Origin: an uncultured Thermogutta sp.
GTDB lineage: Bacteria; Planctomycetota; Planctomycetia; Pirellulales; Thermoguttaceae
DNA length: 64,000 nucleotides
Direction: 5' to 3'
Assembly: GCA_937128505.1 (NCBI GenBank)
Contig: CAKZMM010000084.1
Location: 1 to 64,000, forward strand
Made by a program: the position numbers and the translations under genes. Below are positions 1 to 64,000 of the stretch, piece by piece. Every line of letters starts with the position of its first letter. Within the stretch, counting starts at the first letter, position 1. The notes beneath the pieces were generated by a model. That model saw only the letters and a program-made list of their open reading frames with translations, ran no database searches and had not been told where the DNA came from.

Positions 1-1791
1 ACGCTCCGCCATGATAGTATTACCATCACGGCGGCGAATCCCGGTCCGGACTATAACAATGTCCGCGTTAGCGTGGTCACCCGGTCCGGAGTTTCAAGCC
101 CACAAGCCGCATACTACTCCGATACAAAGAACTTAGTAATTACCATCGATTCGACCAATGCGATGAACCTCAGCGACATCGCGAGTGCGATCAATAGTTT
201 GGCCCAATTCAATGCTACTGCTACAGCAGATGGAGATGGGCTGGTCAACGGGTCTACCGCCGATCGAAGAGCCGTGGCAACCACCGGGATCAGTGGCTAT
301 CTGAATTCCGCTTTCTCTTCAGCCACCAATGCGACAGCCACTCTGGAATTTGCAGCCTCCGCTTCGCTTCGCTTTGCATCGAATGCGGAAATCGATATCA
401 AAGCGGCCGCGCTGGGCGAGTCGGAAAACAACGTGACCATCAGCTTTATCGCCGACGGCACCGCGCTTGGCTCCGAATACGCAGAGTATGACCGGGTCGC
501 AAAAACTCTAAAGATTCACATTAACAACACCTTGCCAACCACTGCGGCGAATGTGGTGGCTGCGATCAATCGGTTGCCCGAGTGGGAAGCTTTCGTGGTC
601 AACGACGGCAATGTGAACGAGTCTGGAGCAGATGCAAACTTAAGTGCCCGAACCGGGCGCGACTCGCTCATCATTAAGGCCCTTATTCCCGGTGCCGATT
701 ACAACGGTGTTACCGTTCGTTTGGCCACTCAACAAGGTCTCGGCAGTACTCCTACGGCAAGCTACGATGCGACGAATAGGATCTTGACCATCACCGTAGA
801 TTCTTCCCGCGCGACGAGCTTAACGGCGATTGACCAGGCCATCGATGCCCTGACCGAGTTCAGCTCTTCGCATCGGAGCTACGGCGCGGCTCGGGTCCGG
901 GGCAACACAGCAGATGCGGGAGCCGCCGCCAATACCGGAACCAGCGGCGGTAATGTCCTGCTTGACGACTTGGTCTTCCAACTTTCCGGGCCACGGGGCA
1001 CGGAAGTGTTTAGCTTCGAGGCCGGCGCATCGGTCAACCAAGTGGTGCAGGCGATTAACCTGCTCAGCGACTCAACCGGGGTGGTCGCGACGCAATCGGC
1101 CGGCCTGATGACCTTGCAGTCCATCGACTACGGCTCAAAGGCGTCCATTAGTATAGATGTCATCCGCGAAGGTGCCGACGGACAATTTGATACAGCGGTA
1201 GCTACGAAGCGAACAACGGGCAACGATATTGTTGCCACGGTCAACGGTGTGATGGCTCAAGGCGATGGCAACACTTTCTCTGTAAACACCAGCACTTTGG
1301 ACATGACCGTTACGGTCAGGGCCGGATCTAGAAGCGACTTTTCGTTCACCATCACTGGTGGTGGCACATTGTTCCAGTTGGGTCCCGAAGTCATCACCGC
1401 ACAGCAAGCCCGTTTAGGAATTGCAGCCGTAAACACCGCATCGCTACGCGGCAAGACCGGCCGCTTGTATGAGCTGGCTTCAGGTCAAGCGGCAGCGTTG
1501 GCCACCAATCCGAGCCGTGCCGCACAAATCGTTGATGAGGCGATCACAAAGATCGCCTCTCTCCGCGGTCGGTTAGGTGCCTTCCAAAGAAGCACCATTG
1601 AAAAGAATATACAGTCTCTAGGAGACACGGTGGAGCGACTGACTGATGCGGAAAGTTCAATCCGCGATGCCGACTTTGCCGCAGAAACGGCGGCTCTAAC
1701 CCGCGCGCAAATCCTCGTGCAATCAGGCACCACCGTGCTTGCAATCGCCAACACGCAACCGCAAAGTGTGTTGGCCTTGCTCGGCCGGTAA
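1..1791 (+). CDS. fliC: Flagellin, C-terminal part (5' end outside window)
   Basis: The frame is open from base 1, so the gene starts upstream; 596 residues are visible. The last ~100 residues are a classic flagellin C-terminal D1/D0 helix region (around IASLRGRLGAFQRSTIEKN, SSIRDADFAAETAALTRAQI, ending LALLGR), which packs in the filament core. Before it lies a flagellin IN-motif-like segment (around GTEVFSFEAGASVNQVVQAI). The N-terminal visible part contains about three diverged modules of ~100-120 residues beginning near bases 13, 385 and 665, each with a PGxxYNxVxV-like start, an AxYDxxxxxLxIxIDS-like middle and an AIxxL end. These are probably surface-exposed D2/D3-type insertions, making an unusually large flagellin. 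The role (filament subunit, exported by the flagellar type III system) is certain from the C-terminus. The total size cannot be told. Confidence 0.93.
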   Translation, partial: TLRHDSITITAANPGPDYNNVRVSVVTRSGVSSPQAAYYSDTKNLVITIDSTNAMNLSDIASAINSLAQFNATATADGDGLVNGSTADRRAVATTGISGYLNSAFSSATNATATLEFAASASLRFASNAEIDIKAAALGESENNVTISFIADGTALGSEYAEYDRVAKTLKIHINNTLPTTAANVVAAINRLPEWEAFVVNDGNVNESGADANLSARTGRDSLIIKALIPGADYNGVTVRLATQQGLGSTPTASYDATNRILTITVDSSRATSLTAIDQAIDALTEFSSSHRSYGAARVRGNTADAGAAANTGTSGGNVLLDDLVFQLSGPRGTEVFSFEAGASVNQVVQAINLLSDSTGVVATQSAGLMTLQSIDYGSKASISIDVIREGADGQFDTAVATKRTTGNDIVATVNGVMAQGDGNTFSVNTSTLDMTVTVRAGSRSDFSFTITGGGTLFQLGPEVITAQQARLGIAAVNTASLRGKTGRLYELASGQAAALATNPSRAAQIVDEAITKIASLRGRLGAFQRSTIEKNIQSLGDTVERLTDAESSIRDADFAAETAALTRAQILVQSGTTVLAIANTQPQSVLALLGR

Positions 1792-1852
1792 TAAATCTCG
1801 AGGATTCGGACTCTCAACTAGCACTTTAGCCCGCAAATCCCCACGACTGCCG

Positions 1853-1899
1853 CACCGGCCCACTCAGCTTATCGGTTGGGTGGGCCGGTGGGTTTTTTT
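1853..1899 (+). terminator. Rho-independent terminator after flagellin
   Basis: A perfect 11-bp stem (CACCGGCCCAC at 1853-1863 pairing with GTGGGCCGGTG at 1880-1890) with a 16-base loop is followed by a run of seven T (1893-1899). It sits 60 bases after the flagellin stop codon, as expected for a highly expressed monocistronic gene. It is the clearest intrinsic terminator in the window. Confidence 0.92.
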
Positions 1900-2281
1900 G
1901 CTCGGAGGCTCCACTTGCGTATTGTTGCTCCGGCACGAGACACAACTTTAATCGGTTTCTGACAAAATGGCCAACCGCGCCCGATTTCTCCATTACCCAC
2001 GAGCCGGGACGATCATCACGGGGCAGTGGCAGAGAGTCGGTCTTGCCCCTTTGCACGCTTAAGCTCGCGCAAAATGCCCTTCCATAAACCGGACCACGCT
2101 CAGGTAAGGTCGCCCAAGCTGCTAACGATAGGCCGCCGACTTGCGACGTCCTCGGGGGAATTTGCACGCCGCCATTACGCCCGGGATCCGCAGCACCTTT
2201 GTGCAGAAAGGTGCTTTGACAGGCAAAAAGGTTGGCGTCGAAAGCGTGGGGGGACCAAATTCAACTCACTTATCTTCGGCC
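1900..2281. other. Intergenic, flagellin to copA 3' end
   Basis: No supported gene. The region lies between the flagellin terminator and the stop codon of the convergent copper ATPase gene. The only structure seen is an 8-bp hairpin at 2193-2214. Short open frames here lack ribosome sites and family resemblance. Confidence 0.6.
2193..2214. terminator. Possible hairpin terminator downstream of copA
   Basis: GCACCTTT (2193-2200) pairs with AAAGGTGC (2207-2214) around a six-base loop. Only three T follow on the plus strand and there is no T run on the minus strand. It may be a weak or bidirectional transcription stop between the convergent flagellin and copA genes. The role is inferred from position only. 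Confidence 0.35.
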
Positions 2282-4588
2282 TTATTCGGCGATTTTCATT
2301 TTTCGGCATCGGTGCCTGAGAAGCAGACTATTGCCAACCACCGACACGCTACTGGCCGCCATGGCCGCCGCCGCTGCGCCGGGCGGCAAGATGACCCCGA
2401 ACGCGGGAAATAGAACGCCTGCTGCCATTGGAATCAGCAGCACGTTATACGCCAGGGCCCAAAAGAGGTTCTGCCGAATCGTCGTCATGGTTTTGCGGCT
2501 CAAAAGGATTGTTTGGGGCACTAGCCTAAGGTCTTGTCGCATGAGGACCACGTCCGCAGATTCGATGGCCACATCGGCGCCAGAGGCCATGGCGATTCCT
2601 AACTCAGCGGCGGCAAGAGCAGGGGCATCATTAATCCCATCCCCAACCATGGCTACCTTATGCCCGCGGGACTGAAGCTGGCGTACGATTTCGTGTTTCT
2701 TCTCGGGTAAGACCTCGGCCGCCACCTTTTCAATCCCCACCTGATTGGCGACCACTTGCACAGAAAGCTGGTTATCGCCGGAAACCAAATGAACTTCAAG
2801 TCCGAGCTTCTGAAGCGCCGCCACCGCTTCCGAACTATAGGGCGCCGGAGGATCGGCCAAAGCAATGACCCCCAGCCGCCTGCCGTTCAATGCCACCCAA
2901 AGAGGTGTCTGTCCGGCACGCCGCATCTGCCGGACGGTTTCGCGCTGGGGGTCTAGATCGATCCATGCCTCGTGCAAGAGCCGCTCGTTGCCGACCAAGA
3001 TAATATCCCGATCCATCCGTGCCCGCACACCACGTCCCGGCAACACCTCTACATCCTCCCCGGGCGGAACTGTCAAGCCTCTTTCCTCGGCCAACTCCAC
3101 GATTGCACCAGCCAGCGGGTGTTTGACCAATCGCTCTGCTGCCGCAGCGGTGGCCAGCAGTAATTCCTCTGATACTCCCGGCGCCGGTTCCAGAACGACC
3201 ACCTGCGGTTTGCCCCGCGTAATGGTGCCTGTCTTATCGAAGACAACCGCCGAGAGCTTGCCGGCTATTTCCAGCACCTCCCCGCCTTTAACCAAAATAC
3301 CCCGATGTGCTGCAAGACCGGTGCCCACCATGACCGCGGTTGGCGTAGCCAAACCCAGGGCGCAAGGACACGCAACCACAAGAACTGCTACCAGACTCGA
3401 GACAGCGCCGGCCCCGTCCCCCGTCAATACAAACCAAATCAGAAAGCTCAGGACGGCAATCGCAAGGACTAAGGGAACGAAATACCCTACAAGGCGATCG
3501 GCTAATTTACCAATCTGCGGCTTGCTTTGCTGGGCTTTTCTCACAAGGGCAATGACCCCTGCCAAAGCTGTTTCCTCAGAGGTTCTGAGCACCTCTGCTC
3601 GAAGGGCGCCCGCACCGCAGTTCAAGGTGCCTGCCAAAATAAGATCTCCCGGCCCAACTTCCACCGGAACTGCTTCACCGGTTAACCATGATTGATCCAG
3701 CGCCGATTGGCCCGTCATAACTCGACCGTCCAACGGCACCTTCTCTCCAGGAGGAACAAGGATGACTTCTCCCACCTTAACCGCCTGGACCGGCAGCAAG
3801 CGAACCTTATCTCCCTCCACGACCCGGGCGTGAATGGGCGCAAGCTCTAACAAACGGAGAATTGCACTCGCCGCCTTGGCCCGGGAACGCACTTCCAGGA
3901 ATTTACCCACGCTGACGAAGGTTATGATCATCGCTGCGTCGGCGAAAAACGAGCTGCCGCACGAGCCTCCATGCGAAATCAGCCATTGACTTGCGATCAG
4001 ACCCATTTGCTGGGCCCACTCGACGCAGCCCGCGAAGAACGCGGTCAGGGTGCCGAGCGCGATCAAGGAATCCATGTTGACCGCTCCACGCCGGAGCTGG
4101 GTCCATGCGCCTCTGAGAAACGGCCATCCCGAAAACCATTGAACAGGAATTGCGAGGGAAAGCTGCACCAAACCGGCTACCAACGACAGATAGGGGAATA
4201 GATAGGTGAGAGCAAGGAGCGGTACTGTTAGACAAAGGGCGACCAAAAAGCGGATCAACCACTCTTTCGCCTGGCGATACTGGGAGTCGCTCGCTTGATC
4301 TGCGCCTGCCGCAACGTCTATTTTCTTGGCCTGATAACCGGCATTTTCAATTGCCCGAATCAACTCTTCAGTGCTCGGTTTCCCCCCTTCGGTTTCGACA
4401 ATTGCCTGTCCAGTGACTAGATCCACATGCGAGGCGCGAACGCCGCATTCAGCCAGCAAAGCATTCTCCAACCGACGGACGCAGCCGGCGCAGTGCATCC
4501 CTTCGACTTGAAGGATCACACAAGCCGGGTGCGTTTTTCTCTCTTCCGCCTTGGCGGATGTATCAGTCTGAGCCTCAGTCTGAGCCAT
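2282..4588 (-). CDS. copA: Copper(I)-translocating P1B-type ATPase
   Basis: Inner-membrane pump that exports Cu(+) using ATP. From the chosen ATG (768 aa): an N-terminal HMA metal-binding domain (residues ~22-90) with GMHCAGC (C33, C36); transmembrane helices; the actuator motif TGEAVPVE; the intramembrane CPC metal site (C407-P-C409) in VVACPCALGLATP; the phosphorylated Asp in DKTGT (D451); the HP motif (VKHPLAGAIV); and the hinge GDGINDAP (from about residue 649). The C-terminal helices carry YN and MAASS residues typical of the Cu(+) subgroup. All key residues are intact. The frame is open to 4747, and an alternative ATG at 4666 would add 26 residues. I prefer 4588 because it lies closest to the HMA domain, but no start has a strong ribosome site. 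No copper chaperone or regulator gene is adjacent. Confidence 0.95.
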   Translation of the reverse strand: MAQTEAQTDTSAKAEERKTHPACVILQVEGMHCAGCVRRLENALLAECGVRASHVDLVTGQAIVETEGGKPSTEELIRAIENAGYQAKKIDVAAGADQASDSQYRQAKEWLIRFLVALCLTVPLLALTYLFPYLSLVAGLVQLSLAIPVQWFSGWPFLRGAWTQLRRGAVNMDSLIALGTLTAFFAGCVEWAQQMGLIASQWLISHGGSCGSSFFADAAMIITFVSVGKFLEVRSRAKAASAILRLLELAPIHARVVEGDKVRLLPVQAVKVGEVILVPPGEKVPLDGRVMTGQSALDQSWLTGEAVPVEVGPGDLILAGTLNCGAGALRAEVLRTSEETALAGVIALVRKAQQSKPQIGKLADRLVGYFVPLVLAIAVLSFLIWFVLTGDGAGAVSSLVAVLVVACPCALGLATPTAVMVGTGLAAHRGILVKGGEVLEIAGKLSAVVFDKTGTITRGKPQVVVLEPAPGVSEELLLATAAAAERLVKHPLAGAIVELAEERGLTVPPGEDVEVLPGRGVRARMDRDIILVGNERLLHEAWIDLDPQRETVRQMRRAGQTPLWVALNGRRLGVIALADPPAPYSSEAVAALQKLGLEVHLVSGDNQLSVQVVANQVGIEKVAAEVLPEKKHEIVRQLQSRGHKVAMVGDGINDAPALAAAELGIAMASGADVAIESADVVLMRQDLRLVPQTILLSRKTMTTIRQNLFWALAYNVLLIPMAAGVLFPAFGVILPPGAAAAAMAASSVSVVGNSLLLRHRCRKMKIAE

Positions 4589-4931
4589 ATAAAGACCTGT
4601 AAAGACGTCAAAGCGAAATTTTCGATCGGCTATGCCCGTGGTACTTTTTTCAGTATTTCTTGACATATTCTGTTCGCGCTCACCCAGCTTGGTGGGCACT
4701 ATTGAACCACTACGGATGCCACTTGCATGCCAAAAAGCAGCGCGCAAATAGTAACCCTATCAGGATAGTCCTCATTAGGTCAGGGAAGCCGGGGAGTTTT
4801 AAATCAAAACGTGATCCCACTGACCAGTCGAAGACGGCCAACCCGCTAATCCTCAAACATTTTAGCAGTGGTGCCTTGGGACGGCTCAGCCTCTTACGTT
4901 CTGCTGTCGTCCTACTCTAAAGCTTCACTAA

Positions 4932-4967
4932 ATTTGCTTGATTGATGCTATTTGCTTAATTGATGCT
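4932..4967. repeat. 18-bp tandem duplication
   Basis: Two adjacent 18-bp copies (ATTTGCTTGATTGATGCT and the same with one G-to-A change). Noncoding. One of a series of such duplications in this window. Confidence 0.85.
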
Positions 4968-5391
4968 GCACATCGAGAGACAAGTAAAACCGCAAAGCCT
5001 TTTGCGTATAAGCCGCCGATATCGGCACGCGGGCTTGCCGGCCCACGACGGAACCTGGGGGTAAACCGCCGCGTTACCCGCAAGCCCTCTTCACCCTCAC
5101 CCCGGTGATGCCGTTTTAAGGAGAACGCCCGTCGAACGACAGCCTCAAACGAGCGAGTGAGCGAAACCTGTCTCGCGCCCATAGTTTACTCCGTATCGGC
5201 AGCCTTCAAAAAAGCTATTGTCCATGATTTAAGTAAACTACGGTCGCCGATACTAGTGCACTTTGTAGCCGATTTAAAATCGCGGTCGGAAAGCCGCTTA
5301 ATTTTTGAGCTTGCAAAGATTGGAAATAAAGGTTGGTTACCGTTGAAAGGTTATCCCCAGAACCTCACACCGAGAACGGGAACTTCCCGCT

Positions 5392-5425
5392 GCTCGCCAA
5401 ACGAGAATGCTCGCGAAACGAGAAG
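5392..5425. repeat. 17-bp tandem duplication
   Basis: Two adjacent 17-bp copies, GCTCGCCAAACGAGAAT and GCTCGCGAAACGAGAAG, with two mismatches. Noncoding. Confidence 0.8.
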
Positions 5426-5824
5426 TAGTTGCGAACAGTATAAATCCTCCAAGGCCAAACATTACAAACTATGTGATTAAAAATCTGCGTTTGATTGAAT
5501 TTTCATCCTTCCTTTTGGGATGATCTTATTCACGAGGTTATTGCAGGAATGTTTATCTTTTTCACGATTTTTTTTGGATCCGCAGCCGAAGTGACCTTGT
5601 GCGCATCATGATGCGAAGCAAGCTTCAACCACCAAATTTTGAGGTTTAAGGCAAAGATCTCAACCGAGCCAAATAGGGCAAACCTGATCACTTCGATGGT
5701 GTTCTGGAAGCTGCCCCGGGGCACCTTTCTCCCCGGAAAAGCCCAATGCACTTGTTTCGGCTAGGGGCAAACCAACTTCAACTTTAATCGGGAAACCGAC
5801 CTAGGTTGCTCGCTCCCAAGGCCG

Positions 5825-5830
5825 TATAAT
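5825..5830 (+). promoter_or_regulatory. Possible -10 box upstream of the gene at 5901
   Basis: A consensus TATAAT lies 70 bases before the ATG at 5901, in the right orientation. No good -35 hexamer lies at 16-18 bases (a TTGCTC is 13 bases upstream), so this is only a candidate. Confidence 0.3.
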
Positions 5831-5900
5831 CCGGCTCGCACGGAAGTCGGGTTACTGCACGCGCTCATCATTTAGCTTTAACGAATTCGGTTTAGCCCCG

Positions 5901-8900
5901 ATGCCCGGACAAGGATGTCCGTCGCCGCGTTTCCGCAGCCCTTCCTCCCGCTTTTCGACGCGGGGTGCTCTCCTTTTGATGTCATTCCTTGGCCTTTATG
6001 GGGGTACGGCCTTCAGAGTTCAGGCTGAGCCCGTCGGGACTTTCTCCCATCCTACCTTTAGCAATGGGATCCACGGCAGCAATCTGAATTTGCATTTTCG
6101 CATCACTTGGGGCGGCGGTGAGCCGCGGAAATGGCGCGCCATCATTACATTAAGTGAAGGAAAAGTACTCAGATTTCAAAACCTCGGGATGGACCCTGAC
6201 GAGCCCGGCTCTGTTTGGATCCAGCAAGGTGCGGGAGGGTTGCCACGCGACTCACTCTGGGAGGGACTCATTGGAGCCAATTCATCAATGGTAGTCGTTC
6301 GGCCTCCATCCCCTCGGACCTACCAAGGGCTGGATGTTTTAGTCGAAGGTCCGCCCGATGCCTCGCTGCTCTTAGTTTTTTGGACAGATGATCCCCCTCA
6401 AAAACGTCGCTGGGTAACCATTCCCCTAAACGAGATCTCTCATCGGGAGTTGACGGTAGACCTCGACGAAAGCGGAAACCGCCTTTTCGTGCACCGGCGT
6501 GAGGATGATACCCTTCGGGTGGATCCTGAGAGGCAAGTTCTCCTTTTTTCGCCGGAAGAAACCATCAAATTTAACATCTACCTCAATATGCCCGGAGGCG
6601 TCACCGACCAAAGGCTAAGGCTCCAAGCCCGTTTGGTGCGCTCCCGGGAGAACACAGAGCTTTGGACGACCGAAATTGACTGGCAACCCACCGCGCAACC
6701 CCGTGTGCCACTAGAATTGTCGGCTCCAAAGGAACAGGGTGTCTACGAGTTAAAAGTTTCAATCTCAAGTTCTCCCCGTCTTCCGTTGCCGAATTTGGTA
6801 TCTCTACCCGGCTGGGGAAGTATCCGCAGCCTACCGGAACTGCCGGAACCGGCCTGGAGCAAGCCAAAAATCGCGGAACGAACAATTCAGTTGACGGTCG
6901 TTAGGCCGGATCGCCCGCCAATGATGGTTTCCTCCGCAAGTTGGCGACAAGTGGGTCAGATCGAGCCAGGAAGCACCAAATGGTGGGAAAAGTTGCCGGG
7001 GATTTCCCAACCGATTCGTCTCCTACATTTACTCCGGCCGCCTTTTGGTAGTGGGCAATCGCGATTGGTTCAATTGCAGAAGGTGCCGTGGACAGAACTG
7101 GAAGCCTCGGCCGGCTCAAGTGAACCGAGCTGGGAGGCTTACACCCTACCGGTCGATAAGGTCGGTAAACCGCACATCGTCGAGGTGGAGGTGACCAACA
7201 CCTCGCCTCAAAGCGTAGCCATATGCATTTTGGAAGCGAACGGCGGCGGCGGTGTGTATCCGTTCGGATTAGATTCGGGCATTACCATAACGTCTGAATC
7301 CACGCGGTTCCGGCTTCCCGGGGAGTCTGTCTGGCATCGACTCGTCTTCTGGCCCCGGACAAAAGAGCCGATTCTATTAGTCTCGAACCTGCATTCTATC
7401 CACCCGGCACGTTTGGGCCGGATTCGCGTACTAGCTGGTCCGGACCACCTCACGCCGGCAGATGCAACTCCGCCGGAAGCGGGCTCACGGCTTTTTGCGG
7501 CGTATTTTCATCGCCCACTTTTCCCCGAGCTTTTTGGGGCCACCCAAGTTCCACTAGGTAAAAGCCGCATGGGGGCCGATGATTGGCATACCTTCTATGA
7601 GGGTGGAAGGCGCCTGATTGAATATCTTGCTTATGCAGGCTACGGAGGAGTAATGCTCACCGTTTTGGCTGAGGGGAGCACGATCTATCCAAGTCAGTTA
7701 TTAGAACCCACGCCGCGCCATGAGTCCGGGGCTCTGATCGAGGCCGGGCTGGATCCCATCCGCAAAGATGTTTTAGAGCTTCTTTTCCGTTTATTTGATC
7801 GAGAGAATCTAAAACTGATTCCCGCCCTAGAATTTGCAACACCATTGCCGGAATTGGAGCGGATTATCCGGGAAGATCCCTTTCAGCTCGATTACCTTCG
7901 CTTGATCGACGAAACAGGGTGCCCCTTGGTGGAGAAAGCTCGGAGCTCAGGCGGACTCGGCCCGTATTACAACATCCTCGAGCCACGCGTTCAAGCCGCC
8001 GTAGAAGCGGTGATTGTTGAACTTGTGAGCCGTTACGGCCATCACCCCTCCTTTGGGGGGATAGCCGTTCACTTGAGCCCCAGCAATTTCACCCAGTTTC
8101 CCAAGCCGTTATGTCCGCTGGACGATTTGACCGTTGCGCGATTTCAACGCGAGACCGGTCTTGTGCTGCCGGGTTCCGGGCCAGAGCGATTTGCCGCTCG
8201 GGCCCAGTGGTTAAGGGAATCCGGAATGGAAAAGTGGCTCGCATGGCGCGCCCAGCTATTGGCCGGATTTTATCGGCGGCTGAGCTATCACGTGACTCAA
8301 GCCAACCCTCAAGCCCGGCTATACCTCGCCGGCTATGACATTTTCGGAAGCCCGGATCTCCGGGAGATTCTACGGCCACGGCTACCGCACCGATCCAGCA
8401 TCGGGGAGGCCCTCCTCGGTGCCGGGTTTGATTTACGACTCTATGAAGATGCACAGCAAATTGTTTTCCTTCGTCCCCACCGATACGAGGCCAACCTTGA
8501 TTCCCGCGAGGTTCCGTCGCCCGAAATCGCCCATAACACGGATTGGGAACGGTTGAGCGAGTCCCGGGTCTATAGCGGCGTCTTGAACTTTCAAAGTCCG
8601 AGCCATTTTCGGTTGGACAGTTTTGCTGAGCAATGCCCGATTCAGCCTTGCTATTTTTGGGCTTCAGCTCAATTGGTCCCAGCAGGTTTCTACAATCGAA
8701 AACGAATTGCAGAGGCTTTGGCTTATTCGGACGCACTGTGGGTTTTTGACGGGGGTCCCATGCTGACCGTCGGGCAGGAAGAAAGTATCCAAAGGTATTG
8801 CAGGGTTTACCGCCGGTTACCCACGGTCCGTTTCAATAGGGTGACGGATTCTCTCGGACAAGATCCCGTTCAGCCTCTAGTGGTGCGATATGCCGCGGTG

Positions 8901-9980
8901 CAAGAGTACGCGTATATTTACGCCGTCAACCTTTCACCGATTTCGCTCGCGGCCGTGATCCAACTGGTAGGGCCGGAAGATGCGGTGGCCTTAGATCTTG
9001 CCTCAGGCCGCACCATTGAGCTAGCGTCTCAGGGAGGTATGTTCCAGTGGACCATAAACATTGACGCCTACGATGTCGCCGCCATCAAGGTGCGCGGTCC
9101 GGAAACGCGGATCATTTCGGCGCAGATTCGCTGGAATGAGTCGGAGTACGAGGTTTTAGCTAAGGAAATCGTTGCTCTCTCACAAAGGCTTGCGGTTCTG
9201 CGTAATCCGCCGCTCTGGACGGCCCTTCAGAATCCCAGCTTTGAGCTGTCCCCCCAAGAGGGGGAGGCCGTGCCCGGTTGGTTTCTGCTCACCCCAGGGG
9301 CCAAAATCCAGCTTGACTCGCAGATAAGCCGGCAGGGAAAGCAAAGTCTTCGCCTTCTCAGTGAGGATGGAACCGCCACCTTAGTCACGCATCCCTTTCC
9401 GCCACCAGAAACCGGAAGATTAGCAGTACGTGCCTTCATTCGCGCTTCGGCACCGATAAGCCCGGTACGGTTGGTCATTGAAGGAAAAAAGCACGAGGGG
9501 GAGGTCCTCACTTTAGGGGAGGTTCTCAATTCACGATTGGCCAATCAACCCTCGATGGTGTCGTCGGATTGGCAACCTTTCGGCGATTTGGAGATCCCAA
9601 ATTTGCCGGCCGACCAGCTTAGTGTCATTCGGCTCAGGATAGACCTGATGGGACCCGGAGAGTTATGGCTCGACGATGTTCAACTGTGCCAGCTTAGCTT
9701 CAGCCGCACGGAGCTGATTGAGTTGATCAAACTCCTGGCTCCCGCTGAAGCAAGTTTGGCCCAGGGGCGGATTGGGACTTGCCTCCGGGTATTGGACAGC
9801 TATTGGGCGCGGTTCCTTCAAGCTTATGTTGAAGTCTCTGAGCCGATCATTGCTTCAACTGCGGGTCTGGGAACCACAAAAAACGCAGGACCCCACCACC
9901 AGCCGACCCCCAAATCATCCGATGGGGGTGGATGGTTCCGCCTTCGCGACTGGTTGCCGAAGCGTTTGCGGTTTTTCTGA
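5901..9980 (+). CDS. Large secreted GH10-like glycosidase-type protein with CBM-like C-terminal domain
   Basis: 1359 aa, exported: an N-terminal signal peptide (hydrophobic run ALLLMSFLGLYGGTAF, cleavage likely near VQAEP). Residues ~30-500 look like beta-rich accessory domains. Residues ~535-900 resemble the TIM-barrel glycoside-hydrolase-like family (GHL10/family-10 glycosylhydrolase type) common in planctomycetes, with segments such as YLAYAGYGGVMLTVLAEGS and LKLIPALEFATPLPELERI. A beta-sandwich follows (~1000-1065). A CBM4/9-like module spans ~1108-1255 (NPSFELSPQEGEAVPGW start, ELWLDDVQL end). A role in breaking or binding extracellular polysaccharide is inferred. I could not identify the catalytic acids with confidence, and the barrel could be non-enzymatic. 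It stands alone on the plus strand. Confidence 0.85.
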   Translation: MPGQGCPSPRFRSPSSRFSTRGALLLMSFLGLYGGTAFRVQAEPVGTFSHPTFSNGIHGSNLNLHFRITWGGGEPRKWRAIITLSEGKVLRFQNLGMDPDEPGSVWIQQGAGGLPRDSLWEGLIGANSSMVVVRPPSPRTYQGLDVLVEGPPDASLLLVFWTDDPPQKRRWVTIPLNEISHRELTVDLDESGNRLFVHRREDDTLRVDPERQVLLFSPEETIKFNIYLNMPGGVTDQRLRLQARLVRSRENTELWTTEIDWQPTAQPRVPLELSAPKEQGVYELKVSISSSPRLPLPNLVSLPGWGSIRSLPELPEPAWSKPKIAERTIQLTVVRPDRPPMMVSSASWRQVGQIEPGSTKWWEKLPGISQPIRLLHLLRPPFGSGQSRLVQLQKVPWTELEASAGSSEPSWEAYTLPVDKVGKPHIVEVEVTNTSPQSVAICILEANGGGGVYPFGLDSGITITSESTRFRLPGESVWHRLVFWPRTKEPILLVSNLHSIHPARLGRIRVLAGPDHLTPADATPPEAGSRLFAAYFHRPLFPELFGATQVPLGKSRMGADDWHTFYEGGRRLIEYLAYAGYGGVMLTVLAEGSTIYPSQLLEPTPRHESGALIEAGLDPIRKDVLELLFRLFDRENLKLIPALEFATPLPELERIIREDPFQLDYLRLIDETGCPLVEKARSSGGLGPYYNILEPRVQAAVEAVIVELVSRYGHHPSFGGIAVHLSPSNFTQFPKPLCPLDDLTVARFQRETGLVLPGSGPERFAARAQWLRESGMEKWLAWRAQLLAGFYRRLSYHVTQANPQARLYLAGYDIFGSPDLREILRPRLPHRSSIGEALLGAGFDLRLYEDAQQIVFLRPHRYEANLDSREVPSPEIAHNTDWERLSESRVYSGVLNFQSPSHFRLDSFAEQCPIQPCYFWASAQLVPAGFYNRKRIAEALAYSDALWVFDGGPMLTVGQEESIQRYCRVYRRLPTVRFNRVTDSLGQDPVQPLVVRYAAVQEYAYIYAVNLSPISLAAVIQLVGPEDAVALDLASGRTIELASQGGMFQWTINIDAYDVAAIKVRGPETRIISAQIRWNESEYEVLAKEIVALSQRLAVLRNPPLWTALQNPSFELSPQEGEAVPGWFLLTPGAKIQLDSQISRQGKQSLRLLSEDGTATLVTHPFPPPETGRLAVRAFIRASAPISPVRLVIEGKKHEGEVLTLGEVLNSRLANQPSMVSSDWQPFGDLEIPNLPADQLSVIRLRIDLMGPGELWLDDVQLCQLSFSRTELIELIKLLAPAEASLAQGRIGTCLRVLDSYWARFLQAYVEVSEPIIASTAGLGTTKNAGPHHQPTPKSSDGGGWFRLRDWLPKRLRFF

Positions 9981-11188
9981 AGGGTTTAATCATGCGGTTT
10001 TTCGAGAGGTTGGGAGGGTGCCGGTTTCAAACGGCGGTACCCACTCCCCTCGAATGCACAGCCCCATTGGCGCCGCACCCTCTGAAGCAGCGCTGGTAAG
10101 GAGTCTTCTCGAAGCGGTCCCCCGGGGAGGACTCCATTTTATTAACCTCGCTTTGCCGAAAAAACTGTATCGGCTTGGTGCAAAAATCTCATAAATCTTT
10201 ACGTCCCCTGCAAAAGTTCCCTTCCGAATTTTCCTCTTTAAGTCCGAAAGTTCCCCGGGCTTTTCTTTTTCAAAAGTGAATCGATAAGCCGGAGGTTTGA
10301 TGCTGCTGACTTACCGCCTCATTGACCGGTCATTTACGGTGACATCAACGGAACATAGATTCTGCTCTAACTTTGCTGCGGTCCTTGTGACTTAAACGTC
10401 AGGCAATGTCGGCGGCAGTTTCCGAGGTCGTTGAGACAACCGTGCGCCGAGCGTGCTTCACTCTCTCGGCGGTACACGGACTTCCCAAAGGCAGTGTCTC
10501 TATAAAAGCTTTTTGTAAGTAAGCCACTTCGAATAGCCGAACGATGCTGCTGAATACCTAAGCCATCCTCATTCGAGAAACTGCAAGTCGGCTCGCCTTT
10601 CAGGTCACGAGAAGGACCACGTCGGCTTGCAGACGGGGGGCCTGACCGGATTCTTTCACCTACCGGTACCATATGCCTCAAGGGCGAATGATCCTTGAAG
10701 TGCTTGCTGCTCAATCAAAAACTCCGGCAATCAAAGCTAATTATCCTTTTGGAACGATAGCTTTTGCCATTTTTGTCCCCACACTAAGATATTCTTAAAG
10801 ATTCTTACGGTACTGGGTGGAGTCCGAAAAAGACCCCTTGGTAGAGGGGCCGACGGAAATTTCGTAGTTTCGGCTATTCCGAGTGTGAAACTGAGCGGAT
10901 TTAAGGATTTCAAGGAGCTGTCAAGGCAAAAGTTAAAATCGCAGTAACGGGGAGGGTTTGGTTACGCTGTGCCTACTCGTCGACGCGAATGGGAAAAGCC
11001 ATCTTCGACATGCGACGGTGTTTTCGATCGCACTCTCAGCGCAAGTTTAAATTCATGGGAGCGAGCTGCTCGAAAAGATCTCGGTGTCAGGTGCGATAAC
11101 CCAAGAACTTAAAAATTGTAGGATTGAGTCTGTTAGCAACATTTGTCGGATTGATTTTGTTACAAGCACAAAGTTGTGGGCAAGTAGA
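9981..11188. other. Long intergenic region
   Basis: About 1.2 kb between two large secreted-protein genes on the same strand. No gene supported. The minus frame at 10367-10714 has no family resemblance. A hairpin at 10100-10135 may end transcription of the upstream gene. Confidence 0.55.
10100..10143 (+). terminator. Possible terminator after the 5901-9980 gene
   Basis: GGAGTC (10100-10105) can pair with GACTCC (10130-10135), with further partial pairing inside, followed by ATTTTATT. The stem is short and the loop long, so it is weak. It lies 120 bases past the stop codon. Confidence 0.35.
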
Positions 11189-13408
11189 ATGGGACATGCT
11201 GCCGTAAAGAGTTTGCACGGTTTCGAACGATTTGCAATGCTTCCCAGCTTCATCTTTTGTGCCATCTTGCTAAGCTGGGCCGGATGGTCGGAGGGTCAGA
11301 CGCTCGAGGAAACCCCTCGGCAAGCTTCTACCCCGGACCTTCAGGCAGATCGAAATCAAGTAGGCCGATACGAAAAGATCGAGTTTACGGTCCTCTGGGA
11401 CCGGGAGTATCAAGACCCTTTCGATCCGCAGGAGGTGGATATTCACTTAAGGATCCAAACACCCTCCGGGCGGCGGATCGTCCTTCCGGCCTTTTGGTAT
11501 CAGCCGTTTGAGCGGCGAATTTTCCCTGAGCAGAGGGGGCGAGTGGACTGGTTCTACCCCCGCGGTAAGCCCCGGTGGTGCGCTCGATTTGCCCCAAGTG
11601 AGGTGGGGGAATATGCGGCCGTGGCATGTGTCACGGACCGGCATGGAGAGGTTCATTCAGAAACACCGGTCCGCTTCCACTCGATTGCTTCGAAGCGCCG
11701 TGGTTTTTTGCGACAAGCTCGTTCGGAGCCCCGGCTGTTTGAAACGGATGACGGAAGTCCGTTTTTTGCCATCGGCCAGAATTTAGCATTCATTGGACTT
11801 CAGCAGTATTTTAGCGTGAAAAAGGCGGAGGAAACCTTTCGGATTCTGGCCGATCACCGGGCGAATTATCTGCGGATTTGGACTTGCTGCGAAGACTGGG
11901 CCCTGTGCATCGAGGGACGAAAAAGTGCTTGGGCAAGATCGTGGGACTGGCGGCCCCCTGTGGTTCCGATGCCCCCAGGTGATGGTTTCGTCGAAGGGCG
12001 AAAGTGTGTCACGCTGAAGGGAGTTGCCGGAAATCGGTTAACGGCTTCGCCATCGCATCCGATCGCGGTTCTGCCCGAGACAAACTACGTTTTTTCTGGA
12101 AAAGTGCGCTGTGCTGCTGGAACTTCGGTGGAAGTCGACCTGCCGGGGGTCGGCATTCGACCGCTCGCGCAGCCCGGCGGCAGCGAAAGTTGGAATGAAT
12201 TCGCCTTTGAATTCCGAACGGGTGCTAAGCAATTTTGGCTTGAGCCGATTGTCTTCCACCTCGCGACAGACGGGCAAGCTTGGTTCGACCAATTATCGCT
12301 CAAAGAAGTGGGGAGCCAATTCGAGCTTTTGTGGGAGGCCGAGGTCAATCGCCCGAGTCGCGGCTTTTATAATCCTCCGGATTGCGCTATGCTCGATGTG
12401 CTGTTGGAGGCGGCGGAAAGGGAGGGGATTTACCTACAACTCTGTCTTCTCACGCGGGATTTGTATATGGATGATCTGAAAGAGCCCGAAAGCCCGGCAT
12501 ACGATCGAGCCATCGAGGATGCCAAACGGTTCTTTCGATATGCAGTAGCACGTTGGGGCTATTCCACAAGCGTGGCAGCCTGGGAATATTGGAATGAAAT
12601 GAATCCGGGGCTTCCCACCGACCGGTTCTACACGGTTTTGGGCAACTACCTGAAAGAGATCGACCCCTATCAACACCTGCGCGCGACAAGTACTTGGGCT
12701 CCTTCAACGCGGGATTGGCAGCATCCTAGCCTCGACATCGCAGACATGCATTTCTATCTGCGGCCCAATGAGAAACGTCTTTCCGACGAAGTGGAAGCTG
12801 CGTTGGATCGCTCGTCATTCCTGCGGACGCACGCGCCAGGGAAGCCGGCCCTTCTTTCAGAATTTGGGCTGGCCACCGAAAAGTGGGGTTTGAGTAGCGA
12901 TATGAAAGCGGATCGGCAGTTGATCCACTTCCATAACGCCCTCTGGGCCTCGTCGCTTTCGGGACTCTCGGGCACCGCGATGTTTTGGTGGTGGGAACAA
13001 TTGGATCAATTGAATGCCTGCCGACACTATCGGCCGTTGGCGACATTCCTCGCCGATTTGCCGTGGGGAAGAGAGCCGCTTGAGAGCTTTCATGACACGA
13101 TAGCCGATGGTCGCATCTGCTTGGTCGGACTTCGGGGCAGCTCCGGCGCTTGGTGCTGGCTGATCAATAAAGACGCCGTCTGGGTGGGGTCACTTCTCGC
13201 AGGAAAAGAGCTCAAGCCTGTGGCCGCGGCTCCCCTTCGATTGGAAATGCCGGGTGACCATCAATACGAAGTCGCCTGGTTCGATACGTGGGCAGGAAAG
13301 TGGCGAAGTCCACCACAAACCTTGCATTCAAGATCAAAAATACTTTTGCTTGAGGTTCCTCGCCTTGAGCGGGATATTGCCGTCAGAATACGCCTCGTGA
13401 GTCCATAG
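11189..13408 (+). CDS. Secreted DUF5060-containing GH5-like glycoside hydrolase
   Basis: 739 aa from the ATG at 11189. The frame is open back to 11084, but 11189 or the ATG at 11237 gives a proper signal peptide (LPSFIFCAILLSWAGWSEG). Residues ~45-150 match DUF5060 (around EVDIHLRIQTPSGRRIVLPA, then FWYQPF), the N-terminal domain of many bacterial agarases, glucanases and related GH enzymes. A (beta/alpha)8 barrel follows, with an acid/base candidate Glu470 in EYWNEMNPG and a nucleophile candidate Glu558 in LLSEFGLA, the clan-A arrangement. An internal segment (~300-385) looks like an inserted carbohydrate-binding beta-sandwich. The C-terminal ~100 residues form another beta domain. It probably cleaves an extracellular polysaccharide; the substrate is unknown. 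Located between two other exported giants. Confidence 0.9.
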   Translation: MGHAAVKSLHGFERFAMLPSFIFCAILLSWAGWSEGQTLEETPRQASTPDLQADRNQVGRYEKIEFTVLWDREYQDPFDPQEVDIHLRIQTPSGRRIVLPAFWYQPFERRIFPEQRGRVDWFYPRGKPRWCARFAPSEVGEYAAVACVTDRHGEVHSETPVRFHSIASKRRGFLRQARSEPRLFETDDGSPFFAIGQNLAFIGLQQYFSVKKAEETFRILADHRANYLRIWTCCEDWALCIEGRKSAWARSWDWRPPVVPMPPGDGFVEGRKCVTLKGVAGNRLTASPSHPIAVLPETNYVFSGKVRCAAGTSVEVDLPGVGIRPLAQPGGSESWNEFAFEFRTGAKQFWLEPIVFHLATDGQAWFDQLSLKEVGSQFELLWEAEVNRPSRGFYNPPDCAMLDVLLEAAEREGIYLQLCLLTRDLYMDDLKEPESPAYDRAIEDAKRFFRYAVARWGYSTSVAAWEYWNEMNPGLPTDRFYTVLGNYLKEIDPYQHLRATSTWAPSTRDWQHPSLDIADMHFYLRPNEKRLSDEVEAALDRSSFLRTHAPGKPALLSEFGLATEKWGLSSDMKADRQLIHFHNALWASSLSGLSGTAMFWWWEQLDQLNACRHYRPLATFLADLPWGREPLESFHDTIADGRICLVGLRGSSGAWCWLINKDAVWVGSLLAGKELKPVAAAPLRLEMPGDHQYEVAWFDTWAGKWRSPPQTLHSRSKILLLEVPRLERDIAVRIRLVSP

Positions 13409-13747
13409 GTTCAAAATGTCGAAATCACCGAAGACTCAGTAACGCGGAAGCGCTGTTTTTGCGACCCCCGCGATTCGGACCACTAAGAACGCGTAACTGG
13501 GGGCGATAAGCTCGGCTTCTTAAATCGCATTTTAAATCAGAGTTATGCGCACGCAGCACTGAGCTTTAACGGGCAAGCTGCTTCCCGAGGCCAGAGAATT
13601 TTAATCTTCGTTCGAGTTATTTCTGCTTTTCGGAAGAGGATTGCGTGCCCGCCTCGAATAACACTTGCCTCCTGCCCGCTGGAAAAATTTTGGGTTTTGG
13701 CTTGTTGAGGGTAATAGGGACACAAGACCGGCTGGAGGATTGATGGG
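13409..13747. other. Intergenic
   Basis: 339 bases with no gene. No clear terminator is visible after the glycosidase. A GGAGG ribosome site at 13733-13737 serves the next gene. Confidence 0.6.
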
Positions 13748-16700
13748 ATGCTCCGGATGCATATTTGGCTTTTTCAATCCCACCGTACACGGAAGAGCAT
13801 TGTGGCGCACTCCTACGTGATCCTTTTTCTCTTTGCGTTGTTTTTAGGTTGCTCGGTCCTTGAGCCCCTTATGGCCTGTCAAGATCAAGGCAGAGCCAGC
13901 ACCCAAACCCCTCCATACCCGGCATTCGGATTGTCCGAGCTTAGGTTTGGGCAGGGGCTGGAGGTGCGGCAGAGTTTTTCGTGGTGTGGCTTCTGGTTGG
14001 TGTATGCCCACGATCCTCAGAATCTGCAACCCCGCAGTGCCGACAATGGCGGCTCACCCCCAGGAGCACCGACTTCTAAATCGGAGCTTCATCCTCAAAT
14101 TGCCGTCATGAAGAATGGGAGAATCCTAATCGTGAGTGTGCCCGCCGGGAAATCGGTCTGCTGGGTTCTGAAAACCCACGGGGAAGTACCGCGCGGCCAA
14201 CTTTTGCTCAAGGTGAGTCATTTTTGGGGAGGAGCAGCAAGACTCCAGGCACACTTCGCCGGCACTCAAAAGGATGTGAACAAAAGGGATATCTTGTTGC
14301 CGGGGCATGATGATAAGCCGAAAGAGTTCGTTGTGGAGACGAAAGGGGTAGGCTCGGCTGGGCCTCTTCTCATCATTTTGTTTGCACCGGAAGAAGCGGC
14401 GGCAATCCGGCTGGAAAATCCGCGATGGATTTTCGATAACGGTACTTCGGTCGATCTGGAATTGGTGCCGCCGGCTTCCCCCGAAGTTTTTCCTCCCCCG
14501 ATTTTGCCGCCGTACCATCCGGCTATCGAGATGGCCCTTCTGGAATGGGATTGGCGTCTACAAGATGGAATCGGAACCCAACGCGAGCCGGTAGGTTTCA
14601 GCGAAGCGGTGTCGCGGCTTTTGGATCGGGTACAAGCGTTTCTAAGCGACTGGCAAACGGGCGGAAATCTCATTTCGTCATGGCAGCAAGAATTTGAAGA
14701 ACTATGCCGGCAGTATGCGAGTTTCAGTAGCGAGGGGCAGGGAACCACCGAGCGGGATTGGGAAAAGCTTTGGAAAAAGGTGCATTTGTTCCGACGTCGT
14801 TTGATGCTGAATAACCCGCAGGTGAGTTTAGGCCCGGTCGCTTTCGTCAAGCAAGCCCCATCGGCATTTAGTCATCAGTTGACGCAATACTACGGTCGCG
14901 ATGCTCGCCCGGGTGGTGGGATATTTGTGTTGGAAGCGCCCGGGCAATCAATGAAAAGCAGATCTCTTACGGAGTCGAAGCTTCCTGAAGGCAGCTATCA
15001 GCATCTAGACCTGGATTACGACGCGACGCGGTTGGTTTTTGCGTTTTGCGGGGTAGACCGTCCACCCCCGAACCGTGATGCACATCCCCATTGCTTTTAT
15101 CACCTGTATGAAGTGCGGTTAGACGGCTCGGAACTTCGCCCGTTGACCGACGGACCTTACGACGATTTCGCCCCGAGATACCTACCCGACGGCAGCTTGA
15201 TTTTTATTTCCACCCGACGGGGTGGGTTTCACCGCTGTGGCCGCGGACCGTGTCCGGTTTACACGTTAACACGGCGGGAAGTGGATGGCACCATTCGAGT
15301 AATTTCATTTCACGAGACTCACGAGTGGGATCCTGCCGTCTTGCCCGATGGCAGGGTGATTTACACGCGATGGGACTATGTGGATCGCCATGCCGTGCAC
15401 TATCAGCACCTTTGGACCGCAAGACCCGATGGGAGCGATGTGCGAATTTTCTACGGCAACGGCACATTGAATCCCGTGGGAATCTGGGAAGCAGTACCTG
15501 TGCCGGGTAGCCGCAAAGTAATGGCTACGGCAGCCGCCCATCACGCCATGACGGCCGGATCGATCGTTTTGGTGGATATTACTCGGGGAATTGACGACCT
15601 CGCACCGTTGGAACGGCTTACGCCGGAAGTGCCTTTTGCGGAAAGCGAAACACCGGTAATTCGCGACGCTGGTGGTGTTTGGCATGCTCCGGTAGGCGTT
15701 CGCAAGCGCCCTCCAATTGGTGTGGACGCACGCCGGTGGCCGGGACATTGTTATCGAAGCCCCTATCCTTTCAATGAGAAGTGTTTTTTGGCGGCCTATA
15801 GCTACGACGCACTAATCGGCGAGCCGACAGCCAATCGCGCCAACATGTTCGGTCTTTATCTGGTAGACCGTTTTGGGAATCGGGAGCCGCTCTACCGGGA
15901 TCTAAACATCAGTTCGCTGTGGCCTGTGGTAATTAGGCCCAGGCCGAGGCCGCCCGAAGTTCCCGCCGTATTTCGAGATTCGGAGCAGGCAGAACAATTA
16001 TCGTCGACGCAAACTGCGTTCGAGCGGCGTGAGTCAACTGCTCCTCAACTACCCCAAGCTTCTGGTCTTTCAGGAGCGATGTGGTTAGCTCGGTATGCGG
16101 CTCCCCAAATTCCAAAGGAAGGTGGAGATTTCCCCTCGACTTTGGGTGAGAAACCAAGAGCTGAAGGGGTTTTCTTCCTTCGAAACGTTTATAATAGCTG
16201 GCCCTTGTTGCCGACGGTAAAGATCAATAAATTGCGAATTGTCCAAATACTTCCGAAGGCAACTCCCCACATCAACTCACCCCCGGTAGGTTTGGCGAAT
16301 GCATCACCAGGCAAACAAGTTCTCGGTACGGTGCCAGTTGAGGAAGATGGGTCGGCGTGTTTTGTGGCGCCCGCCAGAATTCCCTTGGCTTTTCAAGCTT
16401 TGGATGAACGGGGGCAGGCGGTGCAGATCATGCGCAGCGTGACGTATCTTCAGCCCGGCGAGTTCTGTGGGTGTGTGGGCTGTCACGAACCGCGGAATAT
16501 GGCTCCTCAAGGCGGCAACAGCTTACCTCTGGCATTGCAACGTCCTCCCTCTTTGATCCAGCCTGGTCCGCCGGGTTCAAAACCTTTCTCGTATCCCCGG
16601 TTGGTCCAGCCGATTTTGGACCGGCATTGTGTGATATGCCATGATGATCGGAAAACCGAAGGAAGCATCAACCTCGTCGGACGCCCGGAGGGACACTACA

Positions 16701-16996
16701 CGGTCTCGTATCTGGCTTTGGCTCCGCGCGTGAAATTTTCCGTTTGGGATGGCCGGGGCGATTTCGTTCAGACAAATTGCGAACCTTATACACACCCGGA
16801 TTTCTTCGGTGCCCGGGGTTCTCCTGTGATGAATTTGATTACGCAAGGGCATGGCGGTGTCATCTTGAGCCCGGACGAGTTCGAGGCCCTGGCTACCTGG
16901 ATAGATTGTAACGCCCTGTTTTATGGCACTTTTGATCCTGACGATCAACGTCGGCAACAGCGTGGGGAAGAGATTCGCGGACCAAGCATTGAATAG
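13748..16996 (+). CDS. Secreted HzsA-like beta-propeller protein with two c-type heme motifs
   Basis: 1082 aa, with an N-terminal export signal (YVILFLFALFLGC). The central part (~360-700) has WD/TolB-like propeller blades (LRPLTDGPYDDFAPRYLPDG, LIFISTRRGGFHRCGRGPC, HEWDPAVLPDGRVIYTRWDY, LNPVGIWEAVPVPGSRKVMA). It resembles the hydrazine-synthase-alpha-subunit middle-domain family found widely in planctomycetes, most of which are not anammox organisms. The C-terminal region carries two CxxCH heme c sites: CVGCH (C909-H913) and CVICH (C961-H965), the latter in a short cytochrome-like segment (PILDRHCVICHDD). The start is supported by GGAGG nine bases upstream. Probably a periplasmic or surface diheme electron-transfer or oxidoreductase protein; no hydrazine-synthase beta/gamma partner is present, so hydrazine synthesis is not implied. 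Confidence 0.88.
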   Translation: MLRMHIWLFQSHRTRKSIVAHSYVILFLFALFLGCSVLEPLMACQDQGRASTQTPPYPAFGLSELRFGQGLEVRQSFSWCGFWLVYAHDPQNLQPRSADNGGSPPGAPTSKSELHPQIAVMKNGRILIVSVPAGKSVCWVLKTHGEVPRGQLLLKVSHFWGGAARLQAHFAGTQKDVNKRDILLPGHDDKPKEFVVETKGVGSAGPLLIILFAPEEAAAIRLENPRWIFDNGTSVDLELVPPASPEVFPPPILPPYHPAIEMALLEWDWRLQDGIGTQREPVGFSEAVSRLLDRVQAFLSDWQTGGNLISSWQQEFEELCRQYASFSSEGQGTTERDWEKLWKKVHLFRRRLMLNNPQVSLGPVAFVKQAPSAFSHQLTQYYGRDARPGGGIFVLEAPGQSMKSRSLTESKLPEGSYQHLDLDYDATRLVFAFCGVDRPPPNRDAHPHCFYHLYEVRLDGSELRPLTDGPYDDFAPRYLPDGSLIFISTRRGGFHRCGRGPCPVYTLTRREVDGTIRVISFHETHEWDPAVLPDGRVIYTRWDYVDRHAVHYQHLWTARPDGSDVRIFYGNGTLNPVGIWEAVPVPGSRKVMATAAAHHAMTAGSIVLVDITRGIDDLAPLERLTPEVPFAESETPVIRDAGGVWHAPVGVRKRPPIGVDARRWPGHCYRSPYPFNEKCFLAAYSYDALIGEPTANRANMFGLYLVDRFGNREPLYRDLNISSLWPVVIRPRPRPPEVPAVFRDSEQAEQLSSTQTAFERRESTAPQLPQASGLSGAMWLARYAAPQIPKEGGDFPSTLGEKPRAEGVFFLRNVYNSWPLLPTVKINKLRIVQILPKATPHINSPPVGLANASPGKQVLGTVPVEEDGSACFVAPARIPLAFQALDERGQAVQIMRSVTYLQPGEFCGCVGCHEPRNMAPQGGNSLPLALQRPPSLIQPGPPGSKPFSYPRLVQPILDRHCVICHDDRKTEGSINLVGRPEGHYTVSYLALAPRVKFSVWDGRGDFVQTNCEPYTHPDFFGARGSPVMNLITQGHGGVILSPDEFEALATWIDCNALFYGTFDPDDQRRQQRGEEIRGPSIE

Positions 16997-17172
16997 TTTT
17001 CAGAACTCTTCGGGCGATTGGTGCGGCAATCCTTGGTGGCTTAACTTAAAGAAACTTAAGAGATGACGCTCGCGAACGATCACACCAATAACGATAACGC
17101 CGGTAAACTACGATGGCACGGGTAAAGGCGGGATTGAAAGCTTCTTCGGCTTGACGGCCCTGTAAACGAAGC

Positions 17173-17745
17173 TCAATTCCCGAGCGGAACGCTTTTTTGA
17201 ACGCGAAAAATATCATCGGGGGGCAAGTTTCGCCAAATCAAGTGAATTTGCCCAATCGTGAAAGTCACGGGGCACCATTCTTGGGTAAGCTGACTGAGCA
17301 AGCGTGCCCGCTCGTTAGTCCCCTGAACCTGACCGACACTAAGGTGAGGCGTGAATTCTGAAGGGTGTTGCCTACGCTTAACCGTCAGACCCAGTGTCGT
17401 CACCAGTTGCCGGTAAAGGGCAACAATAGGCTCCTTCGGTCGAGGGGCCAACCAAATCGTGAATCGTTGGCGACCATGATCGAATGTCCGGAACTCCGCA
17501 AGGGTGACTTCGAAAGGAGAAGCATGCGCGCAGATAGGCCTTAGACGCTCGATGGCTTCGTCAAATCTGCTATGGTCCCAGAAAGGATACACGAGAGTGA
17601 TGTGAGGCATCCATCGACGCATCTTGCGATCGTACTTTTGCCTGATCGCCTGGATCGCTGGCCAAGCTTCTTCCGGGGGAATCAAGACGATAGCACTTTG
17701 GTACGTGAGGAAGTCACGCTGAAACTTTGATCTGCTTTCCGCCAT
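17173..17745 (-). CDS. 2'-5' RNA ligase family (2H phosphoesterase) protein
   Basis: 190 aa, close to the usual length of the LigT/ThpR family. Two catalytic His-x-Thr/Ser motifs are visible at the expected spacing: PHIT (H48-T50) in WMPHITLVYPF and PHLS (H134-S136) in EFTPHLSVGQV. These enzymes act on 2',3'-cyclic phosphate or 2'-5' linked RNA ends, or small cyclic nucleotides. Which substrate applies here cannot be told. It is cytosolic, with no signal peptide. Monocistronic, convergent with the diheme protein gene (176-base gap). The ATG at 17745 has only a weak ribosome site. Confidence 0.88.
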   Translation of the reverse strand: MAESRSKFQRDFLTYQSAIVLIPPEEAWPAIQAIRQKYDRKMRRWMPHITLVYPFWDHSRFDEAIERLRPICAHASPFEVTLAEFRTFDHGRQRFTIWLAPRPKEPIVALYRQLVTTLGLTVKRRQHPSEFTPHLSVGQVQGTNERARLLSQLTQEWCPVTFTIGQIHLIWRNLPPDDIFRVQKSVPLGN

Positions 17746-18152
17746 GGTGAAAGCTCGTCGTGCAAACTGCCGTAGCGGATCGAAAATAATTCCGAGCAGG
17801 CAGTTTAAAGCGTCGGCTCCAGGTGTGAAAATGGTTCAATGAAAATCTTAAAGACTCGAAGCTCTACCGCGTAAGGTTGACCAAGGCAGTTGCGAGGGCC
17901 GTCATCCCTTATAATCAACAAGCGCTGCGAACCCATGTGGATGCGGAGCCATTTCATTGTTTGCGACCGTAAATTCGAGGCTATACGCCGTGTAACTTCG
18001 GATGAGGGGTCCCAGGAAAACATTGATCGGAATTATTTCCATCTGACCTCGAGGGGGTGAGGTTGCGGCGATTAGTCCTTTGTGGCTCCGGTGAATTGTT
18101 CCCTCACCGATCGGCTTCGGCAACGGAAAAAAACCGATAGGAGGGTTTCCTT
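17746..18152. other. Divergent intergenic region
   Basis: 407 bases between divergently transcribed genes, so it should contain both promoters. No convincing -35/-10 pair was picked out. An AGGAGG ribosome site at 18139-18144 precedes the plus-strand gene. Confidence 0.6.
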
Positions 18153-19241
18153 ATGACAGGGCGCGAACGCATCTTTGCAGCCTTGGAACGTCGCATCCCC
18201 GATCGGGTTCCCCTGTTTGAATGCGTGATCGATACTCGCGTCATGCAAGCTCTGCTTCCGGGTTGCGATTATTTCCAGTTCAACGAATGGATCGGGCTGG
18301 ACAACGTCTGCCAAAATCGGAGTAGTTGGAGTCGAGATAACGTAGAAATCATCGACGAAAAGCGGGGACTTTTTCGCGACAAGTGGGGAGTCATCCGCGC
18401 TTTTGGCCCGGAAAGCACACCGGCTCCGGTGGAAGGCCCTATCAAGACCCCGGAGGATTTGAAACGATATACGCCACCGGATCCAAATGCCGCCGACGTG
18501 CTCGGCGATATTCCGAAAATTGTCGCTCGCTACAAAGGGCAGAAGGCGATTAGTGCCATCTGCCGAGATGCGTTTTTCAATCCGGCTTTCTTGCGCGGCA
18601 TGGAACAATTCTTGATGGACATGATCGAGCGACCGCGATTCGTCCACGAGCTCATTGAAGTCTGCCTAAGCCATGACATTCCCGCTATGGAGCGGATGGT
18701 GGCTGCCGGTGTCGAAGTTGTTGTCTTTGGGGATGATTACGCCGACAAAAACTCAACATTAATGTCGCCGAAGCACTTCCGCGAGTTTATTCTGCCGGGA
18801 TTAAAGCGATGTGTGGATGCTGCCCATCGAGCTGGTGCGTATGTCATTAAACATACCGACGGCAATATCATGGGAATTATCGATCTTTTGGTCGAGACAG
18901 GTATCGACGCTCTCAACCCCTTGGAACCGCAAGCGGGAATGGATATTGGTTACGTCAAGGAGCATTACGGAGACCGGGTTTGCCTGGTGGGAAATATTGA
19001 TTGTGGATATTTGCTGTCGGAAGCACCGGCGTCCATGGTTCGGGCGCTCACGCGGGAAACGATCCAAAAAGCAGCGCCGGGGGGCGGATTTATCTTGTCC
19101 AGCTCCAATAGCATCCACTCGTCGGTCAAGCCGGAAAATTACCTGGCCATGGTCGAAACCCTCCGTGAATGGGGTGAATATCCCCTCAAGTTTGAGTCCA
19201 ATCAACCGATCAACTGCAACCTCGGTTCCCACGCGCAATAA
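18153..19241 (+). CDS. Uroporphyrinogen decarboxylase (UroD/MtaA) family protein
   Basis: 362 aa, starting with MTGRERIFAALERRIPDRVP, the N-terminal pattern of the UroD superfamily members related to methylcobamide methyltransferases rather than true HemE. A TIM barrel with VVVFGDDYADKNSTLMSPKH, a conserved zinc/substrate region (around VIKHTDGNIMGIIDLLVETG, then NPLEPQAGMD) and the C-terminal FILSSSNSIHSSVKPENYLA are visible. In planctomycetes such genes often sit with sugar-degradation or aldo/keto reductase genes. The actual reaction (demethylation, decarboxylation or other) is unknown. A strong AGGAGG lies eight bases before the ATG. Not likely to be the heme pathway enzyme, since that usually lacks this N-terminus and no other hem genes are near. 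Confidence 0.88.
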   Translation: MTGRERIFAALERRIPDRVPLFECVIDTRVMQALLPGCDYFQFNEWIGLDNVCQNRSSWSRDNVEIIDEKRGLFRDKWGVIRAFGPESTPAPVEGPIKTPEDLKRYTPPDPNAADVLGDIPKIVARYKGQKAISAICRDAFFNPAFLRGMEQFLMDMIERPRFVHELIEVCLSHDIPAMERMVAAGVEVVVFGDDYADKNSTLMSPKHFREFILPGLKRCVDAAHRAGAYVIKHTDGNIMGIIDLLVETGIDALNPLEPQAGMDIGYVKEHYGDRVCLVGNIDCGYLLSEAPASMVRALTRETIQKAAPGGGFILSSSNSIHSSVKPENYLAMVETLREWGEYPLKFESNQPINCNLGSHAQ

Positions 19242-19600
19242 TTCGACAGATTTTGCTTGAGAGGCTTATATCTTCTTGTACCTTCTTGCCGATTCGTCGC
19301 GAAGCCGCGGCACGAACTGCCGGCAAAGCACAGGCAAGCTTTCCAAAACATCGTGAACTCGGCGCCCAAAAGATTCTTCTTTGCCTTAAAGTTTGTTGGA
19401 GAATCCCCCGACTCACGCCGATTCTCTAAAACTACGACGTAATTCTCATCTTTAAGAGGCGATTGAGTTCTCATCTTTAGAACAGCGCCTTATTTCTCAG
19501 CGGGAACACCTCGGTCAATAAACGGAGATCGCAAGATGCTTTCCCAACGGCAGGAGTCGGAAGCCGAGGGAATGAACGCGATTTTGAAGCCCCCACCACC
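19242..19600. other. Intergenic between convergent genes
   Basis: 359 bases between the UroD-family gene and the convergent aldo/keto reductase gene. No gene or good terminator. Contains an imperfect 25-bp-period duplication at 19443-19492. Confidence 0.6.
19443..19492. repeat. Imperfect 25-bp-period duplication
   Basis: The word TTCTCATCTTTA occurs at 19443-19454 and again at 19468-19479, 25 bases apart, with the remaining bases diverged. Noncoding. Confidence 0.55.
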
Positions 19601-20611
19601 TTATACGATTTCCACTGTTGAGGTGGCAACAATTTCATTTAGGGCTTTCAAATCAGCGGGTTCCAGCTCAATGTCGGCCGCTGCCGCGTTTTCCCCTACC
19701 TGCTCAGGCGTCCTTGCGCCGCAAAGGGCATGGGTCATTCCCGGTTGACTGATCGTCCAGGCGATGACCAGTTGAGCGAGGGATACCCCGTAGTTTTTCG
19801 CATACGGTTTAAGCTGATTGACCAAAAGTTGAATCCGCTGTCGATTCTCCACGCTAAATCGCGGTTTATTCCGTCGTTGGTCTCCGTCGGCAAATTGTCG
19901 ATCCGGGCCCATTTTTTCTGTCAACAAGCCTTGGGCCAGCGGTGAATACGCCAGAACCGCGATGTTGTGGTTGCGGCAGAATTCCAGCAATCCGTTTTCC
20001 TCCATTTGCCGATCGAGCATGCTGAATTTTTCTTGATCAGAATCGACCGGCCCGACTCTTAGATACTGCTCCAGTTGTTCTACTGAGACATTGGAAACGC
20101 CGATGGCGCGGATCTTACCTTCCTCTTTCAGTTTCAGAAGAGCCGCCATCGTATCCTCGATTGGTGTGGTGGGGTCGGGCCAATGAGTTTGGTACAGGTC
20201 GATATAGTCGGTTTGCATGCGGCGGAGGCTTTGCTCCACTTCCCATCGAATGGATTCTGGGTGCAGGTAACGATAAAACTGGTACTTGGAAGCTTCCGAA
20301 GTGATTCCCTGTTCGTCAGCGTGAAAGAAGAACTGGCCCACTTGCCGGTGCCAAATGAGGCCACATTTCGTCGCAAGCACAACCTCTTGCCGGCGTCCTT
20401 TGATTGCTTTTCCTACGATTTCCTCGGACAATCCGTAGCCGTATGCGGGGGCTGTATCGATCAAATTCATGCCTAAATCGATCGCCCGTTGGATGGCCGC
20501 AATCGATTGTTTTTCCTCGGTGCCACCCCACATCCACCCACCGATTGCCCACGCACCTAGCCCGACGACCGACGCTTGAATCCCTGAATGTCCGAGGGGT
20601 CTACTGCGCAT
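19601..20611 (-). CDS. Aldo/keto reductase (cytosolic)
   Basis: 336 aa NAD(P)H-dependent oxidoreductase of the AKR superfamily. The catalytic tetrad is complete: D52 and Y57 (IDTAPAYGYG), K82 (LATKCG) and H143 (QTHWPD). The start at 20611 is fixed by a near-perfect AAGGAGGTGA ribosome site (complement of 20615-20624); the frame runs open eight codons further upstream but those have no site. The C-terminal cofactor loop (CGARTPEQVGENA) is typical. It probably reduces a sugar-derived or small aldehyde/ketone, or acts as a sugar dehydrogenase; the substrate is unknown. Convergent with the UroD-family gene. Confidence 0.93.
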   Translation of the reverse strand: MRSRPLGHSGIQASVVGLGAWAIGGWMWGGTEEKQSIAAIQRAIDLGMNLIDTAPAYGYGLSEEIVGKAIKGRRQEVVLATKCGLIWHRQVGQFFFHADEQGITSEASKYQFYRYLHPESIRWEVEQSLRRMQTDYIDLYQTHWPDPTTPIEDTMAALLKLKEEGKIRAIGVSNVSVEQLEQYLRVGPVDSDQEKFSMLDRQMEENGLLEFCRNHNIAVLAYSPLAQGLLTEKMGPDRQFADGDQRRNKPRFSVENRQRIQLLVNQLKPYAKNYGVSLAQLVIAWTISQPGMTHALCGARTPEQVGENAAAADIELEPADLKALNEIVATSTVEIV

Positions 20612-21914
20612 TTTCACCTCCTTCTTTAGATGCAACTCACCGAAGTCTCTTGTTGTCTTCTTTTCAGCTTATGCTTTCCCGCAGTAAATAAGCCACGTTT
20701 TGAGCCGAATTTGCAAGCCTTAAATCCGCCACCTGCCTTTGCTTGAATCCGGCATGTACCGCCGTACTTGCACGCGAAGTTCCACTCGCCTCTTACTTGA
20801 ACTTGCTTAGAGAGATATCGCAAACCTAAGTAGGGCGGTTGTTCTTTCCCCTTTGCGCCCTCCAAGAATTTCTTCCTCGGCCAAGGGGCTATACCACAGG
20901 GAAATGGGGGCTATCGGACCAGCAAAATCAGCACTTAATTCTTAAAGCGAAGTGCATCTGGACCGCCGAAGTTTGCAATTTCTAAACCGAGAACGATTCT
21001 CAAGTTAATAATTTGATTCTCAAGTTAATAATTTTCGGACAATCTAGCCCAAAGACCCACCGATTAGGACCTCGCTTGATTTCCACCGACATGCCCCCCG
21101 TGCTCGGGAACGCAAGTCTTTATCGGCTGCGGTTAGGTGCTGGCGGTTTCTCAAAACTTTAGAAATTTATGAGGGACCTGTTAGTCCTATTCTGCTCAAC
21201 CAACGTCAAATTGTCGCGTAACCAGTCAAACAGATTTTTAGCTTAACGGATCAGCAAGAAACCCGAAAGAAAACCCCTGCCGGAGGAAGGGGCCGCGGAA
21301 AGTTGCCATGAAAAACGCTACTGGCAAGCTCGTCTTTGGCCTGGGGCTTCGCTCGAGATCATCGACTGCTTCACCGTCCGGGCGATTCTAGGGCTTTTCG
21401 AAAGAAAACCAAAGCTGATAACGTTTGAATTTCTCTGATTGCCGGAATTTTGAACCACGGTGTATGGTCTTTCTCAAAGAACTGCTTTATATTTTTTCAG
21501 GAATACTGAGCAAAAAAAGTTTCGGTACGCACGCAGTTCTTTACCGGCCCAAGTTGCGGAAATGTATCGCGTCCTCAGTCAACACTTAGATACTGTACCC
21601 GCAAGAGTCGTATCAGCAGCAGGCTCAGGCACATACGACACCTGAAATAAGGAATGAGAGAATTCCGAGGGATTGTAGATTAAAGCTTTTTAATCGGAAA
21701 ATAAACAAGGCAAACTTTCGAACCATTGCGGGTCTCTTGCCCCTTGGGACTGTATGCTTCGCAACTTTCGGCGAATTGGTTCCTGAACGACTCGTAAATT
21801 GCTTCGAGGATTCTTCGAGGATTGAGGTATCGATAAGCTGGCGGCTGAGATTCTGGCTCATTGGGTAAAGGCTGTTCAATCCGTCCCACTTTAGTTGAAA
21901 AGGAGCTCTCGACC
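20612..21914. other. Long divergent intergenic region
   Basis: About 1.3 kb between the two divergently transcribed aldo/keto reductase genes. No firmly supported gene. It contains a perfect 20-bp tandem duplication (20995-21034). A small Cys/Lys-rich minus frame at 20626-20865 lies directly before the reductase start (see findings). Confidence 0.55.
20995..21034. repeat. Perfect 20-bp tandem duplication
   Basis: GATTCTCAAGTTAATAATTT occurs twice back to back without mismatch in AT-rich noncoding DNA. Confidence 0.93.
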
Positions 21915-22790
21915 ATGAATTTTTCAACTCTTTCACGTCGGAAATTTTTGGCAGGTGCCGCCTCGCTGGTGGGAGCTGCAGTCGTGGGGCAGCGACCCGC
22001 GGACGCAGCGCGCGCCGTGTCCATTTCCTCGGGAAGTGATATCGTCACTTTGGGTAATACAGGCATCAAGACATCAGTCTTAGGTTTCGGTACCGGCACG
22101 AACGGCGGACGGCAACAACGCGAACTGGGAATGGATGGTTTTGCCCGGCTCCTGCGCTACGGTTACGAAAGAGGAGTCCGCTACATCGATACCGCCGACG
22201 CGTACATGACGCACCTCTATGTGCGAAATGCCATCCAAGGGTTGCCGCGAGAGGAACTTTTTATTCTGACTAAGACCCGCGCTCGACATCCGGAGGTGGC
22301 AAAGGCAGATATCGATCGGTTCCGCCGCGAGCTGAATGTGGAATACTTGGATGCCGTTTTACTCCACTGCATGCAAACAGGGGGTTGGCCCCAGGACATG
22401 CGGCCAGTTATCGACGTACTCCAGGAGGCTAAACAAAAGGGGCGGATTCGTGCTGTAGGCGTGTCTTGTCACGGCTATCCACCGCTAGTTTCCTCCGTGG
22501 ATTGCGAGGGGATCGACATTCATCTCGTTCGCATCAACCCTTATCGCCTCCACATGGACGAGCATCACGATAAGGTCGCCGAAGAGATGAAGAAGATGTT
22601 CGAAAAAGGCCGCGGCGTTCTCGGCATGAAGATCTATGGAGAATCAGGCCTGGATTCTGCGGAGAAAAGGCTGGCTTCTTTGAAGCTAACCTTAGGGCTG
22701 GGTTGTGTGCATGCGTTCACAATCGGCTTCACGAAACCTGAGCAAATTGACGAAACTTTGGATCTGATTGCTCAGGCGGCTCAAGGTTAA
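21915..22790 (+). CDS. Tat-exported aldo/keto reductase
   Basis: 291 aa. The ATG at 21915 follows an AAAAGGAG ribosome site. The N-terminus has a twin-arginine signal (LSRRKFLAGAASLVGAAVVG, cleavage likely near residue 32). The AKR domain follows directly, with the full tetrad: D92 and Y97 (IDTADAYM), K120 (LTKTR) and H151 (LLHCMQ). The barrel is somewhat shorter than in cytosolic AKRs. A Tat substrate would fold and bind NAD(P) in the cytoplasm before export, so this is likely a periplasmic, perhaps cofactor-retaining, oxidoreductase. It is divergent from the cytosolic paralogue at 19601-20611. The substrate is unknown. Confidence 0.9.
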   Translation: MNFSTLSRRKFLAGAASLVGAAVVGQRPADAARAVSISSGSDIVTLGNTGIKTSVLGFGTGTNGGRQQRELGMDGFARLLRYGYERGVRYIDTADAYMTHLYVRNAIQGLPREELFILTKTRARHPEVAKADIDRFRRELNVEYLDAVLLHCMQTGGWPQDMRPVIDVLQEAKQKGRIRAVGVSCHGYPPLVSSVDCEGIDIHLVRINPYRLHMDEHHDKVAEEMKKMFEKGRGVLGMKIYGESGLDSAEKRLASLKLTLGLGCVHAFTIGFTKPEQIDETLDLIAQAAQG

Positions 22791-23475
22791 GCGACCACCT
22801 CTGGGCATTCATTGTTCTGCACCGATTAGTCAAAACTACTTCGTATGATCCGCGGTGCCTTTTGAGATTTCATAGCTTGGCGGCAGCCGGGCCTCGGGTG
22901 AATCTTGGTTTGGGACCCCACGGAACTCGCCAAACCACCGCGCGAATCTAACCGTGTGGGCGGCGCAACAGCGAAACATTGGAGCCACAAAGTGTTGTGC
23001 GTCGCGAAACACGGAACGCAGAGATTTCGGTGTTTCCCTGGTTTTTCCCTCACGTCCGCAGTTGATCCCATGCGGCCGGAATTAGTTTTATCCGGTTGCG
23101 CAGGTGATGCCCGGGCTTCAGAAACGATTTACATTCAAGTTTTTGGACTCGCCCTGACGGCTTCCGCCTGTGAAATGGTTTTTTTCGTTGTCAGGAAGAG
23201 GTTTCGGGAATTTCGCTCGAGGGCTTATGAGAGTCTTCCTGGTACGCCGGCTGAGGGTAAGACCCGAATTTTTTAAAAAAGTCCGGTATTTGACGCTCTT
23301 TTGTTTCACCGTTTCCGAATCTTTGCTGACCATTTCGCGTGGATTAGGTAGTCTCAAGTTCCATTCGCGTCGTCTTTGAGAAAGTTGTAAACTTTTAAGC
23401 GTCTTCGACGTGTTTAGCCAGGCAATCGGTGTGAGTTATTGTCCCACCAAGTTACTCAATCGATCGGTCTCATTC
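22791..23475. other. Intergenic
   Basis: About 685 bases between two plus-strand genes; no gene, terminator or repeat that I can support. The part after 23410 could belong to the next gene if its GTG start is used. Confidence 0.5.
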
Positions 23476-25233
23476 ATGATTTTTTCGAGCAGCGCTTTTA
23501 GCGACCTCGCACTCATTTTCTCGGCGGACGTAGTGTCTCCGAACTGGCGGCGGCGTGTCCTACAAGAATTTCGCCACCGGACCGTGTACGACTGTGTTGT
23601 GCATGCTATTTCCGTAGTTTTTCTTGCCGCGTTTGGCTTTTTTGTGACCGGGGATACATTTGTCGCCGGGGATGTATTCGAGCTTACGGCGCGATTGAGT
23701 CGCGAATCTACTCAGGTAAAGACGAGAGCGGATTACAATTTACCACAACGGGGATTTGCTTCGCACCAGGAAGCGGCAGCTCATCGTAGCGTCGGGGCGA
23801 TTACGGCAGTACCGATTCCCGGCCGCGTGGCAGGGGAAGTGTGGAAATCGGGAGCCGGGGCCAATGACCTCCCTTTTACGGCTCCCAGTAGCCAGGGATT
23901 CTCCCCCGATGTGTGTCTTGTAAGCTTCGAGAGTTCTGGCGGCTCCCAGCAACCAAATCAGTTGAGGAGCGATGATCATCCGAAGCAGCCAGGAAATTCT
24001 TCTTTCGAGACATTGCCCGATTTAAGGTCTCTTAAAGAGCGCGATCGGCCCACGGCCGAATGGTTGCGAAGGGTGGGCGGTTCTTGGCGCATCGATCAAA
24101 TTGACGGGCAAACCGTGATTACGGGGGTCAGCTTAGCCGGGCTTCCCGTTTCCGACGGAGATCTCGGAAAGTTGTCGGACTTGCAATCCCTCCAGACTCT
24201 CGTGCTGGGGGGTACCCGGATAACCGATCTCGCATTGGTCACCGTCAATGACTGGTTCAGCTTGGAGTCGGTAAATCTCGATGGAACCCTTGTGACTGAT
24301 GCCGGGTTACCGCTTCTGGCGACCTTGCCGCGATTGCGGCGGCTTTCGCTCGCCGGCACACAGGTTGGAGATACCGGATTAGCCGGCTTTGTGGAAGCCG
24401 CGTGCCGGCTCGGGAATCTGAAATTGGAAGAGTTGGCACTTGGTGGGACAAAAATCAGCGATGCCGGCCTCCGAAGCTTAGTCCCGCTTACTGAACTTCG
24501 GCTCCTGGACTTAAAGTTTACGAACTTATCGGACGAGGCAGCGGCCAACCTCGTAAACTTTCCAAAGCTGAAAATTTTAAATCTATTGGGTACCGAGATC
24601 TCAGATCGCGCGCTCACTCAAATTGCCGACCGACTACAGCTCCAAGAGTTGTATTTACCGGCCAATACTTCGGATGCGATCAGCGCCGTTCTTTGCCGGA
24701 TGACGGAACTCGAGTACTTATCGCTGGCAAACACTCAAATCACGGATGCAACCCTCGAGGCACTAGTGGATCTGCCGAAACTCCGAGCGGTATCGCTCGC
24801 CGCAACTCGGGTAACTGACGAAGGATTAAAAAGCATTGCCGCGCTCGAAGGCCTCCAGATTCTAGACCTTAGCGGTACGAAAATCACCGACGAGGGATTG
24901 AGCCACTTGCGCAAGCTCCACAACCTTCGGGTGCTCAGTTTGGCGAAGACACCACTGACGGATGAGGGGCTGGAATACTTGAAAGATTTACGGTCGCTTG
25001 AAGTTTTGATCCTGATCGAAACCAAGGTACGCGGCCCCGGTTTGAAGGTGCTTGCGGACTTGCCGTCCTTACAGGAGTTGAATCTGGCAGGGACCGCTTT
25101 GGATGAGCTGGCAGCGGAGTTGCTGGAGCCTTTATCCCAGTTAAAGTTTCTGAACCTAAGGAATACGGGGTTATCTCCCCAAGTTGTGGAAGGCCTTCGA
25201 AGCCGGCTCCCGAAAACGTCGGTGATGCACTAA
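23476..25233 (+). CDS. Leucine-rich repeat protein with N-terminal membrane anchor
   Basis: About 585 aa from the ATG at 23476. The frame is open to a GTG at 23410, and a GTG near 23532 is a third possibility; none has a strong ribosome site. A hydrophobic segment (VVHAISVVFLAAFGFFVTGD) probably acts as a signal anchor. A low-similarity linker follows. The C-terminal ~390 residues are about 14-15 leucine-rich repeats of ~24 residues in the pattern LxxLxLxxTxITDxGLxxL, the type planctomycetes use in large numbers. Likely an envelope or periplasmic protein-interaction scaffold; no enzymatic domain is visible. Confidence in the LRR region is high, in the start low. Confidence 0.88.
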   Translation: MIFSSSAFSDLALIFSADVVSPNWRRRVLQEFRHRTVYDCVVHAISVVFLAAFGFFVTGDTFVAGDVFELTARLSRESTQVKTRADYNLPQRGFASHQEAAAHRSVGAITAVPIPGRVAGEVWKSGAGANDLPFTAPSSQGFSPDVCLVSFESSGGSQQPNQLRSDDHPKQPGNSSFETLPDLRSLKERDRPTAEWLRRVGGSWRIDQIDGQTVITGVSLAGLPVSDGDLGKLSDLQSLQTLVLGGTRITDLALVTVNDWFSLESVNLDGTLVTDAGLPLLATLPRLRRLSLAGTQVGDTGLAGFVEAACRLGNLKLEELALGGTKISDAGLRSLVPLTELRLLDLKFTNLSDEAAANLVNFPKLKILNLLGTEISDRALTQIADRLQLQELYLPANTSDAISAVLCRMTELEYLSLANTQITDATLEALVDLPKLRAVSLAATRVTDEGLKSIAALEGLQILDLSGTKITDEGLSHLRKLHNLRVLSLAKTPLTDEGLEYLKDLRSLEVLILIETKVRGPGLKVLADLPSLQELNLAGTALDELAAELLEPLSQLKFLNLRNTGLSPQVVEGLRSRLPKTSVMH

Positions 25234-25296
25234 TGGGCCTTACCTCGGCCGATGGCGTTTGGAAGGGCGAACTTTAAGGGGCATCATTAGCCAGCC

Positions 25297-25364
25297 ATGG
25301 AAGTGTGAATTACGTGGAACTGTTAGTCACGTGGAACTGTTAGTCACGTGGAATTGTGAATCAG
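25297..25364. repeat. 17-bp tandem repeat, four copies
   Basis: Copies at 25297-25313, 25314-25330, 25331-25347 and 25348-25364; the middle two are identical (GTGGAACTGTTAGTCAC), the outer ones diverged. The junctions create CACGTG palindromes. Noncoding, about 65 bases after the LRR gene. Confidence 0.9.
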
Positions 25365-26492
25365 TGGTAATGAAGCAGATCTCAAGAGCGGGTCAAGCAG
25401 CTGGGGAGGAAGTAGTAAGTTTACTGCCCGCGAGTAGACACGTGATGAACGTTAGAACCTTCCGTTAAGAAAAGGGATAAAAACGTCGGCTTAAAACCGG
25501 CTTCCGAGGGGGGTGCGGCGGGAGAACTCCTAAGGTTTTTTCCAGGTCGGCAACTAGATTCCCCAAAGTCCTCCGGGCAGGGTGACTTAAACTTATCGAA
25601 AGTTACTATTTTTTCTTGCCTGGCTTTTTTGGCGAGTTTGGCACATCCGGTTGCTCCCTCGTCAATTACATTTCTTGATCGAAATCTTGTTGGGAAAACA
25701 GCGAGGAATCCTTGTCCGATGCGGGAATGAGAAAATCAATAACACAACGATCGGCTAAACTTGTCAATACGTTTCGCTGAAATTTTAAATAAGAAATAAA
25801 GCAAAATGTGGAGAACGCGAGAGATATTCGGGCAAAAGCTTGTAAGGGTAAAGCTGGGAAAAAATGGATAATCGGCACGGTTTTTCGAAGGTTTTTCGCC
25901 TTGAACGCTGTCGAAAAGCAAAAGTTAGGGTTCAGTCCATCGGTGCCAGATCGGTTTTCAGCGTGTTGGGGTTACATTCCTATCCAGAAAGGTTACGATG
26001 TTAAGGGCCGTCACCTCGATTTGACATGCGTGATACGCGGCGTGAATGGACGTACAAACTGACCGATTGGTTTATTCATTTGGTTCATTCAGTTAGTTTT
26101 GCATAATCGAAGGCATACCGGTGGGATAAAGAACGTGATTATCCGAGGATTCTGCTGGTTGATTTCCGAGGATCAAAAGGCGTAGTGTACGACGGGATCT
26201 GCGGATCGCTTCCATTCGCGCTTTGAACATGAGCTTTCAAACGCGAATCCGCGTGAATGAACACAGATCTTGAGAATTGTTTTGTTTGGTAATCGTGAGA
26301 GCTTTACTAAAAAAATTAACATTTATCATGCATCCGATAGTGATTCGAAAACCTTATGGTTTTCAGAGATTAAAGATGTAAGAAACCTCGGGGTTAGTTA
26401 AGTTTCATGACACTCTTTAAGATCACAGTCTAGCAAATCCGCATTTCTGAGCTCCTAGGCTAAAATGTCACTTACTCGATGTGGTATATGGG

Positions 26493-26536
26493 ATTTCCAA
26501 AAAGTAATGACAGAATTTCCAAAAAGTAATGATTGA
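26493..26536. repeat. 22-bp tandem duplication upstream of the ketosynthase gene
   Basis: ATTTCCAAAAAGTAATGA occurs at 26493-26510 and 26515-26532, a 22-base period with 18 identical bases. It ends about 20 bases before the ATG at 26556 and so lies in the leader or promoter of the KAS gene. Confidence 0.88.
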
Positions 26537-26555
26537 AAAGATTTAGACGTACAGG

Positions 26556-27809
26556 ATGTTTCGGGCTAGGCAAGAAGAAAGGATCGTGATCACCGGGGTG
26601 GGCCTGACAAGCCCGATTGGGAACAACTTGCGCGAATTTCGCGAGGGACTTCTCTCCGGACGAAGTGGAGTGAGTAAATACGAAATCAGATATTTCGGAG
26701 AAACTTTAGCCGGTATCTGTCATTTTGACGAGTCGAAATACCAAACCCCGAAAAATCGTCGTCGCGGTACGCGGGCCGGGAGCATTGCCATTTTCTGCGC
26801 TCATGAGGCCATTCTCGATGCCGGGTTGAGCTGGCCCGCCGTCAATAAATCCCGGGTGGGGGTGTATATCGGCGTTACCGAGCATGGGAATGTGGAAACG
26901 GAAAACGAGATCTATCTGCTTCGTCAATTCGACTACGATACCCGGGTTTGGTCACATTATCACAATCAGCGCACGGTGGCCAATAATCCGGCAGGGGAAG
27001 TGACGTTAAACCTTGGGATCACCGGGCCGCATTACACAGTGGGAGCGGCTTGTGCTGCAGGAAATCTTGGGCTCATTCAGGGAGCCCAGATGCTGCGGTT
27101 GGGTGAGTGCGATGTGGCCCTCTGTGGGGGGGTGTCCGAAAGCATTCACACCTTTGGGATTTTTGCAAGCTTTCGTAGTCAGGGTGCACTCGCCTGGCAC
27201 GAGGATCCGACCAAAGCGTCGCGACCATTCGACCGGGATCGCAACGGCATTGTCGTGGCGGAAGGCGGTTGTGTGATGGTTTTGGAGCGAATGGACCAAG
27301 CGGTCGCAAGGGGGGCACGAATCTACGGCGAGATCCTCGGCTATGCAGTTAACAGTGACGCATTCGACTATGTGCTGCCGGATTCCCACCGTCAGGCCGA
27401 GTGCATTCGTCTGGCTTTAGAGCGGGCCGGACGAGAACCGGAGGAAATCGATATCGTAAGTACCCATGCCACAGGCACCGTGGCGGGGGATATTCAGGAG
27501 TGTCAGGCTTTGCGGGAGATTTGGTGCACACCGGGCCGAACGCACTTCAACAATACGAAAAGTTTCATCGGGCACGCCATGGGGGCGGCGGGTGCCTTGG
27601 AATTGGCGGGAAACCTGCCCGCATTCGAGGATCAAATTTGTCACGCCACGATCAATCTTGAAAATTTGGATCCTCAGTGCGAGTTACCGGGATTGGTCGC
27701 CAACCGTCCCCTACAACTTGAGAAGGTCCATACCGTGCTCAACATTTCTTTTGGAATGCTAGGGCTCAATTCGGTTTTGATCGTGGGGAGAGTTTCCGGC
27801 GGGGTCTAG
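26556..27809 (+). CDS. Beta-ketoacyl-ACP synthase (FabF/KAS II type)
   Basis: 417 aa condensing enzyme that elongates an acyl-ACP with malonyl-ACP. The Cys-His-His triad is intact: C166 in GAACAAGN, H304 in STHATGT, H340 in SFIGHAMGAAG, with K335 (NTKS) in place. Length fits KAS II. It is not in a fab operon; its neighbours are a stand-alone acyl carrier protein and a phytoene-desaturase-like flavoprotein, pointing to a specialised acyl or polyketide-like pathway. The ATG at 26556 has no good ribosome site but no other start fits the conserved N-terminus (RIVITGVGLTSPIG). A repeat lies just upstream. Confidence 0.93.
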   Translation: MFRARQEERIVITGVGLTSPIGNNLREFREGLLSGRSGVSKYEIRYFGETLAGICHFDESKYQTPKNRRRGTRAGSIAIFCAHEAILDAGLSWPAVNKSRVGVYIGVTEHGNVETENEIYLLRQFDYDTRVWSHYHNQRTVANNPAGEVTLNLGITGPHYTVGAACAAGNLGLIQGAQMLRLGECDVALCGGVSESIHTFGIFASFRSQGALAWHEDPTKASRPFDRDRNGIVVAEGGCVMVLERMDQAVARGARIYGEILGYAVNSDAFDYVLPDSHRQAECIRLALERAGREPEEIDIVSTHATGTVAGDIQECQALREIWCTPGRTHFNNTKSFIGHAMGAAGALELAGNLPAFEDQICHATINLENLDPQCELPGLVANRPLQLEKVHTVLNISFGMLGLNSVLIVGRVSGGV

Positions 27810-28551
27810 CCGCAGTAGCTCCGGCGTTTATAGTCTCGGCCTTCCCATACAATTCGGCCTTCCCGCTTTTCGTAACTAAAACGAACTGGGAAGGAATTTA
27901 TGAATTTGTCGGGCAAGAGGGTTCAGTTACAATTGGGGAAGCTAACGAGTCAAAAGTCGACATTTTGAAACCGTGCTTAGCTGGTGGCTTGCCCTGTCCG
28001 ATGGGTTTGTTACTGTGCACAAATAGGCTAACTTCAATATTAATCAAGCGAGTGTGCGTTAGACCTTCAAGCCAAGCTCAATGTTTTCTCCCTCTGGGGG
28101 ATTAGGTTGAAGAGAGTGATTTTTGGTCTCCAACAACCCCAATACAACTCAGGTGGCCTCTGGCCGTCTTCGCCTAATGTAAGGCCGAGTTCCTCGCCCT
28201 GAAGAGAGTTTGCACCGTTTAAAGGTTGGGAAATCGGGTGACCGCGGGTTCTATTGGGACTACATGAGGGGCGTGTTCCGCGGGTCTCTAAAGATAGTTG
28301 AAGCCGGCACTCGGGGAACTCGATCCATTGAACACCGTCAACTTTTTGGCACATTTCAATGGCGAACACCGTTTCAATCAAGCTAAATCATTAGCGCTAG
28401 ACTTGGAAGGCCTGGTATGATCGGATGATCAACATCTGAAGAGTGTCTGAGCTTTGCAACCAGTTCGATCCGTTCGTGAGTTACTGTTTTAGGTAAGCGC
28501 CGTTTCACACTCGTAACTTGCAACCATTTTCACTACCTCAGGTTTGCCGTT
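27810..28551. other. Intergenic between ketosynthase and ACP genes
   Basis: 742 bases, surprisingly long for genes that probably work together. No gene supported. A partial 18-bp-period duplication (TCGGCCTTCCC at 27836-27846 and 27854-27864) follows the KAS stop codon. Confidence 0.55.
27836..27864. repeat. Partial 18-bp-period duplication
   Basis: TCGGCCTTCCC occurs twice with an 18-base offset directly after the KAS gene. The remainder of the unit is diverged. Confidence 0.5.
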
Positions 28552-28812
28552 ATGACAGAAAACGAAATTCGAAAGTTAGTCCTCGATATCCTCCAAGATA
28601 TTGCCCCGGAGCAAGACCTTTCCCATCTGAAAGATGACGTGCCGCTGCGGGAACAGCTTGAGTTGGACAGTATGGATTTTTTGGACATCGTTATGGAGTT
28701 GCGGCGGAGGCACCGCATCCAAATCCCGGAGGAAGACTACCCGCAACTTACCACGCTTGCCAGCACGATTCAGTATTTAGAGCCGCGCTTACGGCAATTA
28801 AGTGAGCGCTAG
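28552..28812 (+). CDS. Acyl carrier protein
   Basis: 86 aa with the 4'-phosphopantetheine attachment site S40 in QLELDSMDFLDIV. The four-helix ACP pattern and the acidic character are clear. It carries acyl intermediates as thioesters. Its position between a ketosynthase and a flavoprotein desaturase suggests it is the dedicated carrier of that pathway rather than the general AcpP. An inverted repeat covers its stop codon (28806-28846). Confidence 0.93.
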   Translation: MTENEIRKLVLDILQDIAPEQDLSHLKDDVPLREQLELDSMDFLDIVMELRRRHRIQIPEEDYPQLTTLASTIQYLEPRLRQLSER

Positions 28813-28846
28813 CGCGGTGCCGGGGGAACCTTTTTCCCGCTAGCGC
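28806..28846. promoter_or_regulatory. Inverted repeat over the ACP stop codon
   Basis: GCGCTAGCG (28806-28814) pairs with CGCTAGCGC (28838-28846), a perfect 9-bp stem, with GGG/CCC pairing possible inside the loop. It includes the TAG stop codon and lies in the 99-base gap before the next gene. It could set the ratio of ACP to downstream transcript; no T run follows, so it is not a standard terminator. Confidence 0.6.
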
Positions 28847-28911
28847 CCGATCAAGAAAAATCTTTTCAACTTTGGTTACTGTATTCGCGGTTGGAATTTC
28901 GGTGACTCAAA

Positions 28912-30312
28912 ATGCGCTATGATGCGATCGTCATCGGGGCCGGAATGTCGGGTTTGGCGGCAGCAATACGCCTGGGAAGTTTTGGCAAGCGTGTCTGCGT
29001 TCTCGAAAAGCAAGCCAATCTCGGCGGTCTAAACACTTTTTACGAGCGCAACGGGCGTGTAATCGAAACCGGTCTGCATGCCTTAACCAATTACGGCTCT
29101 TTAGTAAGTGGCAAGGGAGCGGTAGCACGTCTGCTCCGCCATCTGGGGATAAACTGGAAGCAGTTGCGGCTTGCCCCGCAAAAACTATCAGAAATCCGGT
29201 TTGGCGACCTTCGGCTCCAGTTCGGCAATGACCCGGAAGTATTTTTCGATCAGCTCAAAACGTTTTTCCCGTCGGAGTCCCTTCAACTTCGAGAACTCAT
29301 CGACGAAAGGTTGCTGCCGTACGAACACACCTCCATGCATGAAGGTCAACTCTCAGCGCGGCAAGTCCTTCAGGAGTGGCTTGCGAATCGCTCCTTGACG
29401 GAGATCATTCTTTTGCCCGTGTTTTTTTTCGGCTCGCCGAGGGAGCATGATCTTGATTTTAAAACCTTTAGCGTCTTATTTCGTTCCATTTTTCTTGAGG
29501 GCTTGGCCCGTCCCACCGGGGGAATTCGCGAGCTGATTCGCTGTTTGCACAGACGTTTGGAGGAACTTGGGATTGAAGTGCGGCTGAATTGTTGTGTCAC
29601 GAGGTTAGTGACACGACACGATAGAATAACGCGGGTCGAGTTAACTGACGGGGAAACCTTGGAGGCCGATCTGTTTATATCCTGCGCAGGTTGGCCTGAG
29701 ACATGGAATTTGCTCGACCAACCGAGCATACCGCGGCCGCCAGTTGGGCGACTTTCGTTCGTAGAAGTGGTGGCCTTTCTCGCAAAATGTCCGAGGGATT
29801 TGGGGATCACTCAGTCTTTGATTTTTTTTGCGATCACTCCCGAAGCAGAACATCGGTGCCCCAAGGATCTAGTGGATTGTCGGCGGGGAGTGATGTGCCT
29901 TCCCGGAAATTTCAGTTATGAAACCGATGGCGATCCTCAGCTTTCCAAACTCGTGCGGATCACCGTGTTGGCCAATCCAGAGCGTTGGGACGAGTTAACG
30001 CCTCCTGAATACGAGCAACGAAAGACTCAAGTCAGTCAGCAAATCTTTCGGGAAGTTTTCGGCCGATTGTTCACGGTGGAACCGGCGGTCGAGTTCTTGG
30101 AGGTGGCCACTCCCCGGACGATCCGAAGCTACACGGGCCGCTTGAGGGGGGCGATCTACGGAAGTCCGGAGAAACTTTATGACGGCCGTACACCGTACGG
30201 CAATTTGCTCATTTGCGGCACCGATCAGGGACTGGTAGGCATTGTAGGTGCCTTGACCAGTGGGGTGCTGGTTGCCAACCAATACCTCCTGCGGTCCATG
30301 GTGGATGTTTGA
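28912..30312 (+). CDS. Phytoene-desaturase/CrtISO-like FAD oxidoreductase
   Basis: 466 aa. The N-terminal FAD-binding motif is intact (VIGAGMSGLAAAIRLGSFGK, then LEKQANLGGLN), and the C-terminal FAD-contact block (GNLLICGTDQGLVGIVGALT) is typical of the amine-oxidase/CrtI/CrtISO family. These enzymes desaturate or isomerise long hydrophobic chains. No carotenoid synthesis gene (crtB, crtE) is in the window. Its partners are a ketosynthase and an ACP, so the substrate may be an acyl chain. A GGTGA ribosome-like site lies just before the ATG. Gap to the ACP gene is 99 bases, so co-transcription is likely. Confidence 0.9.
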   Translation: MRYDAIVIGAGMSGLAAAIRLGSFGKRVCVLEKQANLGGLNTFYERNGRVIETGLHALTNYGSLVSGKGAVARLLRHLGINWKQLRLAPQKLSEIRFGDLRLQFGNDPEVFFDQLKTFFPSESLQLRELIDERLLPYEHTSMHEGQLSARQVLQEWLANRSLTEIILLPVFFFGSPREHDLDFKTFSVLFRSIFLEGLARPTGGIRELIRCLHRRLEELGIEVRLNCCVTRLVTRHDRITRVELTDGETLEADLFISCAGWPETWNLLDQPSIPRPPVGRLSFVEVVAFLAKCPRDLGITQSLIFFAITPEAEHRCPKDLVDCRRGVMCLPGNFSYETDGDPQLSKLVRITVLANPERWDELTPPEYEQRKTQVSQQIFREVFGRLFTVEPAVEFLEVATPRTIRSYTGRLRGAIYGSPEKLYDGRTPYGNLLICGTDQGLVGIVGALTSGVLVANQYLLRSMVDV

Positions 30313-30475
30313 CCGCCGAAGGGGATTTCTCAGCATGCGGTAAGCTGAGGTAGGTGTTCCAGTATTTTGGGTTCCCCGAAAGGATCAGAAACACCTCCGA
30401 TTTGGGTAAACGTACTGCGGAACGGATAGCTGAGTTCTGCTGCTAACGGATCTCATTCACCATTGGGTGACAGTC

Positions 30476-30504
30476 TCTGGGGAGATCGTGAGCACCTCCC
30501 CAGA
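30476..30504. terminator. Inverted repeat between convergent genes, possible bidirectional terminator
   Basis: TCTGGGGAG (30476-30484) pairs perfectly with CTCCCCAGA (30496-30504) around an 11-base loop. It lies in the 235-base gap between the 3' ends of two convergent genes. There is no T run, so the terminator role is inferred from place and symmetry. Confidence 0.5.
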
Positions 30505-30547
30505 ACCCTGATGCCAGAAGCCCTAATTCACCACCGGCTGAAAGGGA

Positions 30548-33500
30548 TCACCGTGGTTTTTCTGGTGGAAGCGCCTTAGGACCATACTCGAGCACGGCTT
30601 TAGCATGGCGAGCTAAATGTCCACGAAGATCGCGGGTATACCTTTCTAGCACTTGCCGCCCCTGGTCTCCGTAATCTCCGCATCTAAATAAGGCGCGAGC
30701 CACGAGCAGTTCCCGAAGCGAGTCCCGCCTAGTTTTCACGCCACTGGTACTCGGATCCTCGGCGTTGTGGCGTCGCGCGTCCTCGATGGTCTCGTGGGTA
30801 TACCCAGTCATGTAAGGTCGCGAAAGGAGTTCAGCCAGCGGCCGAGCAGCGCTGGGGTCACCAATCAGCTCTAAAGCGAGGGCCACCGAGCGATAATGAG
30901 AAAACTCACTGTTCGGGCCTAATTTGTTGAGCTTATCCAGTATGGCGGGAACTGCCCGCGGGCTTCGCGTTCGTCCGGCGGCGATAATCAAGCGATCTAA
31001 TGGGCTTAACGCTTGGCCAAACTGCCCCATCCCTCGATAGTCCCAGCCCTCATCCCAATCGCTATGCTTAAGGATTGCCGCCAAAAGCGTATCCAATCCG
31101 GTAGCATCACCCAATAGCGCAAGGATATGAGCGTAAAGCAATTTATGCTCGGGTAGTTCCGCCTCCGAATAGGCTTTTTTGAGAAGAGGCAATGCCTGCT
31201 CAGGATGGCTGAGCAAAACCGCAGCACCTCGGCCATCCTCCGCGACCACCGTGCGGATTGCCTCCTCAATCCGCCCCATGGGTAACGGAAAATTGTCCGT
31301 TTCCGTCAACACTTCGGGTGGAAGATTTCCAATCTCCACCAAATGTTTCTGAAGGGCACGGATGTCGATTTCCCGAACATCAACGCCCGACTTGGCTGCC
31401 ATGGCCGCCGCGACGCCGGCTGCATAACCTTGGTTCTGAATATCGGCTTGCATTCGGGTCATCGGCACGGCGTCCCGGTGCATACTGGCGGCAAGGCTGC
31501 CCACCAATAAACCCCGAGTACCCTGGGGAAGAAGGCAACGGTAGGGAACTCGAATGTAGAATCCCTTCTTGTCGGGGTGCTCCACCTCGAGCAACGGATC
31601 CACGGTATAGCCATGCGTGTCGAAATTGCTGTAAGCGATTTCAATCGTATCTGGATAAGTCCGACCGAGTAACTGATCGGCCAACGTCATCACGAATTCG
31701 CCGCAAATTCGGCGTCGTTCTCGCGTGTCGATCAGGCGTCCTTGGTCGAAGGCATTTCGGTATTTATCTTTCGCATAGATGAATACATGCCACACGTCCA
31801 CCATGTCCGTTTCGTCGGTGAGGGTGAAATCCGTATTGGTATAACTCGCCCCCAAATTCCGGGGCGGAAGCCCCGTGCCTTGCATCGCGAATTCGGTTTC
31901 ATCGGTGTAAATGCAGGGGGCGCCGGCGGCAGCGGCGATGTCGGCATTTCCCGTGGCATCGATCACCGCCGAGGCGAGAACCACACCGCGTCCCTGGGGG
32001 GTAGCCACGACCACTCCCTTAACACGGTTTCCCTCCGTCACGGCACCGCATCCGATTGTGCCGAACCAAATTTCCGCCCCGGTGTCAAGGAGTGCCCGGC
32101 GAAACCACTCCTTTTTTTCTTCAATCTGCCAGCGATTTCCGGTGGGAATACCGGCAGTGAACCCCACGCGATTACCCCAGTAATAGCTCGAGATCGCTCC
32201 CTCGGTACCAACCCCGCCTAAGCCGTGCAGGTATTCGATGACCAGTGTCCTCGCCCCCTGCCGGGCAGCGGCAATCCCCGCGGGGGCGCCACCCGTTCCT
32301 CCACCTACCACGACGACGTCGTACTTGCCCAGGACCGGAATGCTCGATTCCTCCTGCTTGATCGTGGGCAACTGTTGAACGGGTCGCACGCCGGTTAAGA
32401 ACTCCCGAACATCGCCTGGTAGAGGCGATCCACTAGCTTTTTGTCCGGGGACATAAGCCCCGTCAATGCGACCGCGGTTTTTGGCCGCCCTGGCCACTTC
32501 CTGTCCCAGGCGGGCACCCCACACGGTGGCATTCACCGGACGAAACAATCTTTGGGCGACTTCGCGGGGCACATCCGCACATGGACCCAGGATGTAAACG
32601 AAGGGAATCCCCTCAGGTTGAAAAACCCCAAGCGGTAGCTCGTCTTCGGCTATTTGCGAGCCGGTGAGTGATTGTTCCCCAAAAATGGGATCTGGCGGAA
32701 GTTCCCAGACCACATCCGAGGTGAATTGCTGACGTGGGTCATAAGTTAGGGTGCGAATCTGCTGCTCTACCGCTGCGAAAGATGAAAAATCAGCCGAGGT
32801 AACAGGAAGGGAAACGGTGTAATGAAACACAGGAAACGGCCTTGACACTGCGGCTGCGGACCCCACAGAAACAAATGGCGGATCTACAGTTCGGCATTTC
32901 AGGTTCGGGGCCTCCTTCGGCTCACCACCGATGACCACGAACTCAAAGGAATGCGTTCCCGCAGGATAAGGACGTGCCTTGGCACCGGCCAAACGCGCAA
33001 ACACCGCCCGATCTGTGGCATCGATGATACACTTCGCTAATACCGCTTGACGGCCTGCGCGATTGGCCATGACCATCCCTGCCACGCGACCCTCAGCATC
33101 TCGAACGACATCACACGGGTAACAGCTAAACAAAAACTGAACGCCAGCCTCCAGCAGTGCCTCGTCCAATACTTGTTTGATGTGCAGGGGGCGTGGCATA
33201 GGCTTCCGCGGTGGCGGAGCCTTTTCATCGGCGGGAGCAAGAATCTCCAATTCCCCCAGAAGAACACGCCCGGCATCACTTGTCTTCTTGACATAGACAC
33301 GAACATATCGGGCTAGGGTCTTCAGGGGAATCTCGGCCGCAACCGCCGCATCACCGGTAGGATTTTGCTCCAGGATTGACTGCCCACTCCAATTTGCCAA
33401 AGGCTTAAGCCGGCTCGGTTCATCGCCAGCTTCGACTGCGATCGACTCCACCTTAAAGCTCTGGGCCACATCCCCTGCGCTTCGATGGTAAAAGATCACG

Positions 33501-34141
33501 CGGATCGCGCCGATTTCGGCCGGTTTGCCGAGATCTGCCAGAATCGCTACGTCTGCGTTGTACTGCACCGATTGATTGACCGCGTTGCCCCATTGGCCAT
33601 CCGTCAACATCGAGGGGGGACTCGTATCGCGGTGGGGAGTTGCGCTGGGTTGATCGGCTTGGTAAGTGAACGCGAGGCGTTCGCCGCCCAGTGTTTCGAC
33701 TTTTCCCAGGGGGTCGTCGTACATGGCTTGAGCCAGCGGCGTTGTCGGATGCTCGCCCGGCTCAAGCCAAAGGCGCAGAGTTGCCGTTATGTCCTCTCCC
33801 AAGTAAGGGTAGGGTGCAGCAAGGAATACTTTGGCCCCTGCTTTGGCAGCTTCTATTGCGGCCGCACAAGCACCCGTGCTTCCGCCTATCACGAGGACAT
33901 CCACATCATAAGCCACGGGAATTTCCCTGGCGGACTGAATCAGCTGATCCCCAAAGGCACGCTCCGAAAAACCGAGGGAACCGGCAAGTACTAAAATCAA
34001 GAAAGCGACGACCGGTAACTTGCCGAGATTCCGCTCTAAGCCAGTGGGAAAGCCCTGAGCCAGATGCACCCCAACCTTACAAGCAAACCGCAGAACTGCA
34101 ACCGGCTTTCGCCCAATCGGGAAAGATGCTTGCGACGTCAT
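30548..34141 (-). CDS. Exported FAD-dependent oxidoreductase with two FAD domains, discoidin-like and HEAT-like parts
   Basis: 1197 aa from the ATG at 34141, which has AGGGG nine bases upstream (a GTG at 34162 also is in frame). A hydrophobic export segment (LPVVAFLILVLAGSLGF) lies near residues 42-58. The first FAD_oxidored (PF12831-type) domain begins at ~76 (YDVDVLVIGGSTGACAAAIE). A discoidin/F5-8C-like beta-sandwich interrupts it at ~180-310 (ARYVRVYVKK, VLLGELEIL). A second, separate dinucleotide motif lies near residue 600 (YDVVVVGGGTGGAPAGIAAA). The C-terminal ~200 residues look like HEAT-type helical repeats. Related planctomycete proteins are often annotated as xanthan-lyase-like FAD proteins. 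Substrate unknown; perhaps sugar or polysaccharide oxidation in the periplasm. Confidence 0.88.
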   Translation of the reverse strand: MTSQASFPIGRKPVAVLRFACKVGVHLAQGFPTGLERNLGKLPVVAFLILVLAGSLGFSERAFGDQLIQSAREIPVAYDVDVLVIGGSTGACAAAIEAAKAGAKVFLAAPYPYLGEDITATLRLWLEPGEHPTTPLAQAMYDDPLGKVETLGGERLAFTYQADQPSATPHRDTSPPSMLTDGQWGNAVNQSVQYNADVAILADLGKPAEIGAIRVIFYHRSAGDVAQSFKVESIAVEAGDEPSRLKPLANWSGQSILEQNPTGDAAVAAEIPLKTLARYVRVYVKKTSDAGRVLLGELEILAPADEKAPPPRKPMPRPLHIKQVLDEALLEAGVQFLFSCYPCDVVRDAEGRVAGMVMANRAGRQAVLAKCIIDATDRAVFARLAGAKARPYPAGTHSFEFVVIGGEPKEAPNLKCRTVDPPFVSVGSAAAVSRPFPVFHYTVSLPVTSADFSSFAAVEQQIRTLTYDPRQQFTSDVVWELPPDPIFGEQSLTGSQIAEDELPLGVFQPEGIPFVYILGPCADVPREVAQRLFRPVNATVWGARLGQEVARAAKNRGRIDGAYVPGQKASGSPLPGDVREFLTGVRPVQQLPTIKQEESSIPVLGKYDVVVVGGGTGGAPAGIAAARQGARTLVIEYLHGLGGVGTEGAISSYYWGNRVGFTAGIPTGNRWQIEEKKEWFRRALLDTGAEIWFGTIGCGAVTEGNRVKGVVVATPQGRGVVLASAVIDATGNADIAAAAGAPCIYTDETEFAMQGTGLPPRNLGASYTNTDFTLTDETDMVDVWHVFIYAKDKYRNAFDQGRLIDTRERRRICGEFVMTLADQLLGRTYPDTIEIAYSNFDTHGYTVDPLLEVEHPDKKGFYIRVPYRCLLPQGTRGLLVGSLAASMHRDAVPMTRMQADIQNQGYAAGVAAAMAAKSGVDVREIDIRALQKHLVEIGNLPPEVLTETDNFPLPMGRIEEAIRTVVAEDGRGAAVLLSHPEQALPLLKKAYSEAELPEHKLLYAHILALLGDATGLDTLLAAILKHSDWDEGWDYRGMGQFGQALSPLDRLIIAAGRTRSPRAVPAILDKLNKLGPNSEFSHYRSVALALELIGDPSAARPLAELLSRPYMTGYTHETIEDARRHNAEDPSTSGVKTRRDSLRELLVARALFRCGDYGDQGRQVLERYTRDLRGHLARHAKAVLEYGPKALPPEKPR

Positions 34142-35155
34142 GCCATGACCCCTATCGAGCACACGCTGCCAAATGAAGTCAATTTCAATATCCGTTTCAA
34201 TATCCGTGAAGACCCGAGCGAAATCCCAGATTTATAGCGTGGCGAATTCACACGAAGCGAACTAGGAGGGATAACCAATTCTTCACGCACCGCCTTGCAA
34301 TCTGCCGACACAACCGGGTGACTCAACGGCCCCCTTCTGCATTGATGGAGCTGCTTCTCGCTAACTCGCACGGCAAGCCAACGACAAGTCGAAATAATGC
34401 TCCATCACATAATGCCACATCGCACTTTAAGACTGTTAAGAGATGACCCGGGTTGCGAACACCGATGTGTCCCATGACCATAGCCACCTCCCCTTGCGAG
34501 GCTAAATGACACCTGCGAAGCGTTCTTCCCTCTGAAGCCAAGATGCTCAAGGATACGTTTGTCCGGATTTCAAATAAACGCGTTTTGTGCCTCCAGGTTC
34601 CGGTGCGCTGCGGCTTCTTTAAACATCGGGCTCAAAAATTTCGAAAGATCCCCATCGCTAACTTATAAGTTCCTGCTGAGTGAAAAACAAGTATCCGGCT
34701 CTATGGATTCATGTGCGGGTATAAGGGGAGAAAAGCGACGCAATTCGCACGGAGGCATGCTCTTTCACGGGTTGCTGTTTCGTGCGAAGAATCGAGGGAG
34801 GTGTGGGCGGGCGGAACTAATGGTCATTGATTTTCGCGGCGATGGTCCGTCGGGGTCGGCCCCGTCCGAGGTTCACTCACCGTCCGCAGGTGAGCTTAAG
34901 GCCGTGAAGGCGGAGATCGATTCTTCCCTCCGGGTGATGACTGCGCGAAGGCGACCTCCTGCGCTTAACCCCTTCTACAGTAACTTCTGTTGCTCTCCAT
35001 GCCACAATGCCATGCTTGTGGGCCCGATACCTAAAGTTTGTCCGCCATTAATAGACCGCAGGCAGCCCAAGTGAAGCCAATTCGCTTTATCGCAGCCGCT
35101 CTTTTTGCGAGGAGTCGACCGGCCCTGGAGTGCACCATCATTCGGTCGAACTACG
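34142..35155. other. Long intergenic region
   Basis: About 1.0 kb between two minus-strand genes. No gene supported; a plus frame at 34559-35074 shows no domain. A perfect 12-bp duplication (34183-34206) lies 42 bases upstream of the FAD protein start. Confidence 0.55.
34183..34206. repeat. Perfect 12-bp tandem duplication
   Basis: TTTCAATATCCG is repeated exactly, upstream of the FAD-oxidoreductase gene on the minus strand. Confidence 0.85.
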
Positions 35156-35608
35156 TCAATCCAGGTGGCCAATATCCGTGTGAAAAGCCTCTTGAAGCAC
35201 GACATTTTCGTGATGCTCATGACGCATTAATTCGGCCTTGAAAGCAAGGAACCGGCTCCGAGTTTCTGCCCACCATTTCTCGATTGCCGCCGGATCTCCA
35301 CCGCCGGGGGCAAGGTCTGCTAGGGCCTTGGCCTCTCGAAGCATCAAAGGGTGCTGGGCCATGAGGGCGTTGGCGCGCTCAAAAAGTCGGGGGGCATGTT
35401 CGAGTGCTTCCGAAAAATACCCTCCTTCCTCCTCGGTGGCAAAATGTTTCACGAGTTGGTCACCGAGCTTGGCCAAAAGTCCACACACCTCTTCAAAGGT
35501 GCCTGATTGCTCAACTAATCGTGTCTCAATTGCACTTAACAACTCTCTAAGTCGATGATGCTGTTCCAGGACGGCTTCGAAGTTTCTAGCACTACCACTT
35601 TCGGCCAT
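35156..35608 (-). CDS. Hemerythrin-like (HHE) domain protein
   Basis: 150 aa four-helix protein of the hemerythrin HHE cation-binding family. Candidate iron ligands: the HH pair in EQHHRLRELL, H and E in VKHFATEEEGGYF, and H residues in MRHEHHENVVLQE. Such proteins bind a di-iron site and act in oxygen, NO or iron handling. The start at 35608 is supported by TAAGGAG on the minus strand; longer open frame upstream lacks a site. No signal peptide; cytosolic. No regulatory gene is adjacent. Confidence 0.87.
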   Translation of the reverse strand: MAESGSARNFEAVLEQHHRLRELLSAIETRLVEQSGTFEEVCGLLAKLGDQLVKHFATEEEGGYFSEALEHAPRLFERANALMAQHPLMLREAKALADLAPGGGDPAAIEKWWAETRSRFLAFKAELMRHEHHENVVLQEAFHTDIGHLD

Positions 35609-36250
35609 TGAACGACTCCTTACGTTCGTACGGGGAGCAGTCCCAAACCAAGTTGACCGGGCCAAGCAAAAATTCGGACTTCCACCTGCCCTTGTACCCT
35701 CCGCGATCTTTCACCCGCGGGTTTTTCGAAGGTTCATCCTCTGAGATCTACCACGTGTATGGTGAAACCCTTGGTACGAATTCTTCATCCTGCCCACCAT
35801 GGGACAAGCATCAGCCGTAATTTGAAAAACCCGTTTACTTTAAAGTGCTTAACAGGCGTATAACACGAAGGAAAGTTAACAAAAACGTGTATCGAATCTA
35901 ACGCAGTTTTAAATCGTCGCTGTTGCGCTGCATCCGCTCCTGCGGTTCAAGCTAAATTTTTGAGGATTGGATCCTTATGAAGAATACAAGTCTGCGCTAA
36001 CGCGCCGGTGGCACCCAACTCGCACGCCTTTAGAATTCTCGTTGGCCGATAAAGACTCGCATCGCCCAATTATAAGAAGCAATCGTAGAGCTTACCACGG
36101 TTGCATTCCTGCTATTTCCCGTTCCGCCTTGTGTCATACTGCCGAATTCCGATGTATGGTTAGGGGCCCTTGGCGGACCGGCGTGCAGCGTAGTTGTTGG
36201 CCCGCGTAAAAATTGCTTATCGCATGGACGAAAGCAACGACTCCTTTTTC

Positions 36251-36290
36251 TTTACCGCATGTACGGAAAATTTACCGCACGTAGGGAGAC
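36251..36290. repeat. Imperfect 20-bp tandem duplication
   Basis: Two 20-bp units starting TTTACCGCA differ at four places. Noncoding. Confidence 0.75.
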
Positions 36291-36316
36291 AAGGACTCCT
36301 TCGAACGAGAGTCCTT
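36291..36316. other. Hairpin-forming inverted repeat
   Basis: AAGGACTC (36291-36298) pairs with GAGTCCTT (36309-36316), a perfect 8-bp stem with a 10-base loop, abutting the 20-bp duplication. It lies past the 3' end of the GT9 gene (about 235 bases). It could be part of a small RNA or a transcription end, but there is no T run. Confidence 0.4.
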
Positions 36317-36551
36317 CAATAGACCAACATAGGGGAGACTTGGTAACAAAAGCGAAGGTTTGCGAAGCCGGGAATGAAAAGCGCAAAGGTATCTGCTGCA
36401 CCCCGGTGCCTTTGAAGAGGATTAGAATTGCTCAGTTCCCCTGGGCAAGGTTACCCGATTTTTGAGGAAGAAGACGACTCAATAAAAAGAAAACCGGGGC
36501 CAAAGCAATTTGTGAGAGCGTGATGGAGTAAGCGCACGCATCCCCTAGGAA

Positions 36552-37622
36552 TTATGCGGCTAACGGTGGTGCCTGCCGCGCAAGAAGTGTGTCGCATGCG
36601 GTACAGACATCGTCAACGCCGATCGAATCCATGTAAATAGGAGGCGCTTTTCTACGCCGATGTGAGGGAGCATCCAGCCGCATTTTCTGAATGGCCAAAC
36701 AATGATCGCCATAAGGGCCGCATCGGTCCGCGGGCCAAGGACCATAAAGGCCGACACAGGGAGTTCCTAAAGCCGCGGCTAAATGAAGCGGGCCTGTGTC
36801 GGAGCTAAGAAATAGCCGCGCACGCCGAGAGAGTTCTGCCAGCTCCGTCAACGAAGTGTTTGGGGCAAGTCTTGCCCAGCCGCCTGAGCGGGCAACCACC
36901 TGTTCCGCAAGACACCTTTCCTTCGACCCCGCCCAAACAACCAAGCTGGGCAGGCGCCAATGTTCGCCCCAATATCGGCTCACGAGGCCGAATCGCTCGG
37001 GAGGCCAAAGTTTCGACGGCCACCCGGCTCCGGGATTGATGATTCCAAAACCCCTTTCAGGCAGATCAAGGCTCGCTAGCAACTCTTTCGCACGATGGCC
37101 GGCCTCTGGCCAACCAGGGAAGCGAAATCGGGGCCGCGGCTCGTGAATCCCCACGACCCGCAATAGTTCCAAATTCCGCTCCACAACATGAACCCTGGTG
37201 GGATACACCAAATCCGTCGCAAGCCAAGGGCTTATTTCCCGGGCATCGCGCGTGCCGTAGGTGACTTGGCGGCGTACCCCGGCCAACCAACCGATCGTTG
37301 CGGTTTTGGTCAACCCCTGGATATCAAAGGCGACATCGAACTCTGTAGGCCGAAGCTCTGCTCGAATCCAAAAAAATGACCGAGGAGACCGAAGCCACTT
37401 TTTGGGAATCACAATCAGCCGATCCAAATCCGGGTGCCCCTCCAGGAGCGACCGACTGGCCGGCTCGACCACCCAGCAGATGTATGCTTGAGGAAAGCGT
37501 TCCCGAAGCGCACAGAGCACGGGAATTGACAAAATCACGTCGCCGATTGCGCTTAATCGGAGAATCAGAAACCTCGGCTCCCCTAAATCTTTTGGCCACT
37601 CGGTCTCACGGGAGCGTCCCAC
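36552..37622 (-). CDS. Glycosyltransferase family 9 (heptosyltransferase-like)
   Basis: 356 aa, the usual size for the WaaC/WaaF/RfaQ family that adds heptose or other sugars to lipopolysaccharide core on the cytoplasmic face. The N-terminal RFLILRLSAIGDVILSIPVL, the NPGAGWPSKLWPPERF motif and the nucleotide-sugar contact SSDTGPLHLAAALGTPCVGL are all present. The start is a GTG at 37622 supported by AAGGAG seven bases upstream. Together with lptB and the aminotransferase elsewhere in the window this supports an LPS-type outer membrane. Monocistronic. Confidence 0.92.
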   Translation of the reverse strand: MGRSRETEWPKDLGEPRFLILRLSAIGDVILSIPVLCALRERFPQAYICWVVEPASRSLLEGHPDLDRLIVIPKKWLRSPRSFFWIRAELRPTEFDVAFDIQGLTKTATIGWLAGVRRQVTYGTRDAREISPWLATDLVYPTRVHVVERNLELLRVVGIHEPRPRFRFPGWPEAGHRAKELLASLDLPERGFGIINPGAGWPSKLWPPERFGLVSRYWGEHWRLPSLVVWAGSKERCLAEQVVARSGGWARLAPNTSLTELAELSRRARLFLSSDTGPLHLAAALGTPCVGLYGPWPADRCGPYGDHCLAIQKMRLDAPSHRRRKAPPIYMDSIGVDDVCTACDTLLARQAPPLAA

Positions 37623-38447
37623 GGGGTTTCTCCTTTTTCATCCCGGGGAAATGCAACTTTTGTACCTGGAGACGTGCTACGGTCGCCCAAAAAGACTTCT
37701 CACCCAGAGTCGGATACCTCCCCGGCGAGCCTGAAGCCGCACTCCAGGGCAATGTTAGGAATCCATAAACGGAAAACCAAGACGACTTTCCCGGCTTCCC
37801 GGCTTGCGTTTCCACTTTGGTGATGCGAAGAGCGGACCGAAGCCGGTATTTCATAATGCGATGAGGACTTTCCGTATGCGGATTTTAAAGAGGCCGGTCA
37901 ATATCGCGGAAAACCCATAGTTTCACACTCATTTATGTTGTAGATAACGACATATTATATTGTTTCCAAAAGCCGCGTATTCTTATCGCACACTCGCGAA
38001 TTTTTTGAGTGTTTGCGCTTTTCGCTTTACTTAGAGACACTTGCACTCCTCTGTTAAAACACCATCGAGATTATCGCTTTAACGACGTTTTACACAGTGC
38101 CGGTCTTATGGCATTAATCCTTAAGCCGTTAGATCGAGCTATTAGGTTGATAAACACACTAACTTTTGTGGCAGTCACCTGCGGCTTCAAGAAACCTTTT
38201 TGGACCTGTGATCGCGGTCAACTCCCCCCAAAGAGCAAACAAAAGAGCAAAAAGAGCAAATAGTAGAATGCAGTCCTAAGGGCATCGCAAACTTGCCGGG
38301 AGGAGATTCTGAATGACACGATTCTCTTTGAACCGCGCACAGATGCGGTCCCCATTCTGCAGCGCATATCTCTGAACCGTTCCCTGTACATCGTTCGGTT
38401 GACCTTCGACGGCAAATGAATTTAAGCGGCGAACTCACATCGCCTCT
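37623..38447. other. Long intergenic region
   Basis: 825 bases, no gene supported. A short A-rich repeat of AAAGAGCA words occurs at 38231-38261. Confidence 0.55.
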
Positions 38448-39815
38448 TTAGCGGCTATTTCGACGATTATTGCCGACCGGCGGGCATTCTTCTCGGTAAG
38501 CGTAATCCAGAAGTTCAATAGGGTGCATGGCAACAACGGGGGCTTTGGCCCTGCGAATTTCCCGCATGATCTGGAGGAGGCAACCGGCGTTTGAGGCCAA
38601 CACCACCTCGGCGCCGGTGGCCAAGATATTTTCCAGCTTTCGTCGTCCAAGGCGATCCGCCATCCGCGGGTGAAGTAAGTTGTAGGTGCCGGCGGAGCCA
38701 CAACAGATTTCCGATTCCGGCAATTCCCGAATTTCTAGCCCGGGAATTTGCGCAAGTAACCGTCTTGGAGCGGCCGTTATCCGCTGTGCATGAGCCAGGT
38801 GGCAAGCATCGTGATAGGTAGCCTTCAGGGGTATTCGCCCTGGTGGGGGCGGAATTCCCAAGCAATCCAAAAACTCGTTAACGTCACGGATTTTGGCGGC
38901 GAATTGCCGGCGAGCCTCTTGATGATCGTCCTTCCAGTGGTGGGGATACTCTTTCAGCATGGCTCCGCAGCCAGCGTGATTCACGACGATCGCATCGAGG
39001 CCGTCGGCGGAAAAAGCTGCCAGATTGGCGTCCGCTAGATGCCGCGCGGTTTCGGAGTCGCCAACATGAAAGTGGATAGCCCCACAGCACACCTGGTTTT
39101 CCGGGATCACTACGTCACAGCCAGCTTGCTGAAGGACCCGGGCCGTGGCCCAGTGCACCCCGCGAAAAATCCCATCCGCAACACAACCCAGGAATAATCC
39201 TACGCGAGCCTTCGGTCGCCCCTTGGCAGGCAAAAATGCCGGAAGCGGTGGAAGCGAGCGCCCAAGCTCGGGAACCAGCGACGCCATTTCCCGCAATGGC
39301 TTCGGTAGGAGCCGAAAAAGCCCGAGCCTCTCGAGAGACCAGTAGATTTTTAGTCGCTGTGCCAAGCGCACGGGAGAAAGGGCCAGGCGGATCCTTTTCC
39401 GGTACGGAAATACACCAAGCAGCACCCATCGCTGCAAAAAGCGTTGCCAAAGGCTTTCTTTTTGGGGGAGCTGATGCAAGGCGTTCCTAAACGGCTCGAT
39501 GATTCGGCCGTACGGTACGCCGGAGGGACACGCCGTTTCGCACGCCCGACAATCCAGGCAAAGCTCGAGATGGGATTTGACGCGGGCATCTGGCGCCAGG
39601 CGTCCTTCGTGCACTAACCGCATGAGGTAAATCCGCCCGCGCGGACTTTCGTTTTCGTCCCCCAATTCCGTATAGGTGGGGCATGCTGCCGTGCAAAGAC
39701 CGCAGTGAACACACTGATAGTAGATGGCGGGATCAGGTCCCCACTTGCGAATCGCCTCCTGAGCCAAATTTGAGTTGCCAGCTTCGGGGGCCATGTTCGC
39801 GAGATTCTTTTCCAT
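38448..39815 (-). CDS. glcF: Glycolate oxidase iron-sulfur subunit
   Basis: 455 aa. Two [4Fe-4S] ferredoxin motifs near the N-terminus (CVHCGLCTAACP and CLDCRACETACP) and two CCG domains (VCCGAIHFHVG and CCGSAGTYN) give the GlcF/LutA/HdrD architecture. It passes electrons from the flavin subunits to the membrane quinone pool. It is the last gene of a glcD-glcE-glcF operon on the minus strand, 44 bases after glcE. No strong ribosome site at the ATG used; a second ATG seven codons on is possible. Confidence 0.93.
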   Translation of the reverse strand: MEKNLANMAPEAGNSNLAQEAIRKWGPDPAIYYQCVHCGLCTAACPTYTELGDENESPRGRIYLMRLVHEGRLAPDARVKSHLELCLDCRACETACPSGVPYGRIIEPFRNALHQLPQKESLWQRFLQRWVLLGVFPYRKRIRLALSPVRLAQRLKIYWSLERLGLFRLLPKPLREMASLVPELGRSLPPLPAFLPAKGRPKARVGLFLGCVADGIFRGVHWATARVLQQAGCDVVIPENQVCCGAIHFHVGDSETARHLADANLAAFSADGLDAIVVNHAGCGAMLKEYPHHWKDDHQEARRQFAAKIRDVNEFLDCLGIPPPPGRIPLKATYHDACHLAHAQRITAAPRRLLAQIPGLEIRELPESEICCGSAGTYNLLHPRMADRLGRRKLENILATGAEVVLASNAGCLLQIMREIRRAKAPVVAMHPIELLDYAYREECPPVGNNRRNSR

Positions 39816-39859
39816 AATCTTTGAACAGCAATTGGTAGGTCGAAGCCAGAAGGTCCGTG

Positions 39860-41179
39860 TCAGTCGAAAATATATCGGCCGGGATTAAGTACATTTTGCG
39901 GGTCGAATTGCTCCTTAATGCGGCGGGCAATCTGGTGGGCCATCAACCGTCGCACATCGGAAGTGTTGCCGCCGGTCAGACCCCAAATAGTCGATCGTGA
40001 AAGTCGGGTTCCGGCGGGGTAATACCCCACGATCAACGATCCTGAGAGCTCTCTGGTAGCATGCCCGAACTCTTTGTCGACCCGATCTCCGAGAGCATGC
40101 TCCGGAATGCTAATCCATGCTTGCACCACACCGCTTCCTACGAGGACCAACATATTCGTTTCCGGAACGAGCTGCGAAATACGCTCTGCGTAGTTCAAAG
40201 TGTCGGTTGGCAGAAGATCCGCCCGGAGCAAGATCGGGACTTTTCCATTTCCGGAAAGCTCATCGCTCTCTCCCTCCGATCGGGCTTGATACGCCGTTGG
40301 AAAATCGGCGATAGTCTGCGCGAACTTATCGGCCACCTCATTGGAAAAACTGGCGTGCTCGCGGAGTACCTCGGCCGGAAAGCTCCGCTTCACCGCTTCC
40401 AGGGCCGCTCGAACTTCGCCCTCCCGACCTTCAAATCCGACGGCAAGCCACATCGGTGCGGAAGAGGAGAGCGAGGGAAGGTCTCCACTCTCGGCCCTCC
40501 ACCGTCTGCCTACAAGCACGGCAAGCACCGACGGCTGATACGGGGTTTCAAAAAACCTCTCGACGGCCTGCGCCGCCAACTGCAAATTGGCTATCGGAAA
40601 AACCAGAAGTTCATGGACTGGCGGCCGTGGTCGGACCATCAAAGTAACTTCAGTCACAACGCCTAAGGTCCCCAATGAGCCGATATACAGCCGATGGAGG
40701 TTATAACCTGCTGCATTCTTGACGACTCGGGCACCAGTGAAAATCCGATTCCCGCGCCCATCCACCACGCGCATCCCCAACACGTAATCCCGAAGAGTTC
40801 CGTATCGAACCTGACGGGGGCCCGGCCAATTTACCGCGATGGCTCCCCCCACGGTCGCACGACTTGGCTGGGGAATATCGACCGGCAACCGCTGATTGTT
40901 CTCCCGCAGCAAGGCGTCCAGCTCACAGATTCGCATTCCGCTCTGTACGGTGACCGTCAGGTCTTCTGCTGGGTAATCCACCAAACTTCGCAGACGGTCT
41001 AAACGAACACCATATCCCGGGCGGGTTCCCGGTGCTCCCAACGCCATGAAAGTTTGCCCACCGACAGGATAAATCGCATTCCCCTTGCCCGCCGATTCCG
41101 CTATGAAAGTTGCTAAAGAGGTCTCATCCGCAGGTTCTACAATATCGTCTATCGGAAGATACGGGCATGACTGTGCCAT
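39860..41179 (-). CDS. glcE: Glycolate oxidase FAD-binding subunit GlcE
   Basis: 439 aa from the ATG at 41179. The N-terminal half is an FAD_binding_4 domain (IYPVGGQTFMALGAPG, VDIPQPSRATVGGAIAVN, VVKNAAGYNLHRLYIGSLGT). The C-terminal part is the shorter, diverged GlcE type. It forms the GlcDEF complex that oxidises glycolate (or D-lactate) to the 2-oxo acid. The frame is open to a GTG at 41275, but that lies in a short tandem duplication and adds no conserved sequence. Second gene of the operon, 157 bases after glcD. Confidence 0.9.
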   Translation of the reverse strand: MAQSCPYLPIDDIVEPADETSLATFIAESAGKGNAIYPVGGQTFMALGAPGTRPGYGVRLDRLRSLVDYPAEDLTVTVQSGMRICELDALLRENNQRLPVDIPQPSRATVGGAIAVNWPGPRQVRYGTLRDYVLGMRVVDGRGNRIFTGARVVKNAAGYNLHRLYIGSLGTLGVVTEVTLMVRPRPPVHELLVFPIANLQLAAQAVERFFETPYQPSVLAVLVGRRWRAESGDLPSLSSSAPMWLAVGFEGREGEVRAALEAVKRSFPAEVLREHASFSNEVADKFAQTIADFPTAYQARSEGESDELSGNGKVPILLRADLLPTDTLNYAERISQLVPETNMLVLVGSGVVQAWISIPEHALGDRVDKEFGHATRELSGSLIVGYYPAGTRLSRSTIWGLTGGNTSDVRRLMAHQIARRIKEQFDPQNVLNPGRYIFD

Positions 41180-41273
41180 CACTGTCAACCTGCTGTTTGA
41201 GCCGATGCTCGGAATCGAAAATCTCTCGTTCTTCTCAGACTTTTTCGCTGCTTCAGCGCTCAATGGCTCGCAC

Positions 41274-41311
41274 AAAAATCAATGCCTCACGAAAAAATCA
41301 ATGCTCGCAAC
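41274..41311. repeat. 19-bp-period duplication between glcD and glcE
   Basis: AAAAATCAATGC occurs at 41274-41285 and 41293-41304, a 19-base offset. It lies in the 157-base glcD-glcE gap. Confidence 0.7.
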
Positions 41312-41336
41312 CAAAAATTTGAGCACGTTGATCGAT

Positions 41337-42806
41337 TCACGGTGCCCCACCGATCCGCGGATAGGTACCGAGCCATTCTAAGGACCGCTCATCGGGAACG
41401 AGCTTGCCTGGCGTCAATAATCCGTCAGGATTGAAAGCCTCCCGCAGCCGCCGCATTGCTGTCAAGTCTTCAGGCCGATATTGCTCACGCATGAGATGAA
41501 GCTTTTCCACCCCAACGCCATGTTCCGCCGTGATACTACCGCCCAGTGCGATACATTCCTCGAGCACTTGACGTCCGGCTTCGAGCACGCGGTCCACCTG
41601 TGCAGGTTCCCGCTCATCAAAGAGGAAAATCGGGTGAATGTTACCATCGCCCGCATGGGCAACATTGACAATACGGATGTTGAACTCCTGCGAGATCTTC
41701 TGAACTTTTTTCACGATTTGCGGCAGCTTTGTCCGCGGGACGACACCGTCCTGAATGCAATAACTTGGACTTAGCCGTCCGACGGCGGCCACAGCCGATT
41801 TCCGACATTTCCACAATCGTTCGCGTTCCTCAGGCGAATTGGCAAGCAGGATCTCGCGGGCATTCCAACGCTCGCATATCCGCCGAGTTATTTGCAGCTC
41901 TTCCTCAAGCGATGCTTCTTCGCCATCCAGTTCGATCACCAACACCGCCCCAACATCCAAGGGAAAGCCAAACTGGAAGGCGGCTTCCACCGCCTCGAGA
42001 ATGCCACGGTCCATCAGCTCCAAAGCGGCAGGAATTAGCCCGGCAGCGATGATTTCGCTTACCGCTTCGGTCGCATCCTCCACAGTGGGGAACGCCACAC
42101 GGAGTGTCCGTAACGCACTGGGCAGGGGCGTCAATCGTACCCAAATCTTCGTTACGATCGCTAAGGTGCCTTCGCTTCCGGTAAGGACGCCGCAGAGATC
42201 GAGCATGCCCGGATCCACGACCGGTCCATGCTGCACGATCGAACCATCCGCCAAAACTGCCTCCACGCCGAGCACATGATTCACCGTCACTCCGTACTTG
42301 AGAGTGTGCGGCCCGCCGGCATTGGTGGCGACATTACCGCCAATCGTTGAAGCCGTTTGACTCGACGGATCGGGAGCAAAATGATAGCCGCTGCCTACCA
42401 GAGCCCGGGCTAATTGCGTATTACGTACGCCCGCTTCCACAACGGCGAAACGGTTGCGCAGATCGATCTCAAGAATTCGGGTCATCCGCGTGAGCATGAT
42501 CACCAGCCCCCCGCCAAGCGGCACGCATCCACCCGCAAGGCTGGTTCCCGCTCCACGCGGTAGCATGGGGATTTTGTGCCGGTGGCAAATCCGGGCTACG
42601 GCGGCTACCTGCTGCGTATCGGACGGGAAAACGACGGCATCCGGGCGATGCTTGGCGATCGTATAGCCGTCACATTCGTAAACCATTAGATCGGATGGAT
42701 GCCACAGGACGTTTTGCTCGCCCACAACGCTGCAAAGCTCCCTGATCGCCTCAGCAGCAAGTTTCGTCGATTGGCCTTCGGTTATGCTGTCATTGATACG
42801 GGGCAT
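41337..42806 (-). CDS. glcD: Glycolate oxidase catalytic subunit GlcD
   Basis: 489 aa from the ATG at 42806 (GGAG 11 bases upstream; the frame is open to 42911). An FAD_binding_4 domain (LPRGAGTSLAGGCVPLGGGL, SSQTASTIGGNVATNAGGPH) and a FAD-oxidase C domain with the conserved AEHGVGVEK segment make this the large flavin subunit of glycolate dehydrogenase. It heads the glcDEF operon. Closely related proteins use D-lactate or 2-hydroxyglutarate, but the presence of GlcE and GlcF in order favours glycolate. Confidence 0.94.
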   Translation of the reverse strand: MPRINDSITEGQSTKLAAEAIRELCSVVGEQNVLWHPSDLMVYECDGYTIAKHRPDAVVFPSDTQQVAAVARICHRHKIPMLPRGAGTSLAGGCVPLGGGLVIMLTRMTRILEIDLRNRFAVVEAGVRNTQLARALVGSGYHFAPDPSSQTASTIGGNVATNAGGPHTLKYGVTVNHVLGVEAVLADGSIVQHGPVVDPGMLDLCGVLTGSEGTLAIVTKIWVRLTPLPSALRTLRVAFPTVEDATEAVSEIIAAGLIPAALELMDRGILEAVEAAFQFGFPLDVGAVLVIELDGEEASLEEELQITRRICERWNAREILLANSPEERERLWKCRKSAVAAVGRLSPSYCIQDGVVPRTKLPQIVKKVQKISQEFNIRIVNVAHAGDGNIHPIFLFDEREPAQVDRVLEAGRQVLEECIALGGSITAEHGVGVEKLHLMREQYRPEDLTAMRRLREAFNPDGLLTPGKLVPDERSLEWLGTYPRIGGAP

Positions 42807-43255
42807 CACGGGGCAAACTCCACACTCTGTTACGAGCTTTGACCAAAAAAGCTCTCGAAGCCCACCTGCAACCGCTGTTTGCGCCTTTCCATTCCCACCG
42901 AGCTTAGCCACCGGTGATCATACTGCTTCCCCGGCACCAAAGTACCGAGACCCAAGCACCATAGCGGCAAAATGCCGGGACACGAGTAACGGTTTTGTTC
43001 CTGAGCACCCATGTCCTGGGGTACCCACCCTTTTCTCGACTTTATTGAAACCAAGCACTCCCCGCTGACCTAAACTCAATTCGCGCTTTCCGGGAATTGA
43101 GAACGCCGATTTCGCCAACATCAATCGCCGATCGCGAATCTTTTAAAACACAAGACGGCGTACACGCAAATGAGCAACTTGCATGCCGTTCCGACCGCGG
43201 GACATTCGTACCGCGAAACGACATGCGGTCCTCAGTCGATAGTTCCGGAACTACC
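42807..43255. other. Intergenic upstream of glcD
   Basis: 449 bases between two minus-strand genes; the glcD promoter should be here. No repeat, gene or clear operator was recognised. Confidence 0.5.
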
Positions 43256-43564
43256 TCAACGCCGCACCGGGTGGCCCAGCTTCGCTTCAATGCTTTGTAC
43301 CTTTCCCTCAATTCGCCCGGAAGCACCCTTACGATAATCGAGTTTCAAATAGCATTCGATGCGATTACAATCCTCTTGTAAAGCGGCAAAGCACGCCCTT
43401 ACCACTTCAAATATTTGGTCTAATTCCCCCTCTATGACGGTACCCATGGCATGACAGAGGTAGTCCAGCCCGCTATTCTCAATTACCTTCACACACCGAG
43501 CCACGTAGTTACTAAGACTCTCACCTTTATCCAATGGATAGATGCTTATTTCGGCCACCACCAT
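43256..43564 (-). CDS. MTH1187-family thiamine-binding protein
   Basis: 102 aa, matching the small ferredoxin-like MTH1187/YkoF (UPF0045) family, with the hallmark VVAEISIYPLDKGESLSNYV start and the central CHAMGTVIEGELDQIFEVV block. Members bind thiamine or pyrimidine moieties; the cellular role is poorly known. Start supported by GGAGGAT just upstream (two GGAGG-like words). Stands alone on the minus strand. Confidence 0.88.
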   Translation of the reverse strand: MVVAEISIYPLDKGESLSNYVARCVKVIENSGLDYLCHAMGTVIEGELDQIFEVVRACFAALQEDCNRIECYLKLDYRKGASGRIEGKVQSIEAKLGHPVRR

Positions 43565-43849
43565 GGCTTGTATCCTCCATCCTCCTCATCAGCTGAAAGT
43601 AGCTCTGTAATGAGAAAAAGCCCAGCCAGATTCAGATCCAATTCACGCCTTTGCGCACTGAAAAGTTGAAACGAAGGCGATTCCCAAACCAAGATTTTTT
43701 GGCAAGGGGAAGATGCCAGGAACGTCCCCGATCTCAGCCTCGCCCAAGGAGAGTGCCTTTCTGATTTTCCCCGGAACTACAAAGCCACTCTCGAATCCAA
43801 GAATTTCGACGCTTCTTTTTCCCAATTATTGCAAAAAATGGTGGAAGAA

Positions 43850-43897
43850 AAAGCTGCGGAAAGGTTTTTTAAAAAAGCTGCCGGAAGGTTTTTAAAA
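43850..43897. repeat. 24-bp tandem duplication
   Basis: Two 24-bp units, each beginning AAAGCTGC and containing an AAGGTTTTT run, with few mismatches. In the plus frame they would encode KAAERFFK and KAAGRFLK. Confidence 0.75.
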
Positions 43898-44165
43898 AAG
43901 GGGTTAGTTCGAAGCGGAGTTCGGCCAATTGTTCAGGGCCTCTGCCTAGGATTCACAAGTGAATTTCTCAAAGGCAAGCCGCCCTCAAAACGAACTCCAA
44001 AGGCAAGCGACCAATTCGAGATTGCCACGCCGGACTTACCAAGCCCCTATGGCTGCGCAACTTCCTGAGCTTGGGCTCGTTTGACAAATCTGTTGTGCCG
44101 GCGCTTTGGAGCTGAGTCTCTCGGCTTAGTCAGTCCTTGTCCCGGCTGATTGCGGCAAAAGATCC

Positions 44166-44290
44166 ACTTCTTCCCCAACCTGCTTCTACCACTTCTTAAC
44201 AAACCCACCTCTGCCACTGCTTGCCAAACCTCCCTCCGCCACTTCTTGCCAAATCTGCTTCTGCCCCTCCTTGCCAAACCTGCTTCGGCC
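44166..44290. repeat. Five-copy 25-bp tandem array
   Basis: Units at 44166-44190, 44191-44215, 44216-44240, 44241-44265 and 44266-44290, all with the core CTTGCCAAAYCT or a close variant and ending in GCC or ACC. The plus strand is pyrimidine-rich. The period is not a multiple of three, and no gene covers it. Confidence 0.93.
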
Positions 44291-44455
44291 GCAAAAAGTG
44301 GCTTGTGGGCAATGATGGACTATCAGATCCGCTCGCTGAGCGCATAAAAGCAAGCTTGTTTGCCGTCGCCAACGTTTGATGAGCGAACACTGGGTTTTGC
44401 GAAAAACTAACGCAAGAAAGAAGGCAAGAAACTAGAAGCCGAAACTTCTCGGGTT

Positions 44456-45310
44456 TTATTCAGATGCGGGACTATAACCCAAGAGCCGTGCGGCCCTCGC
44501 AGTAGGAAACCGCCCAGGCGGACATGCACCGGCAATGTGGAGCACCGTCCATCGCGATAAGCTTGTCGCTTTGGGCCCGGTAAGCAATCGGACCAAAGAA
44601 CGAAGGGCTTCTAAAGCGTCGGATACCCTCACGAAACTCGCCCCGAGCTCTTGCGGAACTTTATCGCCGGCTTCGAGCAAGCGACCAAAACGGAGGGTGA
44701 TGACGCGAACTAATCCCTCACGGGCAAACTCGCGACAGACGAATTCCCCTAAATAAGATGATAGGCCCGTGGCTTCGTCATAAGCGAGCGGTTGCCAGTC
44801 CTCATCAACCAAGAACGAAGGATCGTACGATTCCAGCATTCGCAAGGTACTCAGGTATACGAAATTCGCGACTTTCGCTCGCACCGCCGCTTGGAGCAGA
44901 TTGTAAGTGAGCCGAGTCCGCCGCTCGATTCTCTCCGCCGCATCTTCCGTTTCCAAGACGGCTGCCGAATGGATGACCAGCGGCACACCTTCGAGAATTT
45001 CGCTCAACCGCGATTGATCCGCCAAATCAACCTCCACCATGGGGACGGGACTTGGTCGCACGGCTGAACCCTGCGCAAGGAGCGTAAGCTCCGCGTCTTC
45101 CATCAAGTGCTGTGCCAAGCGGACGCCCCACGCTACCTCGCCTCCCGTTAGTGCCACTCGTGGCCGGAAAGCTGAATCGGAACTTGCGGAGATAGGCAGC
45201 GGCGAACTTTTTACCTCGCCAACCCACGATGCCGTGCCGAAAACGGAGCTACCCACACCAGCCAGGCCAACTGTTTTCAAGAGGGTCCGCCGTTCAATCA
45301 TCTGGTCCAT
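44456..45310 (-). CDS. Tat-signal SDR/epimerase-like protein with degenerate motifs
   Basis: 284 aa. The N-terminus (IERRTLLKTVGLAGVGSSVF) resembles a twin-arginine signal. The body is an extended-SDR/NAD-dependent epimerase fold: FRPRVALTGGEVAWGVRLAQ, VDLADQSRLSEILEGVPLVI, FVYLSTLRMLES. The glycine motif is degenerate (TGGEVAWG, with Val where the central Gly is expected), and the YxxxK pair is broken: the Tyr of SSYLGEFVCRE is not followed by Lys at +4. It may be a non-catalytic or altered periplasmic family member. Start chosen at 45310; an ATG three codons on is equally possible. Convergent genes absent; next minus gene upstream is the PL22-like protein. Confidence 0.8.
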   Translation of the reverse strand: MDQMIERRTLLKTVGLAGVGSSVFGTASWVGEVKSSPLPISASSDSAFRPRVALTGGEVAWGVRLAQHLMEDAELTLLAQGSAVRPSPVPMVEVDLADQSRLSEILEGVPLVIHSAAVLETEDAAERIERRTRLTYNLLQAAVRAKVANFVYLSTLRMLESYDPSFLVDEDWQPLAYDEATGLSSYLGEFVCREFAREGLVRVITLRFGRLLEAGDKVPQELGASFVRVSDALEALRSLVRLLTGPKATSLSRWTVLHIAGACPPGRFPTARAARLLGYSPASE

Positions 45311-45730
45311 TCCCTAAATTCCGGTCACAGCCGAGGGCGTTACGTTACGATCTTGGGGAATCCTAAAATACGTCTCACACGCGGTGATTGACTTCATCAA
45401 GGTACTTCGCAGAGTGGCTTTTCCCTCGCGTGAATAACTTTTTGCTCTTCCCTCGTGTGAATGATTTATAGTTTTCCCCTCAAATGAATATCAAATGAAT
45501 AATTTAACGGATCACTTGAAAAAGCTCCAACTTGTATAATCTTTTGGTTAATTTTAAAATCATGGCAAAATTTGCCGGGATCCTGTACCGCTTCACAATT
45601 TGCCGTCGCATCCTTCCGCGATTCTTCCAGAACGATTGCGTTTACACGAACCGATAAACTTCTCTGGAATGAATCCGCGAGCTCAATCGCGGAATTGTCG
45701 CCCATCACATTGGTACAGATCTTGGGCTAT
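45311..45730. other. Intergenic with triple repeat
   Basis: 420 bases between two minus-strand genes. It holds a three-copy 27-bp repeat at 45417-45497 and a TATAAT-like word near 45535 on the plus strand with no gene to serve. No gene seen. Confidence 0.55.
45417..45497. repeat. Degenerate 27-bp tandem repeat, three copies
   Basis: Units at 45417-45443, 45444-45470 and 45471-45497 share TTCCCTCG(C/T)GTGAAT or its variant. The third copy is the most diverged. Lies upstream of the SDR-like gene. Confidence 0.8.
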
Positions 45731-47008
45731 TCATCCCACGAGAAGGTCGTCGCAGAGTTCTTTGGGAATCCGAGCTGCATAAACATGGGGGATTCCCGAG
45801 CGATTCGAGTTGAAGATCACCCAGTTCAAATCCGGGGTCAGGTACGGATGCGGATGGGTTGATTGGTCTCTTGATGGCTGGGTCTTGGATTCACACACTT
45901 CTAAGCATTTTCCCGAACGCACCGAGCCGATTACCACCTTGAAACTCCCCCGCCAGTCGTCCGCAGAGAATAGCCGTCCGCACCGGCTCACTCCGACGTG
46001 GTTGAAGGAGTATCCTCTTGCGACAACACGAGCCTCTTGGTCCGCGCGCACCCCCAGAAGGTTACCCTTCTCCGGTGAGAACTCACCGGAAGCCGCCACG
46101 GTGAGGACAATTTCCTTAGAGGTACCGGCCCACGCTTCGTGCCCGGTGCAAGCCGTGGTAAACGGTAGCCCGACTTTCAGGAGCGTTCGCTCACCCTCCG
46201 GTACCGAAAGAAGGTAAACGGTGGCCCCCTCAGGACCCACAAGCCGTTCAAGCTTTCCATCGAGGCTATAACGGCCGCCACGATTGTGCTGAATCAGCAG
46301 TTGGCGTCCTTCAGCCGGTTCAAACTGCGGATGGGGATTTAGGATGAAAGGATCACGATCAATCGTGCGGTACCCCCCCGTTTTTAGGTCGATTAACAAG
46401 ATATCGAACGACTTCCACTCAGGATCCGTGACTGCTCCGACGGCAAAATAGCGATGATCTGAGCTTACCGTACCCAAGCTGGTTAGTCGCATCCGTGGGA
46501 ATTCGAGGAGTTTCTCCGGTTGGCCCTCTGCAATATCAGCCCGCCAGAGCTCATACACGTCCTGCCTTTGTTTCAGATAGTAAAACATGCCGTCGGGGCT
46601 GACTGCACAGCCCGAAATGCCGACAGAGACGTCAAGTCGTGCTTGGTTCCAGGAACCCAATTCCACCGCCATAAATTCCATTCTATTTCCGGAAAGGGAG
46701 GGGTTCGTGCGGGCATAAACAAACCATCGGGAATCGCGCGAGCAATACGGGACCTCGCAATAAATGTTCGATTGGGGATATTCTTCGAACGTTACCTGCC
46801 AGATTTCCACTCCGTTCGGTAACGCTTCGACCAGCTTTGAACCACTCCCAGTTTGGTGGCCGGTGTTTAGGAGGGTGAAAAAACCCGGATTTACAAGGCT
46901 ACCGAAGACTAGCCCTCGCTTGAGCAGATGTCGCCGCGAGAACGCAGTTCCGGAATTCGCGGCTGAGGAAGCAAGTACTTTGCTTTGATCTTGACGTTGA
47001 GAGTGCAT
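45731..47008 (-). CDS. Tat-exported oligogalacturonate-lyase-like (PL22-type) beta-propeller
   Basis: 425 aa. The ATG at 47008 follows a near-perfect AAGGAGGTG ribosome site. The N-terminus carries a twin-arginine signal (FSRRHLLKRGL, R25-R26). The rest is a propeller with PL22/oligogalacturonate-lyase-like blocks: CEVPYCSRDSRWFVYAR, the GHEAW segment, FNHVGVSRCGRLFSADDWRG and, near the end, THPHPYLTPDLNWVIFNSNR. The conserved His residues in these blocks match the metal-binding positions known for oligogalacturonate lyases. If active it would split short pectin oligomers in the periplasm; a TolB-like non-enzymatic propeller is the alternative. It faces away from the thioredoxin gene across a region with paired dyad repeats. 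Confidence 0.82.
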   Translation of the reverse strand: MHSQRQDQSKVLASSAANSGTAFSRRHLLKRGLVFGSLVNPGFFTLLNTGHQTGSGSKLVEALPNGVEIWQVTFEEYPQSNIYCEVPYCSRDSRWFVYARTNPSLSGNRMEFMAVELGSWNQARLDVSVGISGCAVSPDGMFYYLKQRQDVYELWRADIAEGQPEKLLEFPRMRLTSLGTVSSDHRYFAVGAVTDPEWKSFDILLIDLKTGGYRTIDRDPFILNPHPQFEPAEGRQLLIQHNRGGRYSLDGKLERLVGPEGATVYLLSVPEGERTLLKVGLPFTTACTGHEAWAGTSKEIVLTVAASGEFSPEKGNLLGVRADQEARVVARGYSFNHVGVSRCGRLFSADDWRGSFKVVIGSVRSGKCLEVCESKTQPSRDQSTHPHPYLTPDLNWVIFNSNRSGIPHVYAARIPKELCDDLLVG

Positions 47009-47140
47009 CTCAACACCTCCTTCGTTAAAAGTTAGAGATATGAGCCTGCGGGGAATCTGCGGCGATCCGGTGAGCTTCTCTTCGTGTGGGGAGTGTTTCG
47101 GGGGCGGTAGGTTCAGTCTGGCAAGTAGCTTGCCGTATAG

Positions 47141-47190
47141 TGGCAAACTAAAGTTTAACCTAAAATGGTAAACTAAAGTTTAACGGCAAG
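47141..47190. repeat. 25-bp tandem duplication with palindromic core
   Basis: Units 47141-47165 and 47166-47190 share AAACTAAAGTTTAAC. In the second copy the core TAAACTAAAGTTTA is a perfect 6+6 dyad with a 2-base centre; the first copy has one change. Their centres are 25 bases apart. Confidence 0.9.
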
Positions 47191-47254
47191 ATTTCCCGGC
47201 GGCCACGTGCTGCCCAAAAATTGCGACCCCATCGCAGCGGGAAAATGGCAGTGT

Positions 47255-47304
47255 CGAGTTGATTCCAACTCGCGAATAACGAGTTGATTCCAATCCGGGA
47301 ATAA
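47255..47304. repeat. 25-bp tandem duplication
   Basis: Units 47255-47279 and 47280-47304 both begin CGAGTTGATTCCAA and end near GAATAA. Lies 80 bases before the thioredoxin ATG. Confidence 0.88.
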
Positions 47305-47384
47305 TAGGAATGATTTCGCGAGTCTCCGAACCGGAATTCTGACCGGTCATTTGCAGGACGGAAAGCTTACCAAGGGTTAAATCG

Positions 47385-48257
47385 ATGGCCGATAAATCGC
47401 AAGTTGTAATGGACGTTCTGATCGTACGGGCTGACACGTTCCAAGCCGATGTGATTGACCTTTCGCATCGCAACCCCGTCGTGGTGGACTTTTGGGCTCC
47501 ATGGTGCCAGCCGTGTCGTATGCTCGCACCCATTTTGGAGAAACTGGCTAAGGAATATGCTGGTCGGCTGGTGATCGCTAAGCTCAATACCGAAGAAAAT
47601 CTGGAGTTGGCTGCGGCCCTCGGCATCAGTGCCATTCCCACCTTAATGGCTTTCAGCAAAGGTAAACTAGTTGATTACCGAGTGGGAGTACTTTCCGAAG
47701 ATTCCTTGCGGCAATGGTTCGATTCTTTACTGCCGGATGAGTCTGAAAAGCTCGTTGCGCGCGGAAAGGCCTTGGGTCAAGCAGATCCGGCTCGGGCGGA
47801 ACAACTCTTCCGTCATGCATTAGAGATTTCGCCGCGAAATCAAGAAGCGATGTTGGCCCTGGCGGAACTTGCACTAAAGCAAGGAAGATTCGAGGAAGTT
47901 GATCAACTCTTAAATCAGTTGTCTGATTTGGGAGCGCCGGGCTCGAAGGTTGAGAATCTTCGGGCTCAGCTTCTCCTCATGAAGGAGGCGGCCGGAGGAG
48001 GGAACCGCTCAGCCTTGGAAGCCGCGGTGCGTCAGTCACCTCGGGACCATGATGCCAAACTAAGGCTGGCAAAACTTTTGGCGGCAGAAAAGCAGTATCG
48101 CGAGGCGATCGATCTATCGTTGGACATCATTTCTCATGATCGGGGAGAATACAAAGAGAAGGCGCGAGAGTTCGTGGTTCAGCTTTTCCATTTACTGGGT
48201 ATGGAGCATCCGTTGACCCACGAATATCAACGCAAGTTAACCACCGTTCTTTTCTGA
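47385..48257 (+). CDS. Thioredoxin-TPR fusion protein (CnoX/YbbN-like)
   Basis: 290 aa. An N-terminal thioredoxin fold (~10-115) has an intact redox site WCQPC (C41, C44) and cis-Pro loop (SAIPTLMAF). The C-terminal ~170 residues are tetratricopeptide-like helical repeats. This is the CnoX/YbbN architecture: a chaperone-holdase that also exchanges disulfides with clients. E. coli CnoX lacks the first Cys, whereas this one keeps both, so it may be a true oxidoreductase. Start supported by AAGGG eight bases upstream. Cytosolic. Confidence 0.93.
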   Translation: MADKSQVVMDVLIVRADTFQADVIDLSHRNPVVVDFWAPWCQPCRMLAPILEKLAKEYAGRLVIAKLNTEENLELAAALGISAIPTLMAFSKGKLVDYRVGVLSEDSLRQWFDSLLPDESEKLVARGKALGQADPARAEQLFRHALEISPRNQEAMLALAELALKQGRFEEVDQLLNQLSDLGAPGSKVENLRAQLLLMKEAAGGGNRSALEAAVRQSPRDHDAKLRLAKLLAAEKQYREAIDLSLDIISHDRGEYKEKAREFVVQLFHLLGMEHPLTHEYQRKLTTVLF

Positions 48258-48768
48258 AGATTATTGGACTGTAGCTTGCTAAAAGTCATCGAGCCGCGCT
48301 TTTCGAAGGTTAATCAGAACAGCCGTCCGCCAAGGCTTTGTCCATTCCGAGTTGACCAACGATTGGTCCACGAAGCTTCTCAGCCGGGCGGCGCTCCGCT
48401 TCCTTTTCCGCACTGTTTCACAGTAACGGCGGCAAGCACTCCGTGGTGAGCCCACTTCATGTTACCGAGCCGTCTTTAGGCACGTGAGTTCGCAAATTTA
48501 GTTTGGCGGAAGACTCACGAGTGCTGGTACGCTGCTGTGAAGACGCTCCTATTCTTCAAATTCTTCGAAATACTTGCGATCAGAATATTAGCGATCGTAT
48601 TACTTCCGAGCGCACGTCTTTAGGAAAATCCTTAGCCAAGACCGCTGCGCCTACGTGGAAAACAAGAAAAAAAGACCCTCGCTTCAAGAACAAAGAAAAG
48701 GCTCGAGTCGTTTCGACCGGTTCACAAATGGTCGAACCCCCCCAATATTCTCTTGCCAGTTAATCAAA

Positions 48769-48814
48769 ATTTTCCTTGCAGTAAATGCAGGATTTTCCTT
48801 GCATTAAAGGTCCC
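48769..48814. repeat. 23-bp-period duplication
   Basis: ATTTTCCTTGCA occurs at 48769-48780 and 48792-48803, with similar flanks (GTAAATGCAGG and TTAAAGG). Noncoding. Confidence 0.75.
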
Positions 48815-48846
48815 AGAAATGTCACAACGTAACGGACACATAAACC

Positions 48847-48885
48847 CCTCGTTTTTTCACCCTTATTAAGGGTAATTCCCCGAGG
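48847..48885. other. Nested inverted repeat
   Basis: ACCCTT (48859-48864) and AAGGGT (48868-48873) form an inner stem with a 3-base loop; CCTCG (48847-48851) and CGAGG (48881-48885) form an outer stem. An internal T6 run separates the left arms. It may be a structured leader or a fold in a small RNA. No family recognised. Confidence 0.4.
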
Positions 48886-49269
48886 AAACTCAAACAGCAT
48901 TGACTTTGTTTTTTGGTTCGAGCAGTCTCCAACGGTAGTTCAAGGGTAATTGCTTAATCGAATTTCAGGGGTGAGTACACAGTCGAATTGAGGCAAAGCA
49001 ACTCATCCCGAATGAGTTGAACGTTACTGGCTTACCAGAAGCCCCGTTTCGGCTTGCCATGCCCCCCCGCTGCGTCCGCCACAAATGAGCGACCATTGTG
49101 TAAAATTAGGGGCAATCGACGTCGCAAACTTCGCTTCGGCTTAGGTGCAAAGCCTTACTCGGGGGGTGACGGTTTCAATTTTGATGAGACGGGTCCGTAG
49201 ACGTAAGCTATATTGAAAAAACCGTTCTGATTTCAGCAAAAAGAACGAAAAATCCGAAGTTGCCTGGGT

Positions 49270-50607
49270 ATGTCTCCACTAGTCACGCCACAGACAATCG
49301 CAGACGCAGGGGTCGTTGGCGCAGGCGGGGCGGGGTTTCCCACCCACGTGAAACTCTCTGCCAAGGTGGATTCGGTCATCCTAAATGCCGCCGAGTGTGA
49401 GCCGCTTTTGCACAAAGACAAAGAGATTTTGCGCTATTACCCCGACGAAGTCCTTGAAGGTCTCGGGCTGGCCCGACAATTAGTCGGGGCTCAAAAGTCG
49501 TTTATCGGCATCAAAGGCAAATACGAAGAGGTGATCGAGCTCCTGGCGCCCAAGGTGGATTCGGCCACCGAACTCTGCCCGTTGACGGATAGTTATCCGG
49601 CTGGAGACGAGCTCATCTTGGTGTTCGATGTGTTGCACCGGGTAGTGCCGCCGGGGGGCATCCCCCTGGCTGTCGGGGTTGTGGTCATTAATGTGGAGAC
49701 GGCGTTAAATATCGCCAAAGCCGTTACAGAGCCGGTGGTGGAGAAATTTCTCACGATTGCCGGGGCTGTTCGCCGGCCGGTAACCTTGCGTGTGCCGATC
49801 GGGATTCGCCTCGAGGAATGCCTACAAGCCGCAGGAGGTGTGACGGGCGCGGATCCACACTTCTTTATCGGCGGAGTGATGATGGGACGAGTAACCACCG
49901 ATACGAATTTCCTCATTGACAAAACCGTGGCCGGCGTGGTTGTTCTTCCCGGAGATCACCCCCTGGTTGAGCGGGCAACACGCAATTGGAAGCAGCAGGT
50001 CCGTATCGGCCGAAGTGCGTGCGATCAATGCAGCTACTGTACGGAACTTTGTCCGCGTTGGCTGTTAGGACACCCGATCGAGCCTCATCGGGCTATGCGA
50101 AGCCTCGGCTTTAATCGCGTGGGCCAGGCAAATGTCATCGGCACGGCCTTCTGCTGCGAATGCAATCTGTGCAGCCTTTATTCGTGTCCTGAAGATCTCG
50201 ATCCCAAAGATGTGTGCGCGGAAAACAAGCGCCGTCTGGCGGCCGACAAAATACGCTGGCAGGATCCGCCGTTTGATCCTCGACGTCCCGTGCTACACCT
50301 TAACAATCGCCGAGCTCCCATGGCGCGATTGATCACGAAGTTAGGGCTTCAGAAATTCGAAAATGTGGGCCCTCTCAACGAGGATTTGCTGCAAACCAAC
50401 AAGGTGGGCATCAAATTAAAGCAGCATACCGGCCAGCCATGTCTTCCGGTCGTGCAGGAGGGGGATACCGTGCGGCGCGGGCAAATTGTGGGTCAATTAC
50501 CCAGGGACGGTGATAAGCCCGCGCTTGGCGCGATTGTTCATGCCTCAATCGACGGGAAAGTCACCCAGATTTCCGATGGGGTCATTTGGATTGAAAACCC
50601 TTACTAA
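49270..50607 (+). CDS. pduS: PduS-type (RnfC-like) iron-sulfur flavoprotein of a microcompartment
   Basis: 445 aa. The N-terminal flavin/NADH-binding region of the RnfC family (GVVGAGGAGFPTHVKLSAKV, then NAAECEPLLHKDKE) is followed by an SLBB segment (~170-205), two [4Fe-4S] sites (CDQCSYCTELCP and CCECNLCSLYSCP) and a C-terminal barrel-sandwich domain (~385-440, VQEGDTVRRGQIVGQLP). This is PduS, which in propanediol-using bacteria reduces cobalamin and/or moves electrons across the microcompartment shell in partnership with the shell protein PduT. A pduT homologue lies 525 bases downstream on the same strand. No other microcompartment gene is in the window. Confidence 0.9.
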   Translation: MSPLVTPQTIADAGVVGAGGAGFPTHVKLSAKVDSVILNAAECEPLLHKDKEILRYYPDEVLEGLGLARQLVGAQKSFIGIKGKYEEVIELLAPKVDSATELCPLTDSYPAGDELILVFDVLHRVVPPGGIPLAVGVVVINVETALNIAKAVTEPVVEKFLTIAGAVRRPVTLRVPIGIRLEECLQAAGGVTGADPHFFIGGVMMGRVTTDTNFLIDKTVAGVVVLPGDHPLVERATRNWKQQVRIGRSACDQCSYCTELCPRWLLGHPIEPHRAMRSLGFNRVGQANVIGTAFCCECNLCSLYSCPEDLDPKDVCAENKRRLAADKIRWQDPPFDPRRPVLHLNNRRAPMARLITKLGLQKFENVGPLNEDLLQTNKVGIKLKQHTGQPCLPVVQEGDTVRRGQIVGQLPRDGDKPALGAIVHASIDGKVTQISDGVIWIENPY

Positions 50608-51132
50608 GCGGCCAAAAAACCACGGGCTTTTAAAGGCCTGGCGTTGTACCTAGAGCTTTTGGAGTGTGGCTCAGGTAATCACGGCGGCTAGCGAAAGAAG
50701 CCCCAAATGACCGAAATTTACTAGATGCCAACATTTGCGAGACGGGAACTATTAACTGAAGGAGGTCGCAACGAAACTTCGAGCTTAGACTGGGGAAGCC
50801 TAAGTCGCGCCATTTAGGTAGTAAAAGCAAAGCTGTACCCTAGCTGGTTCAATGGAGCCATTTAGATAAAAATAGTGATATTAGGGCCTTTGCGGTGGAT
50901 TTATTCTAGGAACGGTTGTTGATGGTTTGGCGGCCACAATTTCCGCCGTGGAGCGCGACGCAAACTCAGCGAGCCGCGAATAAATCAGTATCTCTAGTTC
51001 AAGGATAAAAAAGCTAAACAAACTATAGCTTACGGTCTTTGTGCTAGGCCATCGAGTGTCCGGGTGAATCGGCCGGTTTGTACGACACCAGGGTTAGAAA
51101 GGCCCTTCGAGGCCTGTATGGAGAGTATCGAA
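50608..51132. other. Intergenic between pduS and pduT
   Basis: 525 bases without a gene. The long gap argues against simple translational coupling of the pair. A GGAGAG ribosome site at 51120-51125 serves the next gene. Confidence 0.55.
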
Positions 51133-51693
51133 ATGCCGGCGGCACGGTCGGTCGGAGCTATCGAGCTTTCGAGTATCGGAATCGGATTTCAGGTGCAGGA
51201 CGAGATGCTGAAGGCAGCTTCCGTGGAGCTGCTGGTAGCCCGAACAATCTGCTCGGGAAAATACCTCATAGTCGTCGGCGGATCCGTGAGCGACGTAGAG
51301 ACGGCGGTGCGAACTGCGGTTGGCCAAGCTGAGCATTCCATCATCGATCATTTGGTTTGTAACAATGTGCATGAATCGGTGTTCCCGGCCTTAGGGCAAT
51401 CGGTCAGCCTGCCGGGGAATCATGTGGGGGCCCTCGGAATCATTGAGACCTTCAGCGGGGTAAGCGCTCTAGCGGCAGCAGATGTGGCGGCGAAAGCCGC
51501 ACGTGTCATCCTATTTCGGATCCATCTTGCGATGGCTTTGGGAGGAAAGGGATTGGTGCTTTTGACTGGCAGCGTCGCCGATGCGCGGGCGGCTGTCCAA
51601 GCTGGGGCGGATGAGGTCCGGCGACGCGGACTTTTGGTTTCGGAGGTGGTTATCCCCCGTCCAAGTCGTGAACTTTTTGAAGAGTATCTGTAA
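51133..51693 (+). CDS. pduT: BMC-T (tandem-domain) microcompartment shell protein, PduT-like
   Basis: 186 aa with two BMC domains (~6-90 and ~98-180): SVGAIELSSIGIGFQVQDEM at the start of the first, HVGALGIIETFSGVSALAAA at the start of the second, and a PRPSRELFEEYL tail. It forms pseudohexameric trimers in the shell. The Cys in ARTICSGKYL (C40) matches the pore cysteine of PduT that ligates a [4Fe-4S] cluster at the trimer axis. The start at 51133 is chosen for GGAGAG seven bases upstream and for the family length (about 184 aa). Earlier in-frame starts are a GTG at 51064 and an ATG at 51118. Partner of PduS. Confidence 0.92.
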   Translation: MPAARSVGAIELSSIGIGFQVQDEMLKAASVELLVARTICSGKYLIVVGGSVSDVETAVRTAVGQAEHSIIDHLVCNNVHESVFPALGQSVSLPGNHVGALGIIETFSGVSALAAADVAAKAARVILFRIHLAMALGGKGLVLLTGSVADARAAVQAGADEVRRRGLLVSEVVIPRPSRELFEEYL

Positions 51694-52296
51694 GTTGCCG
51701 GCCGGGTATTATGAACACGCTTGAGCCGAGCGATCTGCCGATTCACTGCTCCGCTAAAGCACGCTGCGACCTTAGAAATATTGTTTTTTAAAAATCGACC
51801 TTCTGCGCATTCGTGAACTTCATCGCTTGGGCATTCTCGACTTTTTCCAGCGATGTATCCTCACGTTCCTTCACGCTCTGACACAAGCTTTAGGTAACAC
51901 CCTCATCTACTTGTGATTTTTTTGAAACCCCCAGCTCCTTTGAGCTCATGCGGCTCACGAGATAACACCGCTTGTGATGGCAACTGTTTTGCGGAGAGCT
52001 CAATGGGGTTAGCAAGCCCAAGACGCACACTTAAGGACGAGCAGCGTGGCCTTATAGCCCCCAGAAAAGTTCAATCGACTTTTTCGGAGCTTTACAATCT
52101 AAAAAATTCAAAGGTGCCCCCATCCGATTTGACGTGCACTGCAAAATCTCGAAGGGGGCTACGTGGCTGCCGCTCACCGGGACTCCTACCACTCTCGGTT
52201 TCAGCCTCGCTTTTACAGCTTCGCTCGAAAAAAGGCGCCGGACAGAGAGCTTCAAACCGCTCGGCGGCATCGCATCGGGCGAAAAATGGGCTACCC
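51694..52296. other. Intergenic between convergent genes
   Basis: 603 bases between the convergent pduT and sugar kinase genes. No gene, repeat or clear terminator seen. Confidence 0.55.
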
Positions 52297-53244
52297 TTAT
52301 ATTTCCTCGATGGGGAGATGGTGTTGGCGGATAAACTCTTCGGCCTCGGCCCGGTTGAAAACACTCTCCGTGGCGCCAATGGCGCGAACGCAACTCGCGC
52401 CGAGGGCGCTTCCCCAACGGAGGCAACCTACCGGGTCCTCACCCAGGAGCATTCCGGCAATGAATCCGGCATCGAAGGCATCACCCGCTCCCGTACCCCC
52501 GACAAACTCCACGGGATACACTCCCGCCTTCAATCGCAGCCCATCGGTCACAAGCAAGCTTCCCTTCTCACCCATGGTGATGACGACCATTTTGGCGCCG
52601 GCTTCCCGGAAGCGCTTCGCCTGAGCCAAAGGCTCTTTCAAACCGGTGATTATCTCGGATTCATCGTCGTTGGGCAAAAAGACGTCGGTTTCCGGGAGGA
52701 TTTTCCGGAGCGTTTCCCAGTATCCAGTGCCGCCGAAGAGGACCACATCAAGAACCGTCTTTGCACCGCCGGCTCGAGCGGTACGAAATAGCTCCACCAT
52801 GGCCTCTGTTTCAAGCCCCGGCATCATCAAGTATCCGCCCACATAAAACACGCGGCACTGCCGGACCCAATCAAGGGGGATATGCTGGACGGTAAACCGC
52901 GTGTTGGCACCGGCTGTACTGATGAAACGGCGATCCTGCCCCTGGACATTGATGATCATCGTCGAAGCCGAACCAATCCCGGGAAGGCGGTGCACCCCTC
53001 TGATGTCGACTCCCCCTGCTTCCAAAGCTTCAATGATCACGCGTCCGAAAGGATCGTCGCCCACACAGCCGCTTACCGCAACTCGAAAACCAAGTCGGGC
53101 TAAATCCACCGCCGTGTTGGAAGCGCAACCGCCCAAAGCCAGTTGCACATGGGCAGTCGGGATAAGCTCTCCAGGCTCAGGAATCCGCGGGATGGGGGCG
53201 CATGCTACATCGGCAAACAAAATTCCGGCACATAAGCAGTCCAT
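52297..53244 (-). CDS. PfkB-family carbohydrate kinase
   Basis: 315 aa ribokinase-fold enzyme that phosphorylates a sugar or nucleoside with ATP. The N-terminal GG motif (LALGGCASNTAVDLARLGF) and the C-terminal catalytic GTGAGDAFDAGFIAG motif with the base Asp are intact. The start is the ATG at 53244 with GAGG upstream; a TTG four codons earlier is less likely. The substrate is unknown. It is convergent with pduT, so a link to the microcompartment pathway is possible but not shown. It is the last of a run of minus-strand genes. Confidence 0.9.
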   Translation of the reverse strand: MDCLCAGILFADVACAPIPRIPEPGELIPTAHVQLALGGCASNTAVDLARLGFRVAVSGCVGDDPFGRVIIEALEAGGVDIRGVHRLPGIGSASTMIINVQGQDRRFISTAGANTRFTVQHIPLDWVRQCRVFYVGGYLMMPGLETEAMVELFRTARAGGAKTVLDVVLFGGTGYWETLRKILPETDVFLPNDDESEIITGLKEPLAQAKRFREAGAKMVVITMGEKGSLLVTDGLRLKAGVYPVEFVGGTGAGDAFDAGFIAGMLLGEDPVGCLRWGSALGASCVRAIGATESVFNRAEAEEFIRQHHLPIEEI

Positions 53245-53560
53245 GGCTTCCCTCAACGTTTGCAGCTCAAGAGGCCCTATTCAACGCTGAAGATCCTAAA
53301 ATCGCTGTGGTACTTCGAGGCGATAGCCGCAGTTGCCCATGTCGCGATTTGAAAGGCGCAAAGCGTTTCCTCGGTGACGGACTCTGCGCGCAAGTTCAAA
53401 GTTTGACCTTCCATTGGTAAAACCGACCACCCGCTCCTTGTTGCTCCTCAAGGGTATTCATGCAACTGGCTAATGGCCGCTTTCGTTTGATAACGCCGAA
53501 TCCGCTTTGTTCCCAAGATCCGCTTCATGCCGCATCGGTAATGCGGGCAGACTCGTGGTT
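53245..53560. other. Intergenic
   Basis: 316 bases between two minus-strand genes; nothing recognised. Confidence 0.5.
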
Positions 53561-54433
53561 TCATGTTGAATCGCTCACTTCTTGGCGCTGGGACTCACCG
53601 AAGGTGGAAATACGCAGCGGGCGTTGCAAACCCGTCGTGGAGCGATTCCCTAAATCCATGTCTTCGCCGAAATAACATTGCCGCGCCTCCGGATTAGCAA
53701 TAACCTCTTCCGGGGTGCCGTGACAAAGGACGCGGCCCGCCCTAATCACATAACTACGGTCGGTAATCTGAAGGGTTTCCCGGACTTGGTGATCCGTTAT
53801 TAAGATCGCAATCCCTCGATTCCGCAAGGTCCGGATGATTTCTTGGATACTATCGACCGTCACCGGATCGATACCGGTAAACGGCTCATCGAGGAGGATG
53901 ATTTGAGGCTCCGGGATCAAAGCACGGGCAATTTCAAGTCGTCGCCGTTCACCGCCCGAGAGATTACAGGCCTTAGACTTCCGCAAGTGGGCAATCTGAA
54001 ATTGCTCCAAGAGTTGGTCGCAACGCTCTCGCCGCCTTTGACGATCGAAACCCAGCAGCTCCATGATGGCGAGCAGGTTTTGCTCGACAGTGAGCTTCCG
54101 AAACACACTCGGCTCTTGGGCCAAATAGCCCATTCCTCCATCTCGGGCGCGACGATACATAGGCCACTGGGTGACATCCTGCCCCTGTAAAATGATCCGC
54201 CCGGCGTTCGGCCTTAACATGCCGCAAGTCATGCGAAAGCATGTGGTCTTTCCCGCCCCATTTGGCCCCAGCAGCCCGACGATCTCTCCCCGATAAACTT
54301 CAAAGCTGACTCCATCGACAGCCCGACGACCGCGAAACTGTTTCACAAGACCTTCCGCCTTTAGGATGGGCCCGAGCTGCTGAACATGAAACTCGGGATT
54401 TTCGGAAACCAGTTTCGGACCGTCCTTAATCAT
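53561..54433 (-). CDS. lptB: LPS export ABC transporter ATP-binding protein
   Basis: 290 aa; longer than the usual ~240 because of extra residues at both ends. Walker A (LLGPNGAGKTT), signature (LSGGERRRLEIARALI), Walker B (IILLDEPFTGIDP) and the switch His (LITDHQVRETLQI) are intact, and the Q-loop region YLAQEPSVFRKLTVEQNL is LptB-like. LptB powers lipopolysaccharide extraction with LptFG. The partners LptA, LptC, LptF and LptG are not nearby. It follows the signal peptidase genes on the minus strand. Confidence 0.9.
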   Translation of the reverse strand: MIKDGPKLVSENPEFHVQQLGPILKAEGLVKQFRGRRAVDGVSFEVYRGEIVGLLGPNGAGKTTCFRMTCGMLRPNAGRIILQGQDVTQWPMYRRARDGGMGYLAQEPSVFRKLTVEQNLLAIMELLGFDRQRRRERCDQLLEQFQIAHLRKSKACNLSGGERRRLEIARALIPEPQIILLDEPFTGIDPVTVDSIQEIIRTLRNRGIAILITDHQVRETLQITDRSYVIRAGRVLCHGTPEEVIANPEARQCYFGEDMDLGNRSTTGLQRPLRISTFGESQRQEVSDST

Positions 54434-54778
54434 AATTGGCTATCCGTGCGGGGTTGATGGGCTCGAATTGGCAGCCGCAAGCGCAGAAAAATCCTTTCGC
54501 CTGATTGCTTTGCCCCATTACAGTGTCGACGCAAATCATTTGATTAGTTTCGACTCGTCACACGCAGATCATCTCGATCCCGGATACCGTTGCACCAAGC
54601 GCACCCGGAAATCAGCGAGGCAACCTTTCAGCAGGAAAGCTTATCTCGAGCTTGATCTGCGGTCGGTACCTCGGTGCCGGTCTTTACCCAATCCTTACTA
54701 CACTATTTTTGGGGACGACAATACGCCCAGGCTGAGTTATAACGATAAATGGATGACTCAATCTCGCAACCGTGGAAG
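54434..54778. other. Intergenic
   Basis: 345 bases between lptB and the signal peptidase gene (both minus). A plus-strand open frame across it overlaps the peptidase gene and has no support. Confidence 0.5.
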
Positions 54779-56671
54779 TTATCTCACGTACCGCATTCGC
54801 CAAAAGTTCGGGAAGAAACGAATGGGAATATTCGTCCCAGGAATTCGATCTAGTGACCGGGGCCAATAAATAAACAGAGCCCTTCCGATGAGGAGCTCGC
54901 GTTTCACGTAATACTCAAAATTGCGTCCCTCCCAAAGGCGACTATCCATGCTCTCCGGACTGTTATCGCCGAGGACTAGAAACTGATCTTTGTCTAACGG
55001 AAACCATACCACCCGCGTTCGAGCAGCACCGTAGGAATGACAGTCGGATAACACCCGGGTTACCGTTTCGCCCGTAAGCGGTGTGTACGGAGAGACCACG
55101 AAATCGTCGATCATCTGCTGTGAGGATATTCCTCCGTTCGCACGATAAGCGATGTAATAGATGTCGCGATAAACCCGCAGATGCCGCACGGTAACCTCGG
55201 TACCACGGGCTCCTATCCGAACCGGTTCGCGGTCGCGGAGTGTCGGTTTGGCGTTATCCATGGGTGAATATTCGCCCGTGGTTTCAAACGACATTGGCTT
55301 ACCATTTACCCATAAATAGAGGCAATCGTCCACATTGGCGAACATTACCCAAAATTTGCCCTTTCTTTTTATGGGAGTGGATGTTAGGGCACGGAACTCC
55401 GGCAACGCGTCGATGGAGGCTACCGCCTGCCCACTTTCGAGGTTTAGATTGCACTGAAAGAGCCTTCCCCCTTCCACAAGCTCCAGCAAAAGGTTCCCCC
55501 GCGGAGTCACCACTTCCACCTGAAATTCCACCGCAAGATCACCTACCCAATGCAGCCCGAGCTGCTTCGGCGTGGGGCGCAGCGGATCGTAAGACCAACC
55601 TGGATAGGACGAATAAGCCAACGGCCCCCAGCTTTCGCTGCTAGGAAACCAACCTCCGCCACCTTGCGAGACTTCGCTATTATAGCTGCAAAAATCGCTG
55701 ATTAATTGCGGCTGAAGCGACGCGATTCCCTGACCTTTTCCGTGCAACAGCCGCTGCCACTCGTCGTAACTAGGAACAAGATGCCGATACCGGAGCCAAG
55801 CCACTTCTCCTGATTCTGGCGACGCGATGGAAAAGCTCCGATAGTCTTCCGACACCGACCAACCTCTTCCCGACTGGGTAGGCTCGGAAACCCAACGGGG
55901 TGGCCAACCCTTTTCGATCCAGGATCGCTGCGTTCGATCATTGTCGTAAACCAGTTGAAGCATTGCCCGCACTTTCTCGGGGGGCTTGCGCAGAATCCTA
56001 AATTCCTCAAGGTTTAGCACGTAAGTACTGTGAAAATCCTCCGGCACCGCAGGTCTCGCGAATAAATCTCCGTTGCGAATCATGATGGTTTCGCCGGGCA
56101 GACCCACAATTCGTTTGATGAAATTTGTTTTTGCTCCTCCCGGATACTTAAAGACGGCGACGTCCCAGCGTTGGGGTTCGCCGAACTGATACGGAAATTT
56201 GACCACAAGGATGCGATCGCCCTTATAGGAGGGGTATTCCCTCCCCTGAGGATTCCCCGCCCCAACATGCATCGAATAACGACACACGGGACATGTACCG
56301 CCGATCACTTGGCGCCCGGTGAAGCGACCGGTTTCGCTATCCACTTCATCGCTCGCACTGACTTGAAATTGATGCCCGCATTGGGCGCACGTCAGGTCTT
56401 TGTGCCTTCCCAGCAGCGTCGGAGCCATTGACCCGGTGGGGATTACAAATGCCTCAGCCTCGAAAGTGCGAAACAAAAAGGCAAGCATAAAGGCGATGGC
56501 AATCGATTCCACAATTTCACGGATCGCCGCTAAAGAGAGAAATCCTCCGTGCGCGCTTCCTTCCCTGGAACTCACCTCTGAAGTAGTACTCTTAGTGCGG
56601 GACGAAGACTGGCGAACCTGCTTGCCACTGGTAGATATGGCGGTTTGCTTGAGGGGGCGTTTTGTGCTCAT
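54779..56671 (-). CDS. lepB: Type I signal peptidase, giant planctomycete form 1
   Basis: 630 aa, more than twice the usual size. After a disordered N-terminus and one transmembrane helix (~48-68), the catalytic Ser lies in PTGSMAPTLLG (S81) and the catalytic Lys in FIKRIVGLPGE (K186). Between them sits a zinc ribbon (C95-x2-C98, C127-x2-C130). After box D there is a ~380-residue insert, whose latter part (~370-520) looks like a LamG/concanavalin-like beta-sandwich (YLWVNGKPMSF, VRIGARGTEVTVRHLRVY). Box E (LGDNSPESMDSR, from 567) closes the fold. All catalytic boxes are present, so it should cleave signal peptides at the outer face of the inner membrane. A second, diverged copy lies just upstream. 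Confidence 0.92.
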   Translation of the reverse strand: MSTKRPLKQTAISTSGKQVRQSSSRTKSTTSEVSSREGSAHGGFLSLAAIREIVESIAIAFMLAFLFRTFEAEAFVIPTGSMAPTLLGRHKDLTCAQCGHQFQVSASDEVDSETGRFTGRQVIGGTCPVCRYSMHVGAGNPQGREYPSYKGDRILVVKFPYQFGEPQRWDVAVFKYPGGAKTNFIKRIVGLPGETIMIRNGDLFARPAVPEDFHSTYVLNLEEFRILRKPPEKVRAMLQLVYDNDRTQRSWIEKGWPPRWVSEPTQSGRGWSVSEDYRSFSIASPESGEVAWLRYRHLVPSYDEWQRLLHGKGQGIASLQPQLISDFCSYNSEVSQGGGGWFPSSESWGPLAYSSYPGWSYDPLRPTPKQLGLHWVGDLAVEFQVEVVTPRGNLLLELVEGGRLFQCNLNLESGQAVASIDALPEFRALTSTPIKRKGKFWVMFANVDDCLYLWVNGKPMSFETTGEYSPMDNAKPTLRDREPVRIGARGTEVTVRHLRVYRDIYYIAYRANGGISSQQMIDDFVVSPYTPLTGETVTRVLSDCHSYGAARTRVVWFPLDKDQFLVLGDNSPESMDSRLWEGRNFEYYVKRELLIGRALFIYWPRSLDRIPGTNIPIRFFPNFWRMRYVR

Positions 56672-57195
56672 ACGTTGACCGCAAAGGGTACCCTTTACCT
56701 ATTTGCTTATATTTGCGCCTACATGGAAACAACAATTATCCGAAATTCCTTCCGCAAGCGGGGTGCCTTTCGGCTCAAGATTCTCCCAAGCATCCTCGAA
56801 GGGCATTTCGCACCCTCTTTCGGGAAGATCGCGCTTTCGGGAAGATTGTGACGACGTCCCGGAGGCGCAGCTCCGCATATAGAAGTCTTGCCAAACGATG
56901 ATCTATCAACTCCGCAACCCGTTCCATTCATCTCATCGATCTGTCCGTATCCGATCATTCGTCTCTTCGCATCCGAAGTCAGTCACAACCGGCTGCTGCT
57001 AAAACAATCCGTTTTCACACCGATTCCCGGTTATGGGCGGCAATCCAAGCCGCCGAGATCCCCGCGATATTTGGCCTATCAGGAGACACAATAAAGCGGG
57101 GGGATTCGGGGCACATTAAAAACCGCTCTCCGAATTGGTTCAAAACGATACTCTGTTTCTTGTGAACTTGTGTGATGCTACCAAAAAACGTGATG
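56672..57195. other. Intergenic between the two signal peptidase genes
   Basis: 524 bases. No gene. Contains a 17-bp duplication (56817-56850) and, at its right end, an 18-bp duplication that runs into the upstream gene's stop codon (57172-57207). Confidence 0.55.
56817..56850. repeat. 17-bp tandem duplication
   Basis: CTTTCGGGAAGATCGCG is followed at once by a near copy beginning CTTTCGGGAAGATTG. Noncoding. Confidence 0.8.
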
Positions 57196-57207
57196 CTACC
57201 AAATATA
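57172..57207. repeat. 18-bp tandem duplication across a stop codon
   Basis: GTGATGCTACCAAAAAAC (57172-57189) and GTGATGCTACCAAATATA (57190-57207). The second copy contains the last codons and TAG stop (57196-57198, minus) of the signal peptidase 2 gene; the first lies just downstream of it. Confidence 0.85.
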
Positions 57208-59226
57208 TTGAACGGCCCAAAAATCCGGTACCCGATAAATGCGATTAAGAATGCTTAGGGGGCGGTAAGGAATCCGCAAGACCACAAGGCCAACGAACGA
57301 CGATTCGTGTGTAGCCCGGTAGGGCCCAAAGATCCGGCTATCCTCTGAGATCAACGAGTTGTCCCCAAGCAGAGCGTATTCCGTACCACCAAGGAATACC
57401 TCCGGAGTACTGAGGAAATCTTCCCTACCGATTCGCCTATCATCGTAAGCATTGAAGCATTCAAATCTTAGCTTCGCCCGAGAACAAACTGCCTCGTCCG
57501 AGACCGTGGAGCGTGAATCATTTGGCGTCGCTCCTATGGTGTACGTTCCTGACCCGGTGTCTGCCGTCAGGTTCTGGGCACGTTCATCGGGAACGAACGA
57601 TTTTGGATTCCCCTGTGATGGCTGCAAAAAGCCAGCTGACTGTAATAAGCCCGGCAAGTAATACAAATCTTTCCGAAGCTCAAGCGAGTATATGCTGATT
57701 TCGATATCCGAAGCACCTAACGCTACAGGGAAACGATCACCAAAAAACCTATGTGAACTCTCAACGTTTAAGTTTATTTTCGCGATTGAATTTCCGCCAT
57801 ATTCGGCCACAAACGTTCCATCAACCATTCCAATAGTGATCATTACTGGTAAGAGAAGCCGGGGCAGCTTGCCTCGAGCCACTAATCGCCATATCCCGCC
57901 TCCTTTGCCGTTGAAATCTCCCCAATCTTTTTCTTTTCTCAGATCACGCATTTTTTGGGGGATCGACAATTTCTCATCTTCTACGGCAACCAATGGGCTG
58001 TCGGCCGTGCCCGCCAGCGGTGGAATCTCGCCCTTGGCACGAGGTCGCCGGTTCAAGCTTACTCCGGATTCAGGGTTGCTAACTTCCAATTCGGGGCTTG
58101 CACCCGGCGGTTGCCCCCCGCGCGGGTCCCTTGCATCGGAAGATGCTTCGCCATTATGGCGAACTTGCGAAGAGCTTCGTAAAAGCTTGTCTTGATCGGC
58201 GGCTGGATCCGCGGAAAACCGTCCGTCTACCTTCCACCCTAGCTCCCGGCACCCGTAGTCCTCCTTTCCGGCGTTTGATACTCGTTCCGGACCCTGCATG
58301 TGCCACAAATAGAACTCTTGGGACTGAATTCTCAGCTCTAACCGGACCGCACCATTCGGATGATTTGTCAACACGTGTAAGGTCCCAGCCCCTCTGACTT
58401 TCTGCACAGAAAACCTGAGCAAAAGATCGTGGACCGGAAAAACAAGTTCACTACGAATTAAATACAGTTGATTTTCGGGAAGCTGATTGGTGATTCCCCC
58501 CCAATCCGTTCCGGTTTCCATATTCTCTCCGGCGCAAGTCACGGTAGCCCCCCACACGAGCGTTGAGTCGAACCGCACCCACGAGATCCCCCCGTCAAAT
58601 TGCGGGACGAATACCAAACTTCCGTTTTGTATCTGCCAGCGGTTCCGCGATCCAACCTCACGCCAGGGAACTCTCGGCAAGTCGACCTTATTGCCTGAGT
58701 TTATCGCGAGGCTTAAAGATGGCATTCGGTACACAGGAACCGCCATTTCCCAAGCCTGGGCCAGATCTCGAGCTGCGGGCCGACCGTTAACCCAAATGTC
58801 TCCGCCGCGAATAGAGAAACCTTCCCCGGGGAAGGCAATAACTCGCTTTGTTGCCAGGCCCAGCGAGGTATCCGGATGGCGAAAGGCCACAATGTCCCAT
58901 CGCTTCATAGGAAACCACCCGGCTATGCCCCGGAAGACAAGCACACGATCTCCCGGCAAAACCGGCGTCTCAGGAGAGAGAGTTAAAACCGCGCAACACC
59001 CTGGACACCGGACTTTGGTCCCAGCACTTTTCGGGTGGACAAGAACGCGGAGCACAGCTCCACACTCGCACCTCATCCAAAAATGAGGTCCCAACAAAGT
59101 GGGGGCCATTGAGCCCGAATTCACAAAAATGGGAAAAAAGACTCCCGCCAGGCACCAGGTGTCCACGACAAGCAGCGCGGCGGTGTATAAGATAAGAGTT
59201 TGAAAGAAGGCCAAAACTCGTTTCAT
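57196..59226 (-). CDS. lepB: Type I signal peptidase, giant planctomycete form 2
   Basis: 676 aa. One N-terminal transmembrane helix (~8-34), the catalytic Ser in VNSGSMAPTLLG (S39) and Lys in ATKRVIAFPGE (K127), with a zinc-ribbon-like insert between them (C53-x-C55, C74-x2-C77). A ~480-residue insert follows, with a disordered central stretch and a beta-rich part, before box E (LGDNSLISEDSR, from 620). Catalytic residues are intact. Same architecture as form 1 but strongly diverged, so either an old duplication or two long-standing paralogues with different clients. Located between nifS and form 1, all on the minus strand. Confidence 0.9.
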   Translation of the reverse strand: MKRVLAFFQTLILYTAALLVVDTWCLAGVFFPIFVNSGSMAPTLLGPHFWMRCECGAVLRVLVHPKSAGTKVRCPGCCAVLTLSPETPVLPGDRVLVFRGIAGWFPMKRWDIVAFRHPDTSLGLATKRVIAFPGEGFSIRGGDIWVNGRPAARDLAQAWEMAVPVYRMPSLSLAINSGNKVDLPRVPWREVGSRNRWQIQNGSLVFVPQFDGGISWVRFDSTLVWGATVTCAGENMETGTDWGGITNQLPENQLYLIRSELVFPVHDLLLRFSVQKVRGAGTLHVLTNHPNGAVRLELRIQSQEFYLWHMQGPERVSNAGKEDYGCRELGWKVDGRFSADPAADQDKLLRSSSQVRHNGEASSDARDPRGGQPPGASPELEVSNPESGVSLNRRPRAKGEIPPLAGTADSPLVAVEDEKLSIPQKMRDLRKEKDWGDFNGKGGGIWRLVARGKLPRLLLPVMITIGMVDGTFVAEYGGNSIAKINLNVESSHRFFGDRFPVALGASDIEISIYSLELRKDLYYLPGLLQSAGFLQPSQGNPKSFVPDERAQNLTADTGSGTYTIGATPNDSRSTVSDEAVCSRAKLRFECFNAYDDRRIGREDFLSTPEVFLGGTEYALLGDNSLISEDSRIFGPYRATHESSFVGLVVLRIPYRPLSILNRIYRVPDFWAVQYIW

Positions 59227-59344
59227 GGTGCCGTTTCACGAAGCCGCGAAAAAACTGCGAATGTTTCGAGCCGTTGCGCTGCCACGAACTAGCAGCAGTT
59301 CCTGCCTGCTTGCAACGGGAAATCCCTCCTCTGCGCGATTCTAA

Positions 59345-60538
59345 TCAAGCTCTGCAAGCCTTGTTTCGTAAGCGGTGCACCACCGCGACAATTCGGCGTA
59401 CCGCTTCGTCGATTTCGGAATCGGTAGTGGTAGCCCCAAGGCTAAAACGAACTGAAGAGGCCACGACGGCGGCCGGAAGCCCCATGGCCCGAAGCGTGGG
59501 CGAAGGTTCCGCCGACCCACTGGAGCACGCCGATCCGATCGAGCAAGCAATTCCCGCTAAATCCAACGCCATCAATAGGGATTGGGCGTCCAATCCCAAA
59601 AAAGCAATATTGCTGGTATGGGGCAGACGTGCACTCGCTTGCCCATGAATGAGGATCTCCGGAAGTTGCTCCCGTAGCGCGCGTTCGAAACGATCGCGCA
59701 GCTCAATAAGCCGGCCGAAATGCTGGTCCACCTCCCTCGACCAAAGTTCTAAAGCTGTACGCATGCCCACGACAAGCGCTACGGGCTCTGTACCTGGCCG
59801 CATACCCTCCTGCTGATGCCCACCGAAAAAAATCGGTTCCAAGGGTGTGTCCTGCGCACAAAGCAATGCCCCAATACCGACGGGCCCCTGAAACTTATGA
59901 GCCCCAATGCTCATGGCCGCAACGCCGGACTTGCGAAAATCCACACGGACTTTTCCCACCGCTTGGACGGCGTCGGTGTGCACAAGCACATTTCGTCCGG
60001 CACACAATTGGACCACCTTTTCGATGGGCTGAAGAACCCCGGTTTCATGGTTGCCCCAAATTACGCTCACCAACCGAGTGTTCGGGCCCAGCCATGCTTC
60101 GAGCTGCTCCAGCCGGACCACCCCATCTGTTGTGGCTCCCACGGTGTCCAGCCGCCATCCCTCCTCGAGTAACCGCTCCGCAGGTTCCAACACGCTAGAA
60201 TGCTCAATTCCCGAGATAATCAATTGATGGCGCCAGCAAGAGGAATCGCGCCCAGCACACCGAGCCCGTGCCCGGGATATTCCGAGGATGGCCAAGTTGT
60301 TGGCCTCCGTACCACCGCTTGTGAAAATGAGGCGATCCGGCCGGTGCCCTGAAACATCCGCTCCCAAAATGCTGGCGATGGCCTCGCGACTCTCCTCGAC
60401 CAAACGTCGGGCACGCGCACCTAGTTGATGCTGACTGGCGGGGTTTGCGTACCCATCTTTCCAACAGCGGACCATCGCCTCGACGACTTCGGGGCGAATT
60501 GGCGTGGTGGCATTGTGGTCAAGATTGATGACATCCAT
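59345..60538 (-). CDS. nifS: Cysteine desulfurase (NifS/IscS family)
   Basis: 397 aa PLP enzyme that takes sulfur from cysteine for Fe-S clusters and thio-cofactors. N-terminal INLDHNATTPIRPEVVEAM, the PLP lysine in GAHKFQGPVG and the mobile catalytic Cys in GSACSSGSAEPS (class I, long-loop type) are all present. No iscU, iscR or ferredoxin gene is adjacent, so its acceptor is encoded elsewhere. It is first in the minus-strand run nifS, lepB, lepB, lptB, with gaps of about 120-520 bases, so separate promoters are possible. Confidence 0.94.
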   Translation of the reverse strand: MDVINLDHNATTPIRPEVVEAMVRCWKDGYANPASQHQLGARARRLVEESREAIASILGADVSGHRPDRLIFTSGGTEANNLAILGISRARARCAGRDSSCWRHQLIISGIEHSSVLEPAERLLEEGWRLDTVGATTDGVVRLEQLEAWLGPNTRLVSVIWGNHETGVLQPIEKVVQLCAGRNVLVHTDAVQAVGKVRVDFRKSGVAAMSIGAHKFQGPVGIGALLCAQDTPLEPIFFGGHQQEGMRPGTEPVALVVGMRTALELWSREVDQHFGRLIELRDRFERALREQLPEILIHGQASARLPHTSNIAFLGLDAQSLLMALDLAGIACSIGSACSSGSAEPSPTLRAMGLPAAVVASSVRFSLGATTTDSEIDEAVRRIVAVVHRLRNKACRA

Positions 60539-61055
60539 CGCTAACCGGAAAAGCTGGGAACATCGATTTGTTGAGAATTATCGTGCTCAAACGTTCTTCC
60601 GACAAGTAATGAAGGTTCCGCAAAGTCCCTACAGGCATGCAGATTCGATCTCGTTTGACGTTCGGACCCTACTGAATTTATCGCGAAGCGGAGCAAACGC
60701 ATTTGCGTCGTAGGTGGCAACCGCTATTGCCGAATCTAATAGAAGGGCGGAACGGTAATTTAAAGGGCGCAACTCGCAAGCACATGCCGGATTAGCCCCC
60801 CGGACCGCCGCGCCCCTGCAACCCTCAGGCTCATGCATTTTGCAGCTTTACCTCTTGAACAAGAAAGAATACCCGAACTTCCATTTCGGGGTCATCTCTC
60901 AAAAAGCTGGCGAAGGGCAACCCCCCCGACTGGGCAAGCTAACCTTAATTTTTACCCTTGTGGTCGCCGTGCCTACTAGTTCGTAGATAGTCAAAGGATT
61001 GCAGATTGGCCCGCGAAGGCTCAGCCAGCCTCAAACAGTGGAAGAGGGAACCAAA
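60539..61055. other. Divergent intergenic region
   Basis: 517 bases between nifS (minus) and a small plus-strand gene. No gene or repeat supported. An AGAGGG ribosome site at 61043-61048 precedes the next gene. Confidence 0.5.
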
Positions 61056-61391
61056 ATGAAAAAGCGCATTATTCGTGTCATTACCCGGAGGGCTGATGGC
61101 CAGTTGCGGATTCGTGACTACGATAGTGCCGAAGAACTCCTGAAAAGGCATGTTCAAATCGGGGTCGACGACTGCAATACAGACCTCAGCCTCCGGGGAT
61201 TGCCTGTGTTTCGGGGGCTCATCGGGCCGATTCCTGACGGTCCCAACTTCGTTCGATACGAGTCCCCTGAAGTGTTCGAATCTGAAACCAAGGACTGGTC
61301 ACTAACAAGGTTGGCCCGCAGACGCCGACCGCGCAGCTCGCCCCGCATCAACCAGCCGGCAGAGCCGAACCAGACGCAGCCCATCCAATAA
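61056..61391 (+). CDS. Small hypothetical protein, basic C-terminus
   Basis: 111 aa, not recognised. It starts MKKRIIRVITRRADGQLRIR with an AGAGGG ribosome site, which makes a real gene likely. The middle (SAEELLKRHVQIGVDDC, LPVFRGLIGPIPDG) looks like a folded small domain, and the C-terminal ~30 residues are Arg/Pro/Gln-rich and probably disordered. No signal peptide or membrane segment. No functional neighbour: nifS is divergent, a lipoprotein gene convergent. Confidence 0.65.
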   Translation: MKKRIIRVITRRADGQLRIRDYDSAEELLKRHVQIGVDDCNTDLSLRGLPVFRGLIGPIPDGPNFVRYESPEVFESETKDWSLTRLARRRRPRSSPRINQPAEPNQTQPIQ

Positions 61392-61836
61392 GCGGTGGCA
61401 GCTTGAATTGCTTCGTTTGCTACCGGCAAAGCTCGATACTCTTGCCGCGCACCGCCCATCGCGGTAAAGGCGAAAATCTGGCTGGCGAATGATCGAATTC
61501 AATACCGCCCGAAGCAAATTTCGCTTAAAGCTACTCCCGTTTCGCGCTATTCACGACTCTTTTTCGCCCTCTTTAGCAAGCGGGGTCGCGGGTCATTGAT
61601 TTTGCGCGTTAAGCGCGACTTTCCAATCCCGCTTGCACGGGCAAATCATCTTAATAAGCCAAATCATCTGATTAAAAATCATCTGATTAATTTGCAAGGT
61701 TGTCCCTGGATCGCGGCAATTCAACGCCTTTGTGCTACGTGTGCCAAATCGCCAGACGATCGGACTATGGGCCTCCAACCTTCCGATTCGAAACGGCGGT
61801 ATTATCCGCCTCGATTCCGAAGGGTCTTCTGCCGAA
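61392..61836. other. Intergenic between convergent genes
   Basis: 445 bases. No gene. Contains a three-copy degenerate repeat around AAATCATCT (61643-61690). Confidence 0.5.
61643..61690. repeat. Degenerate short tandem repeat, three copies
   Basis: AAATCATC recurs at 61643, 61661 and 61676, the last two followed by TGATTAA. AT-rich and noncoding. Confidence 0.65.
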
Positions 61837-62067
61837 TTACGCATTTGGGGACGGAGTCGCCTCGGCAGCCGGCAACTCACCGCTCTCTTCCGGTGAATTC
61901 CCCCAGGGGAAGAGATACGGCTTTTGTGCCTCAGGGAGTTCGGGTAATCGATGCAGCACTTCCCCCAATTCTTCTTCGGGCACTCGGGAAGAGCATCCCG
62001 GCATTGCCAGCCAAAATCCGATAAAACCGAGCAACAAAATCTTCCACAAAAAACGATAGCCGCTCAT
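61837..62067 (-). CDS. Small putative lipoprotein
   Basis: 76 aa from the ATG at 62067. A positively charged start (MSGYRFLWK) and a hydrophobic stretch (ILLLGFIGFWLAMPG) end in a lipobox-like LAMPGC, where Cys would be lipidated. The remainder is short, acidic and Pro-rich (EEELGEVLHRLPELPEAQKP), resembling other small planctomycete lipoproteins. The longer open frame upstream passes through a tandem duplication and is unlikely to be coding. Function unknown. Confidence 0.62.
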   Translation of the reverse strand: MSGYRFLWKILLLGFIGFWLAMPGCSSRVPEEELGEVLHRLPELPEAQKPYLFPWGNSPEESGELPAAEATPSPNA

Positions 62068-62080
62068 GCCTTCGACCCAA

Positions 62081-62120
62081 TTCTTTCTTTGACCAGAAAC
62101 TTCTTTCTTTGACCACAAAC
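62081..62120. repeat. 20-bp tandem duplication
   Basis: TTCTTTCTTTGACCAGAAAC followed at once by the same unit with one change (G to C). Sits 14 bases upstream of the lipoprotein start, in its leader or promoter. Confidence 0.92.
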
Positions 62121-62410
62121 TCGGCCCCAGACTGACCATGAAAATACAAATGTAATCTTTTGGCGCATCAAAATTCGCACCATTATCCGAGGCTAAACGC
62201 GGGAAAAAAAGATTAATGCCAATCAACACCCTATGCGTTCTGAGCTTCATGATGGCTGTGAATACGACCCGATATGCGACCCTAATCGCTAGAGCCGATC
62301 CAAGGGCAAGCTTGCGATCTTAACCCGCCGAGGGAGCTGTCTCAAACCTTCGGCCGAAAAAAATCAAAAATTACTGAGGAGTTTTAACTCCGGGCGTTCT
62401 CCCAGCCTTT

Positions 62411-62470
62411 TGATCCCAGTGGGTAAAAAAGTTCCGCAGGTCATCCCGGTGGGTAAAACAGTTCTACAGG
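62411..62470. repeat. Imperfect 30-bp tandem duplication
   Basis: Two 30-bp units share ATCCCRGTGGGTAAAA and end in CAGG, with a handful of mismatches. The longest unit seen in this window. Noncoding. Confidence 0.85.
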
Positions 62471-62986
62471 AAAAAAAGTCCCTAGAAATTCTAATCGCTG
62501 CCGAGAAAGCGGGTTAGGGGCAAACACCAATCGGGGCATTGCTCCGCGCCTCCCTTTAACAAGATGCATTTCGAAAGTAAACTCATATAATAAAACTGGG
62601 TCCCGACGAATCATTGATCCATCGTCCTCAAACTGTGGCTTTTGGGGACATAAAAACACTCGGTCGCCATACGCCTCTGAGGAAATTGTGCCGGGTTTCC
62701 ACTTGCCGAATTTCGACTCAAACATATGCGAATCGCATACAAAGGACGTCGGAGGCTGCGCGGGAAAGCTCTTTAGAACAATCTTGGGCTTAAATGCCAG
62801 GCTATCGGCTTGGGAAACTGCGAGCTAAATTCCTCATGACGACCGCATCGGTGCCACCACTAGGGTGAACCGATGAAGAGCTTCCGACTAGGGGTGTGAG
62901 CTATCCTGCGTCCGGATTGAAAGTTTTTTCAGACCAAGAGGCTGATCGATTACCATTACACGCTTTTTTGCTCGGGAGTGTAACCA

Positions 62987-63619
62987 GTGAGCCCTCAAGT
63001 GACGGATGCGCGAAGTTTGACTCGGAATAGATGCTTTTCGAATCTCGGAGTTTTGCGCGCTTGTTTCTCGCCCCGGACCAAGTTGGTGTTTGGTCGCGGC
63101 GAAAGTCTGTTTTGGCGAGCCGGGTTTCTGCTCGTTGTGATATTGTTCCTACCCGCCAGTGCTTATGCCCAAGAATCTGCCGCGCCCCAAAGCAGTGGGG
63201 GCGGCGTGCAGATGTACGTGCTTCCGTACATCCTGGTGCTCCTGTGCATCGGTCTGGGGACCTTCATGGTTTGCACACCCAGCCGGCGGAGGGAGAGACC
63301 GAAGATGCTCGAGTGGAAATCGGCCCTGGGCATTGCCGAAGCTGTAGAGCAAGCAAGCGGTCCGCCGCAGATTGGCGTCGGCATGCGGATTGAGCAAGTT
63401 ACAAAACTTCTCGGTAAGCCCAAGATTGCTCGGCGTGGTTCCGAGATTTATCGGGAACTTTTTCAGGCGGGCAAACTCTCGGAGGATGAGGCGGCTAAGG
63501 AATACCTCACCTACGAACATCCGGCAGGTCGCTACGAGCTGGTTGTGCTCGATAGGCGGGTCGTCCAGGTCCGCCGTCAACCTCCCCCAGTCAAGAAAGA
63601 AGGCAGCGCTCATAAGTAA
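62987..63619 (+). CDS. Hypothetical membrane protein
   Basis: 210 aa, not recognised by family. Start GTG at 62987 with GGGAG eight bases upstream. Two hydrophobic segments: ~45-62 (FLLVVILFLPASAYA, which looks like a signal peptide with cleavage after AYA) and ~76-95 (YVLPYILVLLCIGLGTFMVC). A cytoplasmic-type domain follows (~105-195) with a GVGMRIEQVTKLLGKPKIAR segment, reminiscent of short SmpA/BamE-like outer-membrane-assembly repeats, then a Pro/Lys-rich tail. Role unknown; convergent with the aminotransferase gene. Confidence 0.75.
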   Translation: MSPQVTDARSLTRNRCFSNLGVLRACFSPRTKLVFGRGESLFWRAGFLLVVILFLPASAYAQESAAPQSSGGGVQMYVLPYILVLLCIGLGTFMVCTPSRRRERPKMLEWKSALGIAEAVEQASGPPQIGVGMRIEQVTKLLGKPKIARRGSEIYRELFQAGKLSEDEAAKEYLTYEHPAGRYELVVLDRRVVQVRRQPPPVKKEGSAHK

Positions 63620-63732
63620 AAAGGCGGGAAATAAGAAAAGATCAAATCCGGACCTTAAATCAAATTACAGGTGCCCGAAGAGTCTTCCCGCCGATTCTTG
63701 TTCAGAAGAATTTTGCTTGTCTGCAACGCTCT

Positions 63733-64000
63733 TTAGGCGGCAGCTTTTCGCGTATGCTGTACGGGCACAGCGGCTCGACCGTGATAGAACCGGGCAATTT
63801 GGCCCACCAAAAGCCGCTGTTCTTCGTAAGTAAGCTCGGGAAAAATCGGGAGGGCAAGCACCTCTCGTGTCGCCCGGTAGGTTTCCGGCAAATCCTCCGG
63901 GGCATAGCCCAAGTGAGCAAAACATTCTTGCTCATGAAGCCCCAGCGGGTAGTAGATCTCAGTACCGATTTGTGCCTCCGTCAAATGGGTCCGCAGCAAG
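63733..64000 (-). CDS. DegT/DnrJ/EryC1/StrS aminotransferase, C-terminal end (runs off the window)
   Basis: Only the last ~89 residues are visible; the frame is open to the window edge. The segment [20 protein letters not shown] followed by [20 protein letters not shown] is the conserved C-terminus of PLP-dependent sugar aminotransferases, which make amino-deoxy nucleotide sugars for surface polysaccharides. The end of the protein ([18 protein letters not shown]) is variable. Which sugar is made cannot be told from this fragment. Confidence 0.88.

Follow-up and report, generated by a model that had tools for sequence, protein, structure and literature searches.

What does a PduS-PduT pair do in a planctomycete genome when no microcompartment gene lies beside it? 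The window, the whole 64,000-nucleotide stretch of DNA from an uncultured Thermogutta sp. that was analysed here, carries such a pair. The first-pass annotation had described it as an RnfC-like PduS with two [4Fe-4S] motifs and, 525 bases on, a tandem shell (BMC) protein with a pore cysteine; the two, it suggested, may serve a shell encoded elsewhere or a redox assembly of their own. The locus has the following features.

49270 to 50607, forward strand: pduS-like gene, 445 aa, recognised by its Pfam domains; orthologues in family genomes are 65-68% identical.
49309 to 49341, forward strand: glycine-rich segment GVVGAGGAGFP, with the GxGxxG pattern of the proposed NADH-binding motif of PduS (PMC2982820).
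50020 to 50052, forward strand: first [4Fe-4S] motif, CxxCxxCxxxC, CDQCSYCTELCP, from sequence and alignment.
50152 to 50187, forward strand: second [4Fe-4S] motif, CxxCxxCxxxxC, CCECNLCSLYSCP, from sequence and alignment.
50608 to 51132, forward strand: pduS-pduT spacer, unusually long at 525 nt when counted to the ATG at 51133.
51064 to 51693, forward strand: pduT-like gene for a tandem BMC (BMC-T) shell protein (Pfam; PDB 3pac), its likely true start being the ATG at 51133.
51250 to 51252, forward strand: codon of Cys63, the invariant pore cysteine in TICSGKY, aligned to the 3pac cysteine.

The first open reading frame has the four-domain Pfam architecture given for PduS (PMC6325248), namely Complex1_51K (1.1e-41), SLBB, Fer4_17 and RnfC_N. 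The GAGGAGFP segment is kept in 15 of 15 aligned PduS proteins, and the cysteine spacing of both motifs equals that reported for Citrobacter PduS (PMC2982820). The top NCBIfam model is rnfC, with a score under its cut-off; in the PDB the protein matches RnfC best and NuoF-like chains next. By its domains and motifs the protein is a predicted NADH/FMN protein with two [4Fe-4S] clusters, and the original description of it holds.

The second open reading frame contains two BMC domains (8.5e-39, Pfam), and its closest solved relatives in the PDB are PduT structures (3pac at 2.5e-38). It scores 112 bits against the 250-bit cut-off of the NCBIfam eut_PduT equivalog, and is best described from its sequence as a PduT-like BMC-T protein rather than as a curated eut_PduT equivalog. 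Conservation begins at about residue 27 of the reading frame, so translation probably starts at ATG 51133, and with that start the 525-base distance to pduS is correct. It is the longest such spacer among the family-type pairs compared: the remaining 11 range from 22 to 359 nt, and the same-genus genome has 177 nt; scans of the region returned no Rfam match and no sigma-70-like promoter. A pore cysteine that varied among orthologues had been named as grounds for abandoning the first-pass reading. Instead Cys63, which precedes G-K-Y/F, does not vary among the 15 pair-type PduT proteins that were aligned, and is expected to be a ligand of a [4Fe-4S] cluster at the trimer axis.

The isolation of the pair is real. 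No further BMC gene occurs in the window, no other microcompartment gene lies nearby, and the genome's PF00936/PF03319 matches outside PduT are all on another contig, C83. The pair is flanked by a thioredoxin-TPR protein, a PfkB kinase, an ABC ATPase and two signal-peptidase-like proteins, none of which stays beside it in relatives, with the exception of the PfkB-type kinase, which is common to one other genome (G043).

Whole-genome searches with the BMC and BMC-P models placed two BMC-H and three BMC-P genes on C83, in the order DeoR, PduL, BMC-H, BMC-H, AckA, BMC-P, AldDH, BMC-P, unknown, BMC-P, class II aldolase. With class II aldolase, aldehyde dehydrogenase, PduL, AckA and DeoR present alongside the five shell genes, where AckA and DeoR were assigned from sequence rather than Pfam, the locus reads as a complete fucose/rhamnose-type (PVM) microcompartment locus. 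The genome search proposed at the outset is thereby answered: BMC-H, BMC-P, aldolase and aldehyde dehydrogenase genes are all on C83, and no second pduS or pduT was found in the genome. The C83 gene set is that of the Planctomycetes/Verrucomicrobia PVM (PMC4207490) in the order found across the class, but it lacks a terminal Ldh_1 gene, and the genome encodes its BMC-T protein and PduS outside this locus. Between two of its BMC-P genes is a 291-aa protein (L008 7145-8020, reverse strand) with no Pfam match and 24-42% identity across the class. Its N-terminus, MTDPLVEQIVREVMARLSG, looks like an encapsulation peptide and is similar to the one on PduL from the same locus.

An incomplete shell set in a genome that also holds a main BMC locus is the arrangement of satellite BMC loci, in which a shell gene lies distal, alone or with an enzyme gene, to a full main locus (PMC4207490; PMC8217296). 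Because PduS accompanies PduT, the pair is "satellite-like" in the 2014 wording (PMC4207490); it is a "satellite" in that of 2021 (PMC8217296). The satellites named in the main texts of these two papers are CcmK3/K4, EUT modules and AldDH, with no PduS-PduT satellite among them, and no description of one was found in the main texts of the papers searched. A paper on Thermogutta terrifontis (PMC5673643) does not mention microcompartments, rhamnose or fucose.

The arrangement is not particular to this genome. In a survey of 398 genomes of the class, adjacent PduT-like and PduS-like genes occur throughout the window's family (f1, 10 of 10 genomes), in G116 (f18) and in G361 (f2). The family is inferred to be Thermoguttaceae because two named MAGs outside the ten carry close orthologues of the pair: one is a Thermoguttaceae bacterium and the other is labelled Blastopirellula marina. 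A PVM locus was also seen in the additional genome G707. The G116 genome is flagged for 6% contamination and its pair nests inside f1 in the tree; this pair may be a contaminant. Each of the ten family genomes holds the pair, three BMC-P genes and a PVM locus, which supports the suggestion that the pair may serve a shell encoded elsewhere. In nine of the ten the two loci are on different contigs or far apart on a single one, as in G011, with the pair at 3.35 Mb and the PVM locus at 1.32 Mb. Among close relatives the pair is never inside a full operon. It comes nearest in G391, where the PVM locus follows 2.8 kb downstream of the pair, on one strand with it and beyond an unrelated gene; a rough estimate puts the probability of meeting such proximity by chance once among ten genomes at about 1%. 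A comparison of sequences upstream of pduS and of the PVM operon in the 10 genomes gave no shared element convincingly beyond shuffles.

Planctomycete PVM loci are normally without PduS and PduT, which could be taken to mean that a Pdu or GRM operon has decayed or was split recently, leaving the pair as a remnant with no present function. Both genes are intact in all 10 family genomes, such that the pair in the window is not a chance occurrence, and in 12 family-type genomes altogether, with an invariant pore cysteine and invariant Fe-S motifs. Between same-genus genomes dN is low, at 0.11 for PduT and 0.30 for PduS, and dS is saturated, and the free-standing PduTs form one old clade. The remnant explanation is already disfavoured, with what appears to be strong purifying selection across the family counting against it, and is very improbable indeed. 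That the pair had merely been split from an operon was also considered and rejected, both on the locations of the two loci in nine of ten family genomes (different contigs or 2 Mb apart) and on the single clade of free-standing PduTs. The pair is a conserved satellite module, and the PVM locus of the family has no Ldh_1 gene; both points go beyond the first-pass annotation.

Beyond the class, a phylum survey found a PduT-like match in 62 of 334 genomes. Of the matches inspected, many are embedded in other BMC loci, where pduS is mostly absent, and free-standing pairs were found in the planctomycete families f78, f52 and f54 and in one Ignavibacteriales genome. In a maximum-likelihood tree a single branch sets off the free-standing PduTs (95/72 support; recovered in 96% of bootstrap trees), consistent with a single clade apart from the PduTs encoded inside BMC loci. 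The f52 genomes have a second PduT that is embedded in a BMC locus. Two PduTs each, one free-standing with pduS and one in a BMC locus, are encoded in G670 (L122/L144) and G648 (L121/L145), both of which have an additional second aldolase/BMC-P-triplet locus. A BMC-T protein in G323 (L062 9617-10519, reverse strand), within a BMC locus of its own and 36% identical, was not counted as a pair member because the pore cysteine is absent (TVQPGKY); the Ldh_1 search gave not even a weak match in G323.

The alternative raised at the start, a redox assembly of its own, would make PduT trimers and PduS a shell-free cytosolic or membrane-associated complex related to RnfC. The homology of PduS to RnfC and the free-standing position of the pair, with BMC neighbours absent, are compatible with such a complex, as is G613 (L125), in which the pair is present and no BMC-P match was detected. 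This genome is just 83% complete, and either contigs are missing or its pair has no shell; BMC-P genes were found in all the remaining pair-bearing genomes that were searched. A shell-free complex is highly improbable, and the idea otherwise found no support.

In most PVM loci inspected outside f1 in the class, the aldolase gene is followed by one for an Ldh_1 protein of about 313 aa (PF00056/PF02866), the predicted NAD+ regenerator (PMC4207490). No such lactate/malate dehydrogenase gene is present in any of the 10 f1 PVM loci, that on C83 included. Using one of these proteins as the query, a genome-wide search gave a bimodal distribution in which orthologues were taken at E <= ~1e-65 (1e-65 to 1e-205). 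No orthologue was found elsewhere in the f1 genomes, only weaker matches (E 1e-38 to 1e-55), one each in nine genomes and two in G225, which are taken to be ordinary malate dehydrogenases.

Counted from the survey tables, 324 genomes of the class are BMC-P-positive, 291 with an Ldh_1 orthologue and 33 without. The pair is present in 10 of the 33 compared with 2 of the 291, the two being G361 and G116. The Fisher value for this association, 1.7e-9 uncollapsed, is inflated by kinship because all ten pair-bearing genomes without Ldh_1 belong to f1; when f1 is counted as a single lineage, significance is lost (p = 0.21). The 23 BMC-P-positive genomes with neither the pair nor an Ldh_1 orthologue indicate that the pair is not an obligatory replacement; G083, G095, G389, G175 and G281 are among them. 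Outside the class, both f78 genomes (G584, G604) have a free-standing pair and a PVM locus without Ldh_1, and no orthologue elsewhere in the genome. The f1 combination thus recurs in a second family, where it may have been gained independently and where the absence of Ldh_1 could be ancestral.

The pair probably serves the PVM shell in some way. The fuller proposal, that it acts as a redox satellite of the PVM organelle, oxidising luminal NADH and exporting electrons via PduT in place of an internal dehydrogenase, stands at about an even chance. PduT trimers with a [4Fe-4S] cluster at the axis would be built into the PVM shell, and PduS would dock on the inner face of PduT. NADH produced by the encapsulated aldehyde dehydrogenase would reduce the FMN of PduS and then its two [4Fe-4S] clusters, from which electrons would pass to the PduT cluster and on to a cytoplasmic acceptor, and NAD+ would be regenerated inside the organelle in lineages whose PVM locus has no Ldh_1 dehydrogenase. 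The chemistry is modelled on Citrobacter PduS, a PduT-binding protein that contains FMN and two [4Fe-4S] centres and is reduced by NADH, and for which electron exit from the lumen via PduS and PduT has been a proposal (PMC2982820; PMC6325248).

A second possibility is that the pair is an accessory of the PVM shell in which electrons flow inward or which has some other task, such as reducing a luminal protein, oxygen protection or sensing, and that the loss of Ldh_1 in the same clade is coincidental. The association comes mainly from one clade plus f78, other PVM loci without Ldh_1 do without the pair, and G361 keeps both, all of which fit this explanation. However, the published midpoint potentials (PduS FMN, -150 to -262 mV; PduT cluster, +99 mV; PMC2982820; PMC6325248) favour outward flow from NADH, and the combination of pair and missing Ldh_1 recurs in f78; inward flow or another task is rather unlikely.

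The classical role of PduS, as a cobalamin reductase for a B12-dependent diol dehydratase, draws on the corrin reductase activity of Citrobacter PduS (PMC2982820). The diol dehydratase large subunit is likely absent from the 16 pair-bearing genomes, which gave no PF02286 match in a search run without a positive control, and PduS also occurs in B12-independent GRM loci (PMC6325248); a cobalamin reductase is a highly improbable explanation for the pair.

The Pdu pair of Citrobacter and Salmonella (PMC2982820) shares the domain set, the two Fe-S motifs and the PduT pore cysteine; it differs in that the pair described here is outside any BMC locus, its PduT falls below the eut_PduT cut-off, the likely partner organelle is of PVM type, and no diol dehydratase was detected by the search without positive control. 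The GRM1b, GRM3 and GRM5 loci (PMC6325248) have, as here, tandem pduS-pduT and a conserved C-P/S/A-G-K pore motif, together with B12 independence, which is likely here too, and GRM5 also degrades fucose and rhamnose with a class II aldolase, like PVM. In GRM systems pduS and pduT share the main locus with the gene for a glycyl radical enzyme, whereas here the pair is unlinked and the PVM locus contains no such enzyme.

As a more tentative extension of the satellite-module proposal, a mobile two-gene electron outlet may have taken over from the dehydrogenase that recycles NAD+ inside the PVM organelle, perhaps on two occasions (f1 and f78). If this were the case, a closed cofactor loop would have become an organelle that exports reducing power through its shell, and the free-standing PduS-PduT would be an interchangeable part adopted by different microcompartments. 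The genes for a shell's redox port can evidently stand apart from those of the organelle, and may be exchanged independently of them. Electron transfer across the shell by PduS and PduT, a proposal dating from 2010, is still described as an open question (PMC2982820; PMC6325248); an entire family that has the pair, lacks the dehydrogenase presumed to recycle NAD+ internally and gave no match to a B12-dependent dehydratase is a natural experiment on this transfer.

Two other groups of genes in the window were noted. About 6.4 kb from the pair is a GlcDEF-like cluster (38448-42911, reverse strand) composed of a FAD-oxidase_C/FAD_binding_4 protein, a second FAD_binding_4 protein and a CCG/4Fe-4S protein, which by its domains would be a glycolate or D-lactate oxidase and which is not beside the pair in relatives. 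At 54779-59226 (reverse strand), two successive large proteins of 630 and 676 aa each have a Peptidase_S26 (signal-peptidase) domain embedded in a far longer chain.
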